Below, in pieces: positions 1-64,000 of a stretch of 64,000 nucleotides of DNA; positions within the stretch are counted from its first letter, which is position 1; each line of letters starts with the position of its first letter. The DNA lies in assembly GCA_028284905.1 (NCBI GenBank), contig JANQQU010000033.1, forward strand, positions 124,001 through 188,000. Reading direction: 5' to 3'. Under the pieces are notes generated by a model. The model saw only the letters and a list, made by a program, of their open reading frames with translations. It was not told where the DNA came from and made no database searches. The translations under genes were made by a program, and so were the position numbers. Origin of the DNA: Calditrichia bacterium. GTDB lineage: Bacteria; Calditrichota; Calditrichia; RBG-13-44-9; J075.

Positions 1-2
1 AC

Positions 3-971
3 AATCTTTACATCGAAGAAACGAAAAGTTTAATCCAGCGCCTGACCGAGACGGAAATTTCCCAAAAATACATCTCCGAGCTGGAGGATAAAAACCACAC
101 TTTGGAACAGCTGTACCGGGAATTGCAGGAAACGCAAACCCAGCTTATTCAAAGCGAAAAGCTCGCCGGATTGGGTCAATTAGTCGCTGGTATCGCCCAC
201 GAATTGAACAATCCGATCAGTTTTGTTTATGCGAATATGAAAGAGCTGCGCCGCTACACCAGCGCGATTACGGAACTTCTCGCCATACTTAACAATATCA
301 CAGATAGTCCTGATGCGCAGCAAAATTTACGGGAAAAGCTGCTGGCGCTGGACAAAAAATATGATCTGAATTTCATTCAGGAAGACATAGATAATTTGAT
401 TAATGAATCGCTGGTCGGTAGTGACCGGGTAAAAACTGTTGTGCAAAATCTGCGAAATTTTTCCCGCCTGGACGAAGCAACTTTCAAGGCGGTCGATTTG
501 CACGAAGGACTGGAATCCACCTTGTTGCTACTGAATAATGAAATGAAAAACCGCATCACGGTTCACAAAGATTATCAAACATTGCCGGATATTTATTGCA
601 ATCCCGGCAATATTAACCAGGTATTCATGAACCTGCTGCTCAATGCGATTCAAGCAATCGAAGACAAAGGAGATATCTGGGTATCTACCCGCTTTGAAGA
701 AGAACAAGCCGTTATTGAAATTCGCGATAATGGAAAGGGGATTCCCGAAGATGTGAAGAGCAAAATATTTGATCCCTTTTTTACCACCAAACCGGTCGGG
801 AAAGGCACTGGCCTGGGCTTGAGTATTAGCTACAACATTATTCAGAAGCACGGTGGAAAAATTTCTTGCGAAAGCAGCGAAGGAGAAGGCACCCGTTTTA
901 CCATCCGCCTGCCCCGGCGTGGTGAGAATATACCGGCAGATGAGAAAACGATATTGAAGGCGAATTCATAA
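3..971 (+). CDS. Sensor histidine kinase, C-terminal part (5' end outside window)
   Basis: The frame is open from the first bases of the window, so the N-terminal sensor region is missing. What remains is a coiled-coil linker followed by a complete HisKA/HATPase transmitter. The H-box is LVAGIAHELNNP, with the phospho-acceptor His codon at 198-200. The N-box is NQVFMNLLLNA, the G1 box DNGKGI, the F-box FDPFFTTK and the G2 box GKGTGLGLS. The kinase would autophosphorylate and pass phosphate to a receiver. The next gene encodes a sigma-54 response regulator with a receiver domain, so the two probably form a two-component pair, although 237 bases of repeat-like sequence separate them. No receiver is fused at the C-terminus. 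The class is certain; the signal sensed cannot be told from this fragment. Confidence 0.95.
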   Translation, partial: NLYIEETKSLIQRLTETEISQKYISELEDKNHTLEQLYRELQETQTQLIQSEKLAGLGQLVAGIAHELNNPISFVYANMKELRRYTSAITELLAILNNITDSPDAQQNLREKLLALDKKYDLNFIQEDIDNLINESLVGSDRVKTVVQNLRNFSRLDEATFKAVDLHEGLESTLLLLNNEMKNRITVHKDYQTLPDIYCNPGNINQVFMNLLLNAIQAIEDKGDIWVSTRFEEEQAVIEIRDNGKGIPEDVKSKIFDPFFTTKPVGKGTGLGLSISYNIIQKHGGKISCESSEGEGTRFTIRLPRRGENIPADEKTILKANS

Positions 972-980
972 ATGCTATTT

Positions 981-1096
981 AAATATCGAATGTCCAACGC
1001 CCAATTTTCAATATTGAAGGGAAAAACAGGAACTTCGAACATAAAACAGGAATACACTTCGAAATTTTACATTGAGTATTGAACATTCGACATTCG
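981..1096. repeat. Imperfect inverted-repeat intergenic segment
   Basis: The octamer CGAATGTC at 987-994 is matched by its reverse complement at 1089-1096, with further short TTCAATATTGAA-like and TTCGAA-like words between them. It lies between the kinase and its likely response regulator and looks like a decayed, non-coding palindromic repeat. Confidence 0.45.
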
Positions 1097-1139
1097 CCTT
1101 TAATTCTTCAGTTTTATGCTCATATTCAATTTTTGTATC

Positions 1140-1192
1140 CATTCATCCTGAGCCCTTCGATAAACTCAGGATGTACCTGTCGAAGAATGAAC
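1140..1192. repeat. Palindromic intergenic repeat, copy 1
   Basis: A short element opening with CATTCATCCTGAG and closing with TGTCGAAGAATGAAC. It contains a CCTGAG...CTCAGG hairpin, and the ends ATTCAT and GAATGAA are roughly complementary. A second copy with the same core (AGCCCTTCGATA, then CAGGATGTACCTGTCGAAG) is at 6251-6304. It is probably a small REP/MITE-like element. Confidence 0.75.
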
Positions 1193-1208
1193 TTTTGAAA
1201 ACAAACTT

Positions 1209-2687
1209 ATGGAAAAGCCACTACCTATGGAAAATAATCAACGTCCGAAAATACTGGCAGTAGACGACGAACAGTCCAGCCTCAATGCAATCAACCGCAC
1301 CTTACGCCGGGAGTATGAAGTTTTTTTATCGCTGAACGGCCATTCTGCTCTGGAAATCCTCAAACAAGAAAAGATTGACGTCATTCTCAGCGATCAGCGA
1401 ATGCCCGAGATGAGCGGCGTGGAATTTTTCCACAAAGCGCAGAAGCTCCAGCCGGAAGCGATCCGCATTTTAATCACCGGATATACAGATGTGGAAACTG
1501 TTATCGAAGCGATCAACGAAGGACAGGTTTTTCACTACATCAACAAGCCCTGGGAGCCGGATGACCTGCGCATTATCGTCCGCCGTGCGGTGGAAAGGCA
1601 TCAGCTGATTGCCGAGAACAAACGCCTGCTGGATGAACTGGCAGCCGCCAACGAGCGCCTGCAGGCCGAAAACACCTTGCTGCATCAGGCAGTTGAGAAA
1701 CAATATACTTTCGATCATATCATCGGGAAAAGCCGCCGCATGCAGGACGTTTTCAAGCTGATGAAAAAGGTCATTCCTACCGACACAACAGTGTTGATCC
1801 TCGGAGAAACCGGTACCGGAAAAGAATTGATTGCCCGGGCGGTTCATTTTAATGGGCCCCGGCAGGACAAAATGTTCGTCGCGCAAAATTGCGGCGCCCT
1901 GCCGGACACACTGCTGGAAAGTGAACTTTTTGGCCACGTGAAAGGCGCCTTCACCGGTGCAACGACAGACAAGAAAGGCCTTTTTGAACTGGCCGATGGC
2001 GGCACCGTCTTTCTCGATGAAGTGGCTGACACCTCCCCGGCAATGCAGCAACGCCTCTTGCGGGTATTACAGGAAGGGGAAATCCATCCCCTTGGCTCGG
2101 AGAAAACCATCCAGGTGGACGTACGGGTCATTTCCGCCGCTAACCGCAATCTGGAAAACGCCATTCGCAGCGGTGATTTCCGGGAAGACCTTTACTATCG
2201 ATTAAATGTTTTCCCCCTGCACCTCCCCCCATTACGGGAGCGGCGGGAAGATATTCCCCTGCTGGCCGAGTTTTTCCTCGCTCGCTTCGCAAAGAAAATG
2301 AGCAAGGGGAACCTTCGCCTCACGCCGGAAACCCTCACCTGGCTAATGACTGCGGACTTCCCCGGCAATGTTCGCCAGCTGGAAAACCTTATGGAGCGGG
2401 CGGTTACCCTCGCGGATGACAGCGGCACGATTTCACCCGATCTTTTGGAGATGATGCCCAGTGCATTGGGTGACACTCAGCAACAAAATTCGCTTCCGGA
2501 ACTGGATGACACAAAAAGCCTGAAAGAGATTGTAGAGGCGATGGAAATTTACTACATCGAAATCGCCCTGGAAGAGTTTCGGGGAAACATTAGCCGCACT
2601 GCCCAGAAATTGGGACTTAGCCGCCTTGGTTTGCACAAGAAACTGCAACGATACGAGATTGATTCGGCAAAATACAAACAGCGTTAA
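1209..2687 (+). CDS. Sigma-54-dependent response regulator (NtrC/AtoC family)
   Basis: 492 residues with the full three-domain layout. The receiver is at about 14-127, with phospho-acceptor Asp62 in LSDQRMP and Lys113. The AAA+ domain is at about 170-405, with Walker A GETGTGKE (199-206), the sigma-54 contact loop GAFTGA (246-251) and Walker B FLDE (268-271). A Fis-type helix-turn-helix follows at about 445-485. When phosphorylated it should remodel RNA polymerase-sigma54 at enhancer-dependent promoters. Its neighbour upstream is a histidine kinase, the likely partner. A second ATG at 1227 is an alternative start; neither has a strong ribosome-binding site. A perfect 12-bp inverted repeat overlaps the stop codon. 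Function class is secure; target promoters are unknown. Confidence 0.95.
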   Translation: MEKPLPMENNQRPKILAVDDEQSSLNAINRTLRREYEVFLSLNGHSALEILKQEKIDVILSDQRMPEMSGVEFFHKAQKLQPEAIRILITGYTDVETVIEAINEGQVFHYINKPWEPDDLRIIVRRAVERHQLIAENKRLLDELAAANERLQAENTLLHQAVEKQYTFDHIIGKSRRMQDVFKLMKKVIPTDTTVLILGETGTGKELIARAVHFNGPRQDKMFVAQNCGALPDTLLESELFGHVKGAFTGATTDKKGLFELADGGTVFLDEVADTSPAMQQRLLRVLQEGEIHPLGSEKTIQVDVRVISAANRNLENAIRSGDFREDLYYRLNVFPLHLPPLRERREDIPLLAEFFLARFAKKMSKGNLRLTPETLTWLMTADFPGNVRQLENLMERAVTLADDSGTISPDLLEMMPSALGDTQQQNSLPELDDTKSLKEIVEAMEIYYIEIALEEFRGNISRTAQKLGLSRLGLHKKLQRYEIDSAKYKQR

Positions 2688-2709
2688 CAGTGCTTTTGTT
2701 AACGCTGTT
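2677..2709 (+). terminator. Perfect hairpin overlapping the response-regulator stop codon
   Basis: AACAGCGTTAAC (2677-2688) and GTTAACGCTGTT (2698-2709) are perfect inverted arms around a 9-base loop containing TTTT. The T-run after it is weak, so it may be a terminator, an RNA stability hairpin or a protein-binding site. Confidence 0.5.
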
Positions 2710-2886
2710 AACAATTTCTATTTTGCAGGCAAGGCCTTTATCACTTCTTCTAACTCATAATTCTATTATAATCAGTTTTTTAGGTAGATTTCTAAAAAAC
2801 TGGTAGAACTTTTGGTGCTATATTTGTATATAATATTATAGCTGGAAGATGATGAATTATTTTAAATATAAGGGAAGGTGATTGTA

Positions 2887-4233
2887 ATGAGTATTTTTAA
2901 AACAACCCTCAGGCTTATCGGTTTCCTGGCGGTAGTCATGATGCTGCAATCGTGCTACACCAAGTTCAACGCGCCGTACAGCGACCGAGGCCCCCGTCAG
3001 GAATCGCCCCGTCAAGACTATGAAGATGATGAGCAGTATGACGATGGGCAATATTCCGAATATCAGGATAGTGATTCCGCTGCCTACTATGACGACGAAG
3101 GTTACGCCGAAGAATATTATGATGAAGGCGACTTCGATCCGGTATACAGCAATGGCTACTATTTCTACGATGATGCCGATATTTCTCTCTATGGCGATTA
3201 TGACAACGACGATGTATTTCAACATTCCACATACTTCGTTCCGGATGTCAACATCACTATTTGGGACAATTCCTGGTATTCACCGCGCTATTATCGCCGC
3301 TATGGGCCTTATTATCGCTATTCAAATTACTATTCCCCGTATAATTACGATTACTTGTTTTGCTATAATGATCCGTACTGGGATCCCTGGTATGTAACTA
3401 CTTGTCCGCCGTACTACTGGTCATCTTACTACAATCCTTATTATGGTTATGGGTACGGATACTATGGTAATTATTATCCCCGGCGTGGTCATCATTATGG
3501 CTATGGCAGTAGCAGCCGACGGAATAACTTTGACTACAAACGCCGTGACTGGGATCGGCGCGAAGTGGCCGGCACAAACTCCCGCCCCACCCGCAGATCG
3601 CCAGGTGGTACTACCGGTAGCAGCACCGGCAGCGGTATTTACAACGGTCAACCGAATTACACACCTGTCGTTTCCGGTAATACCGGCAGACGCAGTGGTA
3701 CTTCGACAGGCAATACCGGCACCCGAACCGTCAGCGATACCCGGGCCAACAATGGCGATCCGGAAGCAGTAAGCACCAACCGCACCCGGACTGCAACCAA
3801 GAAGAAGGCACCACGCAGACGCTATCGGAAAACCCGCGATAATACCGGCAGCAGCGCCAGTACTAATCGCACCCGCAGCGGATCCTCACGCGGTAGCGCC
3901 ACCAGCACTTCCCGGCCACGTTCCGGCAGTAGCGAACGCGGCAAAACGGTGCGCGGTTCATCTAATCGCGGTAGCAATAAGAGCAGCAGCGTGAAGTCCA
4001 GCCGCAATTCCGGTAAGCGCTCCAGCAGTAGTGTGCGTTCAAAGAGCAATTCCGGTAAGCGCTCCAGCAGTAGCGTGAAGTCCAACCGCAGTTCGGGCAA
4101 ACGCTCCAGCAGCGTGCGCTCCTCCGGTAGCTCGAGAAAAAGCAGCGGTAGCAGTGCGCGGTCTTCATCCAACCGCTCCAGCTCTAAATCGTCTTCCAGC
4201 TCTAAATCATCTTCTTCGAAAAGAAAACGCTAA
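2887..4233 (+). CDS. Low-complexity lipoprotein: acidic, Tyr-rich, then Ser/Arg/Lys-rich
   Basis: 448 residues from the ATG at 2887, chosen because AAGGGAAGG lies just upstream; a GTG at 2878 is in frame. A lipoprotein signal ends at LQSC (Cys23). The mature protein has three compositional blocks: an acidic D/E/Y-rich part to about residue 110, a block of YY, NYY and GYGY runs at about 120-210, and a long basic tail of repeated S-G-K-R-S-S-S and S-S-R-N/G units to the end. No catalytic domain is recognised. It should be anchored in a membrane facing the periplasm or surface, where the basic tail could bind polyanions such as LPS, DNA or peptidoglycan polymers (inference). It precedes an outer-membrane protein by 36 bases and probably shares its transcript. 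Confidence 0.85.
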   Translation: MSIFKTTLRLIGFLAVVMMLQSCYTKFNAPYSDRGPRQESPRQDYEDDEQYDDGQYSEYQDSDSAAYYDDEGYAEEYYDEGDFDPVYSNGYYFYDDADISLYGDYDNDDVFQHSTYFVPDVNITIWDNSWYSPRYYRRYGPYYRYSNYYSPYNYDYLFCYNDPYWDPWYVTTCPPYYWSSYYNPYYGYGYGYYGNYYPRRGHHYGYGSSSRRNNFDYKRRDWDRREVAGTNSRPTRRSPGGTTGSSTGSGIYNGQPNYTPVVSGNTGRRSGTSTGNTGTRTVSDTRANNGDPEAVSTNRTRTATKKKAPRRRYRKTRDNTGSSASTNRTRSGSSRGSATSTSRPRSGSSERGKTVRGSSNRGSNKSSSVKSSRNSGKRSSSSVRSKSNSGKRSSSSVKSNRSSGKRSSSVRSSGSSRKSSGSSARSSSNRSSSKSSSSSKSSSSKRKR

Positions 4234-4269
4234 TACGACGATTGTTTTTCAGATTTCAGGAGAGTTTTT

Positions 4270-5634
4270 ATGCGGTTCTATAAGTTCTTAACACTAACCT
4301 TTTGTATTATGATATCCGGGCTGGCGCAGGGGCAGACAGCCGTCGACGCCATCCGGATTGTTGAAAATGAAATTGGATTCGGTACCCGCGCCCTCGGTAT
4401 GGGTGGTGCATATGCCGGTTCCGCTAACGATTACAGCGCGGTCTACTGGAACCCCGCCGGACTGGCCGATGTGCGCGGTACTAGCTTTTTCGGGGAAGTT
4501 TCTCATTTAAGTTTTAATAACGACGCTACTTTCAGCGGCACTTTAACTGAAGATAGCCAGAATTATACCCGATTACGCTCTGTTGGTATCGCTTATGCGT
4601 TTCCGACATACCAGGGTAGCTTTGCAATGGGGTTTGGTTATAACCGGGTGAAAGATTTTGATCAAAACCTGCTCTTTAGTGGCTTCAACCAGAATAGTAA
4701 TGGTCTAAGCTTTGAGATCGACGGCACCGATTATTTGTTCGATCAGGATGTTGATCAGTTTGAGCAAATCAGTGATGATGGCGGACTGGATCAATGGAAT
4801 ATTGGCGCCGGTGTTGCCCTTTCCCCGAACTTCAATGCCGGGGTTACCGCAACGGTTTGGAGTGGTAGTTCAGATTATCAATTCTCTTTCCGTCAGGAAG
4901 ATAATGAAAATAATTTCAGCCAATTTCCGGCAGACTTTGACGTTTATCGGCTGAATCGCACCCTGATTACCGACTATTCCGCCCTTAGCTTAAAATTTGG
5001 CGGGATGTTCCACATGCCCAGTGGCTTACAGCTGGGTGTTGCTGTCGGCTTGCCGGTGACCTTTCATGTCGATGAAACCTTCACCGAAAGCGACTTGCTG
5101 ATTTTCGATGATGGCACGGAAGATCCCATCGATGGCGATCCGTCATTTTTCGAGTATGAAGTGCAAACACCGCTCTATCTTGATGCCGGCGCTTCTATTT
5201 CTCTCAGCGATCTCACCCTTGCCGGCAGTATTCGCTATCGGGATTGGAGCCAGACAAAATTCAATATCGACAGCGACTTGCTGGACAATCCCGACTATGT
5301 CGACTTGCTGGACGAGAATCGCCTGATTTCCCAGGATTATGAGGCGACAATGCAATATAATCTCGGTGGCGAGCTCTTCCTGCGCGGATTTAATACCAAG
5401 GTGAGAGCCGGGTATGCCGTCTTTCCCTCGCCGGTGAAAAATACGGAATTAGACCTGGACCGGAAATACGTAACTGCCGGCCTGGGTTTTCAGATCGATC
5501 GTTTTGTTTCGCTGGATGTCGCCTACCTGCGCAGCAACTGGGAACAGGAAAGCGAAGACAACTTCACTCCCGGCGGCACACTGGAAGAAATTACAACCAA
5601 CAAAATTCTCGTTGGCCTTAATTACTCTTTTTAA
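4270..5634 (+). CDS. FadL/PorV-like outer-membrane beta-barrel protein
   Basis: 454 residues with a signal peptide ending near residue 22 (GLAQGQ). The N-terminal mature segment carries GFGTRALGMGGAYAG and AVYWNPAGLA, the hallmark start of OmpP1/FadL/PorV-type barrels. The rest alternates short aromatic/hydrophobic strands with Asp/Asn-rich loops and ends in NYSF, a typical C-terminal barrel strand. Likely roles are uptake of hydrophobic compounds, or, if PorV-like, service in type IX secretion; the sequence alone does not decide. It has a good ribosome-binding site (CAGGAGAG) and is followed by a terminator. The preceding lipoprotein gene is probably in the same operon. Confidence 0.85.
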   Translation: MRFYKFLTLTFCIMISGLAQGQTAVDAIRIVENEIGFGTRALGMGGAYAGSANDYSAVYWNPAGLADVRGTSFFGEVSHLSFNNDATFSGTLTEDSQNYTRLRSVGIAYAFPTYQGSFAMGFGYNRVKDFDQNLLFSGFNQNSNGLSFEIDGTDYLFDQDVDQFEQISDDGGLDQWNIGAGVALSPNFNAGVTATVWSGSSDYQFSFRQEDNENNFSQFPADFDVYRLNRTLITDYSALSLKFGGMFHMPSGLQLGVAVGLPVTFHVDETFTESDLLIFDDGTEDPIDGDPSFFEYEVQTPLYLDAGASISLSDLTLAGSIRYRDWSQTKFNIDSDLLDNPDYVDLLDENRLISQDYEATMQYNLGGELFLRGFNTKVRAGYAVFPSPVKNTELDLDRKYVTAGLGFQIDRFVSLDVAYLRSNWEQESEDNFTPGGTLEEITTNKILVGLNYSF

Positions 5635-5664
5635 TACATCTCCCTAGTCAGGAGAATTTCAAGC

Positions 5665-5702
5665 CGTCTCATTACCGTCAGGTAGTGAGACGCTTGTTTT
5701 TT
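5665..5702 (+). terminator. Intrinsic terminator after the beta-barrel gene
   Basis: CGTCTCATTACC (5665-5676), a four-base loop GTCA, then GGTAGTGAGACG (5681-5692) with one G-U pair, followed by a T-rich run. Confidence 0.85.
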
Positions 5703-5716
5703 AGGGCTGCAGGTAT

Positions 5717-5816
5717 TTAGGCTGTAGGCTATTAGGCCTTAGCAACTGCATTAGTAATAGTATTATTAAATCCCTGCCTAAAGCCTAAGCCCCTAACGCC
5801 TAAAGACCTAAGCCCC
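5717..5816. repeat. Inverted arrays of TTAGGC-like units
   Basis: The left part (about 5717-5742) carries TTAGGC-type words (TTAGGC, TAGGC, TTAGGCC). The right part (about 5777-5816) carries the reverse complement as GCCTAA words (GCCTAAAGCCTAAGC, then CGCCTAAAGACCTAAGC). Together they can fold into a long imperfect hairpin. The element ends right before the ribosome-binding site of the cupin gene. Confidence 0.7.
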
Positions 5817-5825
5817 GAGGTTACC

Positions 5826-6185
5826 ATGGAAAAAGTAAATATCGCAGAAAAATTTCAATTGTTCAGTGAGCATTGGCAGCCGAAAATTCTCGCAACGGTA
5901 AATAATTTTCAGGTAAAAGCAGCGAAATTACTGGGTGAATTTGAATGGCATTCCCATGAGCATGAGGATGAAATGTTTCTGGTGGTAAAAGGGAATCTCA
6001 CTATCAGGTTTCGGGATCGGGATGTCCACCTGACACCGGGAGAGTTTATCGTCGTCCCCCATGGCGTGGAACATTTACCGGTTGCGGAAGAAGAAGTGCA
6101 TATCCTTTTATTTGAACCGGGAACAACGATCAATACTGGCGATAATGAAAGCGACCGAACGGTAAAAGATCTGGAAAAAATTTAG
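5826..6185 (+). CDS. Small single-domain cupin protein
   Basis: 119 residues, one cupin barrel. The first cupin motif supplies His42, His44 and Glu49 (HSHEHEDE) and the second, GEFIVVPHGVEH, supplies His83, so a divalent metal site is complete. Such small cupins are isomerases, dioxygenases or ligand sensors; the substrate cannot be told. GAGG upstream of the ATG at 5826 supports the start. The gene appears monocistronic, following a repeat element and followed by another. Confidence 0.9.
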   Translation: MEKVNIAEKFQLFSEHWQPKILATVNNFQVKAAKLLGEFEWHSHEHEDEMFLVVKGNLTIRFRDRDVHLTPGEFIVVPHGVEHLPVAEEEVHILLFEPGTTINTGDNESDRTVKDLEKI

Positions 6186-6250
6186 TTTACAGGCACTGCC
6201 ATCTTCAACTTTTATTTTCAGAAAGCACCTTTCATAAGCAGAATCGTTTC

Positions 6251-6304
6251 CATTCACCCTCAGCCCTTCGATACAACCAGGATGTACCTGTCGAAGGGTG
6301 AATC
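6251..6304. repeat. Palindromic intergenic repeat, copy 2
   Basis: Second copy of the 1140-1192 element: CATTCACCCTCAG, AGCCCTTCGATA, CAGGATGTACCTGTCGAAG, then GGTGAATC. ATTCACCC and GGGTGAAT at the ends are perfect inverted arms. The region 6186-6448 around it has no other gene. Confidence 0.75.
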
Positions 6305-6448
6305 TTTTCCGGAAGGCATTAATTACTTCACATCCCAGTCCTCTTCATACTTTCCCCATCTTTTTTCCTGAACCATCACTTACCCTGCAAAATTTTTGAA
6401 TTCTCAATATTATTCGGTACTTTGCCGAAAGAGAAAGTGAATATCGGT

Positions 6449-6790
6449 ATGGAATTATCATACACCTCGGAGCGTGTGGCGGAGTTTATGGTCTTCACCC
6501 TGCGCAACAGCGTGATCAATCAGGATTTGACACCGGCCCTCAAAGATATATTTTTAATAGAAATTTGTGAGGGCGCTAGGTATATTATTCTCGACCTTAG
6601 CAAAGTGCGCTATATGGATAGCAGCGGTATCGGCGCACTACTTTTTGGTCAGCGAATTGCGCGCACCATGGATGGGGAGATGATTCTTACCGGCCTCTCC
6701 AAACCGGTGCAAACTATTTTGGATATCGCCCGTATCTCCAGTGCGATACGCATTTACGAGTCTGTTGAGAATGCAATTCGGGAATTTTAA
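6449..6790 (+). CDS. STAS-domain anti-sigma-factor antagonist (SpoIIAA-like)
   Basis: 113 residues from the ATG at 6449; the frame also allows a TTG at 6422, but the ATG has GAGAAAG upstream and matches the usual length. It is a single STAS domain with the signature YMDSSGIGAL; the Ser pair after Asp57 contains the site normally phosphorylated by an anti-sigma kinase. Such proteins bind the kinase when unphosphorylated and so free a sigma factor or other partner. No anti-sigma kinase or PP2C phosphatase is in the window, so the partners must be elsewhere. Family is secure, pathway is inferred. Confidence 0.9.
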   Translation: MELSYTSERVAEFMVFTLRNSVINQDLTPALKDIFLIEICEGARYIILDLSKVRYMDSSGIGALLFGQRIARTMDGEMILTGLSKPVQTILDIARISSAIRIYESVENAIREF

Positions 6791-6939
6791 TTCCGCGCAT
6801 AGATGAAGTAAATGGAACTACAGTAGCCGGAAAGAATATAATTTGAAGCAGTAAGAAAAAATGTGCAATTTTTCAGTAAATTCACTGTCTAAGTTTATGT
6901 TGGTATTTTGTATTAGTATTTCGAAAGCGAAACGATTTG

Positions 6940-7884
6940 ATGGCCTTCAGCGATCGCAATAAATTTTACATAGCAATCGTTATCTCGATTTTGCTGCACA
7001 TTATTATCTATGTTTTGTTGGTAACCTTCGATTTGCTTGCCCTACTTTTTACCCCACAAGTTTCCGCCAGCGAAAAACCGATTGTTCTCGAATTTGAAAA
7101 GCCGGTCGCCCAGGCAGCCCAACCGGTGGTCCCGGAACCACCTCCGGAGCAGGCGCTTCCGGAGAGGTACTTCGAGCTCGAAGAAAATCCCAATGCCAAT
7201 GAAGAAAAACCCGATGATACCAATATTCTTGCTGCAAACGATTCAAAATCTGCAGCGCCCTCCATTAAGGACGAAGCACGGGAAGCATTGAATCCCAATA
7301 CTGAAATCCCGGAATTCACAGAAAACCAGGAAGAGACCGAGGCTTCCGAGAAGGCGGAAGATCTTGGCATTAAACTGGAAGATCATAGTGGCAGCGAAGC
7401 TTTCTTTTATAATAAAGCCTTTTCCCGGGATCAGCTGACGAATCAGACTGAGTCGACCCAAAAGATCGAGAGAGAGGCGACTTCTGAAGTGCAGTTGCCG
7501 GCAGCTTTGCAAGATTTTAAAGGTGAACTGGTTGGGGATATTGCCCTTAGTACTTACGCCTGGAAATGGGCGCCCTGGGTGCTGGATCTGAAGCGTCGCT
7601 TTTATCGTTACCTTTTCGTGCCGCCGGCATATCGGGAAGGTCTGATTGATGGTTTCACCGATGTTTATATGAAAATAGACCGCGATGGTAAGCGGGTGGA
7701 GTTTAAAGTGCTTCGCTCCGATGGGCACGCTTCGCTACAGGAGAGCACCGTGCATTCGTTTAATGCTTCCAGTCCATACAAGGCCCTACCGGATGATTTT
7801 CCGGATGAGCATCTGGAATTAAACATCCGGGTTATTTTCCCAAATTTGAAAGAGTGGTACTATCGTGCACAGCAGCAACAGTAG
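6940..7884 (+). CDS. TonB-like energy transducer
   Basis: 314 residues from the ATG at 6940. One N-terminal membrane helix (about 10-38) with a short cytoplasmic start is followed by a Pro/Glu-rich periplasmic spacer (PVVPEPPPEQ, then long acidic stretches) and a C-terminal domain at about 200-314 with TonB-like alternation (VYMKIDRDGKRVEFKVLRSDG and a closing strand region). It should carry proton-motive-force energy from ExbB/ExbD to outer-membrane receptors. exbB- and exbD-like genes follow, 124 and 31 bases apart. The C-terminal domain is divergent, so assignment rests on layout and neighbours as well as sequence. TolA is the main alternative. Confidence 0.75.
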   Translation: MAFSDRNKFYIAIVISILLHIIIYVLLVTFDLLALLFTPQVSASEKPIVLEFEKPVAQAAQPVVPEPPPEQALPERYFELEENPNANEEKPDDTNILAANDSKSAAPSIKDEAREALNPNTEIPEFTENQEETEASEKAEDLGIKLEDHSGSEAFFYNKAFSRDQLTNQTESTQKIEREATSEVQLPAALQDFKGELVGDIALSTYAWKWAPWVLDLKRRFYRYLFVPPAYREGLIDGFTDVYMKIDRDGKRVEFKVLRSDGHASLQESTVHSFNASSPYKALPDDFPDEHLELNIRVIFPNLKEWYYRAQQQQ

Positions 7885-8008
7885 TTTGAAAATTGGAAAA
7901 GAAGCAAATATTCACTATTTTATGGATTGGAAAATTAAAGCCAAATAAACTGCGCCCGCCTGGGGAATCCCGCAGCTAATCTCTGACCACACATTACTGA
8001 AGGTTATC

Positions 8009-8656
8009 ATGTTCGAATTGTTTCAAAAAGGCGGTATAATGATGTATCCGCTGGCGCTCTGTTCCATGCTGGTTGTAGCGGTATTTATGGAGCGCTTGTG
8101 GAGTTTGCGCAAGAAAAAAGTCCTCATTCCGGAAATTGTCACTGTCCTGGAACAGGTGAAAAAACCGGAAGACCTCTCCATCGTACGTTCGGTTTGCGAA
8201 AAGTTTCTCGGCCCTTTCGGCGCCATAGTTATAGCTTGTATCGATAATCGCGACATGCCCGTAGAAGAACTTCGCCTGACGATCGAAGACGAAGGGCGCC
8301 AGCAAGTTCGTAAATTGACGCAGGGTCTCGGCATCCTGGAAACGGTGGCCGGTATTGCCCCGCTGCTTGGCTTGCTGGGAACGGTATTGGGGATGATCGA
8401 AGTGTTCAGCATTATCGAGCAACTGGGTGTCGGCCAGGCGAAAGCCCTATCCGGTGGTATCTCTGAAGCACTGGTTACCACCGCTGTCGGCCTGTTTATC
8501 GGTATTCCCGCGCTGGTTGCCTATAACTTTCTCAACAGCCGCTCGGAAGGCCTCATTCTCGACATCGAAAAGTATACGGTTTTGATGGTCAATAAAATAA
8601 TCCGAATGGGTACCGGCAGCAATGCCAACGTCGCAGTAGACCTGCACAGTAAATAA
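8009..8656 (+). CDS. exbB: MotA/TolQ/ExbB proton-channel protein
   Basis: 215 residues with three membrane segments: one near the N-terminus (about 12-28) and two in the C-terminal half (about 108-135 and 152-178). The ExbB/TolQ core is clear in LETVAGIAPLLGLLGTVLGM and in the following EALVTTAVGLFIGIPA. It forms the pentameric channel around the ExbD helix in the inner membrane. GAAGG precedes the ATG. It sits between a TonB-like gene and an ExbD gene, so the ExbB name is preferred over TolQ, but no Tol/Pal genes are visible to test this. Confidence 0.92.
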   Translation: MFELFQKGGIMMYPLALCSMLVVAVFMERLWSLRKKKVLIPEIVTVLEQVKKPEDLSIVRSVCEKFLGPFGAIVIACIDNRDMPVEELRLTIEDEGRQQVRKLTQGLGILETVAGIAPLLGLLGTVLGMIEVFSIIEQLGVGQAKALSGGISEALVTTAVGLFIGIPALVAYNFLNSRSEGLILDIEKYTVLMVNKIIRMGTGSNANVAVDLHSK

Positions 8657-8687
8657 CCGCGGCACAGCTGATCAGGGAAAAAGCAAA

Positions 8688-9086
8688 ATGAAATTACTGG
8701 ATTCCAAACCGAAAAAAGCAATTCTAAACATTACTCCTTTAATTGATGTATTGTTTATCTTAATCATTTTCTTTACTATATCTTCGACTTTTCTGGAGCA
8801 GCCCGGGATAAAGCTGGATTTACCGAAAGCCACCAGCTCCCAGGCCCAGGTCGTTGAAAAAGCAGTACTTTACATCACCAAAGATTCAGAACTTTACTTC
8901 AAAGACGATCCGGTGACACTGGAAGCACTGCCGGAAATTCTCCGCAAGGCAATGGGAGAACGCAGCGAAAAAAGCCTGATTATTAATGCAGACCAGAAAG
9001 TCACCCATGGTCTCGTAGTGGAAGTAATGGATATTGCCCGGGTAAACGGCGTAGAAAAGCTGGTTATCTCCGCAGAACCGGAGTAA
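8688..9086 (+). CDS. exbD: ExbD/TolR proton-channel protein
   Basis: 132 residues, one N-terminal membrane helix containing the essential proton-carrying Asp (Asp20 in ITPLIDVLFILIIFF), then a periplasmic domain ending in VVEVMDIARVNGVEKLVIS. It completes the motor with the ExbB-like protein 31 bases upstream. AGGGA precedes the start. Length and domain order are normal for the family. Confidence 0.93.
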   Translation: MKLLDSKPKKAILNITPLIDVLFILIIFFTISSTFLEQPGIKLDLPKATSSQAQVVEKAVLYITKDSELYFKDDPVTLEALPEILRKAMGERSEKSLIINADQKVTHGLVVEVMDIARVNGVEKLVISAEPE

Positions 9087-9278
9087 ACCAATACCATATA
9101 TGCCGAAGGCATTACACAATATCAGCCAGAGTTTGCCAAAGGCTCAGGCGAGTATTGATAAAGTGAAGACGTTGTTCATAATCTGATTTGATTCAACATT
9201 ATCTACTATTACTTATACTTCTTCCTGCAATTGAAATGACAGGGGAGCTATTTATATCTATAATCTGGAGGAGATGTT

Positions 9279-9644
9279 ATGATGTCCGCTTCGGCATATA
9301 AGGTGATTCACTTGTTCGGTATCTTTCTGGTGTTAATGGCATTTGGCGGTGTTATTATGCGCTCGATTAACGGCGGTACCGGAGAGCATAACTGGAAAAA
9401 ACAAATTGGTATTGGTCATGGCGTCGGCCTGTTTCTTATCCTGCTTGGCGGATTTGGCATGATGGCCAAATACAACTATGCTTACGGCGACGGCTGGGTC
9501 ATTGCCAAGATTGTTATCTGGCTGGTATTTGGCGGACTATTAACCGCAGCGACAAAAATGACGGATAAAGGCACAATGCTTTGGTGGGCAGTTATCATTC
9601 TGGCAACCTTATCCGGCTATCTCGCAATCTTCAAACCCTTCTAG
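9279..9644 (+). CDS. Small four-helix membrane protein, unrecognised
   Basis: 121 residues, nearly all hydrophobic, with about four membrane segments (roughly 8-26, 44-62, 73-90 and 99-118). Polar loops carry RSINGG, GEHNWKKQ and ATKMTDKG. A GGAGGAG ribosome-binding site lies before tandem ATGs at 9279 and 9282. No catalytic motif is seen. It ends 7 bases before rsmI and may share that transcript. I do not recognise the family; the layout resembles small SirB- or cytochrome-like membrane proteins, but no haem-binding histidine pattern is evident. Confidence 0.8.
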   Translation: MMSASAYKVIHLFGIFLVLMAFGGVIMRSINGGTGEHNWKKQIGIGHGVGLFLILLGGFGMMAKYNYAYGDGWVIAKIVIWLVFGGLLTAATKMTDKGTMLWWAVIILATLSGYLAIFKPF

Positions 9645-9651
9645 TGCTAAT

Positions 9652-10353
9652 ATGAAGGGGAATCTCTATATCGTTAGTACGCCGATCGGCAACCTGGAAG
9701 ACATCACCTTGCGGGCGCTGCGAATCCTGAAAGAAGTGGATTATATCTGCGCAGAGGATACCCGGGTCACCCGCCGGTTACTCAATCATTACGAGATAGA
9801 GAACACCCTGCTTAGCTATCATTCCCATAATGAGAGAGGCCGGATACCTCAAGTCATCGGTTTTCTTGATGACGGCCTCTCCGTTGCCCTCGTTTCCGAT
9901 GCCGGCACCCCGGGAATTTCCGACCCCGCCCATAAACTGGTCAAAGCGGCAATTCAATCCGAAATTGATATCATTCCGATTCCCGGTGTTACCGCATGTA
10001 TTCCCGCCCTGGTTGTTTCCGGATTACCGACCGACCGCTTCGTTTTTGAAGGCTTTCTTCCCCGCAAAAAAGGGCGGCAAACCAAGCTGCTTCAACTGGC
10101 TGAAGAGCCCGGTACCATTATCCTTTACGAGTCTCCACATCGAATTCAAAAAACAATTTCGCATATTGTAAACATTATGGGAAATCGTTATATTGTCGTT
10201 TCGCGTGAATTGACGAAGAAGTTTGAAGAGATTATTCGAGGATATGCGCAGGAGTTGTTAAGCGAACTGGAAACACGCACCCTGAAAGGCGAAATTGTCT
10301 TGCTCATCGCCGGACAGGATTTTAAACCAATTGAAGAAGAAAGAGCCAAATAG
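9652..10353 (+). CDS. rsmI: 16S rRNA (cytidine(1402)-2'-O)-methyltransferase RsmI
   Basis: 233 residues, the normal length. It has the full series of RsmI motifs: STPIGNLEDITLRAL at the start, AEDTRVTRRLL, the SAM-binding SDAGTPGISDP, PGVTACIPALVVSGLPTDRF, FEGFLPRKKGRQ, YESPHRI and SRELTKKFEE. It 2'-O-methylates C1402 in the ribosomal decoding centre. The stop codon touches the start of the next gene (TAGATG), so translation of the phosphatidyltransferase is probably coupled. Confidence 0.97.
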   Translation: MKGNLYIVSTPIGNLEDITLRALRILKEVDYICAEDTRVTRRLLNHYEIENTLLSYHSHNERGRIPQVIGFLDDGLSVALVSDAGTPGISDPAHKLVKAAIQSEIDIIPIPGVTACIPALVVSGLPTDRFVFEGFLPRKKGRQTKLLQLAEEPGTIILYESPHRIQKTISHIVNIMGNRYIVVSRELTKKFEEIIRGYAQELLSELETRTLKGEIVLLIAGQDFKPIEEERAK

Positions 10354-10998
10354 ATGTCTAAAAAGGGATTTACGCTGCTGCCGCGGTCGCTCAGGGATGC
10401 CTTTATAAATGCCATTGACGCGCCGGTAGACCTTATTATAAAATTTAATATCCACCCTAACATTTTTACCATACTCGGACTCATTGCCTCGATTATCGGG
10501 GCATACTTTTATTATATCGAATACCTTTTTTGGGGGGGCGCCGGAATTTTGATCGGAGGCGTCTGCGATACTTTCGATGGAAAGATAGCCCGGAAAACCG
10601 GCCGTTCCTCTAACTTCGGCGCGGTTTTCGATTCCAGTCTGGATCGTTATGCGGAATTCTTTATGTTCCTCGGCATTATGGGATATATGAACCGCTTCGA
10701 AGAACCACTTTATCAGATTACCACCGTCGTTGCTTTTCTTGCGCTGAACGGTTCCATTCTGGTCAGTTATGTGCGGGCACGGGCGGAAGGTCTGGGTTAC
10801 GAGTGTAAGGTCGGGGTGATGCAACGTGCGGAGCGAATAGTATTAATCGGTTTTAGTTCTCTCATTCATGAATATGCCTTGATCGCTGCGGTTTGGATTG
10901 TGGCTATTTTTGCCAATATCACCGCGATTCAACGACTGATTCATGTGTGGCGCACCGAGCGGGAAGATTTAAGTAAAGAGCAGCAGATCAACCAGTAG
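10354..10998 (+). CDS. CDP-alcohol phosphatidyltransferase, probably inositol-phospholipid synthase
   Basis: 214 residues, about six membrane helices. The catalytic signature D-x2-D-G-x2-A-R-x8-G-x3-D-x3-D is complete: Asp72, Asp75, Gly76, Ala79, Arg80, Gly89, Asp93 and Asp97. The enzyme joins a CDP-diacylglycerol-type donor to an alcohol at the inner membrane. Because inositol-3-phosphate synthase follows 147 bases on, the acceptor is likely inositol phosphate, giving phosphatidylinositol phosphate as in bacterial PIP synthases; this is inference from context. PgsA-type use of glycerol phosphate is the alternative. A strong terminator lies between it and the next gene. Confidence 0.9.
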   Translation: MSKKGFTLLPRSLRDAFINAIDAPVDLIIKFNIHPNIFTILGLIASIIGAYFYYIEYLFWGGAGILIGGVCDTFDGKIARKTGRSSNFGAVFDSSLDRYAEFFMFLGIMGYMNRFEEPLYQITTVVAFLALNGSILVSYVRARAEGLGYECKVGVMQRAERIVLIGFSSLIHEYALIAAVWIVAIFANITAIQRLIHVWRTEREDLSKEQQINQ

Positions 10999-11037
10999 TA
11001 TTACCTGGTTTTTTAATCCCAATATTTTTTTATAATA

Positions 11038-11065
11038 AAAAATGCCTTACTATAAGGCATTTTTT
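11038..11065. terminator. Intrinsic terminator between phosphatidyltransferase and ino1-like gene
   Basis: AAAAATGCCTTA (11038-11049) and TAAGGCATTTTT (11053-11064) form a perfect 12-bp stem with a three-base loop and a T-run; A-rich sequence before it makes it potentially bidirectional. Confidence 0.9.
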
Positions 11066-11145
11066 AATTCATGGCTATGCATAATCTGCCATGGGAAATG
11101 ACTTAGAAAACGCAGAAAATAAGAAACCAACTGAAGGAGTGTGCT

Positions 11146-12474
11146 ATGAAAGATGCACCGAAAGTCGAAGTTGCACCAGCCAAAGGACGGCTGGGAATAT
11201 TAATACCAGGGATGGGCGCAGTTGCTACTACATTTATTGCCGGTGTATTAGCTGTCCGTAAAGGCATTGGCCAGCCGATCGGCTCCCTGACCCAAATGGG
11301 AACGATCCGCCTCGGCAAAAGAACTGAAAACCGGGTACCTATGATTAAAGATTTCGCGCCGTTAAGTAGTCTGGATGATCTTTATTTTGGCGGCTGGGAT
11401 ATTTTTGAAGAGAATATGTATGAGTCCGCCGTTCATGCCGGTGTTCTGGATAAAAACCTGCTCGATGATATTCGCCCGGAAATGGAAGCGATCAAGCCCT
11501 GGAAAGGGGTTTTCTCGAAAGATTATGTCAAGAAGCTGGACGGTAGCTATGTAAAGACCGGCGGCACCAAGTGGGATTATGCCCAAATGGTGATGGATGA
11601 TATCAAATCTTTCAAAGACAAAAACAACCTGGATCGCATGGTGATGGTTTGGTGCGGTAGCACGGAAATTTTCCTGAAGCCGGAAGACGTTCACCAAACA
11701 CTGGCCGCTTTCGAGCAGGGCCTGAAAGACGATCATCCCTCAATTGCACCGAGTATGATCTACGCGTACGCAGCGATTAAGATGGGCATTCCGTATGCCA
11801 ATGGCGCCCCCAACCTTTCCGCTGATATTCCCGCATTATATGAATTAGCAAAGCAAACCCAAACCCCGATTACCGGGAAAGATTTCAAAACCGGCCAGAC
11901 CTTGATGAAGACGATTCTCGCGCCTGGTTTAAAAGCGCGTCTGCTGGGAATTTCCGGTTGGTTCTCCACCAATATTCTTGGTAACCGGGACGGTGAAGTT
12001 CTCGACGATCCGGCATCCTTCAAAACGAAGGAAGAGAGCAAGCTCTCGGTATTAGATCAGATCCTCCAGCCGGAAGTTTATCCGGACCTCTACAAAGATT
12101 ATTACCACAAGGTTCGTATCAATTACTATCCGCCGCGCGGCGATAACAAAGAAGGCTGGGACAACATCGACATTTTCGGCTGGCTCGGTTATCCGATGCA
12201 GATTAAAATCGACTTCCTCTGCCGGGACAGTATCCTTGCCGCACCGATCGTTCTCGATCTCGCCCTGTTCCTCGACTTGGCGAAGCGTTCCGGTTTCTCC
12301 GGTATCCAGGAATGGCTTTCCTTTTACTGGAAGAGCCCGATGGTACTTGAGGGACTTTATCCCGAACATGATATCTTTATCCAGTTGATGAAGCTGAAAA
12401 ACACCCTGCGTTATATGATGGGTGAAGATCAGATTACGCACCTGGGTGCTGATTATTATGAATATTATCGTTAA
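11146..12474 (+). CDS. Inositol-3-phosphate synthase (MIPS)
   Basis: 442 residues. The NAD-binding start GILIPGMGAVATTFIAGV and the strongly conserved core TGKDFKTGQTLMKTILAPG, ISGWFSTNILGNRDGEVL and FKTKEESK identify the MIPS family, which turns glucose 6-phosphate into 1L-myo-inositol 1-phosphate. The late segment MQIKIDFLCRDSILAAPIVLDL is also typical. GAAGGAG lies 7 bases before the ATG. Next to the phosphatidyltransferase it indicates endogenous supply of the inositol headgroup. Own promoter likely, since a terminator precedes it. Confidence 0.96.
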   Translation: MKDAPKVEVAPAKGRLGILIPGMGAVATTFIAGVLAVRKGIGQPIGSLTQMGTIRLGKRTENRVPMIKDFAPLSSLDDLYFGGWDIFEENMYESAVHAGVLDKNLLDDIRPEMEAIKPWKGVFSKDYVKKLDGSYVKTGGTKWDYAQMVMDDIKSFKDKNNLDRMVMVWCGSTEIFLKPEDVHQTLAAFEQGLKDDHPSIAPSMIYAYAAIKMGIPYANGAPNLSADIPALYELAKQTQTPITGKDFKTGQTLMKTILAPGLKARLLGISGWFSTNILGNRDGEVLDDPASFKTKEESKLSVLDQILQPEVYPDLYKDYYHKVRINYYPPRGDNKEGWDNIDIFGWLGYPMQIKIDFLCRDSILAAPIVLDLALFLDLAKRSGFSGIQEWLSFYWKSPMVLEGLYPEHDIFIQLMKLKNTLRYMMGEDQITHLGADYYEYYR

Positions 12475-12504
12475 TCATTTCCGATTGAAGCATTTGTAAC
12501 ACTT

Positions 12505-12544
12505 AAATCCTATAATCCGGTTCTCCGGGTTATAGGATTTTATT
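12505..12544 (+). terminator. Intrinsic terminator after inositol-3-phosphate synthase
   Basis: AAATCCTATAATCCGG (12505-12520), loop TTCT, then CCGGGTTATAGGATTT (12525-12540) with a single G-U pair, followed by TATT. Confidence 0.85.
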
Positions 12545-12773
12545 CCGGTTGTTTATTGTTGACCATCAATGCGCTAAATTTGATTGTCAATATATTGTTT
12601 CGGTCCCCATTTCTAAACAGGCAGCAATGTTTTAACGGCCTGATGGTCAAACTGCCAGTACGGCAATGGTTACTATCCCGTGGGAGCGCGGGCGAAAATC
12701 CGGGAAGCGAATCCAGGTAACACGCGCATTTCTTTGCTGAACGGAACCAAAGAGAAATGAATTCAAAGGGCAC
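12545..12773 (+). other. Structured leader-like region before the MATE gene, no gene
   Basis: No ORF is credible here. A hairpin TTGACCATCAA/TTGATTGTCAA (12559-12569 and 12580-12590, one mismatch) opens the region. Further on, a GC-rich stretch near 12675-12725 carries CCCG/CGGG arms and two similar words, GCGAAAATCCGGG and GCGAATCCAGG. It may be an untranslated regulatory leader. I could not match it to a known riboswitch. Confidence 0.35.
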
Positions 12774-14126
12774 ATGAAACCCGGCACTTCAAATCAATCT
12801 CCGCTAAAGGATTTCATCCGTACTTCCTTACCTGCGGTTGTCGACCTTTCTTCGCAAACCATCGCCTGGCTGATCGAAGCAATATTCATCGGTCATTTGT
12901 CCGCGGCGGCTTTGGCCGGGGTAGGCTTCGCCCTGCAGATTTTAATCCTCACCTTTACTGTTGTTCTCACCTTCGTTGTTGGCGCCTCAATTATCATCAA
13001 CCGCTATTTGGGGGCGGATGATCGCTGGAATGCCAATCACGTCCTTGCCCAGGCCCTGATGATCGGCACCGGCCTCGCGATTTTGATTACTTTAATCTGG
13101 TTCTTTGGGGGCACACAGCTTTTTAGCCTGATTAAGGAGGAGGAGCCGCTTGCCCGGCAATACGGCATCGATTATCTGAAAACTGTTTCGTACTTTGGGC
13201 CGCTGGTTATTGTGAATTTTATCGCCCTGGGCATTTTACGCATGGTAGGCGATACGATGACGACTATGCGGATCAATCTTTTTGCCAACGTCACCCATTT
13301 ACTCCTGGCTTTTCCGTTGATTTTCGGTGTTTGGGGATTTCCCCGCATGGAAGCGCAGGGGGCAGCACTGGCCCTGGGTATTGCCCATTCCATTGCATTC
13401 TTCATAACCTTATATAGCTTGCGCAGCCGCAAACTAAACCTTTTCCTCTCATTCCGGGAATACACGACACCGAACTTCGAAACCTTCCAGAAGCTTTGGC
13501 GGGTTGGGGTGCCGGCAACTGTCGAGCAGCTCGTTTGGGCAATCGGGCAGCTTATTCTCAGCTTTTATGCCGGTATGATGGGGGTCGTTGTTCTCGCTGC
13601 TCACCAGGTTTTTGTGCGTATCCAATCCGTTTTAGCCATGGCATTCCAGGGATTTGGCCTCGCTTCGATGACGCTGGTCGGGCAAAATATTGGCGCGGAC
13701 AACGAGCATAAAGCAATTGCGGCAGGTAACAGCGCGGCAGTGGTGGCCTTCTTTGCTTCCCTCGCGATTGCCGTTGTGTTAATCGTTTTTCAGGATACCT
13801 GGTTCTATATTTTTACTTCGGATCAAACGGTGATCGAATACGGCACCAGGGTCATTCTGGTACTGGCGTTAATTCAAATCCCGAAAGCAGTGAATATTGT
13901 TCTAACCGGAAATTTACGGGGCGGGGCGGATTTAAAATGGTTAATGTGGTTGGCGATCAGCAGCGTTATTTCTTTTGAAACCTTTGGCGCTTATATTCTC
14001 TCTTTCACGCTGGAGTTAATGCTGATGGGTCTTTGGTTAGTACAGGGCATTGATGAGACCTACCGCCTCACGCTCAACTACTGGCGTTTCCGTCAGCGCA
14101 AATGGAAGCTGGACGAATTGTTCTAA
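12774..14126 (+). CDS. MATE-family multidrug/toxin efflux transporter
   Basis: 450 residues with about twelve membrane segments in two similar halves, the usual length. The N-terminal half has SLPAVVDLSSQTIAWLIEAIFIG and GAALALGIAHSIAFF; the second half opens with RVGVPATVEQLVWAIGQLI and holds AAHQVFVRIQS and ALIQIPKAVNIVLTGNLRGG, all typical of MatE domains. It would exchange Na+ or H+ for cationic compounds across the inner membrane. Substrate unknown. Thymidylate kinase starts 25 bases downstream. Confidence 0.93.
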   Translation: MKPGTSNQSPLKDFIRTSLPAVVDLSSQTIAWLIEAIFIGHLSAAALAGVGFALQILILTFTVVLTFVVGASIIINRYLGADDRWNANHVLAQALMIGTGLAILITLIWFFGGTQLFSLIKEEEPLARQYGIDYLKTVSYFGPLVIVNFIALGILRMVGDTMTTMRINLFANVTHLLLAFPLIFGVWGFPRMEAQGAALALGIAHSIAFFITLYSLRSRKLNLFLSFREYTTPNFETFQKLWRVGVPATVEQLVWAIGQLILSFYAGMMGVVVLAAHQVFVRIQSVLAMAFQGFGLASMTLVGQNIGADNEHKAIAAGNSAAVVAFFASLAIAVVLIVFQDTWFYIFTSDQTVIEYGTRVILVLALIQIPKAVNIVLTGNLRGGADLKWLMWLAISSVISFETFGAYILSFTLELMLMGLWLVQGIDETYRLTLNYWRFRQRKWKLDELF

Positions 14127-14151
14127 ACAAATATGCATTACAGGATTCGTA

Positions 14152-14787
14152 ATGAAAAACTATGAGCGTTTTATTTCCTTTGAAGGCATCGATTTTTGTG
14201 GCAAGTCCACCCAAACGGCGATTCTTTTGGAAACACTGCAGGAAAAAGGCATCAATGTTCATTTATTGCGAGAGCCTGGCGGTACGATTATTTCCGAAAA
14301 AGTCCGTAGCATCATCCTCGACAAAGCCCACCTGGAAATGCATGCCAAAGCAGAAATCCTCCTCTATTCCGCTGCCCGCGCTCAGTTGGTGCATCAAAAG
14401 CTACTACCGTTACTGGAGGAGGGCGAATACATTATCGCCGATCGTTTTTATGATTCAACTACCGCGTATCAGGGGTATGGCCGCCAGTTGGATGTTGCCT
14501 TCGTTCAGCAATTAAACCACTTCGCCACCTCCGGTTTACGCCCGGCAAAAACCCTCTTTATCGACATCTCCCCGGAAGAAGCCCTCCGCCGCCAAAAAGC
14601 CGGCGAACGCCAAAAAGACCGTCTGGAAAATGAGAGCGCCCGTTTTTTCCAGCTCATCTACGATGGCTATCAACGCCTGATTAAAGAAGCCCCGGAAAGA
14701 TTCATCGTTATTCCCGGTGAGGATAGTATCGAAAACGTTGCCAAAAATATCCAGGAAACAGTTTTTAAAATCTGGAATCAGGAATAA
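14152..14787 (+). CDS. tmk: Thymidylate kinase
   Basis: 211 residues from the ATG at 14152 (an upstream in-frame start would run into the MATE gene). It phosphorylates dTMP to dTDP. Motifs: FEGIDFCGKSTQ is the P-loop, with Phe-Cys where many family members have Gly-Ala/Pro; LLREPGGT; the DRFYDSTTAYQGYGR segment that binds thymidine and the DR pair; and a lid with RRQKAGERQKDRLE. All catalytic elements are present and the length is normal. Confidence 0.95.
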   Translation: MKNYERFISFEGIDFCGKSTQTAILLETLQEKGINVHLLREPGGTIISEKVRSIILDKAHLEMHAKAEILLYSAARAQLVHQKLLPLLEEGEYIIADRFYDSTTAYQGYGRQLDVAFVQQLNHFATSGLRPAKTLFIDISPEEALRRQKAGERQKDRLENESARFFQLIYDGYQRLIKEAPERFIVIPGEDSIENVAKNIQETVFKIWNQE

Positions 14788-15181
14788 TTGGCTTACCACA
14801 CGATAATCCGGCTGGAATTATTAAATTTACCACACAGAGGGTAAAGATAATTCTTTTTATTCTACAAAAAATTGTTTTCATTGATATCAAGATGAATCCG
14901 GTATGGTGGATACCGGCAGCATTCGCAGTTATTTCCCGGCGTCGATTCCGAACGCACATCCGAGACGATTTCGTTTGAACAGCCCCTGGTTGCTCAACAA
15001 CTTCCCTCCTGATTTTCCCGGCGCCGTTGAATTATCCTGCTTCCGAATTTCGCCGGACAGGATTGTCTACTCTGAACAACAGATTGTTATTTTTTCAACA
15101 TACAGTTTAAGTAGGGAAACTTTTTCTGTGAATTATGCTACAAAAAACAGGCGCCGGGCCTTTTAACAGGAGGTTGTATCT
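14788..15181. other. Intergenic region without a credible gene
   Basis: About 394 bases. It holds a small perfect inverted repeat CCGGTAT/ATACCGG near 14900 and the promoter and ribosome-binding site (AGGAGG at 15170-15175) of the protease gene. An 87-codon frame at 14903-15166 has no recognisable protein character. Confidence 0.6.
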
Positions 15182-16870
15182 ATGCATTCACGTAATCAAT
15201 TCATGGTTTGGATGACAGTTTTTACAATCATCTTCTCCACGGTTTGGCTGGCAAACCAATCCATGGCCAATGATAATGAGAGCACTTATTATAAAATAGA
15301 TAAAGGCCTTTTTTACCTCAAAGAAGTATTCGAAACCATCTCCCGAAATTATGTAGAAGAACTCGACCCGGAGACGCTCAGCAAATCTGCCATCGAAGGC
15401 ATGCTGAAGGAATTCGATCCGTATACCGTTTTCTTCGAGGATCCCGGTTCTCATCAAATGCAGATGATCACCCGTGGCCGCTATGGTGGCGTGGGGATGG
15501 AAATCGGATTCCAGGGTAAGAAAATTACCGTCATCACCCCGATGGAAGATACGCCTGCACAAAGAGCTGGTGTTCGCGCCGGCGATGTTATCGTTCGCAT
15601 TAATAAAACCTCGGTTAAAACCAGCAGCCTGGAAGAAACCTCCCGCCTTTTACGAGGCAAAGTGGGCACCAGTGTAGAAATTGAAATCGAACGCCCCGGC
15701 GTTAATAAAACGGTTGTCCTCAATCTGGTCCGGGAAGAAATCCTGATTAAAGATGTTAGCTATGCGGAATTTCTCGAAGATGGCACTGCCTATATTCGAC
15801 TGACCGCTTTCTCCGATAAAGCCAGTCAGGAGTTGAAAGAAACGATTCGCAATTTAAAAGAAGAGCGGAAAATCAAGCGGGTTGTTCTGGACTTGCGTGG
15901 TAACCCTGGCGGGTTATTGACTTCCGCCGTTGAGGTAGCCAATGTCTTTTTACCACCCGGCCAACTGGTCGTTTCTACCCGCGGCTCCCATGAATCGGAA
16001 AGTAAGTTTTTTACCAAGGAACATCCTTTACTGCCAACGGAACCATTAGTCGTTCTGATCGATGAATCCAGCGCCAGCGCAGCAGAAATTGTGGCCGGGG
16101 CCATTCAGGATATGGACAGGGGTGTTTTGGTTGGCGCCAGCACTTTTGGTAAAGGATTGGTGCAAAAAGTGTATCCGATCGACCGGGTTTCTCAGGCCTA
16201 TCTGAAAATCACCACCGCCAAATATTATGTGCCGTCCGGTCGCTCCATCCAGAAAGAAGATTATAAAAAAAATGCCGAAGTTTATACAAACCGCACCGAC
16301 AGCCTTGAATTTAACCGCAAGGTGCGCTTTTTTACCCAGAATGGTCGGGTCGTTTACGGCGGTGGTGGCATTCAGCCGGATGTCGCAGCGGCAGATATTG
16401 ATGCGAAAGACGCCTATCTGCAAAATTTGGTTAACCGGGGCTTCCTGTTCCAGTTTGCTGTAGATTATTTATCCCAGCGTCCGGAAATTAAAGCGCAGGA
16501 GCGGGTAATTGTTGACGAAGGTATTCTGCTTTCACTGAAAGGTTATCTGGAAAAAAATGGCTTCGATTTTGAAATTGACGGCGAAAAGCAGCTGGACGAA
16601 TTCCTCTCCCTGGCCGACAAGAATAAATTCAACAGTGACATCACCGACCTGGTGACAGTCGCACGCCAAAAGCTGCAAACCGAAAAGAATAAACAGTTCA
16701 AACTGCATCAATCGCAGATTGAGCATTTGCTGGAAGCAGAGTTTGCAGAAAAATTGTCCGGCGCATCCGCGCGGATCAAAACCTTGCTGCTTTACGATAA
16801 CCAGCTAAAGACGGCCATGCAGGTGTTGCGCAACATGCAGCAGTATGAGAACATTCTCGCTGTGAAATAA
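15182..16870 (+). CDS. C-terminal processing peptidase (S41A, CtpA/Prc family)
   Basis: 562 residues. An N-terminal signal/anchor helix (about 8-28) is followed by an S41 N-terminal helical region, a PDZ domain (about 97-170; RYGGVGMEIG), and the S41 protease core with LDLRGNPGGLL (237-247). The catalytic Ser-Lys dyad is Ser299 in SSASAAEIVAGA and Lys324 in STFGKGLVQ, with the normal spacing of 25. It should cleave C-termini of periplasmic proteins. The C-terminal 150 residues are a helical, charged extension. AGGAGG lies ahead of the ATG and a hairpin follows the gene. Confidence 0.95.
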   Translation: MHSRNQFMVWMTVFTIIFSTVWLANQSMANDNESTYYKIDKGLFYLKEVFETISRNYVEELDPETLSKSAIEGMLKEFDPYTVFFEDPGSHQMQMITRGRYGGVGMEIGFQGKKITVITPMEDTPAQRAGVRAGDVIVRINKTSVKTSSLEETSRLLRGKVGTSVEIEIERPGVNKTVVLNLVREEILIKDVSYAEFLEDGTAYIRLTAFSDKASQELKETIRNLKEERKIKRVVLDLRGNPGGLLTSAVEVANVFLPPGQLVVSTRGSHESESKFFTKEHPLLPTEPLVVLIDESSASAAEIVAGAIQDMDRGVLVGASTFGKGLVQKVYPIDRVSQAYLKITTAKYYVPSGRSIQKEDYKKNAEVYTNRTDSLEFNRKVRFFTQNGRVVYGGGGIQPDVAAADIDAKDAYLQNLVNRGFLFQFAVDYLSQRPEIKAQERVIVDEGILLSLKGYLEKNGFDFEIDGEKQLDEFLSLADKNKFNSDITDLVTVARQKLQTEKNKQFKLHQSQIEHLLEAEFAEKLSGASARIKTLLLYDNQLKTAMQVLRNMQQYENILAVK

Positions 16871-16906
16871 GCGAAACTTTTTATAAGACAACTGCTCTTA
16901 TTAAAA

Positions 16907-16940
16907 AACTGCAAATTTGCAAATGGGCAAATTTGCAGTT
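16907..16940 (+). terminator. Perfect 14-bp hairpin after the protease gene
   Basis: AACTGCAAATTTGC (16907-16920), loop AAATGG, then GCAAATTTGCAGTT (16927-16940). The T-run after it is poor, so termination is likely but not certain. Confidence 0.6.
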
Positions 16941-17060
16941 GTAAAAATCTTCCTGGTTATTCTCCCAAAAAAATTCTGTCCCCACCTTCCCGCCCATTTA
17001 CTATAATATTGATTTCCTTGCGGAAAATCCGTACAATCATGGCTTGTTTGCACTAATTGG

Positions 17061-18023
17061 ATGGATTTAGATTTGCGAGTTCTGGTTACCCGAAAAATTC
17101 CCGAGATTGGCCTGAAAATCCTTCAAAAGCATTTTGAAGTGGATGCAAATCCCGAGAGCGAATCATTGACAGCGCCGGCACTCCGGCAGCGACTCGCCCG
17201 CGCGGATGCAGTCCTCTGCCTGCTCACCGACCGCATCGATCCGGCAGCGATCGACGCCGCGCCGAACCTGAAGGTAATCTCCAATCATGCCGTTGGTTAT
17301 GACAACATTGACGTCCCTTATGCAACCAGTAAAAACATTGCCGTCTGCAATACGCCCGGGGTATTAACCGAGGCAACGGCAGATTTTGCCTGGGCATTGC
17401 TCATGAGTATTACCCGGCGCATTCCCGAGGGGGAAAAACTGATGCGCAGCGGAGAATTTCACGGCTGGGATCCGTTAATGTTGCTCGGTGCAGACCTGCA
17501 GGGAAAAACCCTAGGCATTATCGGCGCCGGCAGAATTGGCAGCGCGATGGCCCATCGTTCCACCGGCTGGCAGATGAAAGTGCTTTATCACAGCCGCAGC
17601 ACAAATACAGAACTGGAAAAGGCGCTGAATGCGCGCCGGGTTGCGCTGGAAGAATTGCTGCAAACGGCAGATTTTATTTCTATCCACCTTCCCTTGACAG
17701 CGGAAACCCGTCATTTAATAAACAAAGATACCTTGCAGATGATGAATCCCGGCGCCTATCTTATCAACACTGCCCGCGGGGCCATTATTGACGAAGCAGC
17801 GCTGGTTGAAGCACTTGAGAAGAAAACAATCGCCGGTGCCGGCCTGGATGTTTATGAATACGAGCCGAAGATGGTCGCCGGATTAAAAGATTTGCAAAAC
17901 GTCATACTGGCGCCACATATTGGCAGCGCGACGATTGATACCCGGAATAAGATGGCCAGCATCGCCGCAGAAAATATTGTGCGGGTGTTAAACGGAGAAC
18001 CGGCGCTATCTCAGGTGAATTAA
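17061..18023 (+). CDS. D-isomer-specific 2-hydroxyacid dehydrogenase (glyoxylate/hydroxypyruvate reductase-like)
   Basis: 320 residues, normal length. The NAD(P)-binding motif GIIGAGRIG ends at residue 160 and the catalytic trio is in place: Arg239 (NTARGAIID), Glu268 (YEYEP) and His286 (APHIGSAT). NHAVGYDNIDV and GVLTEATADFAW are typical of the GyaR/GhrB branch, which reduces glyoxylate or hydroxypyruvate, though other 2-keto acids are possible. The ATG at 17061 has no clear ribosome-binding site. A PfpI-type gene starts 78 bases after it. Confidence 0.92.
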   Translation: MDLDLRVLVTRKIPEIGLKILQKHFEVDANPESESLTAPALRQRLARADAVLCLLTDRIDPAAIDAAPNLKVISNHAVGYDNIDVPYATSKNIAVCNTPGVLTEATADFAWALLMSITRRIPEGEKLMRSGEFHGWDPLMLLGADLQGKTLGIIGAGRIGSAMAHRSTGWQMKVLYHSRSTNTELEKALNARRVALEELLQTADFISIHLPLTAETRHLINKDTLQMMNPGAYLINTARGAIIDEAALVEALEKKTIAGAGLDVYEYEPKMVAGLKDLQNVILAPHIGSATIDTRNKMASIAAENIVRVLNGEPALSQVN

Positions 18024-18101
18024 ATTCTACCGTTTGTCAGCCGGGTAAAACAGAAAATCAGAACAGAAACAGATAGATTAATCAACAAATCGGAGGCTAA
18101 G

Positions 18102-18635
18102 ATGGCTCGCCTAGACGGAAAACAAATTGTGGTCATTGTTGGTCAGAAAAACTACAACGAGGAAGAATTCAATTTTCTGGTTAGCAAGTTTGAAGATGAA
18201 GGCGCCGATGTCTGCATCGCCAGTAACACCCTGGAAAAAGCCCTCGGTCGTTTGGACGGATACGCCTCTCCGGATTTTACAATCGAAGAAATCAATCCGG
18301 AAGAATTTGATGCCGCGGTGATCGTTGGCGGATATGGCGCGAAAGTGTATTTGTGGGATGATGCAAATACCCACGGCGCTTTGGAAAAATTCAAACAGGC
18401 CGGCAAAGTTGTCGCTGCAATCAGCACCGCCCCGGCCGTGCTTGCCAATGCCGGCGCTCTGCGCGAAAAGAATGCCACAACCTATCCGGATTATAACGCA
18501 CTGCTTATTTTGGAAGAACAGGGGGCAAATCTTATTCATGATCATGTGATTACCGACGGCAATGTTATCACCGCGAGCCACACCCGTTTTAAAGAGAAAT
18601 TTGCAGAAGCTATTATTGACAAACTGAAAGGGTAA
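18102..18635 (+). CDS. DJ-1/PfpI family protein with Ser in place of the nucleophilic Cys
   Basis: 177 residues, a single class I glutamine-amidotransferase-like domain. GRLDGYASPDFT, EFDAAVIVGGYGAK, a nucleophile-elbow segment AAISTAPAVLANAG and NVITASHT match the PfpI family. The elbow residue, normally Cys in A-I-C-x-x-P, is Ser108 (codon AGC). The protein therefore lacks the usual thiol and may be non-hydrolytic or use Ser. GGAGG precedes the ATG, and the LOG-family gene follows with two bases between stop and start, so they are probably co-translated. Confidence 0.9.
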   Translation: MARLDGKQIVVIVGQKNYNEEEFNFLVSKFEDEGADVCIASNTLEKALGRLDGYASPDFTIEEINPEEFDAAVIVGGYGAKVYLWDDANTHGALEKFKQAGKVVAAISTAPAVLANAGALREKNATTYPDYNALLILEEQGANLIHDHVITDGNVITASHTRFKEKFAEAIIDKLKG

Positions 18636-18637
18636 GC

Positions 18638-19441
18638 ATGTCCCAAGCACCGGAAAAAGCATATAAGAATCTGGATTTCCTGAATAGTGCAGAAGCACGT
18701 ATTCTGCGAATCCTGGCAGAATACCTGGAACCCCGGGTTCGTTTCCACAAACAGGATGTGGAGGATACTATCGTATTTTTTGGCTCCGCGCGTTTTGTTG
18801 ACCGGAAAGCGGCGCAAGCCACTCTCGACGAAGCCAGGGTCGAGCTGGAAAAAAATCCATCCTCAGAAACCGAACTGGCGAAAAAACAAGCTGAAAAACG
18901 CCTGGAGATGGCTGGTTATTATGAAGATGCCCGCACCCTCGCTCGCATGCTTACGGAATGGTCACTCAATGACGATCGTAGTGCCCAACGCTACCTGATC
19001 GCTTCCGGTGGCGGGCCAGGCATTATGGAAGCTGCGAATCGCGGCGCCTCGGAAGTGCCGGACGGTCGTTCTATCGGTCTGAATATTTCGATTCCGTTCG
19101 AACAGGGATCGAATCCTTATATCACCGACGAATTAAACTTCGAATTTCACTATTTTTTCACGCGGAAATTCTGGTTCGTTTATCTTGCCAAGGCGATTGT
19201 CGTTTTTCCGGGAGGCTTTGGTACACTGGATGAATTGTTCGAATCCTTGACACTGTTGCAAACGCATAAAATGGAGAAAAAAATGCCGATCGTGTTGTAT
19301 GGGGAGTCTTACTGGAAAAGCGTGGTAAATTTTGACAGTTTGATTGAAAATATGACCATCAGCGCCCGGGATATGGATTTGCTTTACTTCGCCAACACCC
19401 CGGATGCCGCCTTCGAATATCTTACCAAAGTGCTCGATTAA
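18638..19441 (+). CDS. LOG family protein (nucleotide 5'-monophosphate phosphoribohydrolase-like)
   Basis: 267 residues. Both signature motifs are present: GGGPGIMEAANRGA (from 124) and PGGFGTLDELFE (191-202). Proteins of this type, often labelled lysine decarboxylase in older annotations, cleave the N-glycosidic bond of nucleoside monophosphates, releasing a base and ribose 5-phosphate. A charged helical insertion at about 56-100 lengthens the region between the first strand (FFGSAR) and the core. It follows the PfpI-like gene directly, and a strong terminator ends the unit. Confidence 0.9.
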   Translation: MSQAPEKAYKNLDFLNSAEARILRILAEYLEPRVRFHKQDVEDTIVFFGSARFVDRKAAQATLDEARVELEKNPSSETELAKKQAEKRLEMAGYYEDARTLARMLTEWSLNDDRSAQRYLIASGGGPGIMEAANRGASEVPDGRSIGLNISIPFEQGSNPYITDELNFEFHYFFTRKFWFVYLAKAIVVFPGGFGTLDELFESLTLLQTHKMEKKMPIVLYGESYWKSVVNFDSLIENMTISARDMDLLYFANTPDAAFEYLTKVLD

Positions 19442-19448
19442 TTTTACG

Positions 19449-19485
19449 AAAGCCCTCGATCTTTCCCTGGAATGGCGAGGGCTTT
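19449..19485. terminator. Bidirectional terminator between convergent genes
   Basis: AAAGCCCTCG (19449-19458) and CGAGGGCTTT (19476-19485) are perfect arms separating the LOG gene from the oppositely oriented sulfatase gene. Confidence 0.75.
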
Positions 19486-19492
19486 CCGCAAT

Positions 19493-20890
19493 TTATTCCG
19501 CTGCCATCGCCGAGCGCCAGCTATTTATTTCCTGCACAAATCCTTCAACCAGCTTCGGGTGATCTGCAGCGACATCCTGATTATTTTCCGGATCTGTCGC
19601 TATATCGTAAAGGAATTGGGTTTTGTCAGTAAGATTCCACTGGAAGAACCAATTATCCCGCCGGAGCCAATATCCTTCGGCGCGGCGCCCCATCATATCG
19701 GCTTCCGAACGCAGTTGAGTGACCCTACCAATAACCGATTCCCGCACACCTTCCGCTTTCCCTTCGAGAACAGAGCGATAAGTTTGCCCGTAGATGTCCT
19801 TCGGCACTTCCACCCCGGCAAAATCCAGAATGGTCGGTAAAATATCCGCACTGTGCATTAATGCCGTTGTGCTTTTTCCCGCCGGAATTTCATCCTGCCA
19901 GGAAAAGATAATCGGCGAGCGAAAAGACTGATCATACATCGAAAGTTTTCCCTTGTCGCCGCCATTGTGCCAGCGCAGGGAATCATGCCGGAATTCCTGA
20001 TCAGGATTTTGCTCCCAGCCATTATCATTCACATAAACAAACAGCGTATTTTCAAACTCACCCTTTTCCTTGAGATAATTAACCAGATCGCCAACGCCGT
20101 CATCGAACCAGGTGCAGTTCGCATAATAGCGCTGTGCGGATTCGGTCATTCCCTTGTCTTTGTAGATCTCCCGGTATTTATCGGCAGAATCAAAAGGATA
20201 ATGCGGCAGTTCCGGGGCGTACCAGATGAAAAAGGGTTCACCGCTATTCTCATCGATAAAGTCATACACCGGCTGCATGGTAGTGCGCCCCAGCTCGGTA
20301 CCGTCCCCGCCCATAAATTTCAGGAACCAATCATCTTTCGTTTCATCTTCCTTGGTCCATCCGCTGGTCATCCCGGTATCAAAGCCGCCATTCTGGTAAT
20401 TAAACTCCCACCATTTGCCCCCCTGAAAACTGGTGTAGCCCGCCGCTTTGAGCATGCGCGGCAACGTATGCGCGTATTGCATCGCATGGAATTCGAAGTT
20501 TCTCTCCCAGTCGCGCTGTCCGGCTTCATCCTGATTCTGATATGCTTCGTCCGTTTTCATTACCTCTGCCATCTTCACAGCCATCGCATTTTTATACTGG
20601 ATAGGCAGGGTGCCAGTCATCAAGGTTTGCAGAGAAGGCCGGCAATGATTGGACGGGACGTAGCCATGCTTAAATACAGTGCCGCCTTTCGCCAGCCGGT
20701 CCATGTGCGGGGTTTGCACGTAATCCGCGCCCATAAAGCCGAAATACGGATAGCCGTGGTCATCCCCGACAATCAAAACGATGTTCGGTTTTTCCGCGGC
20801 TGGCGGCGCAGACGTTTCCGCTCCGCAGCTTATCAAAATGATTGAAATTGACATCATTATCAGCATTGCCAAGAAACGATTTTTTTTCAT
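19493..20890 (-). CDS. Sulfatase-family lipoprotein (arylsulfatase A-like)
   Basis: 465 residues from the ATG whose complement is at 20888-20890, supported by AAAGG upstream; an in-frame extension further upstream runs into a repeat. A lipoprotein signal ends at LISC (Cys22). The alkaline-phosphatase-fold start PNIVLIVGDDHG supplies the metal Asp pair. The formylglycine segment is NHCRPSLQTLMTGTLP: Cys83 is present, but the fifth position is Leu instead of the Arg of C-x-P-S-R. HADIL-type late motifs (LMHSADILPTILDFAG) are typical. It probably removes sulfate from polysaccharides, fitting the neighbouring amylase gene. Maturation would need a formylglycine-generating enzyme, not seen here. 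Confidence 0.9.
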   Translation of the reverse strand: MKKNRFLAMLIMMSISIILISCGAETSAPPAAEKPNIVLIVGDDHGYPYFGFMGADYVQTPHMDRLAKGGTVFKHGYVPSNHCRPSLQTLMTGTLPIQYKNAMAVKMAEVMKTDEAYQNQDEAGQRDWERNFEFHAMQYAHTLPRMLKAAGYTSFQGGKWWEFNYQNGGFDTGMTSGWTKEDETKDDWFLKFMGGDGTELGRTTMQPVYDFIDENSGEPFFIWYAPELPHYPFDSADKYREIYKDKGMTESAQRYYANCTWFDDGVGDLVNYLKEKGEFENTLFVYVNDNGWEQNPDQEFRHDSLRWHNGGDKGKLSMYDQSFRSPIIFSWQDEIPAGKSTTALMHSADILPTILDFAGVEVPKDIYGQTYRSVLEGKAEGVRESVIGRVTQLRSEADMMGRRAEGYWLRRDNWFFQWNLTDKTQFLYDIATDPENNQDVAADHPKLVEGFVQEINSWRSAMAAE

Positions 20891-20964
20891 GAAATGACCT
20901 TTCGATATATTAAAACCTGCGCTTTTTATCCATGTAATGTTATGATCCGTTATTGCAATAAAGG

Positions 20965-20997
20965 GATCGCTTCGTCGCGGTACTCCTCGCGATGACA
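20965..20997. repeat. Fragment of the GATCGCTTCG...CCTCGCGATGACA palindrome family
   Basis: GATCGCTTCG and CCTCGCGATGACA match the right arm of the long palindrome at 36493-36634. The copy is truncated and lies between the amylase stop and the sulfatase start. Confidence 0.6.
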
Positions 20998-21053
20998 CAC
21001 AAAGTGAAATTCATTCATGCTTCGTAAACACTATCCCGGATTTATTGAACATC

Positions 21054-23699
21054 CTATGGAATAACAATCACCGACGTATCATCGAGAATCAGCGGATCTA
21101 TATTGCCATCACCGCCACCAAACTCAAAAGCAGCGCCTTCCTGACTCAATTTACGATGGAATCCTTCCGCACCACTGCCATCCCAGGTAGTTACATAGAC
21201 CTTCCCCCCCGCCAGCGACTCGGGGTAGCCAAGGGCAGCCGGCTTAAAGAGGAAGCTGACCGTATTTGCTGCCATATCCACAGAAATTTCCGGTACTGGT
21301 GTCGCCTGGGCGCCAAAACTCTTTTCATGCGCCCCGACAGCACTGGAAAGAATATTATTCCAACCTCCGACGTAACTAAAATAATCCCAGGCAAACCCGT
21401 CCGGCGTTCCGCTATTCATATAGGGCAGCACTGCAGATCCTTCCTGTCCAGGGACATCAATAAAGATATGGAAAACCACATGATCGAATCCGTTCGGCGG
21501 AATCCACATACTGGTGATCTCTTCCATGGTAATATCTACCTGCAAGTTGCCGCCAAATGCTGTTACCCCCACTTTTCGGATATCCATCTGGCTTTTGAAA
21601 GTCTGGTCCTGCGGTATCAGATACTTACCGGCCGGTCCCTTATCATCTCCGGCAGGGTCTTCAACAACGACAGTTTCTCCCTGAATGGCCACTTTACTGG
21701 TAAATTGCCGGGTTTTGGAAGAAACATTTTCGTCGGGTAAATAGGCGGTCACCTGATGGATAGTTTCGCCAAATGGGAAACGGGACATCGGAATTTGCAC
21801 AGACCAGTTACCATCCGCGGCTGGCGCTATCGCAATCGACCGGTCCAGCAGGCCATCAATCACCAGTTGCGGATTGGCAGCTTTTCCCTGAACTGTGCCG
21901 GAAACGGTAATCGCTTCCTGAAAACGTTTGCCCTCAATATCGGCGTTTATAGAAATGCTTGCGGTGGGAGCGTCGGCCGGAGCGCTGCTGTTAGCGGCGA
22001 TATAGATTGCCGCAGACTGCGCCGGAAGGATGCTGGTAATTGTTCCCCCAGCACCAACGGTAAGATCCTCGGAAAGCCCGACACCTTTTACCAGCTTCAA
22101 CTGTGTGCCGGCAGGCAGACCGGTTTCCAGACGATTCATTAATACGCGCTGTTTTGCGGAATTGAAAATCACCAACGCGCTTTCTTCCTGATACTCACGT
22201 TTGTATGCCAGTACGCCGGGTCCTACCGGAGAGTCCTGCAATACCGTCAAATTTCCCCGGGTAAAAAGCTTGTTTTCCCGGCGGATGTTTGTCAGTGCCT
22301 GCAGATATTTGAACGTTTCCGAGGTTTCTGAAAAATGATTTTCGCCACCGGATTTATAGCCTTCCGCAAACATCGCCCGGCGTTGCTCCTGAAACATTTG
22401 CTCAGTGCCCTGGTAGATGATCGGAATGCCGGGAATGGTCATAATCAACAGCAATGCCTGCTTAAAGGCGGCTGAATTGGCAGTGCTGATAAAGCGCTTG
22501 GTGTCATGATTATCGATGAAAGTCGGGATGATAAAAGGATTGGGATATATCTCCCCGGCAACAGCATTTTGCAGGCGATATCCAAGATAGTTTGTCGGAC
22601 CGCCTTCGCTGAAAACTCTCCCCAGGGTAAAGTATAGCGGGAAGTTTAGTACAGAACGTAAACCGGGTTTTTCCGGAGTGCCCAAATAACTGGCGACCTG
22701 TTTTTCCCCGGCATCGTCGAGTGGCTTCGCACTAAGGAGCGCTTCTCCAAAGGTTAGAAAATCTTCCCGGCCGGTGCTGGCAGCTACTGCTTTCATACCC
22801 GGCGCGTCCGCTGCCGTTGAGTGTACGAAATCATGCCAGAAATCATGTTCAACATAGATAATCGTATCGATCCGATATCCATCGACGCCCACTTTTTTTA
22901 TCCAGTAACCATAGGCATCGCGAAATGCTTTGCGTACTGCCGGATTTTCCGTATTGATATCGTCGAGGCCGCTTAACTGATACTTAACCCGCTGCCGATC
23001 ATCATCAAACTGATTAATCATCGGCGTCCAGTTATAGATCCCGGCCTGGCGATGTTCGGGGTCCAGCGCGTTATTCATAGTAAAAGGATATTGGGTAGGG
23101 CGGTCCGTCGGTACCGCAGCTGAATTCGGGGTAAAAAAGGCCGTTGGGTCTTCCGGATTATATCCGCCGTTATAGGAGAAGTAATTACCGGTATGGTTGA
23201 TAACAATGTCCTGAATCAGGTACATCTCCCGTTCGTGCAGTTCATGAGAGAGCTGCTGGTAAGTTTCCAGGGAGCCGAAGTGGGCATCCATCTCCTTAAA
23301 GTGTTCCGCCCAATAACCATGATAACCGCCGTAGCTGATTTGCGGATCCCACCACTGGTTTGCCACCGGCGGGGTAATCCACACTGCGGTAGCGCCCAGG
23401 GACTTAATGTAGTCCAGTTTATCGATAACCCCCTGGATGTCCCCACCGCTAAACTTGCGATGATCAGCCGGGTCGTATTCTCCTTTACCCTGATCGTTAT
23501 TTGCGGAATCGCCGTCATTGAATCGATCGAGAAGAACGAAGTAAATTACCTGATCCTGCCAATCCGGAGAAGGGACATGCAGATTCAATTTATCATCTTC
23601 ATCTTCCGGGGAATTTGCCAGCACCGGCAATGCCAGTACAAATCCGAGAAGCACAATTATCAGACTTTTAAAACGGGGGAAACGGTAACGAACAGACAT
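21054..23699 (-). CDS. Secreted GH13 alpha-amylase-type enzyme with C-terminal modules
   Basis: 881 residues with a signal peptide ending near ALPVLA (28). The GH13 barrel runs from about 45 to 460 with all active-site regions: DIVINHT (region I), GYRIDTI (nucleophile Asp278), TFGEAL (acid/base Glu319) and FIDNHDTKRF (Asp399). An all-beta amylase C-domain follows, then an Ig-like segment, then a C-terminal domain at about 660-881 (DPAGDDKGPAGKYLIP; QVDITMEEITSMW) resembling the carbohydrate-binding C-domain of glucodextranase. It should hydrolyse alpha-glucans outside the cytoplasm. GAGGG precedes the ATG. With the sulfatase and GalT/GlgA-like genes it forms a carbohydrate-themed neighbourhood. 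Confidence 0.95.
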   Translation of the reverse strand: MSVRYRFPRFKSLIIVLLGFVLALPVLANSPEDEDDKLNLHVPSPDWQDQVIYFVLLDRFNDGDSANNDQGKGEYDPADHRKFSGGDIQGVIDKLDYIKSLGATAVWITPPVANQWWDPQISYGGYHGYWAEHFKEMDAHFGSLETYQQLSHELHEREMYLIQDIVINHTGNYFSYNGGYNPEDPTAFFTPNSAAVPTDRPTQYPFTMNNALDPEHRQAGIYNWTPMINQFDDDRQRVKYQLSGLDDINTENPAVRKAFRDAYGYWIKKVGVDGYRIDTIIYVEHDFWHDFVHSTAADAPGMKAVAASTGREDFLTFGEALLSAKPLDDAGEKQVASYLGTPEKPGLRSVLNFPLYFTLGRVFSEGGPTNYLGYRLQNAVAGEIYPNPFIIPTFIDNHDTKRFISTANSAAFKQALLLIMTIPGIPIIYQGTEQMFQEQRRAMFAEGYKSGGENHFSETSETFKYLQALTNIRRENKLFTRGNLTVLQDSPVGPGVLAYKREYQEESALVIFNSAKQRVLMNRLETGLPAGTQLKLVKGVGLSEDLTVGAGGTITSILPAQSAAIYIAANSSAPADAPTASISINADIEGKRFQEAITVSGTVQGKAANPQLVIDGLLDRSIAIAPAADGNWSVQIPMSRFPFGETIHQVTAYLPDENVSSKTRQFTSKVAIQGETVVVEDPAGDDKGPAGKYLIPQDQTFKSQMDIRKVGVTAFGGNLQVDITMEEITSMWIPPNGFDHVVFHIFIDVPGQEGSAVLPYMNSGTPDGFAWDYFSYVGGWNNILSSAVGAHEKSFGAQATPVPEISVDMAANTVSFLFKPAALGYPESLAGGKVYVTTWDGSGAEGFHRKLSQEGAAFEFGGGDGNIDPLILDDTSVIVIP

Positions 23700-23810
23700 G
23701 TACGACCCTCATCTAATTTGCGGAAATTGATTAATGGCGCCAGATCCGGCATTCATATGATAAGGCCCGATCCGGGTTTAAGATCAATTTAGCTATTTAC
23801 CGGGAAAAAT

Positions 23811-24629
23811 TCAATCCATCTCCCGGCTATAGATAACCGGATTCAATGGCGTGTTGATCACTTCCCCAACTTTCGCGCCGGGGCACCAGCTTTCCCAGTC
23901 ATTTTGCTGGTTATCATTTGCCGGGGCCTGCAGGTGCATCGCCTCGTCCATATAGATTATTGTCATCACTCTCCGCGCCTGGTCGGTTGTATTTGCGCCG
24001 GCATGATGAAAGGTCCAGCCATAATGAAAACTCACCTCTCCCAAATCAAACGGCTCAACGACATGGGTAAAATTCTCGGCTTCCAGAGCAGCGGCTAATT
24101 TCGCTTCACTTTCATCACTGATTGGTAAACTTCTGCCAAAGGAGAAGTCCTGGCTTTTTGCGGCAAACGCCAGCGGACCCATTTCCCTCGGGGTTTCCTG
24201 CAGGGGTATCCAAACAGTACAAGTTTTCTCGGTCGCCAACGGCCAGTAATACTGATCGGCGTGCCAGGGGGTAATGCCACCGGATGGTTCCTTATACAGT
24301 GCCTGATCGTGATAAAGCCGCACACCATTAGTGCCCATTAATTCGCTGGCGATGCGGGCAAGGCGCTTCCCCATAACGAAGGTTTTAATTTCATCACTAT
24401 CCCGCCATATATTCATCACCTGCAAAAACGCCTTCTCATAGGTATTTCTTTCTTCCATGGGAAGATGCATGGTATTCAATTCGATCACCTTACCGGTAAT
24501 CAACTCGTTGTAATGGGCAATAAGTTCCGGGGAAAACACTTTCTTTAATTTAATAAATCCATTCTCGCGAAATGCCTGTATATCCTCGGCGTTAAGCTGA
24601 TAATGCTGGTCCAACTCATTAAATTTCAT
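23811..24629 (-). CDS. Phytanoyl-CoA dioxygenase (PhyH) family Fe(II)/2-oxoglutarate oxygenase
   Basis: 272 residues, single PhyH domain. The iron triad is His123-x-Asp125 (TPWHADQYYW) and a distal His at 208/209 (FHHAGANTT), with Arg219/220 placed to bind 2-oxoglutarate. Such enzymes hydroxylate diverse small substrates; the substrate is unknown. GAGAGGTG lies ahead of the start. The gene is divergent from an AraC-type regulator 204 bases away, a common arrangement in which the regulator controls the oxygenase. Confidence 0.92.
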   Translation of the reverse strand: MKFNELDQHYQLNAEDIQAFRENGFIKLKKVFSPELIAHYNELITGKVIELNTMHLPMEERNTYEKAFLQVMNIWRDSDEIKTFVMGKRLARIASELMGTNGVRLYHDQALYKEPSGGITPWHADQYYWPLATEKTCTVWIPLQETPREMGPLAFAAKSQDFSFGRSLPISDESEAKLAAALEAENFTHVVEPFDLGEVSFHYGWTFHHAGANTTDQARRVMTIIYMDEAMHLQAPANDNQQNDWESWCPGAKVGEVINTPLNPVIYSREMD

Positions 24630-24833
24630 CTTTGCACCTCTCTTTTTTATTTAAGGTTGCCAATCTTCCGGTTTAGCGGCGGCTTTCGCCATTGACGCAT
24701 TTCTTTCGCAATATTACTGTCTGAAAGTTGAGAATTAAGCTAGCAGAAATCAGGCAGCAGTTCCAGCACATCATTTGCAACATATTGCACTATATTTGCA
24801 ATTTTCTACAAAAATGTCCATATTGTATCCATC
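24630..24833. promoter_or_regulatory. Divergent promoter region between PhyH and AraC genes
   Basis: The 204-base gap must hold promoters for both directions. Near the AraC start it has repeated TTGCA words (TTTGCAAC, ATTGCAC, TTTGCAA at about 24771-24803), possible binding sites for the regulator. No firm core promoter could be assigned. Confidence 0.45.
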
Positions 24834-25703
24834 ATGAAGCCGATCCTGGAAAAAATATCTTTCGAGCTCCCCACTGCGCTACGCACATTAAAGTACCGGC
24901 AGCGCTGCTTCAATATGCCCTGGCACTTTCATCCGGAATACGAGCTAACCTTGATTACTGAAGGATATGGCAAGCGGTTTATCGGCGATCATGTTGAACC
25001 TTTTGCGGCCGGCGATCTGGTTCTCATTGGCAGCGGGGTGCCGCATGCATGGATCAATGACAGTAAATTCCACGAGCCAGACTCTACTTTAAACGTCGGG
25101 GCGTTGGTAGTACAATTCAGCGCCGCCTTACTCAATACGGAAATGCTTTCGATGCATGAATTTACTAATATCCGCCGCCTCTTACAAAAATCTGCCCGGG
25201 GGATAAAACTACTATTGCCTGCACGGGACGAAGTTGCCAATCGCCTGGAGTCAATGCATAAGACTCAGGGCATCCGGCGGTTCTCTATCCTCATGGAAAC
25301 GCTTGATTATATTGAACATAAAAACAATTATCATCTATTGTCTGCAACGACCAATTCTTACCCAAGCACTCCAGAGACAAACGAAAAGCTGCAAAGAGTC
25401 ACCCGCTACCTGGTCAACAATTATCACCGCCCCCTTTCCCTGGAAGAGATTGCCAGAGAGGCGAATATGAATGTCAGTGCATTCTGCCGTTTCTTTAAAA
25501 CCCATACCCGGAAGACCTTTTCGCAATATCTCAACGATCTTCGTATTGGCTATGCCTGCAAACTGTTGCAGGACGAAAACTTATCGATATCGCAAATATG
25601 TTATGAGTGCGGCTTCAATAATTTGTCTTATTTCAATCGCCAATTTAAGCGTGTTACTCAGCAGACACCGCGGGAGTATCGCTCTGCATTCCGCTTTCAG
25701 TAA
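24834..25703 (+). CDS. AraC-family transcriptional regulator with N-terminal cupin
   Basis: 289 residues. The N-terminal cupin sensor (about 15-95; WHFHPEYELTLITEGYG, GDLVLIGSGVPHAW) would bind a small ligand. The C-terminal double helix-turn-helix (about 185-287) has LSLEEIAREANMNVSAFCRFFK and the AraC signature ISQICYECGFNNLSYFNRQFKR. It probably regulates the divergent PhyH gene. The ligand is unknown. Confidence 0.93.
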   Translation: MKPILEKISFELPTALRTLKYRQRCFNMPWHFHPEYELTLITEGYGKRFIGDHVEPFAAGDLVLIGSGVPHAWINDSKFHEPDSTLNVGALVVQFSAALLNTEMLSMHEFTNIRRLLQKSARGIKLLLPARDEVANRLESMHKTQGIRRFSILMETLDYIEHKNNYHLLSATTNSYPSTPETNEKLQRVTRYLVNNYHRPLSLEEIAREANMNVSAFCRFFKTHTRKTFSQYLNDLRIGYACKLLQDENLSISQICYECGFNNLSYFNRQFKRVTQQTPREYRSAFRFQ

Positions 25704-25868
25704 TTGCTTTTTGACAACTTTGCTAAGGGCCATTTCAGCGGATTTTCAGCAATTTTTTCTCTTCGCAGGCAGGCTGACGGAAATTTTTTGTTCCTTGATT
25801 ATTTTTCGTTCGTTCGGTATATTTTAAATTGTGATAAAATATTGAATAATTTAATGTTGTGCTAAGGC

Positions 25869-26867
25869 ATGCCAGAATTAAGAAAAGACCCGGTATTAGA
25901 TAGATGGGTAATTATTTCCACGGAAAGAGGCAAGCGTCCCTCTGATTTTTTAGAAAAAACAGAAGAGATTCGTGACGCAGTTTCGCCTTTTTCGCCGGGG
26001 AATGAAGAAATGACACCACCGGAAGTGTATGCCGTTCGCCCCTCCGGCACCGCTCCCAATACGGAAGATTGGACGCTGCGGGTAGTACCGAATAAATATC
26101 CGGCATTGGAAATCAAAGGTGACTTGAATCGCCGTGGAGAGGGTCTCTACGATATGATGAATGGTGTTGGCGCCCACGAGGTGATCATCGAAACACCAGA
26201 GAAAGATAAAGACCTTGGCGAGCTCTCGGTAGATCAGATAAAGGATGTGCTACTGGCCTACAAAAACCGCATACTGGCACTGAAAAAAGATGCCCGTCTC
26301 AAGTATGTTATGATTTACAAGAATAAGGGCTACAGCGCCGGCGCAACCTTGCGTCATTCTCACTCTCAGCTTATTGCCATGCCGATTATTCCGAAAAGAA
26401 TCGGGGAAGAGTTACAAGGCGCCCAGGAGTATTTCGATTTAAAAGAACGCTGCATTTATTGTGATATCATCCGTCAGGAGACCAAGGATAACATCCGCAT
26501 CATTCACGAAGAAGATCAGTTTATTGCGATCTCCCCATTTGCTTCCCGATTTCCGTTTGAAACCTGGATTCTCCCCAGGAAACATGTATCGCACTTCGAA
26601 GAAATTGAGACAGTTGAAACTGAAAACCTTGCAATTATTCTCAAAACTATTCTCAGAAAAATTAATATTGCTTTGCAATTCCCGTCCTACAACATTGTAT
26701 TTCATACTGCGCCATTACAGATGGCCATGTCCAAGTCCTATCATTGGCATATCGCACTAATGCCCAAGCTGACCAGGATAGCCGGATTCGAATGGGGCAC
26801 CGGGTTCTACATTAATCCCACCAGTCCAGAGGAAGCAGCGAAGTATTTGAAAGAAATTGCTATTTAA
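25869..26867 (+). CDS. galT: Galactose-1-phosphate uridylyltransferase-type enzyme lacking the first zinc cysteines
   Basis: 332 residues, normal length, HIT superfamily. The catalytic HSHSQ segment (His164-Ser-His166-Ser-Gln168, in TLRHSHSQLIAMP) is intact, so uridylyl or adenylyl transfer to a sugar phosphate via a His intermediate is expected. The N-terminal C-P-F-C-x-G-N-E motif reads SPFSPGNE (39-46), so both zinc-ligand cysteines are Ser. A CIYC pair occurs later (196-199). Classical GalT is most likely, but the altered metal site leaves the exact substrate open. It directly precedes a glycogen-synthase-like gene (17-base gap). Confidence 0.88.
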   Translation: MPELRKDPVLDRWVIISTERGKRPSDFLEKTEEIRDAVSPFSPGNEEMTPPEVYAVRPSGTAPNTEDWTLRVVPNKYPALEIKGDLNRRGEGLYDMMNGVGAHEVIIETPEKDKDLGELSVDQIKDVLLAYKNRILALKKDARLKYVMIYKNKGYSAGATLRHSHSQLIAMPIIPKRIGEELQGAQEYFDLKERCIYCDIIRQETKDNIRIIHEEDQFIAISPFASRFPFETWILPRKHVSHFEEIETVETENLAIILKTILRKINIALQFPSYNIVFHTAPLQMAMSKSYHWHIALMPKLTRIAGFEWGTGFYINPTSPEEAAKYLKEIAI

Positions 26868-26884
26868 CTATTGAGGGATTCCTG

Positions 26885-28366
26885 ATGAATGCTTTTAAAG
26901 TATGTTATGTTTCGGCAGAGGTGGCACCGTTTGCAACCACCCCGCGAATGAAAGGCCTGGCGCAAACGTCCAAGGCCCTGCCGGTAATGCTCAAGGAAAT
27001 GGAGCAGGACATTCGCCTGATGATGCCGAAATATAAATCCATCAACGAGCGTAGATATGTGCTGCGGGAAGTGATACGTTTGCAGGAGGTGGCAGTGGAA
27101 ATGGGAGGCGCCACCCGAAGTGCAAATGGGAAAACCGCATTTTTGCCCAATTCGAAAGTGCACGTATACTTCCTCAATATCCCGGAATTTTTTGACCGTA
27201 AGGGGTTTTATGAAGACCCGAAAACCGGCGAAGATTATGAAGATAATGGCGAGCGTTTCGCTAATTTCTGTAAGGGTGTTCTGGAAACGTTGAAAATTCT
27301 CTGCTGGCAGCCGGATATCATTCATTGCGCCGATTGGGCCACCGGTTTACTACCGTACTATTTGAAAACGCATTATGCGGAAGATGAGTTTTTTCAGAAT
27401 ACCCGTACAGTCTTAACAGTACACAACTTCAATGATCAGGGGATTTTTACACCGGATATGCTCAACAAAATTGACATTCCGGAATCGATGGTCGCTCCCG
27501 GTCAGCCCCTGGAGTTGGACGGAAAACTGAATATGTTGAAAGCCGGACTGGTTTATGCAGATGTTATCAATACGACCAGTCAATTTAACGCAGATGCCAT
27601 ATTGGGTGACGCCGCTCTCGCCTATGGCCTTGGTAATACCCTGGATGCGCGTGGTAACGACCTTCACGCTATCCTCAACGGCACCGATTATGATGAGTGG
27701 GATCCGGAAAACGACCAACATCTCAGTGCTGTTTATTCAGTAGAATCTCTCAATGAAAAATATACCAACAAGGTCGAGATTTGCAATGAGTTCGGCCTCT
27801 CCCCCGATCCCGACATACCGCTGCTGGCAATTATGCCGGAACCGAATAACGAGCCGACACTCGGCCCGGTTATTGAGACGCTGGAAGAAATGCTCAAGTC
27901 TCCACTGCAACTGCTGGTAATGGAGGCCCGCCCCTCCGCGCATAGTGCTGCGTTTGCCCGCCTGGCTGAGGAGTATCCGGAGCAGGTTATTTTTTACGAG
28001 CGCTACGATACACGACTGTCTCACTTACTTACTGCCGGCGCGGACATCATTTTGATGACTGCAGATTCGGAAATCGGGCGGCCGCATCATCTCAACGGTC
28101 TTCGCTACGGTACCATTCCGGTTGTCCACCGCAGTGGCGGACTTGCTGATGCCGTGCGTGATTACAGCGAAGATTTTGGCAACGGTTTTGTCTTTGAAAA
28201 AGCCGATAAAAAATCGGTATCAGCGGCGTTGAAGGCAGCGACGAAACTTTTTAAGGACAAAGCCGCCTGGGCTAGATTGCAGGCTGTTGGTATGGAAGAA
28301 AATTTTTCCTGGGAAATGACCGCTTCGCAGTACTTTCAGCTGTATGACATGGCTAGCATGAAATAA
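26885..28366 (+). CDS. GT5 glycogen/starch synthase-like glycosyltransferase, divergent
   Basis: 493 residues, normal GlgA length. The GT5 start VCYVSAEVAPFA, the HCADWATGLLPYYLK segment, TVHNFNDQGIF, LKAGLVYADVINTTS, ILNGTDYDEWDP and LRYGTIPVVHRSGGLADAV all match glycogen synthases. The sugar-nucleotide K-x-G-G-L motif after the first strand is replaced by TTPRMKGLAQ, and the C-terminal domain has a degraded E-P-C-G-L equivalent (SEIGRPHHL). It probably transfers glucose to an alpha-glucan, but donor preference may differ from ADP-glucose. GAGGGA precedes the ATG; it likely shares a transcript with the GalT-like gene. Confidence 0.88.
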   Translation: MNAFKVCYVSAEVAPFATTPRMKGLAQTSKALPVMLKEMEQDIRLMMPKYKSINERRYVLREVIRLQEVAVEMGGATRSANGKTAFLPNSKVHVYFLNIPEFFDRKGFYEDPKTGEDYEDNGERFANFCKGVLETLKILCWQPDIIHCADWATGLLPYYLKTHYAEDEFFQNTRTVLTVHNFNDQGIFTPDMLNKIDIPESMVAPGQPLELDGKLNMLKAGLVYADVINTTSQFNADAILGDAALAYGLGNTLDARGNDLHAILNGTDYDEWDPENDQHLSAVYSVESLNEKYTNKVEICNEFGLSPDPDIPLLAIMPEPNNEPTLGPVIETLEEMLKSPLQLLVMEARPSAHSAAFARLAEEYPEQVIFYERYDTRLSHLLTAGADIILMTADSEIGRPHHLNGLRYGTIPVVHRSGGLADAVRDYSEDFGNGFVFEKADKKSVSAALKAATKLFKDKAAWARLQAVGMEENFSWEMTASQYFQLYDMASMK

Positions 28367-28377
28367 ACGATTTATCC

Positions 28378-28422
28378 CCTGTCAATTGAGCCATTGCATA
28401 GTGAGTGGCTTCAGTTGACAGG
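28378..28422 (+). terminator. Probable terminator after the GT5 gene
   Basis: CCTGTCAATTGAGCCA (28378-28393) and TGGCTTCAGTTGACAGG (28406-28422) pair with one bulge and one G-U, followed by a pyrimidine-rich stretch. Confidence 0.6.
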
Positions 28423-28516
28423 TATTCTCTTCCCTAATTGCGATTTCCGCCAATATTGCCGGTAATGACGGCTGTTGTTTATCTAACGACTTCTGACCAT
28501 CTTACAGGGTTATGCA

Positions 28517-30643
28517 ATGAAGCTTGTAAAAATTCTCGTTCTGGTTACCATCCTGCCCATTTTTAATGTCGCTCAAAAAGCCTTCGCACAGAATTTTGAT
28601 GCCTTGAAAGATATAACCGTATTGACTGAGTCGGGCGAGACTGTCTCCCTGGGATCTCTTGTTTCCCATGGCAAGCCATTATTGCTGGATATTACCAGCA
28701 GTTGGTTAAGCGATACCCGAACGATCTATCAGGGCGCGGCCAGCTGGCAGCAGCAGTATGGATTGGAAATCCTGGTTGTTTGCAGGAACAATTACGGAGC
28801 GACTGTCGATTATCCGGAAGCAATTCTGGAAAAGATCGAAAAAGCCCTCGCCATCCCGATCTATTTTGACCACACTAAAGATCTAACGAAACAGTTTAGC
28901 TTGAACAATGATTACCGGGTGCTGTTTGACAAAACCGGCAAGTTGTTGGCGACCGGTAGTTTTAACGGCTATCAGGCCGTTGCCAATTTGCTGGCAAGCC
29001 ATTTCGGACCGGCAACAATTGATGATTTTGATGGCGATGGTGTTATTGACAGTGACGATCGCTGTCCCACAGAAGCCGGTATGGCCAGCAACAGCGGTTG
29101 CCAGGCAGAATACCTTGAAAGGATACAGCTGTTTCCCCCCTCCGCATTTCCTTTTGGTATAAAAAAGGGGAATGTCTCACAGCTTGATCAACTTGCTGTT
29201 GCCACCCTAAAAGGCCGGGACGGCAGTACCTATAAAGGAAGCGAACTGTTTAAAAAGAACGGGAAAAAATTGCTTTTGGTGATGTCCCTGAATAGTGGCT
29301 ATCCCTGGCAAAAGCGTTTTGACGAAGTCGAAAAGTTTTATGCCGCCTGGCAATCTTTGGGATACGAAGTAGCAGTGATCGGCTATAAAAACGGGCATAG
29401 CGAAGCACTGCGGCTTTCCGCTGAAGGACGCTGGTCTTTTCCGATATTCACCGTTTACAAATTCCCGATTTATGATCTTTTCCGGAGCAGTGCGGATCAA
29501 ATCCACCTGATATTCAATGAGACCGGCGTTCTCGAATGGTATCACAGTGCTTCATCATCCGTTGATTTTGATTTTACCAATGCCCGTTTACAGGCGCGCT
29601 CCGGCAAAAAATTGATTGTCGGCAATACGGCACCAGCGGTTCCTCCACCTTCCCGGGAACCACAGCAGCAAACCACAGACAACACCCGGCAGTCGCCCCC
29701 AAAACCGCCTGAGCATTCGGTCATCGAATTGCTAGGCAAGGAGGAAGGCGCTTCAACAGTAGCAGCCTTTATCAAGGACTTGGGTGTTAAAACACCAAAC
29801 GATCAATTACGTCGTAACGATCTTATTTTTAGCGCAGCTATGGAGGCGCAGGAAAGCAAAGCGATGACCTGGTATAACAAAGGAATCCGGATTGTAATCA
29901 CGCCATTCGGCCAGACTCATTACCTGAACAATATTGCCCTTTTTAACACCGCTACTCCCTGGGAAGCCTATTCTAACCCTTTACCCTTTGGCATTGAATG
30001 GCAGGATGGGAGCAGCGAATTGCTGCGGAAAATCGGGCCGGTCAGTGAACAGCGTGACTCCACCTTAATCTGGCATTTCGACACCCCAACCCGCTATACG
30101 CTGAAGGCCATTTTTAGCAATATTCAATACACAAAATTACGGGCGATTTTCTTAAATAAAGCAGAACGGGAGCTCCAGGCCTTTGATTTGAACGCAAACA
30201 GCACGCTTTGCGACATTTACAGCGCGATGATTAAAGATATACCAAATCGTTTCAAACGCTTTGAAGGGGAGAAAATTGAAGACAAAGCGGCATTCCGCCC
30301 GCCTTTTGAACTTCCGCAATTTGGGGAGATGGAGGTTCCGATGCTTTCCGATGTCATTCGAAGCATGGCGTATATCGGGGACAGTGAAGACGCGGCGTTA
30401 GAGATCATCCAAACGCATTCGAAAGCGCTGGTTGACTGTGGCGGCGCTCAGTTCGATCATCACTATTCATCGGAATATATTGAGCATTCTGAGGACCGTC
30501 AGGAAATTGTTCTCACGGCGATTGATGCGGAACTTCCTTATTCCGTCAGCTATATGTTATGGCTGCGAAGCTTCTATAACGAAGAAACCTATCAACTGGA
30601 GGATAAATATTGCGTCTACATTACCATCGACCGCAAACCTTAG
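28517..30643 (+). CDS. Secreted protein with two redox-inactive thioredoxin-like domains, a calcium-loop linker and unknown C-terminal domains
   Basis: 708 residues with a signal peptide (cleavage near AFA-QN, residue 25). Residues about 28-165 look like a TlpA-type thioredoxin fold (GKPLLLDITSSWLSD; NDYRVLFDKTGKLLATGSF) but carry no CxxC. A thrombospondin type 3-like calcium loop (DFDGDGVIDSDDRCP, 170-184) follows. A second similar fold at about 225-350 (KKLLLVMSLNSGYPW; QIHLIFNETGVLEWY) also lacks CxxC. A Pro/Gln-rich linker (372-398) leads to a domain at about 400-550 with PLPFGIEW and ELLRKIGP, a pattern seen in small uncharacterised beta-rich domains, and a last 150 residues I do not recognise. 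Exported; role unknown. CAGGG precedes the start. Confidence 0.85.
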   Translation: MKLVKILVLVTILPIFNVAQKAFAQNFDALKDITVLTESGETVSLGSLVSHGKPLLLDITSSWLSDTRTIYQGAASWQQQYGLEILVVCRNNYGATVDYPEAILEKIEKALAIPIYFDHTKDLTKQFSLNNDYRVLFDKTGKLLATGSFNGYQAVANLLASHFGPATIDDFDGDGVIDSDDRCPTEAGMASNSGCQAEYLERIQLFPPSAFPFGIKKGNVSQLDQLAVATLKGRDGSTYKGSELFKKNGKKLLLVMSLNSGYPWQKRFDEVEKFYAAWQSLGYEVAVIGYKNGHSEALRLSAEGRWSFPIFTVYKFPIYDLFRSSADQIHLIFNETGVLEWYHSASSSVDFDFTNARLQARSGKKLIVGNTAPAVPPPSREPQQQTTDNTRQSPPKPPEHSVIELLGKEEGASTVAAFIKDLGVKTPNDQLRRNDLIFSAAMEAQESKAMTWYNKGIRIVITPFGQTHYLNNIALFNTATPWEAYSNPLPFGIEWQDGSSELLRKIGPVSEQRDSTLIWHFDTPTRYTLKAIFSNIQYTKLRAIFLNKAERELQAFDLNANSTLCDIYSAMIKDIPNRFKRFEGEKIEDKAAFRPPFELPQFGEMEVPMLSDVIRSMAYIGDSEDAALEIIQTHSKALVDCGGAQFDHHYSSEYIEHSEDRQEIVLTAIDAELPYSVSYMLWLRSFYNEETYQLEDKYCVYITIDRKP

Positions 30644-30650
30644 ATTTACC

Positions 30651-30687
30651 AAAATAAAAAAGGCCCGGATCATCCCTGATCCAGGCC
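30651..30687 (-). terminator. Terminator for the minus-strand methyltransferase gene
   Basis: Read on the minus strand, GGCCTGGATCA, loop GGGA, TGATCCGGGCC is followed by a long T-run; on the plus strand only A-rich sequence precedes it. It lies between two convergent genes. Confidence 0.8.
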
Positions 30688-30714
30688 GGTCATCTCTTAG
30701 AGGAAATCTATATT

Positions 30715-31647
30715 CTACCTGGTTTTTGCTTTCCGAATTTCCATGAAAACCAGGTTCTTGTAAGAGTCGCGAAAAATTCGCACTTTTTTCATCTGTTTCG
30801 GTTTTATATCCACAGTTAATTGATGCATATCGAACTCGTCCCGGTAAATCAGAAACCAGTCCATATAAGCTTCCATATAACCGATGTTATAAAGATTCGG
30901 GGAGAAGTTGACCAGCAACATAACCCCGCCGGGCTTCAGCATATCGAACATAATTCGCGTCATTCGCCGGGCAGTGGGCTGAGCCAGATAGTCAAATAAT
31001 CCCAGAGAATAGACCAGATCCATATCCTGAAATTGCCCTTTATCTCGCAATAATTCACTCACAGACCCTTTGATCGGACGTATTTGTCCGTTACCAAAAG
31101 CGCTTTCGACGACGGCGAGACTTTTTTCATCCTGATCGAAAGCGATCAATTCACCGATCTCTTTCGTTTGCACTGCCCGGGAGCGCTGTCCTTCCCGCAA
31201 ATGCCCGCAGGCAATGGAAAGAATGCGCGGCGCTTCCACTTCCCGGCTCACCCGGTCGATCAAATTCGCAGCGATAGCGAGGCGTTCCCGCACACTGGCA
31301 CAGCCCGGTGTTGCCAGCTCATACTGGTAAACGTCGTTTAGGGTGACTATTTCTTCCACCGGCGTAACATCCGATGCATAAATATAGTCCATCATCACCG
31401 CATCGCCGGCATAGCCGCGGGGCTTATGGAATGCCCGATGGGTAAACGGCGATTCATGAACAATTTTCTTTAAGGGATGCTTGCGGCAACTCCCTCGCAC
31501 AAATTGCTGCCAGTTATGCGGAAATAACTGGCGAAGCTTCAACAAACCAAACATTAACTTATCCATGCCTTCAGATACTGCCGAGTCATTCAGCAATTCA
31601 TAGGCATCATCCAGCAACGGTTGGCCGATTTGGTCAATCGCGTACAT
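30715..31647 (-). CDS. SAM-dependent methyltransferase resembling 3-hydroxy-fatty-acid methyl ester (PhcB-type) enzymes
   Basis: 310 residues from the ATG with complement at 31645-31647, chosen because GGAGG lies 6 bases upstream; a TTG at 31659 is in frame. The N-terminal half carries ESPFTHRAFHKPRGYAGDA, the signature of a methyltransferase group often named for extracellular-factor 3-hydroxypalmitate methyl ester synthesis. The C-terminal half is a Rossmann methyltransferase: motif I ILSIACGHLREG, acidic LIAFDQDE, then MDLVYSLGLFDYL and LKPGGVMLLVNFS. The family resemblance is from memory of the motif; the substrate is unproven. It is divergent from a membrane-embedded AraC regulator, with 198 bases between them, which suggests a regulatory or signalling link. 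Confidence 0.85.
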   Translation of the reverse strand: MYAIDQIGQPLLDDAYELLNDSAVSEGMDKLMFGLLKLRQLFPHNWQQFVRGSCRKHPLKKIVHESPFTHRAFHKPRGYAGDAVMMDYIYASDVTPVEEIVTLNDVYQYELATPGCASVRERLAIAANLIDRVSREVEAPRILSIACGHLREGQRSRAVQTKEIGELIAFDQDEKSLAVVESAFGNGQIRPIKGSVSELLRDKGQFQDMDLVYSLGLFDYLAQPTARRMTRIMFDMLKPGGVMLLVNFSPNLYNIGYMEAYMDWFLIYRDEFDMHQLTVDIKPKQMKKVRIFRDSYKNLVFMEIRKAKTR

Positions 31648-31845
31648 AACGTCCTCCAATTTAGTTTAATCTCTCCAGAGATGTGTTAAAGAAGAGGGAA
31701 CCCACCAACAATTTTTCTCATTACTCCGGAAATCATTTACTTTTTCATAAATTCACTTCATTTCCGGAAACTATTTTTGCAAAATTGAATATTCATATAA
31801 AGGCATAATTTCTGCTTAGCGCGAAACCGAATAAAGAAATTCCTG

Positions 31846-33012
31846 ATGATCGAATTGCTACTAAATTATTCCAGCACTTTAATGATTCTGACGCTGGTTC
31901 AGTGTGCGATCTTCTTTATATTTCTCTTTACCCAAAAAAGCGGTAAGCGGATCAGCAATCGCATACTGGCATCTTACCTGCTGATTATTTTCCTTTCGGT
32001 ATTTCACAACCTTTATTTTCGCATGGAACTGCAAACGTATCTGCCGCATCTCGCTTATCAGGGATTGAAAGTCATTTACCTGAGTGCACCGGCCTTGTAC
32101 TTCTATACCAAATCTCTCACCCGGGATGACTTCCGTTTCAAAGCAATCGACCTGCTGCATCTGATCCCATTTTTCATATTTTCCCTGGCGCTGCTGGTAT
32201 TATTTGATCTAAAGAGTCTTCCGGATAAAATGGCCATCATTGAGCGGCGCGCTTTCATGTTTAGCCCAACGGTTTCATCATTATTGTTACTCGGTTATTA
32301 TCTGCAGCTGATTATTTACCTCATTTTCTCCCTGCGAATCCTGCATCGCTATCGAATGCGGATACGCCAGGTTTATTCCGCAATCGAACACATCAACCTT
32401 TCCTGGCTACAATTTGTGCTGTACGGTTTTCTGATTATCTGGGTATTCGATATCAGCATGATTTTCATCAAAAACATGTACATCGACTGGAGAATTATCT
32501 ATCGTTACGTGGAAGCGATTTCCCGCACTTACACTTTCAGCTATATCCTGATTTTCGTCTTTAAAGGGCTGAAGCATCCACAAATTTTTCACAGCAGTAG
32601 CAGTGATGCTCTAACTGCAAAGTATGCGAATTCGCCCTTAACCGCGACAATGAAAGACACCTACCTGGAAAAACTGCTAACATACATGGAGACAGAGCGC
32701 CCATACCTAAATCCGACGATTTCCATCAACCAGGTCGCAGAGGCGCTGGACATTTTGCCGAAATATTTGTCGCAGATTATCAACGAACAGTTGGGGAAGA
32801 ATTTCTTTGATTTCATCAACAGCTATCGGATTGAAGAAGCGAAAAAGATGCTTCGGGAAAACCAGCAGCAGCGCTTGACCGTGCTGGAAATTCTCTATGA
32901 GGTCGGCTTCAATTCAAAATCTTCTTTTAATACCGCCTTCAAAAAAGCGACCGGGCAAACGCCTTCCCAATTTCGGTCGAGTGCCTTTCTGAAAACTTCT
33001 TTTACTTCCTGA
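31846..33012 (+). CDS. Membrane-embedded AraC-family regulator (seven-helix sensor)
   Basis: 388 residues. Residues about 8-245 form six or seven hydrophobic helices with short basic loops (LVQCAIFFIFLF; LLHLIPFFIFSLALLVLF; LLLGYYLQLIIYLIFSLRIL; YTFSYILIFVFKGL). A cytoplasmic linker leads to a C-terminal AraC double HTH (about 280-385) with ISINQVAEALDILPKYLSQIIN and ILYEVGFNSKSSFNTAFKKATG. It would sense a membrane-borne or extracellular signal and act on DNA directly from the membrane. The divergent gene encodes a PhcB-like methyltransferase that could make or modify the signal (inference). The ATG at 31846 has only a weak ribosome-binding site. Confidence 0.9.
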   Translation: MIELLLNYSSTLMILTLVQCAIFFIFLFTQKSGKRISNRILASYLLIIFLSVFHNLYFRMELQTYLPHLAYQGLKVIYLSAPALYFYTKSLTRDDFRFKAIDLLHLIPFFIFSLALLVLFDLKSLPDKMAIIERRAFMFSPTVSSLLLLGYYLQLIIYLIFSLRILHRYRMRIRQVYSAIEHINLSWLQFVLYGFLIIWVFDISMIFIKNMYIDWRIIYRYVEAISRTYTFSYILIFVFKGLKHPQIFHSSSSDALTAKYANSPLTATMKDTYLEKLLTYMETERPYLNPTISINQVAEALDILPKYLSQIINEQLGKNFFDFINSYRIEEAKKMLRENQQQRLTVLEILYEVGFNSKSSFNTAFKKATGQTPSQFRSSAFLKTSFTS

Positions 33013-33150
33013 TGAATTATTGGGGAACTTGGGTTGTCATCGAATGGATTTGGTTTTGTGGTGGTTTGCTCTGGTTTCCTGATGATGAATCATCAGGCTA
33101 ACTTGGGGCGTCACTGCGTGACTTTGGTTTTGTGCGGCGTCTACAGTTTC
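33006..33150. repeat. Two tandem imperfect 70-74-base units
   Basis: The order TTCCTGATGA, AACTTGGG, TTTGGTTTTGTG occurs at 33006, 33026 and 33049, and again at 33076, 33100 and 33123, spacings of 70 to 74 bases. Unit two adds a CCTGATGATGAATCATCAGG hairpin. The rest of the gap 33151-33353 has no gene, only the ribosome-binding site GGAGG at 33343-33347. Confidence 0.65.
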
Positions 33151-33353
33151 GAGTAATTTTCTGCTACTGCCACTTTCTTTCCTCCTGGTGGTAATTCGTG
33201 GGGTAAAAAATTTGTAAAAAAGGGTTCGAGTTCCTGAATTCCGACGACAAAACGACTTTATCCGGCTATTTTCCTTCGCAAACAATCATTACCGGCATCA
33301 TCAGCAGCTGTTGATTACGCCGGCATTTACTCACTTTGTTTACGGAGGTTTTT

Positions 33354-35156
33354 ATGGATAACCGAAACCAATACCGGGCATCTCTTTTCAATTTTTCCGG
33401 AACGATGCTAATAGTACTACTAATAATTGCACCGGGACTGCTTGCACAGAATTTCACCCGGATTACCAACGGCGCTGTGGTAAGCGATGGTGGACACTCG
33501 ATTGGCTGCAGCTGGGCCGATTATGACAATGACGGCGATCTCGATCTTTACGTCACCAACGGCATCGTGAATGGACAGGAAGCGAATTTTCTCTACAAAA
33601 ACCAGGGGGATGGCACATTCGTTCGGGACACAACTTCCGCATTGGTCAGCGATCGCCAGTTTTCCGAAAGCAGCAGTTGGGGCGATTACGATAATGATGG
33701 CTGGATCGATGTTTTCGTTGGGAATTCTCATTGGGGCGGCACATCTTTTCTCGATTTTCTCTTTCAGAATCAATCCAATGGTACTTTTCAGAAGATTACC
33801 GACGGTACGATCGTCAATACTGCGATCGACTCCCGGAGTATCGCCTGGGCCGATTATGACAACGATGGTTATATCGATATGTTTATCGCAAATGAAGCCG
33901 GTTTGAATTATCTCTACAAAAATGATAACGGCACTGGCTTTACCCGCATCACCGGTGGCACTATTACCAGCGGTATTCGCGCTTCCGCCGGATGTGCCTG
34001 GGCCGATTATGATCACGACGGCGACCTCGACCTTTTTGTCGCGAACATGAGCAATCAGAATAATCAATTGTATCGCAATGAAGGGGATGGCACTTTCACC
34101 AGCATCACCAGTGGGTCAATCGTTAGTGACGGCGGTAATTCGATCGGGTGTAGCTGGGGGGATTATAACAACGATGGCTACCCGGATCTCTTTGTGGCAA
34201 ACTTCAACAATCAGAATAATTTTCTTTATGAGAATAATGGCGACGGCACTTTTAGCAAGATAAGCAGCGGCGCAATAGTCTCAGACGGTGGCAATAGCTT
34301 TGGCAGTGCCTGGGGAGATTATGACAATGATGGCGACCTCGACCTTTACGTCACCAACCTGAGTAATCAGAACAACTTCCTTTATGAAAACAACGGGGAC
34401 GGCTCATTCAATAAAATAACTGCCGGACCGCTGGTAAGCAGCGCGGGAAATTCCGAGGGCTGCGCCTGGGCCGATTATGACCATGATGGCGACCTCGATA
34501 TCTATGTTGTCAACTTCGATGGCCAGAACAATCAATTATTCAACAATGATGGCAATAACAATCATTGGCTGAATGTACGCTGCGTTGGTACAACCTCGAA
34601 CAAATCCGCTATTGGGGCACGCGTTTCAGTAAAGACCAGCGCAGGATGGCAGATGCGAACAATCTCCGGACAAACCGGCTATCAAAGCCAAAACAGCCTG
34701 CGGGCGGCATTTGGTTTAAGCAACGCACAGACAGTTGATACCTTGCGGGTGGAGTGGCCTTCCGGGCAAGTTGATACCTTCAGCGGTGTTGGGGTTGATC
34801 AACGAATTACCGTTACAGAAAATGGCGGCATTACCGGCCTGGGACTAAATGATACCCAGCCGATGAATTTTCAATTAAAACAAAATTACCCCAACCCGTT
34901 TAATCCCACGACAACGATCGAATACGCCCTGGCACAAACCTCCTGGGTTACCCTGGATGTCTATGATTTATTGGGGCAAAAAGTAAGAAGTCTGGTAAAT
35001 GAGGGACAAAACGCCGGGCAGCAAGCGGCCATTTGGGATGGCCGCAATAGCAAGGGACAAGCGGTTGCTTCCGGCATGTATATTTACCGTCTGACCGCCG
35101 TGCCCACCGCAGCAGCAACATTTACCGGGTTCGGCAAGATGGTTTTGCTACGGTAA
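33354..35156 (+). CDS. Type IX-secreted FG-GAP/ASPIC-UnbV repeat protein
   Basis: 600 residues from the ATG at 33354 (GGAGG upstream; an in-frame ATG at 33336 lacks one). After a signal helix ending near GLLAQ come seven FG-GAP/VCBS-like repeats of about 58 residues, each with a calcium-binding WADYDNDGDLDLYV-type core and an LYxNNGDGTF-type ending, predicting a seven-bladed propeller. An ASPIC/UnbV domain (about 410-490; SAIGARVSVKT, GLSNAQTVDTLRVEWPSG) follows, then the C-terminal sorting domain starting QNYPNPFNPTTTIEY. It should be exported to the surface by the type IX system, probably as an adhesion or matrix protein. Its last 9 bases overlap the convergent gene. Confidence 0.93.
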   Translation: MDNRNQYRASLFNFSGTMLIVLLIIAPGLLAQNFTRITNGAVVSDGGHSIGCSWADYDNDGDLDLYVTNGIVNGQEANFLYKNQGDGTFVRDTTSALVSDRQFSESSSWGDYDNDGWIDVFVGNSHWGGTSFLDFLFQNQSNGTFQKITDGTIVNTAIDSRSIAWADYDNDGYIDMFIANEAGLNYLYKNDNGTGFTRITGGTITSGIRASAGCAWADYDHDGDLDLFVANMSNQNNQLYRNEGDGTFTSITSGSIVSDGGNSIGCSWGDYNNDGYPDLFVANFNNQNNFLYENNGDGTFSKISSGAIVSDGGNSFGSAWGDYDNDGDLDLYVTNLSNQNNFLYENNGDGSFNKITAGPLVSSAGNSEGCAWADYDHDGDLDIYVVNFDGQNNQLFNNDGNNNHWLNVRCVGTTSNKSAIGARVSVKTSAGWQMRTISGQTGYQSQNSLRAAFGLSNAQTVDTLRVEWPSGQVDTFSGVGVDQRITVTENGGITGLGLNDTQPMNFQLKQNYPNPFNPTTTIEYALAQTSWVTLDVYDLLGQKVRSLVNEGQNAGQQAAIWDGRNSKGQAVASGMYIYRLTAVPTAAATFTGFGKMVLLR

Positions 35157-36101
35157 AACGTTATATACATTTACAACAGCGGTCTTTCCTAATAAGGCAA
35201 GATCCAGCACACCCGGTTCGTTATTGATAATTTTCTTGAATAATCCGGCCAATGCGGCACTGCGACGCTCGATGTAAAATCGGTGCCAGGCAGTCGCCGC
35301 ATCGGTTATAATATAATTGGCATTATTCGCCAGCGGTTCCCGGCGACCGTCCGGGTGAACCAATGTCAGTCCCAGGCGGGCTTTTCCCAGCAATCGTTTT
35401 ACCGGCTTCAAGACAAAGTCCTGACTATTAATCATTACGTAAGTGCTGCCAGCAAAATCGATATCGCTCACCCAATCGGCATGGCCCTGCAAATCAACCT
35501 CCGGTGCTGCCATGATGATTGTCGAAAATAAATCCACGCTTAATCCGCCTTCATATACTGCCAGGCTTCCTTTTAGCACTTCATTGCCCATACTATGGCA
35601 AAGCAGCACCCGATTGATACCATCGAGGCGTTCAGCATTATTCCGCCAATATTCATCCAGTGCAAAATAAAAATCTTTCAATGCTTTTCCGGACTCAATC
35701 GCATTGGCGCGGGGAATTGTCCTGAGGTTAATCCAGGAAGGCCAATGGATCATCACTACCCGAGCGTCATACTCATTTTCAATTTTCTTCAGCGTGTTTT
35801 CATCGAAGGCCTTTTCCGGATAGTCTCCCATGCCATGTACGAAAAACACCAGGTTTTTCTTTGGAGATGGGGTATCCAGAATTTTGTCTAAGACCCGGTT
35901 TAATTCACTAAATTGATATTCCTCTTCCGAGGTTACTACAAAACGAAAGCGGGAATCATCCAACGTTTTCGTTGTTTCCTGGGTAGTTAAGACGTGGTCG
36001 GCAATAAAATCAGGCGTTATAAGCAAACGAAAAGCACCAACGATACCGCCTATTAAGAGAAGTAGAATAAACGCTAATTTCAACCATTTTTTCTGTCGCA
36101 T
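35148..36101 (-). CDS. Membrane-anchored alpha/beta-hydrolase (DUF900-like)
   Basis: 317 residues. One N-terminal anchor helix (7-26), then an alpha/beta-hydrolase domain: oxyanion segment LVFFVHGMGD (84-93) and nucleophile elbow LLCHSMGNEV with Ser170 (C-H-S-M-G). Later IIMAAPEVD matches the acid turn seen in DUF900-type esterases. A late His (AWHRFY) could complete the triad. It is probably an esterase or lipase acting at the outer face of the inner membrane; the substrate is unknown. Its stop codon lies within the end of the convergent FG-GAP gene. Confidence 0.85.
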   Translation of the reverse strand: MRQKKWLKLAFILLLLIGGIVGAFRLLITPDFIADHVLTTQETTKTLDDSRFRFVVTSEEEYQFSELNRVLDKILDTPSPKKNLVFFVHGMGDYPEKAFDENTLKKIENEYDARVVMIHWPSWINLRTIPRANAIESGKALKDFYFALDEYWRNNAERLDGINRVLLCHSMGNEVLKGSLAVYEGGLSVDLFSTIIMAAPEVDLQGHADWVSDIDFAGSTYVMINSQDFVLKPVKRLLGKARLGLTLVHPDGRREPLANNANYIITDAATAWHRFYIERRSAALAGLFKKIINNEPGVLDLALLGKTAVVNVYNVLP

Positions 36102-36848
36102 TTTTTGCTCCCTTTTTCATACATATGAAAATGCAGAAAAAGTATCCAAATGTAAAGTAGTCACTTTTAAATTGTATAGTTCTTATTTTTAGACTATTTA
36201 ATAAAAACAAGATGTTAAACTATACTGCATTTTTGAAAGATTGTTGCCGGAAGCGATTAAATATATTCGCGGCGGATAATGTGACTGATAATTTCGTACC
36301 GCCAGTTACAGCGAGAAAAGCTGCCACATACGATAAACCGGCAAGTTTTCGGTGCAACGGTTCATTATCATTGGCGTATTTTCAAAAAAGGACGCTTGAT
36401 TCCTAAGAGAGTTCACAACATGCATTTGGAGAAGCGGCAAACAGCTCATTATCAGAAAAATACTGCGAGGAAAGAGAGATCATTTTTCGGTAGTGTTAAA
36501 GATGTAATGCTATTTGCCCTCGTCATTGCGAGGCGCTTTTTGCCGAAGCAATCTTTAAAGTGCATGCAACTATGAGATCGCTTCGGCAAAAAACGCCTCG
36601 CGATGACAGCTCGTAGCATTGCTTCTTTAACACCACTCATTTTGTAAATGGGAATAAGCACTCTATGCAAATATCAGTATTTGTTTTTTTAGCGTTATTT
36701 GCATATTCTCCTTAGATTTCCTAATAAGTTGTTTTTTTATTATAATATAGCGTCATTACCTGCAAACGAAGGCTGCCTGTTTTTCTTCCGACAGTTGGAC
36801 AACATTCACCCTCAGCAAATCATCAGGTAATTAAGGAAGCACAGAAGT
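36102..36848. other. Long intergenic region (747 bases) carrying a large palindrome
   Basis: The region separates divergent genes. Apart from the palindrome at 36493-36634 and AT-rich promoter-like stretches just upstream of each flanking gene, I see no gene. A 64-codon frame at 36212-36406 lacks recognisable features. Confidence 0.6.
36493..36634. repeat. Large inverted repeat (about 140 bases), REP/MITE-like
   Basis: Outer arms GTGTTAAAGATGTAATGCTA (from 36493) and the complement of TAGCATTGCTTCTTTAACAC (ends 36633) enclose inner arms CGTCATTGCGAGGCGCTTTT/TGCCGAAGC (36521-36549) and GCTTCGGCAAAAAACGCCTC/GCGATGACA (36580-36608). The pairing is nearly complete, leaving a 30-base loop. The inner CGTCATTGCGAGG/CCTCGCGATGAC core resembles widespread bacterial palindromes. 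A fragment lies at 20965-20997. Confidence 0.8.
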
Positions 36849-39041
36849 ATGGATATGGAACTCTCTTACCTACGCCTTTCAACGATTGTCCTTTCTATCT
36901 TTGGCGGTGTACTGCTTTCTGTCCTGGCAAGACACATGCGCATACCGGCGATTGCCCCACTCTTGGTAGGGGGTGTTTTGCTTGGCCCGGAAGTTTTTGG
37001 TGTTATTGATACCGGATCGCTTGGGGAAGGGCTACGCCTGATCATCTCTCTGAGCGTGGCAACAATTCTCTTTGAGGGTGGCCTGACTCTGGAGTTTAAA
37101 GGCATCAAAAAAGTAGGTGGTGTTATTCTTAGAATGCTCACACTCGGTGTACTCGTTACCTGGCTGGGCACTGCCTTTTTTACCTATTACCTTTTCGATG
37201 TTTCCATATCAATGGCCTTATTAGCCGGCAGCTTAATCATCGTCACCGGTCCAACGGTGATAACCCCACTGCTCAATCGTGTTAAAGTGAAAGAAAATCT
37301 GCATCATATTCTCCATTGGGAAGGGGTATTGATTGACCCAATCGGCGTATTTATTGCGATTCTATGTTTTGAATGGTATAGCGTTAGTAGTTCTCCCCTG
37401 GAGCCGCTCACTCATTTTGGTTTACGGGTACTTGTTGGGGTTGTAGTCGGATTAATGGGAGGCTTCGGCACATACTGGCTTTTAAAGAAAGATTGGATTC
37501 CGGAACAACAGGCGAATATTTTTGTGCTCGCAATGGCGTTGTTTCTCTTTGGAATTTCGGACTTTTTCGTGCACGAATCTGGCATTCTGACCGTCGTTGT
37601 CGCCGGATTTTCCCTGGGTTGGAAAAAACCGATGCAGCTCCGCCATATTCAAAAATTTAAGTCGGAGTTGACGGAGATGGCAATTGCGATCCTCTTCGTA
37701 CTGCTCTCTGCAAATTTACAGTTGGAAAATTTCCTGAAACTGGGCGTTGTTGGCGTTATCCTGATTGCCCTGGTCATGTTTGTCATTCGACCATTAAATG
37801 TTGCTGTTTCTACTTTTGGCAGCACACTATCCCTGCGGGAGAAGCTATTTCTCTCCTGGATAGCGCCACGGGGCGTCGTTTCCGGCTCTATGGCTTCATT
37901 ATTCGCAATTCAGCTATCCCGCAGTGGCAGTTCAACCGCCGCTTTTCTGGAAGCCTTTACATTTAGCATTATTGGCATTACGGTTTTATTTCAGGGTTTA
38001 TTTTCCGGCGGCGTTGCCCGTGTACTAAAAGTGAAGGCTGCACCGAAGCAAGGCTGGCTGATAGTTGGTGCTCACTATTTTTCCCGCAAAGTTGCGAAAT
38101 TCATTCAGCTGTCGATTGGCAGCAAATGTGTTTTGATCGATTCCAATGACGACGCCGTCCGGGAAGCGCAGAAGGAAGGATTTACGGCAATACAAGGAAA
38201 TGCAACCGCTATCGAGACGATTCCCGATGATATTTTCACCGCTACCGGCAATATATTAGCGCTTACCGATAACCGTGCACTGAATCAGCTGATATGCGAA
38301 AAGTGGTCCGAACATCTTAGCCGGGACCATCTCTACCGATGGTCTTCCAAACCTGACGAAGAAGAAAATAGCCGGGCGATGGGCACGATCGTTTGGCAAA
38401 ACCTACCAAATCCATCCCGAATAGCCTATGATCTCCGCAATAAGGAAGCGACCCTGATACGAACCAAAACGGATCGCGCTGTCAGCAAAATTCTCCCCGG
38501 AACAGTCCCGCTTATTGCTCAGCAAAATGGTTTCACCGCGCTGGATAATTTCAACTGGAATAGTGAAGGTGAAGCATTGCTTTATCAGCAGCTGTCTTCA
38601 AACCTACCGTTCTATGTGCATTTGGATCACATCATCGATATGAAAACAGACAGTATCGATACATTGCTGGAAACTGCTCTGGAGCAAGCTTGTAAAATTC
38701 ATCCGGAAATTCCCTATGAAGATACCTTCAACACACTTCAAACCCGGGAAAAGAACTTTCCGACGCTGTTGGGCAACGGCGTATCGGTACCGCACGCCCA
38801 CTGTACAACTTTAAAAGAACCGGTCTGCCTGATCGTGAGGAATCCACAGGGCATAATCATGAACGGGGATCATGAACCATCCCGGTTATTTTTTGTTACC
38901 CTGAGCCCGGCGGCTGATCCGGAACTGCATTTAATTTTACTGGCAGATATTGCGAAAATCGCTTCTGATGAAGAATTAATTGCGCGTCTCTTTAAAACGC
39001 CCGAGGCTGAGAGAGTGATCGACTTGTTACGGGAAGTTTAA
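36849..39041 (+). CDS. Na+/H+ antiporter (CPA family) fused to RCK/TrkA-N and PTS-EIIA domains
   Basis: 730 residues, three parts. Residues about 5-400 form a twelve-helix CPA antiporter: IPAIAPLLVGGVLLGPEVFG, ATILFEGGLTLEFKG and VLIDPIGVFIAIL, with the Asp of the transport site in LIDP. Residues about 405-520 form a TrkA-N/RCK Rossmann domain (GWLIVGAHYFSRKVAKFI; CVLIDSNDDAVREAQKEGF; LALTDN), a nucleotide-sensing gate. Residues about 600-728 form a type-2 PTS EIIA-like domain with active-site His649 in GNGVSVPHAHC and ADPELHLILLADIAKI. Transport could thus respond to cytosolic nucleotides and to PTS phosphorylation state (inference). ATGs at 36849 and 36855 are both possible. Confidence 0.93.
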   Translation: MDMELSYLRLSTIVLSIFGGVLLSVLARHMRIPAIAPLLVGGVLLGPEVFGVIDTGSLGEGLRLIISLSVATILFEGGLTLEFKGIKKVGGVILRMLTLGVLVTWLGTAFFTYYLFDVSISMALLAGSLIIVTGPTVITPLLNRVKVKENLHHILHWEGVLIDPIGVFIAILCFEWYSVSSSPLEPLTHFGLRVLVGVVVGLMGGFGTYWLLKKDWIPEQQANIFVLAMALFLFGISDFFVHESGILTVVVAGFSLGWKKPMQLRHIQKFKSELTEMAIAILFVLLSANLQLENFLKLGVVGVILIALVMFVIRPLNVAVSTFGSTLSLREKLFLSWIAPRGVVSGSMASLFAIQLSRSGSSTAAFLEAFTFSIIGITVLFQGLFSGGVARVLKVKAAPKQGWLIVGAHYFSRKVAKFIQLSIGSKCVLIDSNDDAVREAQKEGFTAIQGNATAIETIPDDIFTATGNILALTDNRALNQLICEKWSEHLSRDHLYRWSSKPDEEENSRAMGTIVWQNLPNPSRIAYDLRNKEATLIRTKTDRAVSKILPGTVPLIAQQNGFTALDNFNWNSEGEALLYQQLSSNLPFYVHLDHIIDMKTDSIDTLLETALEQACKIHPEIPYEDTFNTLQTREKNFPTLLGNGVSVPHAHCTTLKEPVCLIVRNPQGIIMNGDHEPSRLFFVTLSPAADPELHLILLADIAKIASDEELIARLFKTPEAERVIDLLREV

Positions 39042-39051
39042 CAGAGAAGTA

Positions 39052-39077
39052 GGTTTTCTCGATTATTGAGAAAATCC
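39052..39077 (+). terminator. Weak hairpin after the antiporter gene
   Basis: GGTTTTCTC (39052-39060) and GAGAAAATCC (39068-39077) pair around a seven-base loop. There is no T-run, so termination is uncertain. Confidence 0.35.
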
Positions 39078-39243
39078 GCATTGCTTTAAAAAATAGATTC
39101 GTTTATCTTTGCGGCATATCTTGAACCGGACTGGATTTTTTTGTATTATGACGTTCGGGGATTTACAAATTTTCTGAATATTTATCTAATGACAGCGACT
39201 TGCCGCCTTAACCGGTCCTCTTATCGGATGGCCAGGCGACGAA

Positions 39244-41424
39244 ATGGATCGGACACTTATGACTATAGCCAGTAATGCAGCTCTCCGTCATTTCCTGATT
39301 GCGATCGCATTCATTGGCTGTTTTTTTTCCGAAACCGCACTAAGTCAAACAATAGACCTTGCCTTAACTGATACCCTTCGCATTATTAAGCCTCAATCCC
39401 AGACGGAGCAAAATTTTTCCGGCGACCGGCAATATGATGTCGTCAGTAATCGCCTGGTGCGCCCCTTACGGGTACGCGTCATTAAACAAGATGGCGAACC
39501 GGTAGAAAATATTCCGGTATATTTTGAACTAATTTCCCATCCGCAAAAAGCGAAATCCTTTGCCCTTGAAGATCCGGTTGCTTATACCGATGATACCGGA
39601 TTTGCAGAGACCTATTTCACGCTTGGCTCCGCTCCGGGAGAGTACCAAATTACTGCCCGGATCAATGCCGGACAACGTGGGTCCGATCTGATTGTCTTCA
39701 ATACATTTGCCCGGAAAGCAAACTGGATTCTGATGCTTATTATCGGTCTGGCCGGTGGGTTGGGTATGTTTCTCTACGGCATGAAACTAATGAGCGACGG
39801 CATGAAAAAGAGTGCCGGCGACCGCCTCCGTTCTATTTTGAGCCGATTGACCCATAATCGTTTTATCGCCCTTGCTGTCGGCGCTTTCGTAACAATGGTC
39901 ATTCAAAGCAGTAGTGCGACGACGGTGATGCTGATTAGCTTCGTCCAGGCGCAATTGATGAGCTTTACCCAATCTCTCGGGATCATCCTTGGCGCGAACA
40001 TCGGGACGACATTTACCGCACAAATTATCGCTTTCAAACTGACCGACTATGCTCTCCTGATGGTTGCTGTTGGCATCGCACTAATGTTCCTCAGTAAGAG
40101 GGAAAAAACGGCCACGATGGGAGAAACCCTGCTCGGGTTTGGTTTACTCTTTTATGGCATGCAAATAATGTCCACTGCGATGTATCCCTTGCGCACCTAC
40201 GATCCCTTTATCGAATTACTTATTAAACTGGAAAATCCCATTTGGGGGCTTTTGGTCGGAACAATTTTCACTGCACTGATTCAAAGCAGCAGTGCTTTTA
40301 CCGGAATTCTCATCGTTCTTGCTATCCAGGGTTTATTGACATTGGAAGCGGGCATACCACTCATATTCGGTGCCAATATTGGTACCTGTGTTACTGCCGG
40401 TCTGGCCAGTTTGAATGCCAGTCGGGAGGCAAAACGCGTAGCGATTGCCCATACCGCTTTTCAAATTGCCGGCGTTATTCTTTTCATTCTCTGGATTCCT
40501 TCCTTTGTGGAATTGATTCGCTGGATATCCCCAAAAGGCAGTGCAGGCCTCACCGGCACTGCACATCTTGCCGCCGTCGTTCCGCGGCAAATTGCGAATG
40601 CACATACTATTTTTAATATTGCCACAGCATTGATCGTCCTGCCGTTCTTGAAACTGACAGCAGATGTCATTCTTCGCATACTGCCGGAACAAGCGGTTGT
40701 CGAAAATGAGCCTTACCAGGCCAGGTTTCTGGACCTCTCCCTGCTAACTACGCCAGCCCTGGCACTTAGTATGGCACGGGCAGAAGTTTTACGAATGGGA
40801 GATATGTCCCGCACAATGGTGAAAAAAATTATCGATCCTTTTATGGAACGAGATCGGGAAGCCCTCGATGAAATAGAGATTATTGAAGAAGAGGTAAATT
40901 ACCTGGAAGGCAAGATAAACGACTACCTGACGCGCATCAGTCAGCAAAGTATTCCTGAAGATCAGGTCGGTGAAGTCTTTCAGATGATGTATACTGTTAC
41001 CGAATTTGAACAAATTGCTGATATTGTCACCAAGCAACTCTGGCCGCGTGCGCTGGAATGGCTGGGAGGCAATCATCAGTTTTCCGAGCAAGGTAAGGAA
41101 GAGATATTAATCTACCACGTTAGCGCCCTAAAACAGATCAGCCGGGCAATAGATACTTTCCAAAATGCTGATTTGAAGAAGGCAAAGCGTATGAAAGTCA
41201 AATTCAAAAAGTACCGTTCGATGGGCGACGATTACATGCGCACACATTATGAGCGTCTTCGGGAAGCGGTGCCGGAAACCCAGGCATCAACAGAATACCA
41301 CATTGATCTTCTCGAGCAATTCCGCCGGATCAACGGGCACTCTACTAACATTGCCAGAATTCTCATTGAATGGTCTGGTGAAGTAAAAAATATAGACAGC
41401 AAGGATAGTAAAAAGCCTAAGTAA
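39244..41424 (+). CDS. Na+/Pi cotransporter (NptA-type) with N-terminal Ig-like domain and PhoU-like tail
   Basis: 726 residues. A signal helix (about 14-36) is followed by an exported Ig-like beta-domain (about 65-160; RPLRVRVIKQDGEPVENIPVYFEL). The transporter core (about 160-475) has the paired QSSSATT and QSSSAFT motifs with LGANIGTTFTAQ and FGANIGTCVTAG, the hallmarks of NptA/PF02690. The C-terminal 220 residues form PhoU-like helical repeats (EIEIIEEEVNYLEGKINDYL). It would import phosphate with Na+, with the PhoU-like region regulating it. The Ig-like front end is unusual for the family. The gene sits between the antiporter and a SixA-type phosphatase. Confidence 0.93.
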   Translation: MDRTLMTIASNAALRHFLIAIAFIGCFFSETALSQTIDLALTDTLRIIKPQSQTEQNFSGDRQYDVVSNRLVRPLRVRVIKQDGEPVENIPVYFELISHPQKAKSFALEDPVAYTDDTGFAETYFTLGSAPGEYQITARINAGQRGSDLIVFNTFARKANWILMLIIGLAGGLGMFLYGMKLMSDGMKKSAGDRLRSILSRLTHNRFIALAVGAFVTMVIQSSSATTVMLISFVQAQLMSFTQSLGIILGANIGTTFTAQIIAFKLTDYALLMVAVGIALMFLSKREKTATMGETLLGFGLLFYGMQIMSTAMYPLRTYDPFIELLIKLENPIWGLLVGTIFTALIQSSSAFTGILIVLAIQGLLTLEAGIPLIFGANIGTCVTAGLASLNASREAKRVAIAHTAFQIAGVILFILWIPSFVELIRWISPKGSAGLTGTAHLAAVVPRQIANAHTIFNIATALIVLPFLKLTADVILRILPEQAVVENEPYQARFLDLSLLTTPALALSMARAEVLRMGDMSRTMVKKIIDPFMERDREALDEIEIIEEEVNYLEGKINDYLTRISQQSIPEDQVGEVFQMMYTVTEFEQIADIVTKQLWPRALEWLGGNHQFSEQGKEEILIYHVSALKQISRAIDTFQNADLKKAKRMKVKFKKYRSMGDDYMRTHYERLREAVPETQASTEYHIDLLEQFRRINGHSTNIARILIEWSGEVKNIDSKDSKKPK

Positions 41425-41447
41425 ACATTTATAACAGTGAGGTTATT

Positions 41448-42167
41448 ATGAAAACATTGTATCTGGTACGCCACTCCAATGCAGCACCTTTAAAAGAAAA
41501 GACTGATGATTTTACCCGTAAACTGACTAAAAAAGGCAAGCAAAGCGCAAAAAAGATGGCCCATCAATTTGCCGCCACTGATCCATCCGTGGATTTGATT
41601 ATTTCCAGCCCTGCGAATCGTGCATTGGAAACCGCCCGCATATACGCCAAAGCACTTGGATATGATGACAGCGATATCCTTCTATATGAACACATCTACG
41701 AGCAGGAAGGCGGTGCGGAATCGCTGTTGAAGCTTGTCCATGCTATCGACAACAGCCGGGGATCGGCAATGATTGTTGGCCATGAGCCGCTTCTTTCCAC
41801 TTTCGCGACCTTTCTGCGCCGGACATTTACAGAAGAGCTTCCGGAAAACAGCGTTGTTCATTTCGATTTCAATAATCGCACCTGGGATAAAATATCCAAA
41901 GGGCGCGGCGTGGTTAAGTCTTTCGAATTTCCTGATAAAGAAGCGGTTCTCCGGCAACGATTTATTACAGGCCTGGAAACCAGCATAGCAGACGGCATCC
42001 GGGAGCAACTCGCTGCACATGACCCGGAAAGCGCCGGCCGGGTGGAAGAAAGCGTGCAAAAAAGTGTGAAGAAGCTGGTAAAAGCTTTCCTGAAAAAGCC
42101 GGTAGAAAAGAAAAAGAAGAAAAGGTCTGGAAAAGACAAAGGTAAAGCTAAAGGTAAAAAAGGTTAA
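41448..42167 (+). CDS. SixA-type phosphohistidine phosphatase with Lys-rich tail
   Basis: 239 residues. The histidine-phosphatase core is at 1-150: catalytic YLVRHSNA (Arg8, His9), SSPANRALETA (Arg58) and VGHEP (His112). The RHS and short length of the core match SixA rather than phosphoglycerate mutase. SixA in E. coli removes phosphate from a PTS phosphocarrier histidine. The extra 90 residues are helical and end in a poly-Lys stretch (KKPVEKKKKKRSGKDK), possibly for binding nucleic acid, polyphosphate or membranes. GAGG precedes the ATG at 41448, 23 bases after the phosphate transporter gene, so the two are probably co-transcribed. Confidence 0.9.
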   Translation: MKTLYLVRHSNAAPLKEKTDDFTRKLTKKGKQSAKKMAHQFAATDPSVDLIISSPANRALETARIYAKALGYDDSDILLYEHIYEQEGGAESLLKLVHAIDNSRGSAMIVGHEPLLSTFATFLRRTFTEELPENSVVHFDFNNRTWDKISKGRGVVKSFEFPDKEAVLRQRFITGLETSIADGIREQLAAHDPESAGRVEESVQKSVKKLVKAFLKKPVEKKKKKRSGKDKGKAKGKKG

Positions 42168-42237
42168 CCCCGGCAGGGTATGTAAGTGTTCATTGACATT
42201 ATTGCCTTGCTCTAACTCTATTACGCGGAGTCCTGAA

Positions 42238-42924
42238 ATGAGTCGACTGCTTCTTTTTGCGATGTGTCTGTTTTGTTTAAGTGCTTGTTCAAAATCCATG
42301 AAGGTGCCCCCCAAGGCACACCCGGATACAGCGAATTGGCAACCCTTGTTTGCCGAGGACTTATCCAACACTGAATTTCCCGAAGGCATTTGGACAATGA
42401 CAGATGGGATCCTTACCGCTAGTGAAGACCAGAACATCTGGACAAAAAAAGATTATGACAATTTTATCCTCGATCTGGAATTCAAAACAGAAGATGGCAC
42501 CAATAGTGGCGTCATTGTTTACTGCAGCGATCCGGGGAATTGGATCCCCAATTCGGTAGAAATTCAAATCGCTGATGATTATGCTGAGAAATGGGCAAAG
42601 AGTCCGAAAACATGGCAGTGTGGCGCGATCTTTGGCCATCTGCCCGCCAGCAAACAAGTGGTTAAGAAAGCAGGCGAATGGAATCGCTATACAATCACCT
42701 GTCAGGACAATATGATTTATGTGATCCTTAACGGCGAGGCGATAACAACCCTTGATATGAAACTATGGACCAGTGCAAAAACCAATCCCGATGGCAGTGA
42801 AATACCTTCCTGGCTTAGTAAGCCGCTGGCAGAGTTGCCGACAATGGGCCGTATTGGTTTTCAGGGGAAACATGCCGGCGCACCGATTTATTTCCGCAAT
42901 ATCAGAATTAAAGAGCTGAAATGA
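42238..42924 (+). CDS. DUF1080 (3-keto-disaccharide hydrolase-like) lipoprotein
   Basis: 228 residues from the ATG at 42238 (GGAG upstream). A lipoprotein signal ends at LSAC. The body is one concanavalin-like DUF1080 domain: NWQPLFAEDLSNTEFP, a central GTNSGVIVYCSD and the close MGRIGFQGKHAGAPIYFRNIRIKEL. Members of the family are exported and several act on 3-keto sugars or glycosides. The stop overlaps the next start (ATGA), so it begins a three-gene operon with two methyltransferases. Confidence 0.93.
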   Translation: MSRLLLFAMCLFCLSACSKSMKVPPKAHPDTANWQPLFAEDLSNTEFPEGIWTMTDGILTASEDQNIWTKKDYDNFILDLEFKTEDGTNSGVIVYCSDPGNWIPNSVEIQIADDYAEKWAKSPKTWQCGAIFGHLPASKQVVKKAGEWNRYTITCQDNMIYVILNGEAITTLDMKLWTSAKTNPDGSEIPSWLSKPLAELPTMGRIGFQGKHAGAPIYFRNIRIKELK

Positions 42925-43670
42925 CCGACGCTTCAAAATGGTTTAATGATGATAGCTACTGGGACGCGCTGGGGCCGGTCTTTTTTAGCCCCGGTCGCCT
43001 GGAGAAAGCGGATACGGAAGTGGCCCAAATTATCGAGCTATTGTCACTTCCGGAAGGCAGCGCAGTGCTGGACCTTTGCTGCGGCGTTGGTCGCCATACG
43101 ATAGCTTTTGCCCGCAGCGGGTACCGGGTAACGGCTGTTGATCGCACGCCAGCTTATTTGCAGGAAGCAGAGCGAAAGGTGCAGGCCGCAAATCTGGCGG
43201 TCGATTTTGTTCAGGCGGATATGCGCGACTTCTGCCGGCCGGGGAGTATGGATGCAGCGATTAATCTCTTTACTTCGTTTGGCTACTTTGCGCATCCCGA
43301 TGATGATCGCAAAGTCATTGAAAATATTTACAAAACCCTCAAACCCGGCGGTAAAGTCGTTCTGGAAATGATGGGTAAAGAAATTCTCGCTGGCAATTTC
43401 CGCGAGCGGGATTGGTCGGAAGACAATGGCATTATGGTCTTGGAGGAACGTAAAGTTCGCGATGACTGGGGGAGCATCGAGAGCCGCTGGATTGTCATTA
43501 AAGATAGCAAGAAATATGAACGTACAATTTCTCTCCGCCTCTATAGCGGCAAGGAGCTTTCTCACCTCTTAACTTCCTGTGGGTTTTCCGAAGTGAATGT
43601 TTATGGCAACCTGGCCGGCAGCAATTATGATCATGCTGCAGAACGACTGGTAGTCCTCGGGCACAAATAA
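42921..43670 (+). CDS. Class I SAM-dependent methyltransferase
   Basis: 249 residues. Motif I is VLDLCCGVGRHTIAFAR, the acidic loop TAVDRTP, then FVQADMRDF and the post-motif LKPGGKVVLEM. A Cys replaces the first Gly of the usual GxGxG. Substrate is not evident. The gene overlaps its neighbours on both sides (ATGA upstream, TAATG downstream), showing tight translational coupling. Confidence 0.92.
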   Translation: MTDASKWFNDDSYWDALGPVFFSPGRLEKADTEVAQIIELLSLPEGSAVLDLCCGVGRHTIAFARSGYRVTAVDRTPAYLQEAERKVQAANLAVDFVQADMRDFCRPGSMDAAINLFTSFGYFAHPDDDRKVIENIYKTLKPGGKVVLEMMGKEILAGNFRERDWSEDNGIMVLEERKVRDDWGSIESRWIVIKDSKKYERTISLRLYSGKELSHLLTSCGFSEVNVYGNLAGSNYDHAAERLVVLGHK

Positions 43671-44308
43671 TGGAAAATAACATTTGTCCACTCTGCCAAA
43701 AAAATCAAAGCCGCACCTTTTTTCAGGATGATCACCGGGAATATTTTCGCTGCCGGAATTGCTCACTGGTTTTTGTGCCGGCCCGTTTTCACCTCTCTCC
43801 AGAAGAAGAAAAATATCGTTATGATTTACATGAGAACTCCCCGGATGATCCCAATTATCGGCGCTTCCTCGGCCGCCTTTTTCAGCCGTTGTCCCAACGA
43901 CTTTCTCCTGGTGACGCCGGTCTGGATTTTGGATCCGGCCCCGGACCAACCCTCTCGGTGATGTTTCAGGAAAACGGCTTTCCCATGCGCATCTATGACC
44001 ATTTTTATGCTAATGATCCGGCAGTCTTTCAGCAACAATATGACTTTATCACTGCAACCGAGGTGCTGGAACATTTGCATCATCCGGACAAAGAATTGAA
44101 ACGACTCTGGGATTGTTTAAAACCCGGCGGATATTTTGGCATTATGACCAAGCTGGTGCTGGACAAAGCTGCCTTTTCAAAATGGCATTATAAAAACGAC
44201 CCTACCCACGTCAGCTTTTTCTCCCGGGATACATTCAACTGGATTGCGAAACAATGGCAGGTAACGGTTGAGTTTATCGGTAGCGATGTAACCATCTTCC
44301 AAAAATAA
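43670..44308 (+). CDS. Zinc-ribbon SAM-dependent methyltransferase
   Basis: 212 residues. The N-terminus is a zinc ribbon with CPLC and CRNC pairs spaced about 20 residues apart. The methyltransferase domain has LDFGSGPGPTLSVMF (motif I), DFITATEVLEHLHHP and LKPGGYFGIMTKL. The HVSFFSRDTFNWI close is seen in methyltransferases acting on sugar or lipid intermediates. The start overlaps the stop of the preceding methyltransferase by one base. Confidence 0.92.
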   Translation: MENNICPLCQKNQSRTFFQDDHREYFRCRNCSLVFVPARFHLSPEEEKYRYDLHENSPDDPNYRRFLGRLFQPLSQRLSPGDAGLDFGSGPGPTLSVMFQENGFPMRIYDHFYANDPAVFQQQYDFITATEVLEHLHHPDKELKRLWDCLKPGGYFGIMTKLVLDKAAFSKWHYKNDPTHVSFFSRDTFNWIAKQWQVTVEFIGSDVTIFQK

Positions 44309-44434
44309 CCCACGCTTTTCACAATTAAAGTTTTCCCTCCTCCGGTCGTTCATAAAATTTATATATGTTGCATCACAATTATTTTTTCAGGATGTTTAAT
44401 CATGTTTGTGCTGAAAAACGAGTAAGTCGGTAGA

Positions 44435-44818
44435 ATGCGCACAGTATCTCAAAAATACATCAACCTGTTTATGTTGCTTACTTTTCTACTGGCGACCGGG
44501 CAACCCATGGTCTACAGTCTACAGGCTATTCAGGCACAAAACAAATCGGCATGCTGCTGTTCCAAAGAGCAGATGAACAGCAGTGGCTGCTGTTGTGTGG
44601 CCCAATCGCTGGAAGAAAACACCTTCAAGGTATCCCTGGAAGGTTGTTCCGCCCGCCCGGCGATGGAAATGTCATTCGCTGCCACCAACAAGTACATTCA
44701 CCCATTCGCTACTATCAGCAAAAATATCTTGCAAAATTCTGCATATCCAAATGCCGCATTATTATCCCTTCACAATCTTTATGATGGCCCCTCCATCGAT
44801 CATCCTCCACAAATCTAA
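44435..44818 (+). CDS. Small exported protein with two triple-cysteine clusters
   Basis: 127 residues. A signal peptide covers about 1-30. Just after it come ACCCSKEQMNSSGCCC (Cys40-42 and Cys52-54) and a lone Cys71; the rest has no recognised domain. The dense cysteines suggest metal binding (copper, zinc or mercury) or a disulfide-rich fold. It sits 255 bases upstream of a TonB-dependent receptor and may work with it in metal handling (inference). There is no clear ribosome-binding site, so the start is less certain. Confidence 0.7.
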   Translation: MRTVSQKYINLFMLLTFLLATGQPMVYSLQAIQAQNKSACCCSKEQMNSSGCCCVAQSLEENTFKVSLEGCSARPAMEMSFAATNKYIHPFATISKNILQNSAYPNAALLSLHNLYDGPSIDHPPQI

Positions 44819-45073
44819 TTCACCTACATCTCCAGCGCTTTCCCGGATTTTATTGACTGCACAATAAAATTATTGTCGCAGATACTACCATAGCACACTG
44901 TTGATGCAGTGAGTGTTATCCTACTCCGCTATAGCCGGGGAAAAATCCGATGCAGTAATTGTTGCCTGAAAACTTATTCAAGCAGAGCGATTATCTGCTA
45001 TCGTAATGGGTGAGCGCCATTCATGTATGAACATGTGAACTAGAAACGATCAATGATTACAAGGATGATTATA

Positions 45074-47434
45074 ATGAACATACTACGCAAATATATGACG
45101 ACAGATTTTCATTTCGGGACTATCCGGAAAGAGAAGCGTGCTTTTCTACACATTTTCTTACTAATTTCTCTGCTTTTTTCAGCGGTTTTGGCAGAAAAGA
45201 GCGGCATGATTACCGGGCAAATAACCACTGAAAACGGTGAATCCATTACCGGCGCTAATGCATACCTTGCCGGAACAAACATGGGCACCACTAGCAATGT
45301 CGATGGCCATTTTGAACTATCAGATGTGCCATTCGGAGACTACGTTCTGGTGGTTGAAATTATTGGCCGGGAAAAAAATCAGCAAAAAATCACCGTCGAT
45401 AAAACCGAAAATTTATCGGTAGACGTCCAGTTAGCAGTGCTGCCGATAAACCTGCAAGATATTGTCGTGGTGGAAAGCCGCGGCAGCGATCTTACCGAAC
45501 GTATGAACACCCTGCCGACAAAAGTAATTGCCAGAATACCGGCCCGGGTTACCGGCGAATTACTACGGGAAATTCCGGGTGTGGAAGCGGTTCGCCGTGG
45601 TCCTACCGGTTTGGATCCGGTAGTGCGCGGTTTACGGGAAACCGAAGTAGGCATGTATGTAGATGGTACTCGCTATTTCCCCGGAGGACCGGGCAGAATG
45701 GACTCGCCACTGAGCCATCTGGATCCCAGTGCAATCCACAATATTCAGGTAGTAAAAGGTCCCTATGCGCTTACCTGGGGTGCCGGAAACCTGAGCGCTA
45801 TTCATGCGGAAACCCGCGATCTGTTTCAGGAAGGAAGCGGTTTGCTGCACGGCCGGCTTACCAGCGGATATCATAGTAATGTTAATGCCAGTGAAATGGC
45901 CGGCGCACTGAATGGCCGTTCCGGTAATATTTCCTACTGGTTACATGGCAACTGGCGGGAAGGGCAGGATTATGAAGATGGCAATGGCGATGTCGTGCCT
46001 GGCGATTTTCGCTCCCGGGAAGTCCGCGGGAAACTTGGTTTTCAATTTGCGCCGGGCTCCCAATTAATTCTTTCCGGCGGCTATCAGGATCAGGATGACA
46101 TGGATTATCCCGGCCGCTTACTCGATGCCCGCTTCTTTAAAGTGTATAATCTTAACGCCCGTTATCGCTTACTGCGCTCCCAGGGAATGCTACGCTCTTT
46201 GGAAGTCTTGACCTATCTGAATGATGTCGATCATGAGATGGATAACGATAACAAGCCAACCGCACAACCCAACGAAAACCGCATGCCCCCATTTCCCCTC
46301 CTGGTAGAAGTAATGACCGGTGCCAAGGTTAGCGGGGGAAAAGTTGCGGCGGAATTAGCCCTGGGGAATAATTGGTCCGGGGAAGTTGGCGGCGATATCT
46401 ATAGTGTTAACAGGGACGCCGTACGGCAGATCTATCGCCGGGATACCGGCATGCAAATTTTCAGCAATGATGTCGTCTGGCCGGATGCAACAATCAGAGA
46501 TATTGGATTGTTTGCCCGGGCCAAGCGTCCCTTAAGCAGTCGCATAAAAGCAAGCGGTACCGTTCGTGTCGATTTTGTGAACGCCGATGCGGATACCGTC
46601 AGCGAATTCTTCAGCGAGAATATTACCAACGACATGTCCGCAACGGAAAGAAACCTCAGTGCATCTTTCATGCTGGAAGCAGCTTTAAACAAGCACTGGC
46701 TGCTTTCTGTCGGTGCCGGCTCAGTTGTACGAACAGCTGATGCCAACGAAAGGTACTCAGATCGTTTTCCCTCCAGTAAAGCCCAAACCAGCGCAGAATT
46801 TGTTGGTAATCCTGATCTTTTTCCGGAAAGAAGCACCCAGGGAGATATCTGGCTGGAAGCAGCATTTGAGCGCTTTTCTCTGCACAGCAACATTTTCTAT
46901 CGTCACATGGATAATTACATCACCCTGGTAGAATCGGAATTCTCGAAGAAATTGCCGCTCAGTCCAAACCAGGTGTTTGAATATGTAAATGGCGATGCCA
47001 ATTTTGGGGGATTCGAATCTGCAGTTTCTTTACGGCTATCCGAGCTGCTAAGTCTGAATGGCGCGGCAACTTATCTTTGGGGAGAAGATACATCCCTGGA
47101 CGAACCGGTCTTAGGAATTGCCCCGCTGAAGTTTGACGTCGGAGTACGCTTACAATCGCCGGACAATCGCTACTACCTGCAGGGAAATGTCAAGATTGTT
47201 TCCGAGCAGGATCGCGTCGCAACCACACGCAGTGAGTTAACGACGGATGGATATACCACGATGGACGTCCGCGGTGGCATAAAAATATTTCAGAACTTTG
47301 AGCTGCGTGGCGGTATTCTTAATCTCACGGACGAAAGTTATACCGATCATCTTAATGCCAAGAATCCGTTTACCGGTCAGCAGGTTGCCGAACCGGGACG
47401 GGTATTTTTTACAAATCTTAGCTTTGGCTTCTAG
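45074..47434 (+). CDS. TonB-dependent outer-membrane receptor with carboxypeptidase-like N-domain
   Basis: 786 residues from the ATG at 45074, supported by AAGGA nine bases upstream; earlier in-frame ATGs (45053, 45065) lack one. After a long signal region a CarboxypepD_reg-like domain (about 55-125; GMITGQITTENGESITGANAYLA) precedes the plug (VIARIPARVTGELLREIPGV; IQVVKGPYALTWGAG) and a 22-strand-type barrel ending in FFTNLSFGF. GRMDSPLSHLDPSAIHNI in the plug resembles copper-type receptors such as OprC/NosA. It would use the TonB system at 6.9-9.1 kb. The ligand is probably a metal or chelate, given the cysteine-rich protein before it (inference). Confidence 0.9.
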   Translation: MNILRKYMTTDFHFGTIRKEKRAFLHIFLLISLLFSAVLAEKSGMITGQITTENGESITGANAYLAGTNMGTTSNVDGHFELSDVPFGDYVLVVEIIGREKNQQKITVDKTENLSVDVQLAVLPINLQDIVVVESRGSDLTERMNTLPTKVIARIPARVTGELLREIPGVEAVRRGPTGLDPVVRGLRETEVGMYVDGTRYFPGGPGRMDSPLSHLDPSAIHNIQVVKGPYALTWGAGNLSAIHAETRDLFQEGSGLLHGRLTSGYHSNVNASEMAGALNGRSGNISYWLHGNWREGQDYEDGNGDVVPGDFRSREVRGKLGFQFAPGSQLILSGGYQDQDDMDYPGRLLDARFFKVYNLNARYRLLRSQGMLRSLEVLTYLNDVDHEMDNDNKPTAQPNENRMPPFPLLVEVMTGAKVSGGKVAAELALGNNWSGEVGGDIYSVNRDAVRQIYRRDTGMQIFSNDVVWPDATIRDIGLFARAKRPLSSRIKASGTVRVDFVNADADTVSEFFSENITNDMSATERNLSASFMLEAALNKHWLLSVGAGSVVRTADANERYSDRFPSSKAQTSAEFVGNPDLFPERSTQGDIWLEAAFERFSLHSNIFYRHMDNYITLVESEFSKKLPLSPNQVFEYVNGDANFGGFESAVSLRLSELLSLNGAATYLWGEDTSLDEPVLGIAPLKFDVGVRLQSPDNRYYLQGNVKIVSEQDRVATTRSELTTDGYTTMDVRGGIKIFQNFELRGGILNLTDESYTDHLNAKNPFTGQQVAEPGRVFFTNLSFGF

Positions 47435-47444
47435 CTAATTTTCG

Positions 47445-47478
47445 GCTACCGGTAATGGATAATTACCGGTAGCTTTTT
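47445..47478 (+). terminator. Terminator after the TonB-dependent receptor
   Basis: GCTACCGGTAAT (47445-47456) and ATTACCGGTAGC (47462-47473) form a perfect 12-bp stem followed by TTTTT. Confidence 0.92.
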
Positions 47479-47731
47479 AATTCCCTCAGTTGCAGGCCTC
47501 TTCAACCTTATAATATCCATCTTAAGATTCTCACCGGCAAAGTTTACCACTCTGCTGCCGACCTTACCCACTATTGGGTATTTAGATTCCAACAACTCAA
47601 CTTTAAGTTTTTAATAGATGCGAATACCGGTAGGAAATTAGCCTTGAGTAATCCTTCATAGATGACAATTCGAGATGCAAAGCCCGCTATATGCTCCTTA
47701 TCAAATAAGTCCCTCTTATCCTGAAAAGGAA

Positions 47732-47757
47732 AAAGCCCGCTGAAATCAGCGGGCTTT
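47732..47757 (-). terminator. Terminator for the 1337-residue protein gene
   Basis: AAAGCCCGCTGA and TCAGCGGGCTTT form a perfect 12-bp stem with a two-base loop; the minus-strand exit is T-rich (CTTTTTCCTTTTC). Confidence 0.9.
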
Positions 47758-47806
47758 CCTTTTTCATAAAGCGCTTTTAAAACTTACTCTCACTGCTAGA
47801 TGAGTC

Positions 47807-50800
47807 TTACTTCAGGAACAGCATTTTCCGGGAAAGGCTTTGCTCTCCGGCAATCAGGCGGTAGAAATACACACCACTGCCCAATGGGCGGGCGAGGTCG
47901 TCCTTACCATCCCACTGCACCAGATAATTCCCGGCCGGCTGACGCTGGTCAACGAGCGTTCTTACAATCTGCCCCAGGCTATTATAGACAACCAGTTTGG
48001 CAGTTTCCGCACTTTCCAGACGATAACTGATCCAGGTTTCCGGATTAAAGGGATTCGGATAGTTCTGCGCCAGATAGAAGCCCTCAACAATTTGCCCTTC
48101 ATCGTCAATACTGGCTGCGTTATCGACATTAACAGTAACTGGCAGATTTACGGTACCGCCGTTACCACCGATAATTATCGAACCGCTGTAGTTACCCTGG
48201 CTAACACCGTTCGCATTGTACGTTGCAGTTATTAACGCGTTGCCGCCCGGAGCGATATTTCCGGAAGTTGGCGAAACGGTTAATGGCGACGGCAGACCAC
48301 TGATATTAATAGAGCCACTGGCCTGATCGGTAGCGCCCTGGTCATCCGTCACGGTCAAGCTCCAGTTATAGGTATTTCCGGAGGTGTAGGTATGGCTGGC
48401 GACCGACTGATTGCTGCTGTTACCGTCACCAAAATCCCAGAAGTACTGGGCAATTGAGCCATCACTATCAAACGAACCGGAGCCATCGAAAGTAATCGAC
48501 TGATTCACCTGGCCGCTACCCGGTACGGAAGCAACCGCTGTTGGTGGCTGATTACCACCGCCAAGGAAGTTCCCACTGGCGCGAATGATAAATGCACCGT
48601 TTTCAAAGCCGCCAACGCCATTCAGGTTATTCCAGGTAGAATAGAACGGATCGAACCAGAAGCTCTTATTCGGAATTTGGGCATCGGTATCCGCACCCGC
48701 TGGATAAGCGATCAGGCCGGTAGCCCCAATCACCAGGTAAAAAGTGGAGTTTGGATTGAATTCAATTGCCGGATCTACCGTTATATTAAACCAGCCGCCC
48801 GTTGACGCTAAACCGAGATTCAACGTTGCATCTAGAATTGGATTGCCATTCAAATCACTGTAAATGCCAACATAAACCAGGTTGGAGAAAACGGATTCCG
48901 TTTGCATATAAAACTGAATTTCTGACAGTGAGAATCCCTGGCTGCCGAGGTTAAACTCATTCGCCCAATAAAAATCGTTATAATCAGCGGTGCCGATAAA
49001 ATCGTCCGCGGAGTTATCACCGTCGTCCAGGCCAAGAATATCGGTCGCCTCATTAAATGGTATCCGGGTATCTTCTTTGCCGGCTTTTCCGACAGCTCGC
49101 GCCCCGGCGCCTTCAGTTTCAATACGCGGTAAGCCAACTGTCGGATCATCACCATCATTCAGCAAAATTCCCCGGTAGGTGCCTTCCATATTCGGACCAA
49201 ATCCGGATACACTCAGGTTATAATTGAGGGTTTGCCCACCGGTATTCAACACGTTAAAATATTCCGAGCGAACAGTATTTGGCTGAAGAGAAATGGTTAA
49301 TTCAGAGACATTTGTGCCGGCCACTGCCGCGCCACCGCCGCCACCGACCGTAGCGGAATAAACCCCGCGACCATGCGTTCCGGCGACCACTAATCCATCA
49401 GACGGACGGGAAACCAGCATTGCGGTAATAGCGTTACCGATGTTACTGGCGCCTTCATGTAACCAACTGGTGCTGCCACCGTTCATGCTGGTGGTGGAAT
49501 AAATACCGGTACTGGTAGCGAGCATATAGACGTTACCGGAGCTGGTCGGATGAATCACGGCCCAGCGCATCGAGGGAGAATCCTGCCCGCCGAGGTTGCC
49601 TTCCACATTGCTCCAGCTGGCGCCGGCATTATTGGAGTACCAAACCCCTTCCACACCATAGTTGGAAAAGACCGCCATAATTTCATCGCCATTGTTCGGA
49701 TTAACAGCGATACAATTCAAATAGGCCCATTGGGCGCTAATCGGAGGCGTAATTGTGGTTCCCGCCGGGTTGGAAGCCGCATTATCGACCCGCTTCATCA
49801 CAGTAGTGTTCTGATAATTAGTGGCAGCAAAGTAGAGACGATTGGCCGGCGTTGTTGTAACGGCAATAGAAGTAACCTGCGTATTTGCTACTGCGGAATT
49901 ATCCAGCGAGGTCCAGTTAATGTTGGTAGGATTTGGATTGCCGTCGGGAATGCCATCGAGATTGCTGTTTCGCCATACCCGATTGCCTTCGGCGAGATAC
50001 ATTACTCTGCTGTCGTTCGGGTCCAGCAGCATTGGGGCAATGAACTGGTACTGCGGGTTATTTACTGCCGGGCTGACTGCAGCAGTCAGTGTAACCTGGC
50101 CATTGCTTTGGCTCCCGCGAACAATATTACCAAGCTGCGAAGAAACATAAACTTTAGAACCGCCGGGAACAATCGCATTAAAAGCGCCATCACCGGTCAT
50201 TGCTTCGCTCCAACTGGCTGTGCTACTCGTGGAAGAGGCTAGCCAGGAGCCATTATCCTGCAAACCGCCAAGGATCAAATTGCCGCCCTGCGGATCAACT
50301 GAAATGGCATAAAACTGGGTAGTCATGTATCCATTATTCAGGGAGTTCCAGGTTTGGGTTGGCTCCAGCACATTATTGGTTTGGGAAAGACCGCCATCAT
50401 GTCCGGAGATCATCGCATTGGCATTATTTGGGTAGAATGCAATCGAATGCTGGTCGGGATGATGGACCGGATAACCGAAATCGCTCGGATGATATCCCCC
50501 CACCCAATCGTAATTGCTGCCGCCATCGGTGGAGCGGATTAAGTTTGTTCCACCCAGCCAAATCGTATTGGGATCATTCGGTTTCACTTTCACTAACAAG
50601 TCATAACCACCCTGGGAGTTAAATTTCCCCACACCGCCAAAAGGATCATTAAAATCCGGAATGCTTGAAGATAAATCCGTCCAATTATTCGATCCCGCAT
50701 TGTAACGGAAAAGCTGGTGATCGGAGGCTTGTGCACCATTGCCATTCTGTACTAATGCATAGAGTGTATTAGCATCGGAAGGTGCAGAAGCGAGCACGAT

Positions 50801-51820
50801 TCGCGCCGGGTCGTTATTTAACGAATTAGGCGTGATGTTCGACCAACTGCTACCATTATTTGTAGATCGATACACCCCATATTCTGAGATACCGGTGCCA
50901 TTCCTGCCCATTGCGGCATAAATGTCGCCATTACTTGCCGCTACGACATCTGTGCTGCTGCTATAGGGAGATTGGTTGCGACCAAGAACAAAACCCCAGC
51001 TGTTCCCGCCATCTGTAGACTGAAAAATACCGCCATAGGTTGCTACATATACATCGCTATTGGTGGGACTAACTGCGACATTCCAGATGATATCAAAAAA
51101 ATCGTCAAAAGCGTTGGGGTCGTTATTATTTATTGTGCTGGCAAGCTGCGTCCAGCTATCCCCATTATTGGTTGACTTAAAAATGCCATGTCCCCAATAG
51201 GCAAAGTTACCATTTCCAGCAGCTGAATTACCAAGATACTCACCGGTACCGTAATACCAGACATTGCGGTTGTTGGGATCCTGGGCAATACAGGTAACAC
51301 TGGAATGGGCATCCAGCGCAGTCGTTAAAGACCAACTGCTACCATTATTCGTAGACAAGTAAACGCCCCCGGAAATACCACCGGCAAGAATGCGTTGATT
51401 ACTGCTGCCATTATAATTCAAATCAATGGCCAGTGCCCTGGTACGCCCACCGACATTAAACGGTCCGCGCGCATCCCAGTTTGCAGTAAATTCCGGGTTT
51501 CCCAGACTTTCCCGGGAGGGAATTTTACTGGCAAATGCCAATTCTTTCTGGCGAATGTTGTCAGGAACTTTCCCGGTTTGCGGATCTTTCAAACGGTTAA
51601 TTTCAAATTCGACCCGGGAAACCGCATCGTCGGGATTCTTTGGTGAAAAACTGGAACGAACCCGTTTCAATTTTTCCTGAACCGACTGCAAGTTTTCAGA
51701 ATGCTCTCCTGCCGGCCCCTTATTAAGGCTGCTAAAATAGAAAAAGCCAGAGACTGCAACCACCAAAATCAGTGCAATGCCTCCAGCTTTAAAAATAAAT
51801 CGGTTGGTAGCTTTACCCAT
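47807..51820 (-). CDS. Giant type IX-secreted Asp-box (sialidase-like/VPS10-type) propeller protein with PKD domain
   Basis: 1337 residues. An N-terminal hydrophobic helix (about 12-30) and a charged stretch precede a very long region (about 110-830) with repeated Asp-box motifs such as STNNGSSWS, STNNGDSWT, STDGGNSWG and SNNAGASWS, which form one or two beta-propellers as in sialidases and xyloglucanases. No sialidase Arg triad is evident. A beta-domain follows, then a PKD domain (about 1110-1190; YFWDFGDGNSS), a beta-sandwich, and the sorting domain starting QNYPNPFNPETWISY. Probably an exported cell-surface or polysaccharide-binding protein. AAGGAGA precedes the ATG. Confidence 0.92.
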   Translation of the reverse strand: MGKATNRFIFKAGGIALILVVAVSGFFYFSSLNKGPAGEHSENLQSVQEKLKRVRSSFSPKNPDDAVSRVEFEINRLKDPQTGKVPDNIRQKELAFASKIPSRESLGNPEFTANWDARGPFNVGGRTRALAIDLNYNGSSNQRILAGGISGGVYLSTNNGSSWSLTTALDAHSSVTCIAQDPNNRNVWYYGTGEYLGNSAAGNGNFAYWGHGIFKSTNNGDSWTQLASTINNNDPNAFDDFFDIIWNVAVSPTNSDVYVATYGGIFQSTDGGNSWGFVLGRNQSPYSSSTDVVAASNGDIYAAMGRNGTGISEYGVYRSTNNGSSWSNITPNSLNNDPARIVLASAPSDANTLYALVQNGNGAQASDHQLFRYNAGSNNWTDLSSSIPDFNDPFGGVGKFNSQGGYDLLVKVKPNDPNTIWLGGTNLIRSTDGGSNYDWVGGYHPSDFGYPVHHPDQHSIAFYPNNANAMISGHDGGLSQTNNVLEPTQTWNSLNNGYMTTQFYAISVDPQGGNLILGGLQDNGSWLASSTSSTASWSEAMTGDGAFNAIVPGGSKVYVSSQLGNIVRGSQSNGQVTLTAAVSPAVNNPQYQFIAPMLLDPNDSRVMYLAEGNRVWRNSNLDGIPDGNPNPTNINWTSLDNSAVANTQVTSIAVTTTPANRLYFAATNYQNTTVMKRVDNAASNPAGTTITPPISAQWAYLNCIAVNPNNGDEIMAVFSNYGVEGVWYSNNAGASWSNVEGNLGGQDSPSMRWAVIHPTSSGNVYMLATSTGIYSTTSMNGGSTSWLHEGASNIGNAITAMLVSRPSDGLVVAGTHGRGVYSATVGGGGGAAVAGTNVSELTISLQPNTVRSEYFNVLNTGGQTLNYNLSVSGFGPNMEGTYRGILLNDGDDPTVGLPRIETEGAGARAVGKAGKEDTRIPFNEATDILGLDDGDNSADDFIGTADYNDFYWANEFNLGSQGFSLSEIQFYMQTESVFSNLVYVGIYSDLNGNPILDATLNLGLASTGGWFNITVDPAIEFNPNSTFYLVIGATGLIAYPAGADTDAQIPNKSFWFDPFYSTWNNLNGVGGFENGAFIIRASGNFLGGGNQPPTAVASVPGSGQVNQSITFDGSGSFDSDGSIAQYFWDFGDGNSSNQSVASHTYTSGNTYNWSLTVTDDQGATDQASGSINISGLPSPLTVSPTSGNIAPGGNALITATYNANGVSQGNYSGSIIIGGNGGTVNLPVTVNVDNAASIDDEGQIVEGFYLAQNYPNPFNPETWISYRLESAETAKLVVYNSLGQIVRTLVDQRQPAGNYLVQWDGKDDLARPLGSGVYFYRLIAGEQSLSRKMLFLK

Positions 51821-52045
51821 AATTAATCTCCTTTAACCTTGGGTTTGTCGGACACATTTCGGCCCTGAATAGACCCCAATCAAACAATTGCCAATAAAAC
51901 CGGTGTGATAATACCTGCCAGGTTTTGATCGGCAAAGTTACATCTGTCGGTGTATATTCCAGCCCGAACTTTCAGATTTTCTATATAATTCCTAAATTAT
52001 ATCAACAGTACTGGGGGAATGGTAAATTTTGAAATATCGTATCGA

Positions 52046-52552
52046 CTATTGAACGGCGTACCCGTGAATTGTATAAGCACCGCTTTTTTCCTGGCTCCCC
52101 ATAGATGGCTTTACCCCCGCCAAATCAACCTGTATTTGATCACCAACTTTCACACCGGGATATTGCTCCGCCATATCCGGGAATAGTTCTGTCGTTGGTC
52201 CGGTAGTATAGGCAAACCGGGCGTCATAAGTATTGTCAACCATTACCGGCGGGGAAAAACTCATCCCGGTGCCGACAACCCGGACTATACGGATTTTCGC
52301 ATTACATGGCGCCTTGCCGCAGGGCTCATCCGGATTATCTGTGTCTAAAACTTCATCAATGCTGACCACTTCCGCTACGACTCGGCAATATCCGACCGGT
52401 ATTCCCACACCAACGTTTTTCGATAGTCCACTACTTGTGCTATCCATTTTCAAATTGCTCGCCTCTGAATCGGTCTTTTGTTGCGCGTTTTTACTACAGC
52501 TCAGTCCAAACCCCAACAATGCAACTACAATTATCACCCGCAATAAATTCAT
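52046..52552 (-). CDS. Small lipoprotein, unknown function
   Basis: 168 residues. A lipoprotein signal ends at GLSC (Cys19). A Ser/Lys-rich linker leads to a beta-rich domain with GYCRVVAEVVSIDEVLD, EPCGKAPCNAKIRIVRVVG and VGDQIQVDLAGV, which looks like an OB-type or small barrel domain. Three further Cys residues occur within it. I do not recognise the family. AGGAAAG precedes the ATG. It lies 225 bases after the start of the giant secreted protein, on the same strand. Confidence 0.85.
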   Translation of the reverse strand: MNLLRVIIVVALLGFGLSCSKNAQQKTDSEASNLKMDSTSSGLSKNVGVGIPVGYCRVVAEVVSIDEVLDTDNPDEPCGKAPCNAKIRIVRVVGTGMSFSPPVMVDNTYDARFAYTTGPTTELFPDMAEQYPGVKVGDQIQVDLAGVKPSMGSQEKSGAYTIHGYAVQ

Positions 52553-52942
52553 AATCTTTCCTACCTTGTTGATAAGTTTATTATATGTCGAAAATATCCG
52601 CTTTAATTCCTAATTTTACTGTGATTTTAATCAATCCGCTCACCTACATAAAGAGGGGGGAAACACACAAAAAACAGACATAAAACATTGTTTTAAAGAA
52701 ACTTAAAGCAAAACAAATATTTGACTATGATCATTTGGTTTCAAAGATTAATTCTATTTATTATTAAATATGGTGCAGGCGTAGGGAGTAGGACCGTTTT
52801 TTAAGCGTATTCGGCATTTACACAAGATTCTCTCTTAATCTAACGGTTAATTGCAGGCATACGCAATACAATATATTGATTTTATCAAATTATAATATTG
52901 TTAGAGTTATTTTCTAGCAAATCCAAAAACAGGAGATTGGTT
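52553..52942. other. AT-rich divergent intergenic region
   Basis: About 390 bases between divergent genes. It is AT-rich and must contain both promoters. The ribosome-binding site AGGAG of the next gene is near 52932. No small gene or strong hairpin was seen. Confidence 0.6.
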
Positions 52943-54550
52943 ATGAAAAGAATTATCTACGTAATTATTTCATCTTTTTTGTTTTTCATTCCTGGCTTTA
53001 CCCAAGTGTTAATTGATGATTTTGCTGTAAATAATTCTGCTCAGAATACCAATGGTGTCGGACGAACAGCTGTATCTGCCCTGCCCAATGGTACCTTTGC
53101 TGTCGCCTGGCAGGATTTTAACGACTACAATGTGCCGGTAGCGGAAATTCCCCGGGTAGCGGTGCAAATGTATACAGCTAATGCCAGCCCCATAGGCCCG
53201 CTTAATTTGTTTCGGGGGGAATCCCGCTCACTGTCAATCTGGACTTCAGATTACCTTGATGCGGATATCGATCTTAATTTTTTGCCGGATGGTACTTTGC
53301 TGGTTGGTGTTGAGCATAAAGGTACCTTGTCAATTGGTGGCGATTTTGTCTATTCCGAGGAAACCGGGATCGGTGCTGTTTCTGCAGCGGGAGATATTAT
53401 TGACCTGACCAGTGGTAACGGGGTGATCTTATGGCTCATTCCGCTCGCGTTGGATAATCACGAGAACACTCGTCTTGCCGTTGCCCCGGATGGTGCCTTT
53501 TTCGCCATTGTTAATGGCCCAACATTTGACACCGGTTTTAGTGCAGTAGCCATTCAACAATTTGACGCAAATGGCAGTTTTGTCGGCAATTTTTTCTTTC
53601 CGCACTCTGGCGATCCCGGCCCGAATGCGAATCATGTTAATCCGGATATCGGCACCAACGGCAGCCTGCATATGGTCGTCTGGCAGGATGGCCGCCAGGA
53701 TAATAACTACGACATCACAGCCCAGTTCTACAATAACAGCGGCCCGATCGGCGGGAATTTTCTCGTAAATGCCGGGGATCCGGCCGGGACGTTAAACCTC
53801 GTTCCCAGCCTGGCGATGAATACTGCCGGTAGCAGTGTCGTAGTTTGGTACGATACCCGGGTAGGCAGCACCGGCGAAATTTGGGGACAACGCTTCAACG
53901 GCTCCGGACAAACGGTTGGTAACAATTTTCAAGTTAGCAGCGGAGAGGGTTTTATCTGGGATCGACCAGAAGTAGCCATGCGCAGTGACGGCAGTTTTAT
54001 GGTTGTCTGGACAGATAGCCTTGCGAACCAAAGCGGCATCGATGCGCTTCGTGCCCGCGGACGGCAATTTGACGCAAATGGCAATCCTACCGGTACAACC
54101 TTCCTGCTCCCGAATCAGAATATCGCTTCCGGCCTCGCCAATATCAGCACCGATGGCAGTGCTTACTATTGTGCCTGGCTGGATGCCCGGTCCGGGGGCA
54201 ATATCAACGTCTATGCCAAAGTGATCGGCAATATTTCCACTTCCGTAGATCCTTCAACCGGAGAAGTTCCGGGAGACTTTCACCTCGCACAGAATTATCC
54301 CAATCCTTTCAATCCTTCCACAACGATTGATTTTACCCTGAAGCATTCCGCAACAGTTGAACTGGTAATTTATAATCAACTGGGACAAGTTGTCAAAACC
54401 CTGGAAAATGCCCCATTAGCAGCCGGTGTGCACTCCCGCAGTTGGAATGGCACTGATGCGTTCAGTCGCCCGGTTGCCAGCGGTATTTACTTTTATCAGC
54501 TTCGCGCCGGTGAATTTTTGCAGCGGAAAAAAATGCTTTTGGTGAGATAA
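52943..54550 (+). CDS. Type IX-secreted beta-rich protein
   Basis: 535 residues from the ATG at 52943 (AGGAG upstream; an in-frame ATG at 52898 extends only into AT-rich leader). A signal peptide ends near GFTQ. The body is made of beta-propeller-like repeats of 50-60 residues with recurring NGTFAVAWQDFND, SLHMVVWQDGRQDNNYDI, SSVVVWYDTRVGS and GSFMVVWTDS blocks. The C-terminal sorting domain starts QNYPNPFNPSTTIDF and ends KKMLLVR. No catalytic residues are evident; a surface or binding role is likely. Confidence 0.92.
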   Translation: MKRIIYVIISSFLFFIPGFTQVLIDDFAVNNSAQNTNGVGRTAVSALPNGTFAVAWQDFNDYNVPVAEIPRVAVQMYTANASPIGPLNLFRGESRSLSIWTSDYLDADIDLNFLPDGTLLVGVEHKGTLSIGGDFVYSEETGIGAVSAAGDIIDLTSGNGVILWLIPLALDNHENTRLAVAPDGAFFAIVNGPTFDTGFSAVAIQQFDANGSFVGNFFFPHSGDPGPNANHVNPDIGTNGSLHMVVWQDGRQDNNYDITAQFYNNSGPIGGNFLVNAGDPAGTLNLVPSLAMNTAGSSVVVWYDTRVGSTGEIWGQRFNGSGQTVGNNFQVSSGEGFIWDRPEVAMRSDGSFMVVWTDSLANQSGIDALRARGRQFDANGNPTGTTFLLPNQNIASGLANISTDGSAYYCAWLDARSGGNINVYAKVIGNISTSVDPSTGEVPGDFHLAQNYPNPFNPSTTIDFTLKHSATVELVIYNQLGQVVKTLENAPLAAGVHSRSWNGTDAFSRPVASGIYFYQLRAGEFLQRKKMLLVR

Positions 54551-54595
54551 GAGGAAGGAAGATAACCAAGCGAGATTCTTCCTTAGATTTATATA

Positions 54596-54627
54596 AAGGC
54601 CTCAGAATCAACATTTTTTGGGGCCTT
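54596..54627. terminator. Weak bidirectional terminator between convergent genes
   Basis: AAGGCCTC (54596-54603) and GGGGCCTT (54620-54627) form an imperfect stem with a T-rich loop; a second weak hairpin (AAGGAAGA/TCTTCCTT) lies just upstream. It reaches into the stop codon of the minus-strand gene. Confidence 0.5.
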
Positions 54628-55843
54628 ATTCATTTAGCTGTAGAAGAAACGCTTTGGCGACTTGATAAGCTGTGCTCCTGAATTGGCTGCCGTGATTAAT
54701 ATTTGTCATCATCGCGACAACGAGTTTTTCTTTCGGGAACATAAGCAGAAAGGCTGATGAACCGCCGCTCTGCCCTCCATGGTGCACCACGGAGAACGTC
54801 CGCGGCTCACCATTAAAGTCGCTATACTTAACGCTTGCGTTACGCCAACCCATAGCATAATTTTGCGGATTCATCTCTCCGGACGAGAGTGCTTGTGGGG
54901 TAAAGAGCAATGCTACAGTCGCACTGTCAAGGTAATTATACGTCAACAAACCATTGGCCATTTTTACCAAATCGGTAGACGTCGATAAATATCCGCCACC
55001 GCCCCATTTATAGCTGAGACTCACGTCAAGCATTTCGTGAAATTTATCCATCACCGGCATGTAAAAGGTTGCCGTATTCGCTAACTGTTTTGGCTGGCCT
55101 TCCGGGGCTGTATCTTCCATATGCAGAGCATCGAAAACCGTCTCTTGCATATAAGTTAGAAAATCCTGATCGCTGGCGCCCTCTATTGCGGCACTAAGCA
55201 GCGTGTATCCGTACGTGCTATAATTGAATTGGCTCCCTGGCTCGAACAGCAGATCATCGTTTTCGAATAGTGTCAACGACTCGCGGACATTCTCGTACTG
55301 CTGGTTGTTGAAAGTCTCGTGTGGCGGAAAGTAGGAAAGAGAAAAGGCTGAGTAGTGGCGGATGCCGGCAGTGTGACTCACTAATTGTCGTGCAGTAATT
55401 GGGAAAGCTTTCTTGGGAAAGTAAGGCACATACCTTTCAATCGGCGCATCCAGGTCTATATGGCCTGTTTCGTATAACTTTCCCAGCGCCAGGGAAGTTA
55501 CAGATTTGGAAACGCTACCGATCCTGAATTTGGTGTCGATCTTCACCGGGATAGATTCGGCGATATCAGTAAACCCCGCCGCTCTCGACCAAAGCACTTC
55601 ACCATTCAGTCCCACGCTGACTGAGATCGCTGGTAGCTGCAGCTCCTGCTTGACTGCATCGATTTTCTCTGCCGCGGAAAAGATCGTCTCGGCATATTCT
55701 TCCGCAAAGATCTTGTTATCTACAGGAGTTTCGCCAGGTAATGTGTTAGCTGTGAAATAGACAAAGCAAGTGAGTATCGCGAGAGCACCAACCAGGAAAA
55801 AAATCGCACTTGTGAGTTTGCGCCGTTTGATGAAGGTTTTCAT
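54626..55843 (-). CDS. LACTB-like serine beta-lactamase-fold hydrolase
   Basis: 405 residues. An N-terminal signal/anchor helix (about 12-32) is followed by a class C/PBP-type domain: SVSK (Ser110, Lys113), the second motif NYSTYGYTLL at 207-216 and HHGGQSGG. Y-S-T in place of the Y-x-N of beta-lactamases, and YKWGGGGYLSTSTDLVKM later, closely follow the mitochondrial LACTB style. It is likely a protease or esterase acting in the periplasm, not an antibiotic-destroying enzyme. AGGCGAG precedes the ATG. Confidence 0.92.
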   Translation of the reverse strand: MKTFIKRRKLTSAIFFLVGALAILTCFVYFTANTLPGETPVDNKIFAEEYAETIFSAAEKIDAVKQELQLPAISVSVGLNGEVLWSRAAGFTDIAESIPVKIDTKFRIGSVSKSVTSLALGKLYETGHIDLDAPIERYVPYFPKKAFPITARQLVSHTAGIRHYSAFSLSYFPPHETFNNQQYENVRESLTLFENDDLLFEPGSQFNYSTYGYTLLSAAIEGASDQDFLTYMQETVFDALHMEDTAPEGQPKQLANTATFYMPVMDKFHEMLDVSLSYKWGGGGYLSTSTDLVKMANGLLTYNYLDSATVALLFTPQALSSGEMNPQNYAMGWRNASVKYSDFNGEPRTFSVVHHGGQSGGSSAFLLMFPKEKLVVAMMTNINHGSQFRSTAYQVAKAFLLQLNE

Positions 55844-56257
55844 TTTACTCGCCTAGTTTGTTAAAGAGTCGACCAATATGCATCTTCTAGAGCTGTCTGT
55901 CTAATAGAACTGCGGTGTATATACCGATATCGGCGAGTTTTGTTTCACCGACAAGAGGCACAGAATTCTAAATTGCGGCAAAAACCCAAACTATTTCTTA
56001 TAATGCCGGTATTCGATTTTTCCAATCCTAAACCCATTAGGTAACTGCCAGCTTTCCACTAGCAAGCGGTGTTGAGAATAGCGAAAAAATGATGCTGATC
56101 AGGTATTGAAAATACGATTCTGAAGTTTGTTGTGTATATTGCTTTTAGTCAAACATTTTTCATCGTTCGTTTAGCGGTTAATGTAATTTATTGCCTATGA
56201 TCGATGAAGGCTGTACCAAGATCCCAAATAGATTAAATTATTACAGGTGCCTGATTA
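55844..56257. other. Divergent intergenic region without a gene
   Basis: About 414 bases of AT-rich sequence between divergent genes. A small CCGATATCGG palindrome lies near 55923-55932. No credible gene was found. Confidence 0.6.
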
Positions 56258-57436
56258 TTGAAAATCTATAATCTTATCAGCATTTTGATCATTACTGCAA
56301 TAACTGCCTGTAGCTCGGAGAAGAATGTTCCGCTGGGCGCACCCCCCAATCTCCCGCCCGTCATTAGCGACGCGGAATATGCAATTCTCGAGAACTATTT
56401 AATTTTACCGAGAAGCGCATATGATTATGCCGGGCAAACCCTGCCGTTTTATTTTAGTGAGGGAGCGATAGATAGTACCGATAATGCCCCGCCACTTCAC
56501 CCCCGCTTAAACGAACTTGCCACTCTTGGGCGGGTGCTTTTTTATGATAAAAATTTATCCATTAACAATACCACCGCGTGTTCATCCTGCCATTTGCAGT
56601 CGCACGGTTTTAGCGACCCGGGGCAATTCAGTAAAGGATTTAACGGCGGATTTACCCGACGCAACTCCATGGGACTGGCCAATGCCCGCTACTTCGCGGA
56701 TGGCTCATTTTTTTGGGATATGCGGGCAGCGACTTTAAATGAGCAAGTACTGATGCCCATCGAGGATCCCGTTGAAATGGGTATATCATTGGATAGTCTG
56801 GAGCGGAAATTAGAGCAGCAGACTTATTATCCTATTTTATTCCGGCAGGCGTTTGGTGATACAACAATTTCCCGGGAGAGAATCGCTGCTGCGCTGGCGA
56901 ATTTTATTCGCACGATCGTCTCATATCGTACAAAGTTTGACAGTGGCGTTGTCGCATTGGGCAGAATCCCCACCGGCACCAGCAATATACCGGGATTCAG
57001 CGCTCAGGAGAACCGCGGCTTCAGAGATTTCATCTCAAACCGTTGTAACCGCTGCCATCATACTGCCCTTCAAATCGCGAAAGAACCGGCAAATATTGGG
57101 CTTGATGTTAAATACGATGACAATGGTTTAGGGGAAGTAACCGGCAACCGGGATGATGATGGTAAGTTCAAAGTACCTTCTCTTCGGAATGTCGAGCTAA
57201 CCGCTCCCTATATGCACGATGGCCGCTTTGCCACCCTGGAAGAGGTGATAGAATTCTACAATGACGACATACAACCTCATCAGAATCTTCACCCGGAATT
57301 TGGCGGGCCGAATAACCCTATTCTTACCGATGCCGATGTCGAGGATATTGTCGCATTTATGAAAACGCTCACCGACAGGGCGCTGATGACCGACGAAAAA
57401 TTTGCGGACCCTTTCAAGGCAGTAAAGACTCACTGA
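56258..57436 (+). CDS. Di-haem cytochrome c peroxidase (CcpA/MauG family) lipoprotein
   Basis: 392 residues from a TTG start at 56258, chosen because AGGTG lies nine bases upstream and a lipoprotein signal (ITAC, Cys18) follows directly. Two haem c sites are present: CSSCH (108-112) and CNRCH (263-267). LGRVLFYDKNLS, FWDMRAATLNEQVLMPI and VPSLRNVELTAPYMHDGRF are typical of bacterial di-haem peroxidases. It would reduce hydrogen peroxide in the periplasm with electrons from cytochrome c. The length is normal. Confidence 0.95.
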   Translation: MKIYNLISILIITAITACSSEKNVPLGAPPNLPPVISDAEYAILENYLILPRSAYDYAGQTLPFYFSEGAIDSTDNAPPLHPRLNELATLGRVLFYDKNLSINNTTACSSCHLQSHGFSDPGQFSKGFNGGFTRRNSMGLANARYFADGSFFWDMRAATLNEQVLMPIEDPVEMGISLDSLERKLEQQTYYPILFRQAFGDTTISRERIAAALANFIRTIVSYRTKFDSGVVALGRIPTGTSNIPGFSAQENRGFRDFISNRCNRCHHTALQIAKEPANIGLDVKYDDNGLGEVTGNRDDDGKFKVPSLRNVELTAPYMHDGRFATLEEVIEFYNDDIQPHQNLHPEFGGPNNPILTDADVEDIVAFMKTLTDRALMTDEKFADPFKAVKTH

Positions 57437-57579
57437 TAATTATTTGCTGAAGAATATAAAAAAGTAAATGGGTGCGAACTTTTTCTTTTGAAATGCGCAT
57501 AAAAAAATAGACGATATCAAATTTAACTCATCAACATTTGCAGCAGAGCAAACCGAGGTCCAAAATTCAGGGAGTTAAT

Positions 57580-58410
57580 ATGATGCGCAACAATCTTCAA
57601 CACTTTTTTTTCTACAAAATTATCTTCCTGATATTTCTATCATCAGCAGCTTTTAGTCAATCTTCCGCACAACCGGACAGCAGCAGAGAAGTTAGCTCCG
57701 CCGACTCTCTGAAAGCAGACAGCAGCGAAATCAATACCCTTTCCTTAAAACCGGTTATCATGCCCTGGCAATGGAAGCAGTTTGCCAACCTGCAGGAAAA
57801 TGTCGTATTTAAAGATCCGCTTGGGGAAAACGGGGGCAGGTTAAACTATGTGCCGCCGGCATACCAATATGGGCAGCCCTACGAAGGCAGCCTGGGCGAT
57901 TTCCAGGGAAGCACCGCTTACTTGTTTTCTTACACCGATAAATTACGAAAAGACGAGCAGGTGAAGCCGGAATATGGCAACTCCGCATTCGTGGTGCCAA
58001 TCCTGCCGATGGTGATGCTCACATTATACGGAGCGAAGGAAGGCTACCTTGCTTTGCAGAAAGACCCGCCGATCTCTTTCGACGAAACGGATCTCGATAT
58101 TATGGCACTGCTTTGGACCACACCAAACCTGATGGCGGTCGATTACTACAATCGTTTTAATGAACTGGGGAAAGGAAACCTCACTTTTATGCCGCTTCAA
58201 CAACGCCTGGATATGTTACAGCGAATGAAGATTCTAGAATCGGAAAAAGACGGTAATAAAAATGTTCTTTACCGGCTCCGTTATTCCCAGCAGGAATTGG
58301 TGCAGCTGTTGGAGGAGGAACTTCGCAAAAACGACCCCGCTACCCAACCCGAGCGTTTTCTAGCGTTGGAGGAGATGAAACGGATGCTCCTTGCCAGGAT
58401 TGGGGAATGA
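57580..58410 (+). CDS. Exported protein of unknown function
   Basis: 276 residues from the ATG at 57580 (AGGGAG upstream; an in-frame ATG at 57538 lacks one). A signal peptide ends near AAFSQ. A Ser/Asp-rich stretch (about 35-55) precedes a compact domain with NVVFKDPLGENGGRLNYVPPAYQYG and a moderately hydrophobic segment (VVPILPMVMLTLYGAKEG). The last 90 residues are helical and Glu/Leu/Arg-rich, perhaps coiled coil. I do not recognise it. It may share a transcript with the peroxidase gene 143 bases upstream. Confidence 0.8.
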   Translation: MMRNNLQHFFFYKIIFLIFLSSAAFSQSSAQPDSSREVSSADSLKADSSEINTLSLKPVIMPWQWKQFANLQENVVFKDPLGENGGRLNYVPPAYQYGQPYEGSLGDFQGSTAYLFSYTDKLRKDEQVKPEYGNSAFVVPILPMVMLTLYGAKEGYLALQKDPPISFDETDLDIMALLWTTPNLMAVDYYNRFNELGKGNLTFMPLQQRLDMLQRMKILESEKDGNKNVLYRLRYSQQELVQLLEEELRKNDPATQPERFLALEEMKRMLLARIGE

Positions 58411-58477
58411 TCTTTTTTGGAACGGCGTTTCTGGTTTATCCCGCCCCTACAGGGCTAAAGAATATAATCACACCGTA

Positions 58478-58527
58478 GGTCCGCAGGACCGATTCCTTTT
58501 TTAACCCGGAGCGTATTGCTCCGGGTT
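58478..58527. repeat. Pair of small hairpins in repeat-like intergenic DNA
   Basis: GGTCC-GCA-GGACC and then AACCCGGAGC-GTATT-GCTCCGGGTT (58503-58527) are perfect hairpins close together, in a stretch that reads like the REP-type intergenic palindromes of other bacteria. No T-run supports a terminator. Confidence 0.5.
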
Positions 58528-58602
58528 AATACACTGGACGGCCAAGATTTGCCTAAAATGATCCGCTGCGCTATCTTTAATTAATCAAAAAAGAAGACAG
58601 CC

Positions 58603-59556
58603 ATGGGTTCGAAATCAAATGCTGGTTTATTTCAAAGAGGGTTGGGAAAAATGCTTCTGGCGATCGGTTTCCTCGCTGGTATAGTTCTTCGCATAATTCC
58701 TCCTGGTGAATTAGGAGAAGCAGACTTCTTACTTACTATCGTGCTGCTACTCTTGTTTCTTATCGGTGCATTCTTATTTTTTCGGGGCAGACAACATGCA
58801 GATCAGGCAACTGCCGTGCAAATTATCGAAGACGACAAAGCTGACATTCTTTACCTGCGTGCATTTCGCAGCGATCCCTCGATTATTGGTCAAACTTTTA
58901 AATCCCTGTTAAGACCTCACCTGATGTCCGGTATGTATACGGAAGAAGAACAACTCCGGGAAGCACTGAAACCAATCGGAGACATGGTCGCTATTGGGCA
59001 ACCGGGGGAGTCGCTCCCAAAGCCGGGTGCGGCACGGATGTATGCTTCCGACGATGAATGGAAGCAGGTCGTTACCGACCAAATGAAAGCGGCGCGCCTG
59101 GTTATTATTCGTGCCGGGAGCGGCCGTGGTTTATTTTGGGAATTCCAGCAGGCAGTAAAAGTTGTTCCCCCGGAAAAGCTGCTAATCCTGTTTTTTCAAA
59201 TGAAGAAAAAAGATTATGAAGCACTGCGGGAGAGCGCCGGGCATTTTTTCCCACAGTCTTTACCGGAGAGCGAGGCTGTGCAGCAATACAGTATCGTAAA
59301 CGGCTTCATGCGCTTTTCGCAAAATTGGCAGACGGACTTTCTTCGCCTGCATGCCCCTCTTATACGGCGAAGTTCCTACAAACCAATTCAGCGAATGTTT
59401 CAATGCACTTTAAAACCGGTATACGAAAGCCTTGGCGTGCCCTGGCAACCGCCTACAGTTTCCGTGTTAATGATCGGTTCACTCGCCTTCCTGGCGATTT
59501 TTGGCATCACCATCATCCTGGTGCTGATATCGGCAATTTTTGATGAGCTTCTGTAA
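58603..59556 (+). CDS. Membrane protein with TIR/SLOG-like cytosolic domain
   Basis: 317 residues. Two N-terminal helices (about 15-34 and 42-60), a soluble domain (about 70-270) and one C-terminal helix (about 287-310). The soluble domain has ILYLRAFRSD (82-91), MVAIGQPGESLPKPGAARMY, ASDDEWKQVVTDQMKAARLVIIRAG and GLFWEFQQAV (176-185). This pattern of an early LR-F strand, an IGxPGE turn, a DD-W helix and G-x-x-W-E is known to me from uncharacterised bacterial proteins and recalls TIR/SLOG-type nucleotide-binding folds. Enzymatic NADase or nucleotide-sensing activity is a hypothesis. Start supported only weakly. Confidence 0.8.
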   Translation: MGSKSNAGLFQRGLGKMLLAIGFLAGIVLRIIPPGELGEADFLLTIVLLLLFLIGAFLFFRGRQHADQATAVQIIEDDKADILYLRAFRSDPSIIGQTFKSLLRPHLMSGMYTEEEQLREALKPIGDMVAIGQPGESLPKPGAARMYASDDEWKQVVTDQMKAARLVIIRAGSGRGLFWEFQQAVKVVPPEKLLILFFQMKKKDYEALRESAGHFFPQSLPESEAVQQYSIVNGFMRFSQNWQTDFLRLHAPLIRRSSYKPIQRMFQCTLKPVYESLGVPWQPPTVSVLMIGSLAFLAIFGITIILVLISAIFDELL

Positions 59557-59574
59557 CTCTTTCCGAGCCGGACA

Positions 59575-61815
59575 TTATCTTAGTAAAATCATCTTCCGGG
59601 TAGCGACCACCCGGCCGGCCGCTTTCAAGGTATAGAAATATGAGCCGCTGGGCAGGGCAACAGCATTCAACGTTTGCCGATACGCACCGGCAGACTGACG
59701 GCCGTTGTCAATCCGGGTCACCTCCCGCCCCAGTAGATCATAGATTACCAGCAGCACTTCTGACGTTTGCGCCAGTGAATATTCAATTGTTGTAGATGGG
59801 TTAAAAGGATTCGGATAATTCTGCCCCAGGTAAAACCCCTCCGGCGCCAGGTCAGCGCGCTCATCAATGGCTGTCACAGATGTTTCCAGCATTTCTGTTG
59901 TCACGGGAATTTCCACCAGCGGCTGATTCAGATCATTACTATTTATTTTGATGATTGCTGCTGTGGTTGTATCGGACATCATCGCATGAAAACGAACCAG
60001 CAGCGTATCCCGGGACTGGGTCGCGGTTGCGCGATCGCTGGGGTGGATCAGGTGAATCCAAAGCGGCGGTGGGGTTACGCCCAGGTCATAAGCGACCAAA
60101 AAAGAGGCGTTGGCCGGATATTCATCGTCATTTTGTAAACCAAGGAATATCAACTTGCCGTCGACCAGATCCGCAGCAAGTGTGGCTGCTTCCGGAAAAT
60201 TCTGGATCGTGCCAAGGTTCTCCCCGCTAAAACTGACCCCGGTATAGACGCCGGTTTCTCCATCCAGACGCACTGCTTTGCTATTCGCGCCGGCAGGATT
60301 GTCATCATTTACCCAGGCCCAAAGAAACGGACCATCGGGCGAAAAATTATCCCAGGCCAATCCCTCAATTTCATAATCCGTCACCAAAAAGCTGACCTGG
60401 TTCCCCTGACGATCCAATACTTCGATCGCGCCATTGCTATTGCTCAAATAAAATCGCTTTGCCCCGGGATCATAGGCAAACGCATCCGCACTGATACTTC
60501 CAGTGAGTATATTTCCAACGCTTTGCGTAGAGTCGATAGACCAGATGCCGATCGAGTAGGTATCGGTGCCATAGATATAATCACCATCGGTGGTAATAGC
60601 ACGCCATCCCAAACTGGAGACGGAAGGAGTGGGGTAAGCAGCGATCAGGTTACCGTCATTGTCAATTTTGAACAAGCGTTTTTGATCGGGTAAAATTCGG
60701 CCGGATACCCAATAATGCTCCCGGGCATAGGTCATGCTGTACAGTCGCACATCTTCATTGCCAATGATGTCTATCAGATTCATACTGAATAGTGAATCGC
60801 CAAGGTTCTGCGGACTATTACTACTATCGATATTTTCAACATATGCTTCCCAGCTTAAGATAATTTCCCCACTGTTTTCGATGACAACCGGCACGTCGAG
60901 ACTGTCTCCGTAAAACATTTGTATCTGAATCGCCCCCGGTGTTACGGAGATGCTCGGTCCAAGCACCTGCTGATCCCGTAAATCAGCGTCATAAACAACG
61001 ATCCAGTCCAGCCCATCCACCACCTGAATGGCCCCGGCTTGTAGTGCGACCATTGCGACGGTCGCAGTATCCAAAGTTGCCGTCATCGCGATGCCCAATG
61101 GGGTATCGGCAACGTAGGGACTGCGATTAGTCATATCAATTTCTATGCCGGTAAACTCGCCGATAGCCGGACTGAATTGCCGCATCACGCCCCGGGAATC
61201 AAACCCGATTTCTTCCCGGCTGAACGTCCACAAATATGGGCCGCCTGGCGAAAGCGTGTCCCAGGTTAAAGATGTCGTATAATCGCTGGTTTTGTTGGAA
61301 AAAGTATTGAGAATGTTGCCATCCCGGTCGATTTCGTGAATGATTTGTAACTGCCCGTTTCGCTGGGGGATCACCCAAAAGTGATCATTCTCCGGGTCGT
61401 ATGCAACCCCCTGGACAAGCAAATAACCGAAATCAACAGGAATCGATTCACCGGTAAGGGTACTGGTTGCCGGATCGATCTGCACAATCGCATTTCGATC
61501 GGTCGCATAGAGGAATTCGCCATCGTAGGTTAAATCAAAATAGGCGTGATAACCGCTTCCCAGTGAAGTAGAATTTAACAGCGTGCTGCCATCTGCGCTA
61601 ATTTTGTACAAACGATGATCGTAAATCGGTGCATTAAAGCCAGTGACCCAAAAATGGCCTTCCGCGAAAGTAATTCCGTAAAGGGTTCGGTCCGGCGTTG
61701 GAGTTAATTGCCCGGCGTTAAAACTGAAGAGTGAGTCCCCGAAAGTGGTTTGTGAAAAACTGGCTGTTGTCGAAAACAGTAATATAGTGAATAAAACACT
61801 CCACCTAATTATCAT
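59575..61815 (-). CDS. Type IX-secreted beta-propeller protein
   Basis: 746 residues from the ATG with complement at 61813-61815 (GAGGG upstream). A signal peptide ends near ASFSQ. Two similar halves (about 28-330 and 345-640) each open with GDSLFSF/GDSLFSMN and have repeats with LYGITFAEGHFWVTG, LYKISADGSTL, GLAWDNFSPDGPFLWAW and similar, suggesting a duplicated seven-bladed propeller. The sorting domain starts QNYPNPFNPSTTIEYS and ends RKMILLR. No catalytic residues identified. Confidence 0.92.
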   Translation of the reverse strand: MIIRWSVLFTILLFSTTASFSQTTFGDSLFSFNAGQLTPTPDRTLYGITFAEGHFWVTGFNAPIYDHRLYKISADGSTLLNSTSLGSGYHAYFDLTYDGEFLYATDRNAIVQIDPATSTLTGESIPVDFGYLLVQGVAYDPENDHFWVIPQRNGQLQIIHEIDRDGNILNTFSNKTSDYTTSLTWDTLSPGGPYLWTFSREEIGFDSRGVMRQFSPAIGEFTGIEIDMTNRSPYVADTPLGIAMTATLDTATVAMVALQAGAIQVVDGLDWIVVYDADLRDQQVLGPSISVTPGAIQIQMFYGDSLDVPVVIENSGEIILSWEAYVENIDSSNSPQNLGDSLFSMNLIDIIGNEDVRLYSMTYAREHYWVSGRILPDQKRLFKIDNDGNLIAAYPTPSVSSLGWRAITTDGDYIYGTDTYSIGIWSIDSTQSVGNILTGSISADAFAYDPGAKRFYLSNSNGAIEVLDRQGNQVSFLVTDYEIEGLAWDNFSPDGPFLWAWVNDDNPAGANSKAVRLDGETGVYTGVSFSGENLGTIQNFPEAATLAADLVDGKLIFLGLQNDDEYPANASFLVAYDLGVTPPPLWIHLIHPSDRATATQSRDTLLVRFHAMMSDTTTAAIIKINSNDLNQPLVEIPVTTEMLETSVTAIDERADLAPEGFYLGQNYPNPFNPSTTIEYSLAQTSEVLLVIYDLLGREVTRIDNGRQSAGAYRQTLNAVALPSGSYFYTLKAAGRVVATRKMILLR

Positions 61816-62157
61816 GGCATCCCTCACTGTAATTGCTGGAAAATATTTTCATAAAGCAGCGGCAGTTTACCAATTAGAAAACCCGCCCGGGAAAGAAAAA
61901 TCGCTTACTGAACTTTTTAGTATAATTCAATCGGGGCAACCTTACAAAACCAATTACTTATAAATTTCGGGAAAACCTTAGCGCGAAATCCCCTTGCCAT
62001 TAACAATAGGTTTCGCTATGTTTTATTTATGTGATGCGCCGATGACTTCCGCCCGGCCATCACTCTTCCGGATTTGTAAATGCTCTTTATTACGTTCCGG
62101 TTTACATTCCTTCAATCAACGGCGGGTTTTTCACCTGTTAAAATACCAGAGGATATT
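61816..62157. other. Divergent intergenic region without a gene
   Basis: 342 bases. It must hold promoters for the propeller gene and the SRPBCC gene. I see no conserved small gene or strong hairpin. Confidence 0.55.
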
Positions 62158-62619
62158 ATGGCCAAAATTAGCGTTCATCGTCAAATTGATGCACCGGTGC
62201 CGGTCGTGTTTAAAGCGGTCTCGGATATCGGAAATTTTCCGAATATCAGTGAAGAAGTTATCAAAATAGAGTTCCTGACCGATCAGCAAAGTGGTGTCGG
62301 TACTAAATTCCGCGAGACCCGCCTCATGAAAAACAAGGAACATCTCACCGAGTTGGAAGTTACTGAATACACTGAAAATGAGCACATTCGAATGGTTACC
62401 GATAGCCACGGCACTGTTTGGGATACGGTGTTTACCGTGACGCCCTCGGAAAATGGCTGCGAATTGCTGATCGCCATGGATGCCCGTCCCCACAAACTGA
62501 TGCCGAAGATACTGAATCCTTTATTGAAAGGGATGTTTCGGCGCGGCATGGAAACTTATATCGATACATTAAAATCATACTGCGAGGCAAAAACCGAGAA
62601 TGTCAGCAGCAACGCTTAG
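62158..62619 (+). CDS. SRPBCC / polyketide-cyclase-like protein
   Basis: 153 residues from the ATG at 62158 (GAGGA upstream; an in-frame ATG at 62080 adds no domain). A single START-like helix-grip fold: ISVHRQIDAPVPVVFKAVSD at the start, GVGTKFRETR in the middle and a long C-terminal helix (MFRRGMETYIDTLKSYCE). Such proteins bind lipids or small hydrophobic ligands in the cytoplasm; the ligand is unknown. Its 3' end overlaps the next gene by 20 bases. Confidence 0.9.
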   Translation: MAKISVHRQIDAPVPVVFKAVSDIGNFPNISEEVIKIEFLTDQQSGVGTKFRETRLMKNKEHLTELEVTEYTENEHIRMVTDSHGTVWDTVFTVTPSENGCELLIAMDARPHKLMPKILNPLLKGMFRRGMETYIDTLKSYCEAKTENVSSNA

Positions 62620-63118
62620 CGGAGATATACTCTCTATCTGCCTCCTTTTTTCCGATGGTGACATTCAGACATCGCTGGCAGATATAATTCAGCGGGTGGA
62701 AGAATTCCAGGAAAAACAACAACGTTATTTCGGCATCTCTCCTCACGATTTTCGCGGACTTTTACGATCGCTGGTGATATTAGAACTCGGTTTACGACGT
62801 ATTGGGGAAGATTTCGGGAACATACTTTTATCAGAAATTATCAGCCCGATGCTCAGCTTTCACGATGCTTATTTTAATGATGAAGGTGAGCATTGGTGTG
62901 GGGACGATAAAGAAATAGGAGACGCTAACTCATTATTGGATTGGTTTGGCTATTCCGAAAGCGAATATCAGGCAAAGCAGGATCAGAAACGCCGCTTGAA
63001 AGCATTTTTTCTCGATGCCGGCGATGCTGTTATTATCCCCGGCAAAGTTCGCCGGAAAATGAAACAACTAAAGATCGATGAAAATGTTTTGCAGCATTGT
63101 TCCCGGCCAATGGTTTGA
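62600..63118 (+). CDS. Hypothetical protein, overlapping the SRPBCC gene
   Basis: 172 residues starting at the ATG at 62600 within the last codons of the SRPBCC gene; GAGG lies upstream. A hydrophobic, then helical N-terminal part (LADIIQRVEEFQEKQQRYFG) precedes an acidic segment with HDAYFNDEGEHWCGDD, a charged helix (YQAKQDQKRRLKAFFLD) and a basic end. No family recognised and no membrane segment. The overlap suggests translational coupling with the SRPBCC gene. Confidence 0.75.
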   Translation: MSAATLSGDILSICLLFSDGDIQTSLADIIQRVEEFQEKQQRYFGISPHDFRGLLRSLVILELGLRRIGEDFGNILLSEIISPMLSFHDAYFNDEGEHWCGDDKEIGDANSLLDWFGYSESEYQAKQDQKRRLKAFFLDAGDAVIIPGKVRRKMKQLKIDENVLQHCSRPMV

Positions 63119-63145
63119 TTTACCTAAAAATTTATGGGAGGCGTT

Positions 63146-63394
63146 ATGAATAAACCGGAAATTGAATATCCCTGTCAATGGTCCTACAAAATTATTGGTA
63201 GCGACAGTCTTGCAATTACGAATAAAATTTCCGAGATACTAGATAATCGCGATTATAATCTGAATCTTTCTAATCATAGTAGAACCGGCAAATTCGTCTC
63301 CTTCAATTGTTCGCTGGAAGTTGCCAGCGAATCTGAGCGGAATGAAATTTTCCAACAGCTTCAGCAGATCCCAACCGTAAAGATGGTAATATAG
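63146..63394 (+). CDS. DUF493 (YbeD-like) protein
   Basis: 82 residues from the ATG at 63146, which has GGGAGG just upstream; an ATG at 63134 lies within that site and is rejected. IEYPCQWSYKIIG and the later LEVASESERNEIFQQLQQIPTVKMVI match the small ACT-like DUF493 family, to which E. coli YbeD belongs. These proteins are thought to be regulatory. It lies 27 bases after the hypothetical gene, probably in the same transcript. Confidence 0.9.
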   Translation: MNKPEIEYPCQWSYKIIGSDSLAITNKISEILDNRDYNLNLSNHSRTGKFVSFNCSLEVASESERNEIFQQLQQIPTVKMVI

Positions 63395-63691
63395 AGAAGA
63401 TAACCTTGCGGCTCGCCACCAGAATTCCTTGTTTTCTGGCACCGGTAGTCAATCCTTAGCGTCTTGGCAATGTAGTAAGATTTTCACACCTGTAGTTTAA
63501 ACTCACTAAAAGACTATTCCCCCTTTCGGTATTACAAAATCATTTTATTGTTTTTAAAGAACTTAAATCACCAGAAAAACCTGCGAAGATTTGGCATGAT
63601 TTATGGATAGATACCAATAACTATCGGAGAGGAATTTCCATAGCTAATTAATCAAGGTTGGGTGCAAATATTTATTAGCAGAGGAGAAGTT
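63395..63691. other. Intergenic region upstream of the last gene
   Basis: About 297 bases with a weak hairpin near 63420-63440 (CCAGAA/TTCTGG). No gene was seen. The ribosome-binding site of the next gene, AGAGGAG, is near 63680-63686. Confidence 0.5.
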
Positions 63692-64000
63692 ATGCCAAAG
63701 AAACAAGTTTGCGGGTTATTTTTCATTTTATTGTTCCTTTCAATATTATCCGGGGGCGTCCTGCTGGCGCAAAGCGGTGGTGGGGATTTTCTAAATGAAG
63801 CGCCGCTTTCACCATTGCCAGCGGAGATGACCTTCGAGGAATATCAGGATATGAATCGCCGCCTCACAGTCGGCCTGGCGCTAGCGGCAGTACCGCTGCC
63901 GGGAATGATCCACTTTTACGCCGGAGAGAAAAAGACCGGCTGGTTGCTGCTCGGATCAGCCGCTGTTGGGGTGGGCAGCATCATTGCCGGTGCCTCGATG
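63692..64000 (+). CDS. Exported protein, 3' end outside window
   Basis: The frame is open from the ATG at 63692 to the window end, 103 codons. A strong ribosome-binding site (GAGGAG) precedes it. A signal peptide (KKQVCGLFFILLFLSILSGG) ends near VLLAQ. The next part has NRRLTVGLALAAVPLPGMIHF, then EKKTGWLLLGSAAVGVGSII, a second hydrophobic stretch typical of small membrane proteins that associate with DUF5683-like domains. Function not recognised. Confidence 0.75.
   Translation, partial: MPKKQVCGLFFILLFLSILSGGVLLAQSGGGDFLNEAPLSPLPAEMTFEEYQDMNRRLTVGLALAAVPLPGMIHFYAGEKKTGWLLLGSAAVGVGSIIAGASM

Follow-up and report, generated by a model that had tools for sequence, protein, structure and literature searches.

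An antiporter-RCK-EIIA fusion beside an NptA-type transporter and a SixA-like phosphatase in a Calditrichia bacterium

Layout of the locus

The window analysed here is a 64,000-nucleotide stretch of DNA from a Calditrichia bacterium, whose source assembly amounts to 8.55 Mb in 93 contigs. Three consecutive genes, all on the forward strand, are the subject of this report:

36849-39041, + strand: cation/H+ antiporter-RCK-EIIA gene (730 aa)
38637-39035, + strand: part of this gene coding for the EIIA domain (aa 597-729, with Arg633, His649 and a second His, His694)
38793-38795, + strand: codon of His649, computed from the protein position and the start at 36849
39244-41424, + strand: NptA-type Na+/phosphate symporter gene (726 aa)
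41448-42167, + strand: SixA-like histidine phosphatase gene (239 aa)

The antiporter gene and nptA are 202 bp apart, and nptA and sixA are 23 bp apart. A previous sequence-only reading had delimited these genes and named their domains; the open reading frames proved exact and Pfam bears out the domains, with the Ig-like domain of the second protein present only as a sub-threshold match. Promoter and terminator scanning of the locus gave matches no more numerous than those in shuffled sequence. Upstream of the antiporter gene, positions 36490-36636 of the window hold nested inverted repeats (33 nt at 91% and 23 nt at 87%) with the motif CGTCATTGCGAGGCG, which look like a small palindromic mobile repeat. 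Downstream, positions 42193-44308 encode a 3-keto-disaccharide hydrolase lipoprotein and two methyltransferases, close-packed on the same strand.

The antiporter-RCK-EIIA protein and its family

The product of the first gene scores against the Pfam families Na_H_Exchanger (136.7 bits), TrkA_N (33.4) and PTS_EIIA_2 (PF00359; 65.5, above the gathering score of 27), and is laid out as a CPA1 antiporter of the NhaP2/YcgO type (residues ~1-395), followed by RCK_N (~402-492), an RCK_C-like region (~513-581) and a PtsN-type EIIA domain (~597-729). Its best NCBIfam relatives are the PRK05326 potassium/proton antiporter models, with 157 bits against an equivalog cut-off of 355, and it shows ID at the place where an ND motif is usual. 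A CorC domain gave no Pfam match in this protein, and the RCK_C-like fold at ~513-581 occupies its place. The EIIA domain falls below the PtsN equivalog cut-off (TIGR01419, 40.8 vs 138.7), but EIIA-Ntr is nevertheless its closest fold. His649, already proposed as the active site from sequence, indeed aligns with the PtsN histidine in a 'VPH' motif, and a second conserved histidine (His694) and Arg633 are also present.

The AlphaFold model of the full-length protein (mean pLDDT of 90) matches NhaP antiporters in Foldseek. Since most of these matches covered the membrane domain, the cytosolic part (residues 398-730) was modelled separately, and the resulting model (mean pLDDT of 93) matches solved EIIA-Ntr structures (3urr, with a TM score of 0.88 by target length and 1.8 A), as well as the RCK rings of KtrA, TrkA and MthK. 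The glycine motif of RCK domains (aa 403-415 of the antiporter) is replaced at all loci by a conserved W-[IV]-[IV]-G-A-H, with H409 kept in 74/79 proteins, which means that nucleotide binding may differ from that of classical RCK domains.

A scan of GTDB genomes provided a sample of 80 loci with this fusion, most of them full-length matches with 36-55% identity, in Calditrichota, SAR324, Verrucomicrobia/Opitutales, Planctomycetes, Acidobacteria, Sumerlaeota, Spirochaetes and other groups. The antiporter-RCK-EIIA fusion is thus a real and widespread family, whose closest full-length members within the class are found in Calditrichota metagenome-assembled genomes. In an alignment of 79 fusion proteins, 72 extend through the EIIA active site, three rows end at contig ends or at a frame break, and four proteins of ~600 aa lack EIIA. 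Of these 72, 67 have a histidine at the position of His649 and the other five an asparagine, whereas the histidine at the position of His694 is kept in 70/71. The lysine found two residues after the active histidine in free EIIA proteins (PHCK or PHAK) is replaced across the whole fusion family. This loss, together with the five asparagines, would be expected if the EIIA had degenerated into a domain that serves for docking or dimerisation and is not phosphorylated at all; the conservation of both histidines above 90%, the presence of Arg633 in the window protein and the occurrence of HPr and EI in nearly all host genomes (37/40 and 36/40 of the fusion-bearing genomes, respectively, vs 7/14 control genomes for each family) make such a degeneration quite improbable. 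The asparagine-bearing proteins are those of loci L106, L140, L147, L149 and L154; the genome of L147 has EI and no HPr match.

The Calditrichia genome itself encodes EI, at L054 9257-11035, and HPr, adjoining mannose-type IIC and IID, plus an amino-acid permease (APC)-EIIA fusion as well as two free EIIA proteins, so that this bacterium has genes whose products could supply phosphate to His649. Around the fusion genes, neighbours are conserved only among Opitutales, as synteny bound to that lineage. Two relatives from Calditrichota have the fusion in a cation cluster that also holds a CPA2-RCK antiporter, a K+ channel-RCK protein and an amino-acid permease-EIIA-TrkA_C protein, one of the clusters containing NhaA as well. 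APC-EIIA fusions, some of them with TrkA_C, were detected in the same genome as the antiporter-EIIA gene or directly beside it (L057:9253-11091, which is contig C77 of the own genome; L083:2354-4450; and L104:3280-5388, where the permease fusion comes after the antiporter-EIIA gene). No report or experimental study of EIIA-fused antiporters was found in the non-subscription literature searched, which is weak evidence of absence, and the architecture is very probably already listed in domain databases.

The closest known counterpart is the PtsN (EIIA-Ntr)-YcgO/CvrA system of E. coli, which likewise combines a CPA1 antiporter of the NhaP2 type carrying an RCK region with a PtsN-type EIIA. In E. 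coli, unphosphorylated PtsN binds and inhibits YcgO and phosphorylation weakens this binding, while the RCK region of YcgO is thought to be activating and its CorC domain to receive PtsN (PMC11808508). E. coli PtsN also binds TrkA, an RCK protein, and the control of TrkA and KdpD by EIIA-Ntr offers a second parallel in which an RCK protein and K+ homeostasis are the targets, although the partners are separate proteins (PMC13104625). Unlike all of these, the EIIA of the window protein is fused in cis; moreover, CorC is not detected and the host, a Calditrichota relative, is no proteobacterium. By analogy, the window fusion is best understood as the PtsN-YcgO control operating in cis. PTS control of ion transport by this protein, as had been suggested from sequence, is plausible given the intact-looking EIIA on the antiporter and the EI and HPr genes of the genome; the accompanying proposal that the neighbouring SixA resets the EIIA found no support.

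The NptA-type transporter and the SixA-like protein

The second gene encodes a signal/transmembrane segment, a weak Ig-like match (Big_1, 22.7 bits for a cut-off of 34.9), two Na_Pi_cotrans repeats (231.8) with QSSSA motifs at residues 221 and 347, and a PhoU tail (60.8). The protein passes the cut-offs of the NptA/Na-Pi cotransporter models (PF02690; TIGR00704, with 237.7 vs 210.1; and NF037997) and, like the cotransporter II-related proteins with a PhoU tail, carries a PhoU domain, the additional, weakly matched N-terminal Ig-like domain being its difference from them. The third gene product matches His_Phos_1 (36.4) and has SixA as its best NCBIfam model (TIGR00249), at 60.3 bits and under the cut-off of 74.5. 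It shares with E. coli SixA the histidine-phosphatase family and the catalytic residues (R8, H9, R58 and H112, in the arrangement R-H...R...H), but differs from it in its model score, in its length and in a basic C-terminal tail (aa ~161-239; of its 79 residues, 18 are K and five are R) that the sequence-only reading had left unmentioned and that proved relevant.

The sequence-only reading had proposed that the three genes form a single module in which the SixA-like protein dephosphorylates EIIA-His649, so that Na+, H+ and phosphate transport would be tied to the state of the PTS. Such an action could be direct or pass through phosphorylated HPr. Some data are in line with this idea, as the genes are adjacent on one strand, the catalytic residues are present and E. 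coli SixA lowers EIIA-Ntr phosphorylation, which it does by acting on NPr and not on EIIA (PMC7948535). However, blastp, HMM and tblastn searches found neither NptA nor SixA in the fetched flanks of the 80 fusion loci (some of which end at contig ends), save for two marginal matches at L115. Genomes that possess all three genes, including the sampled relatives within the class, have them on different contigs (C10, C5 and C3 in G021, for instance), and the conserved-neighbourhood search that the earlier reading had itself put forward found the trio together in no other genome searched. A conserved trio is hence rejected, and so is a genetic linkage between SixA and the PTS, because genes for EI, HPr or EIIA were found near none of 75 SixA loci (24 in relatives and 51 domain-wide). 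With the 202 bp between the antiporter gene and nptA, and a SixA branch that points to polyphosphate instead, a SixA-EIIA link is unlikely, and the resetting of His649 by the neighbouring phosphatase very unlikely indeed.

In the SixA tree, the window protein joins the tail-bearing SixA proteins of two relatives, G005 and G006, with moderate support (82/91), short SixA proteins forming a well-supported group apart (100/99). These two relatives have long KPAA-like tails on their SixA, which sits inside PPK2-CHAD-ParA-SixA-PPK1-PPX clusters. The own genome contains on contig C52 (L180 5727-11875) a PPK2-CHAD-ParA-PPK1 cluster, PPK1 being at 9659-11875, without SixA in the slot filled in G005 and G006, where just 23 bp lie between ParA and PPK1. 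The window copy differs from the SixA relatives of such ppk-CHAD-ParA clusters in lying outside the cluster, adjoining nptA. At L162 (7926-9182) and L163 (14539-15765), the polyphosphate operon contains a SixA whose fused tail is rich in KPAA and resembles histone H1. On a wider scale, a polyphosphate gene occurs near SixA in 9 of 24 other loci in relatives and in 9 of 51 loci domain-wide (18/75 in total), and tail-bearing forms are linked to polyphosphate genes in 7/8 cases. For comparison, PPK1, CHAD or PPX were near none of 80 background loci, against the 9/51 domain-wide SixA loci (Fisher p = 1.3e-4). In published gene maps, archaeal SixA likewise neighbours CHAD/PPX, and in HIMB59 the gene accompanies ppk/ppx (PMC10892726, PMC10734472).

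The location of its relatives in polyphosphate operons suggests that the likely substrate of the SixA-like protein is a phosphohistidine of phosphate or polyphosphate metabolism, and not EIIA-His649. PPK1 works via a phosphohistidine intermediate. A more specific proposal would be that this SixA branch acts on the phosphohistidine of PPK1, braking polyphosphate synthesis, while the basic tail docks on polyphosphate granules. The repeated neighbourhood with PPK1, CHAD and PPX would fit such a role, as would the activity of E. coli SixA on the phosphohistidine of Ndk (PMC12934123) and the resemblance of the tail, KPAA-like in G005 and G006, to that of AlgP, a polyphosphate granule protein with a tail of similar composition (PMC9239181). 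However, the copy in the own genome lies outside the ppk operon, its tail is short and of low complexity, and polyphosphate ends or small molecules would fit equally as substrates, so that a brake on PPK1 remains a tentative possibility, on the doubtful side.

Two probable units and their possible meaning

Altogether, the explanation that we consider fairly likely is that of two separate, adjacent units. The first one (36849-39041) would be a K+ (or Na+)/H+ antiporter of the CPA1 family and NhaP2/YcgO type, with a PtsN-type EIIA attached in cis to its RCK region. Phosphate would pass from PEP to EI, then to HPr and finally to His649. The unphosphorylated EIIA would lock or restrain the RCK-coupled antiporter and its phosphorylation would free it, as PtsN acts in trans on YcgO. 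The second unit (39244-42167) would be a phosphate pair, formed by the Na+/Pi importer NptA-PhoU and the tail-bearing SixA-like phosphohistidine phosphatase, which would act on a phosphohistidine of phosphate or polyphosphate metabolism rather than on EIIA-His649; nptA-PhoU and sixA probably make up such a pair, with the antiporter as an independent neighbour.

Several data weigh against this explanation: the lost +2 lysine, the asparagine in 5/72 proteins, the CorC domain that was not found, the moderate 82/91 join of the SixA tree, and the fact that nptA adjoining sixA was seen in this genome only. The three genes could even be unrelated housekeeping genes that lie together by chance, with no functional link between nptA and sixA either, as could be expected from NptA neighbours that vary from relative to relative. 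However, the 23-bp gap on the same strand, the phosphate-related appearance of both genes and the presence of SixA orthologues in polyphosphate clusters make a mere chance run rather unlikely. An antiporter-EIIA switch with a known trans counterpart is a good and testable reading of the first unit.

What would be new here is the proposed cis-fused EIIA switch, the trans control of an antiporter by PtsN being already known in E. coli. The fusion puts a debated trans interaction, the silencing of YcgO or TrkA by unphosphorylated PtsN, in one polypeptide of fixed stoichiometry, which makes gating testable by mutating one histidine in one protein. In its broadest form, which is speculative and unlikely to hold in full, single-chain PTS-gated antiporters, with permease-EIIA-TrkA_C fusions beside some of them, would make EIIA a portable cis regulator through which many phyla control the transport of ions and solutes and, separately, tail-bearing SixA would work at polyphosphate granules as the phosphohistidine phosphatase of PPK1. 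The family suggests that the coupling of the PTS to ion transport extends far beyond Proteobacteria. Likewise, polyphosphate metabolism, and not the PTS, may be where many SixA-like proteins act, in keeping with the published observation that NPr/HPr is missing from some genomes with SixA (PMC7948535).
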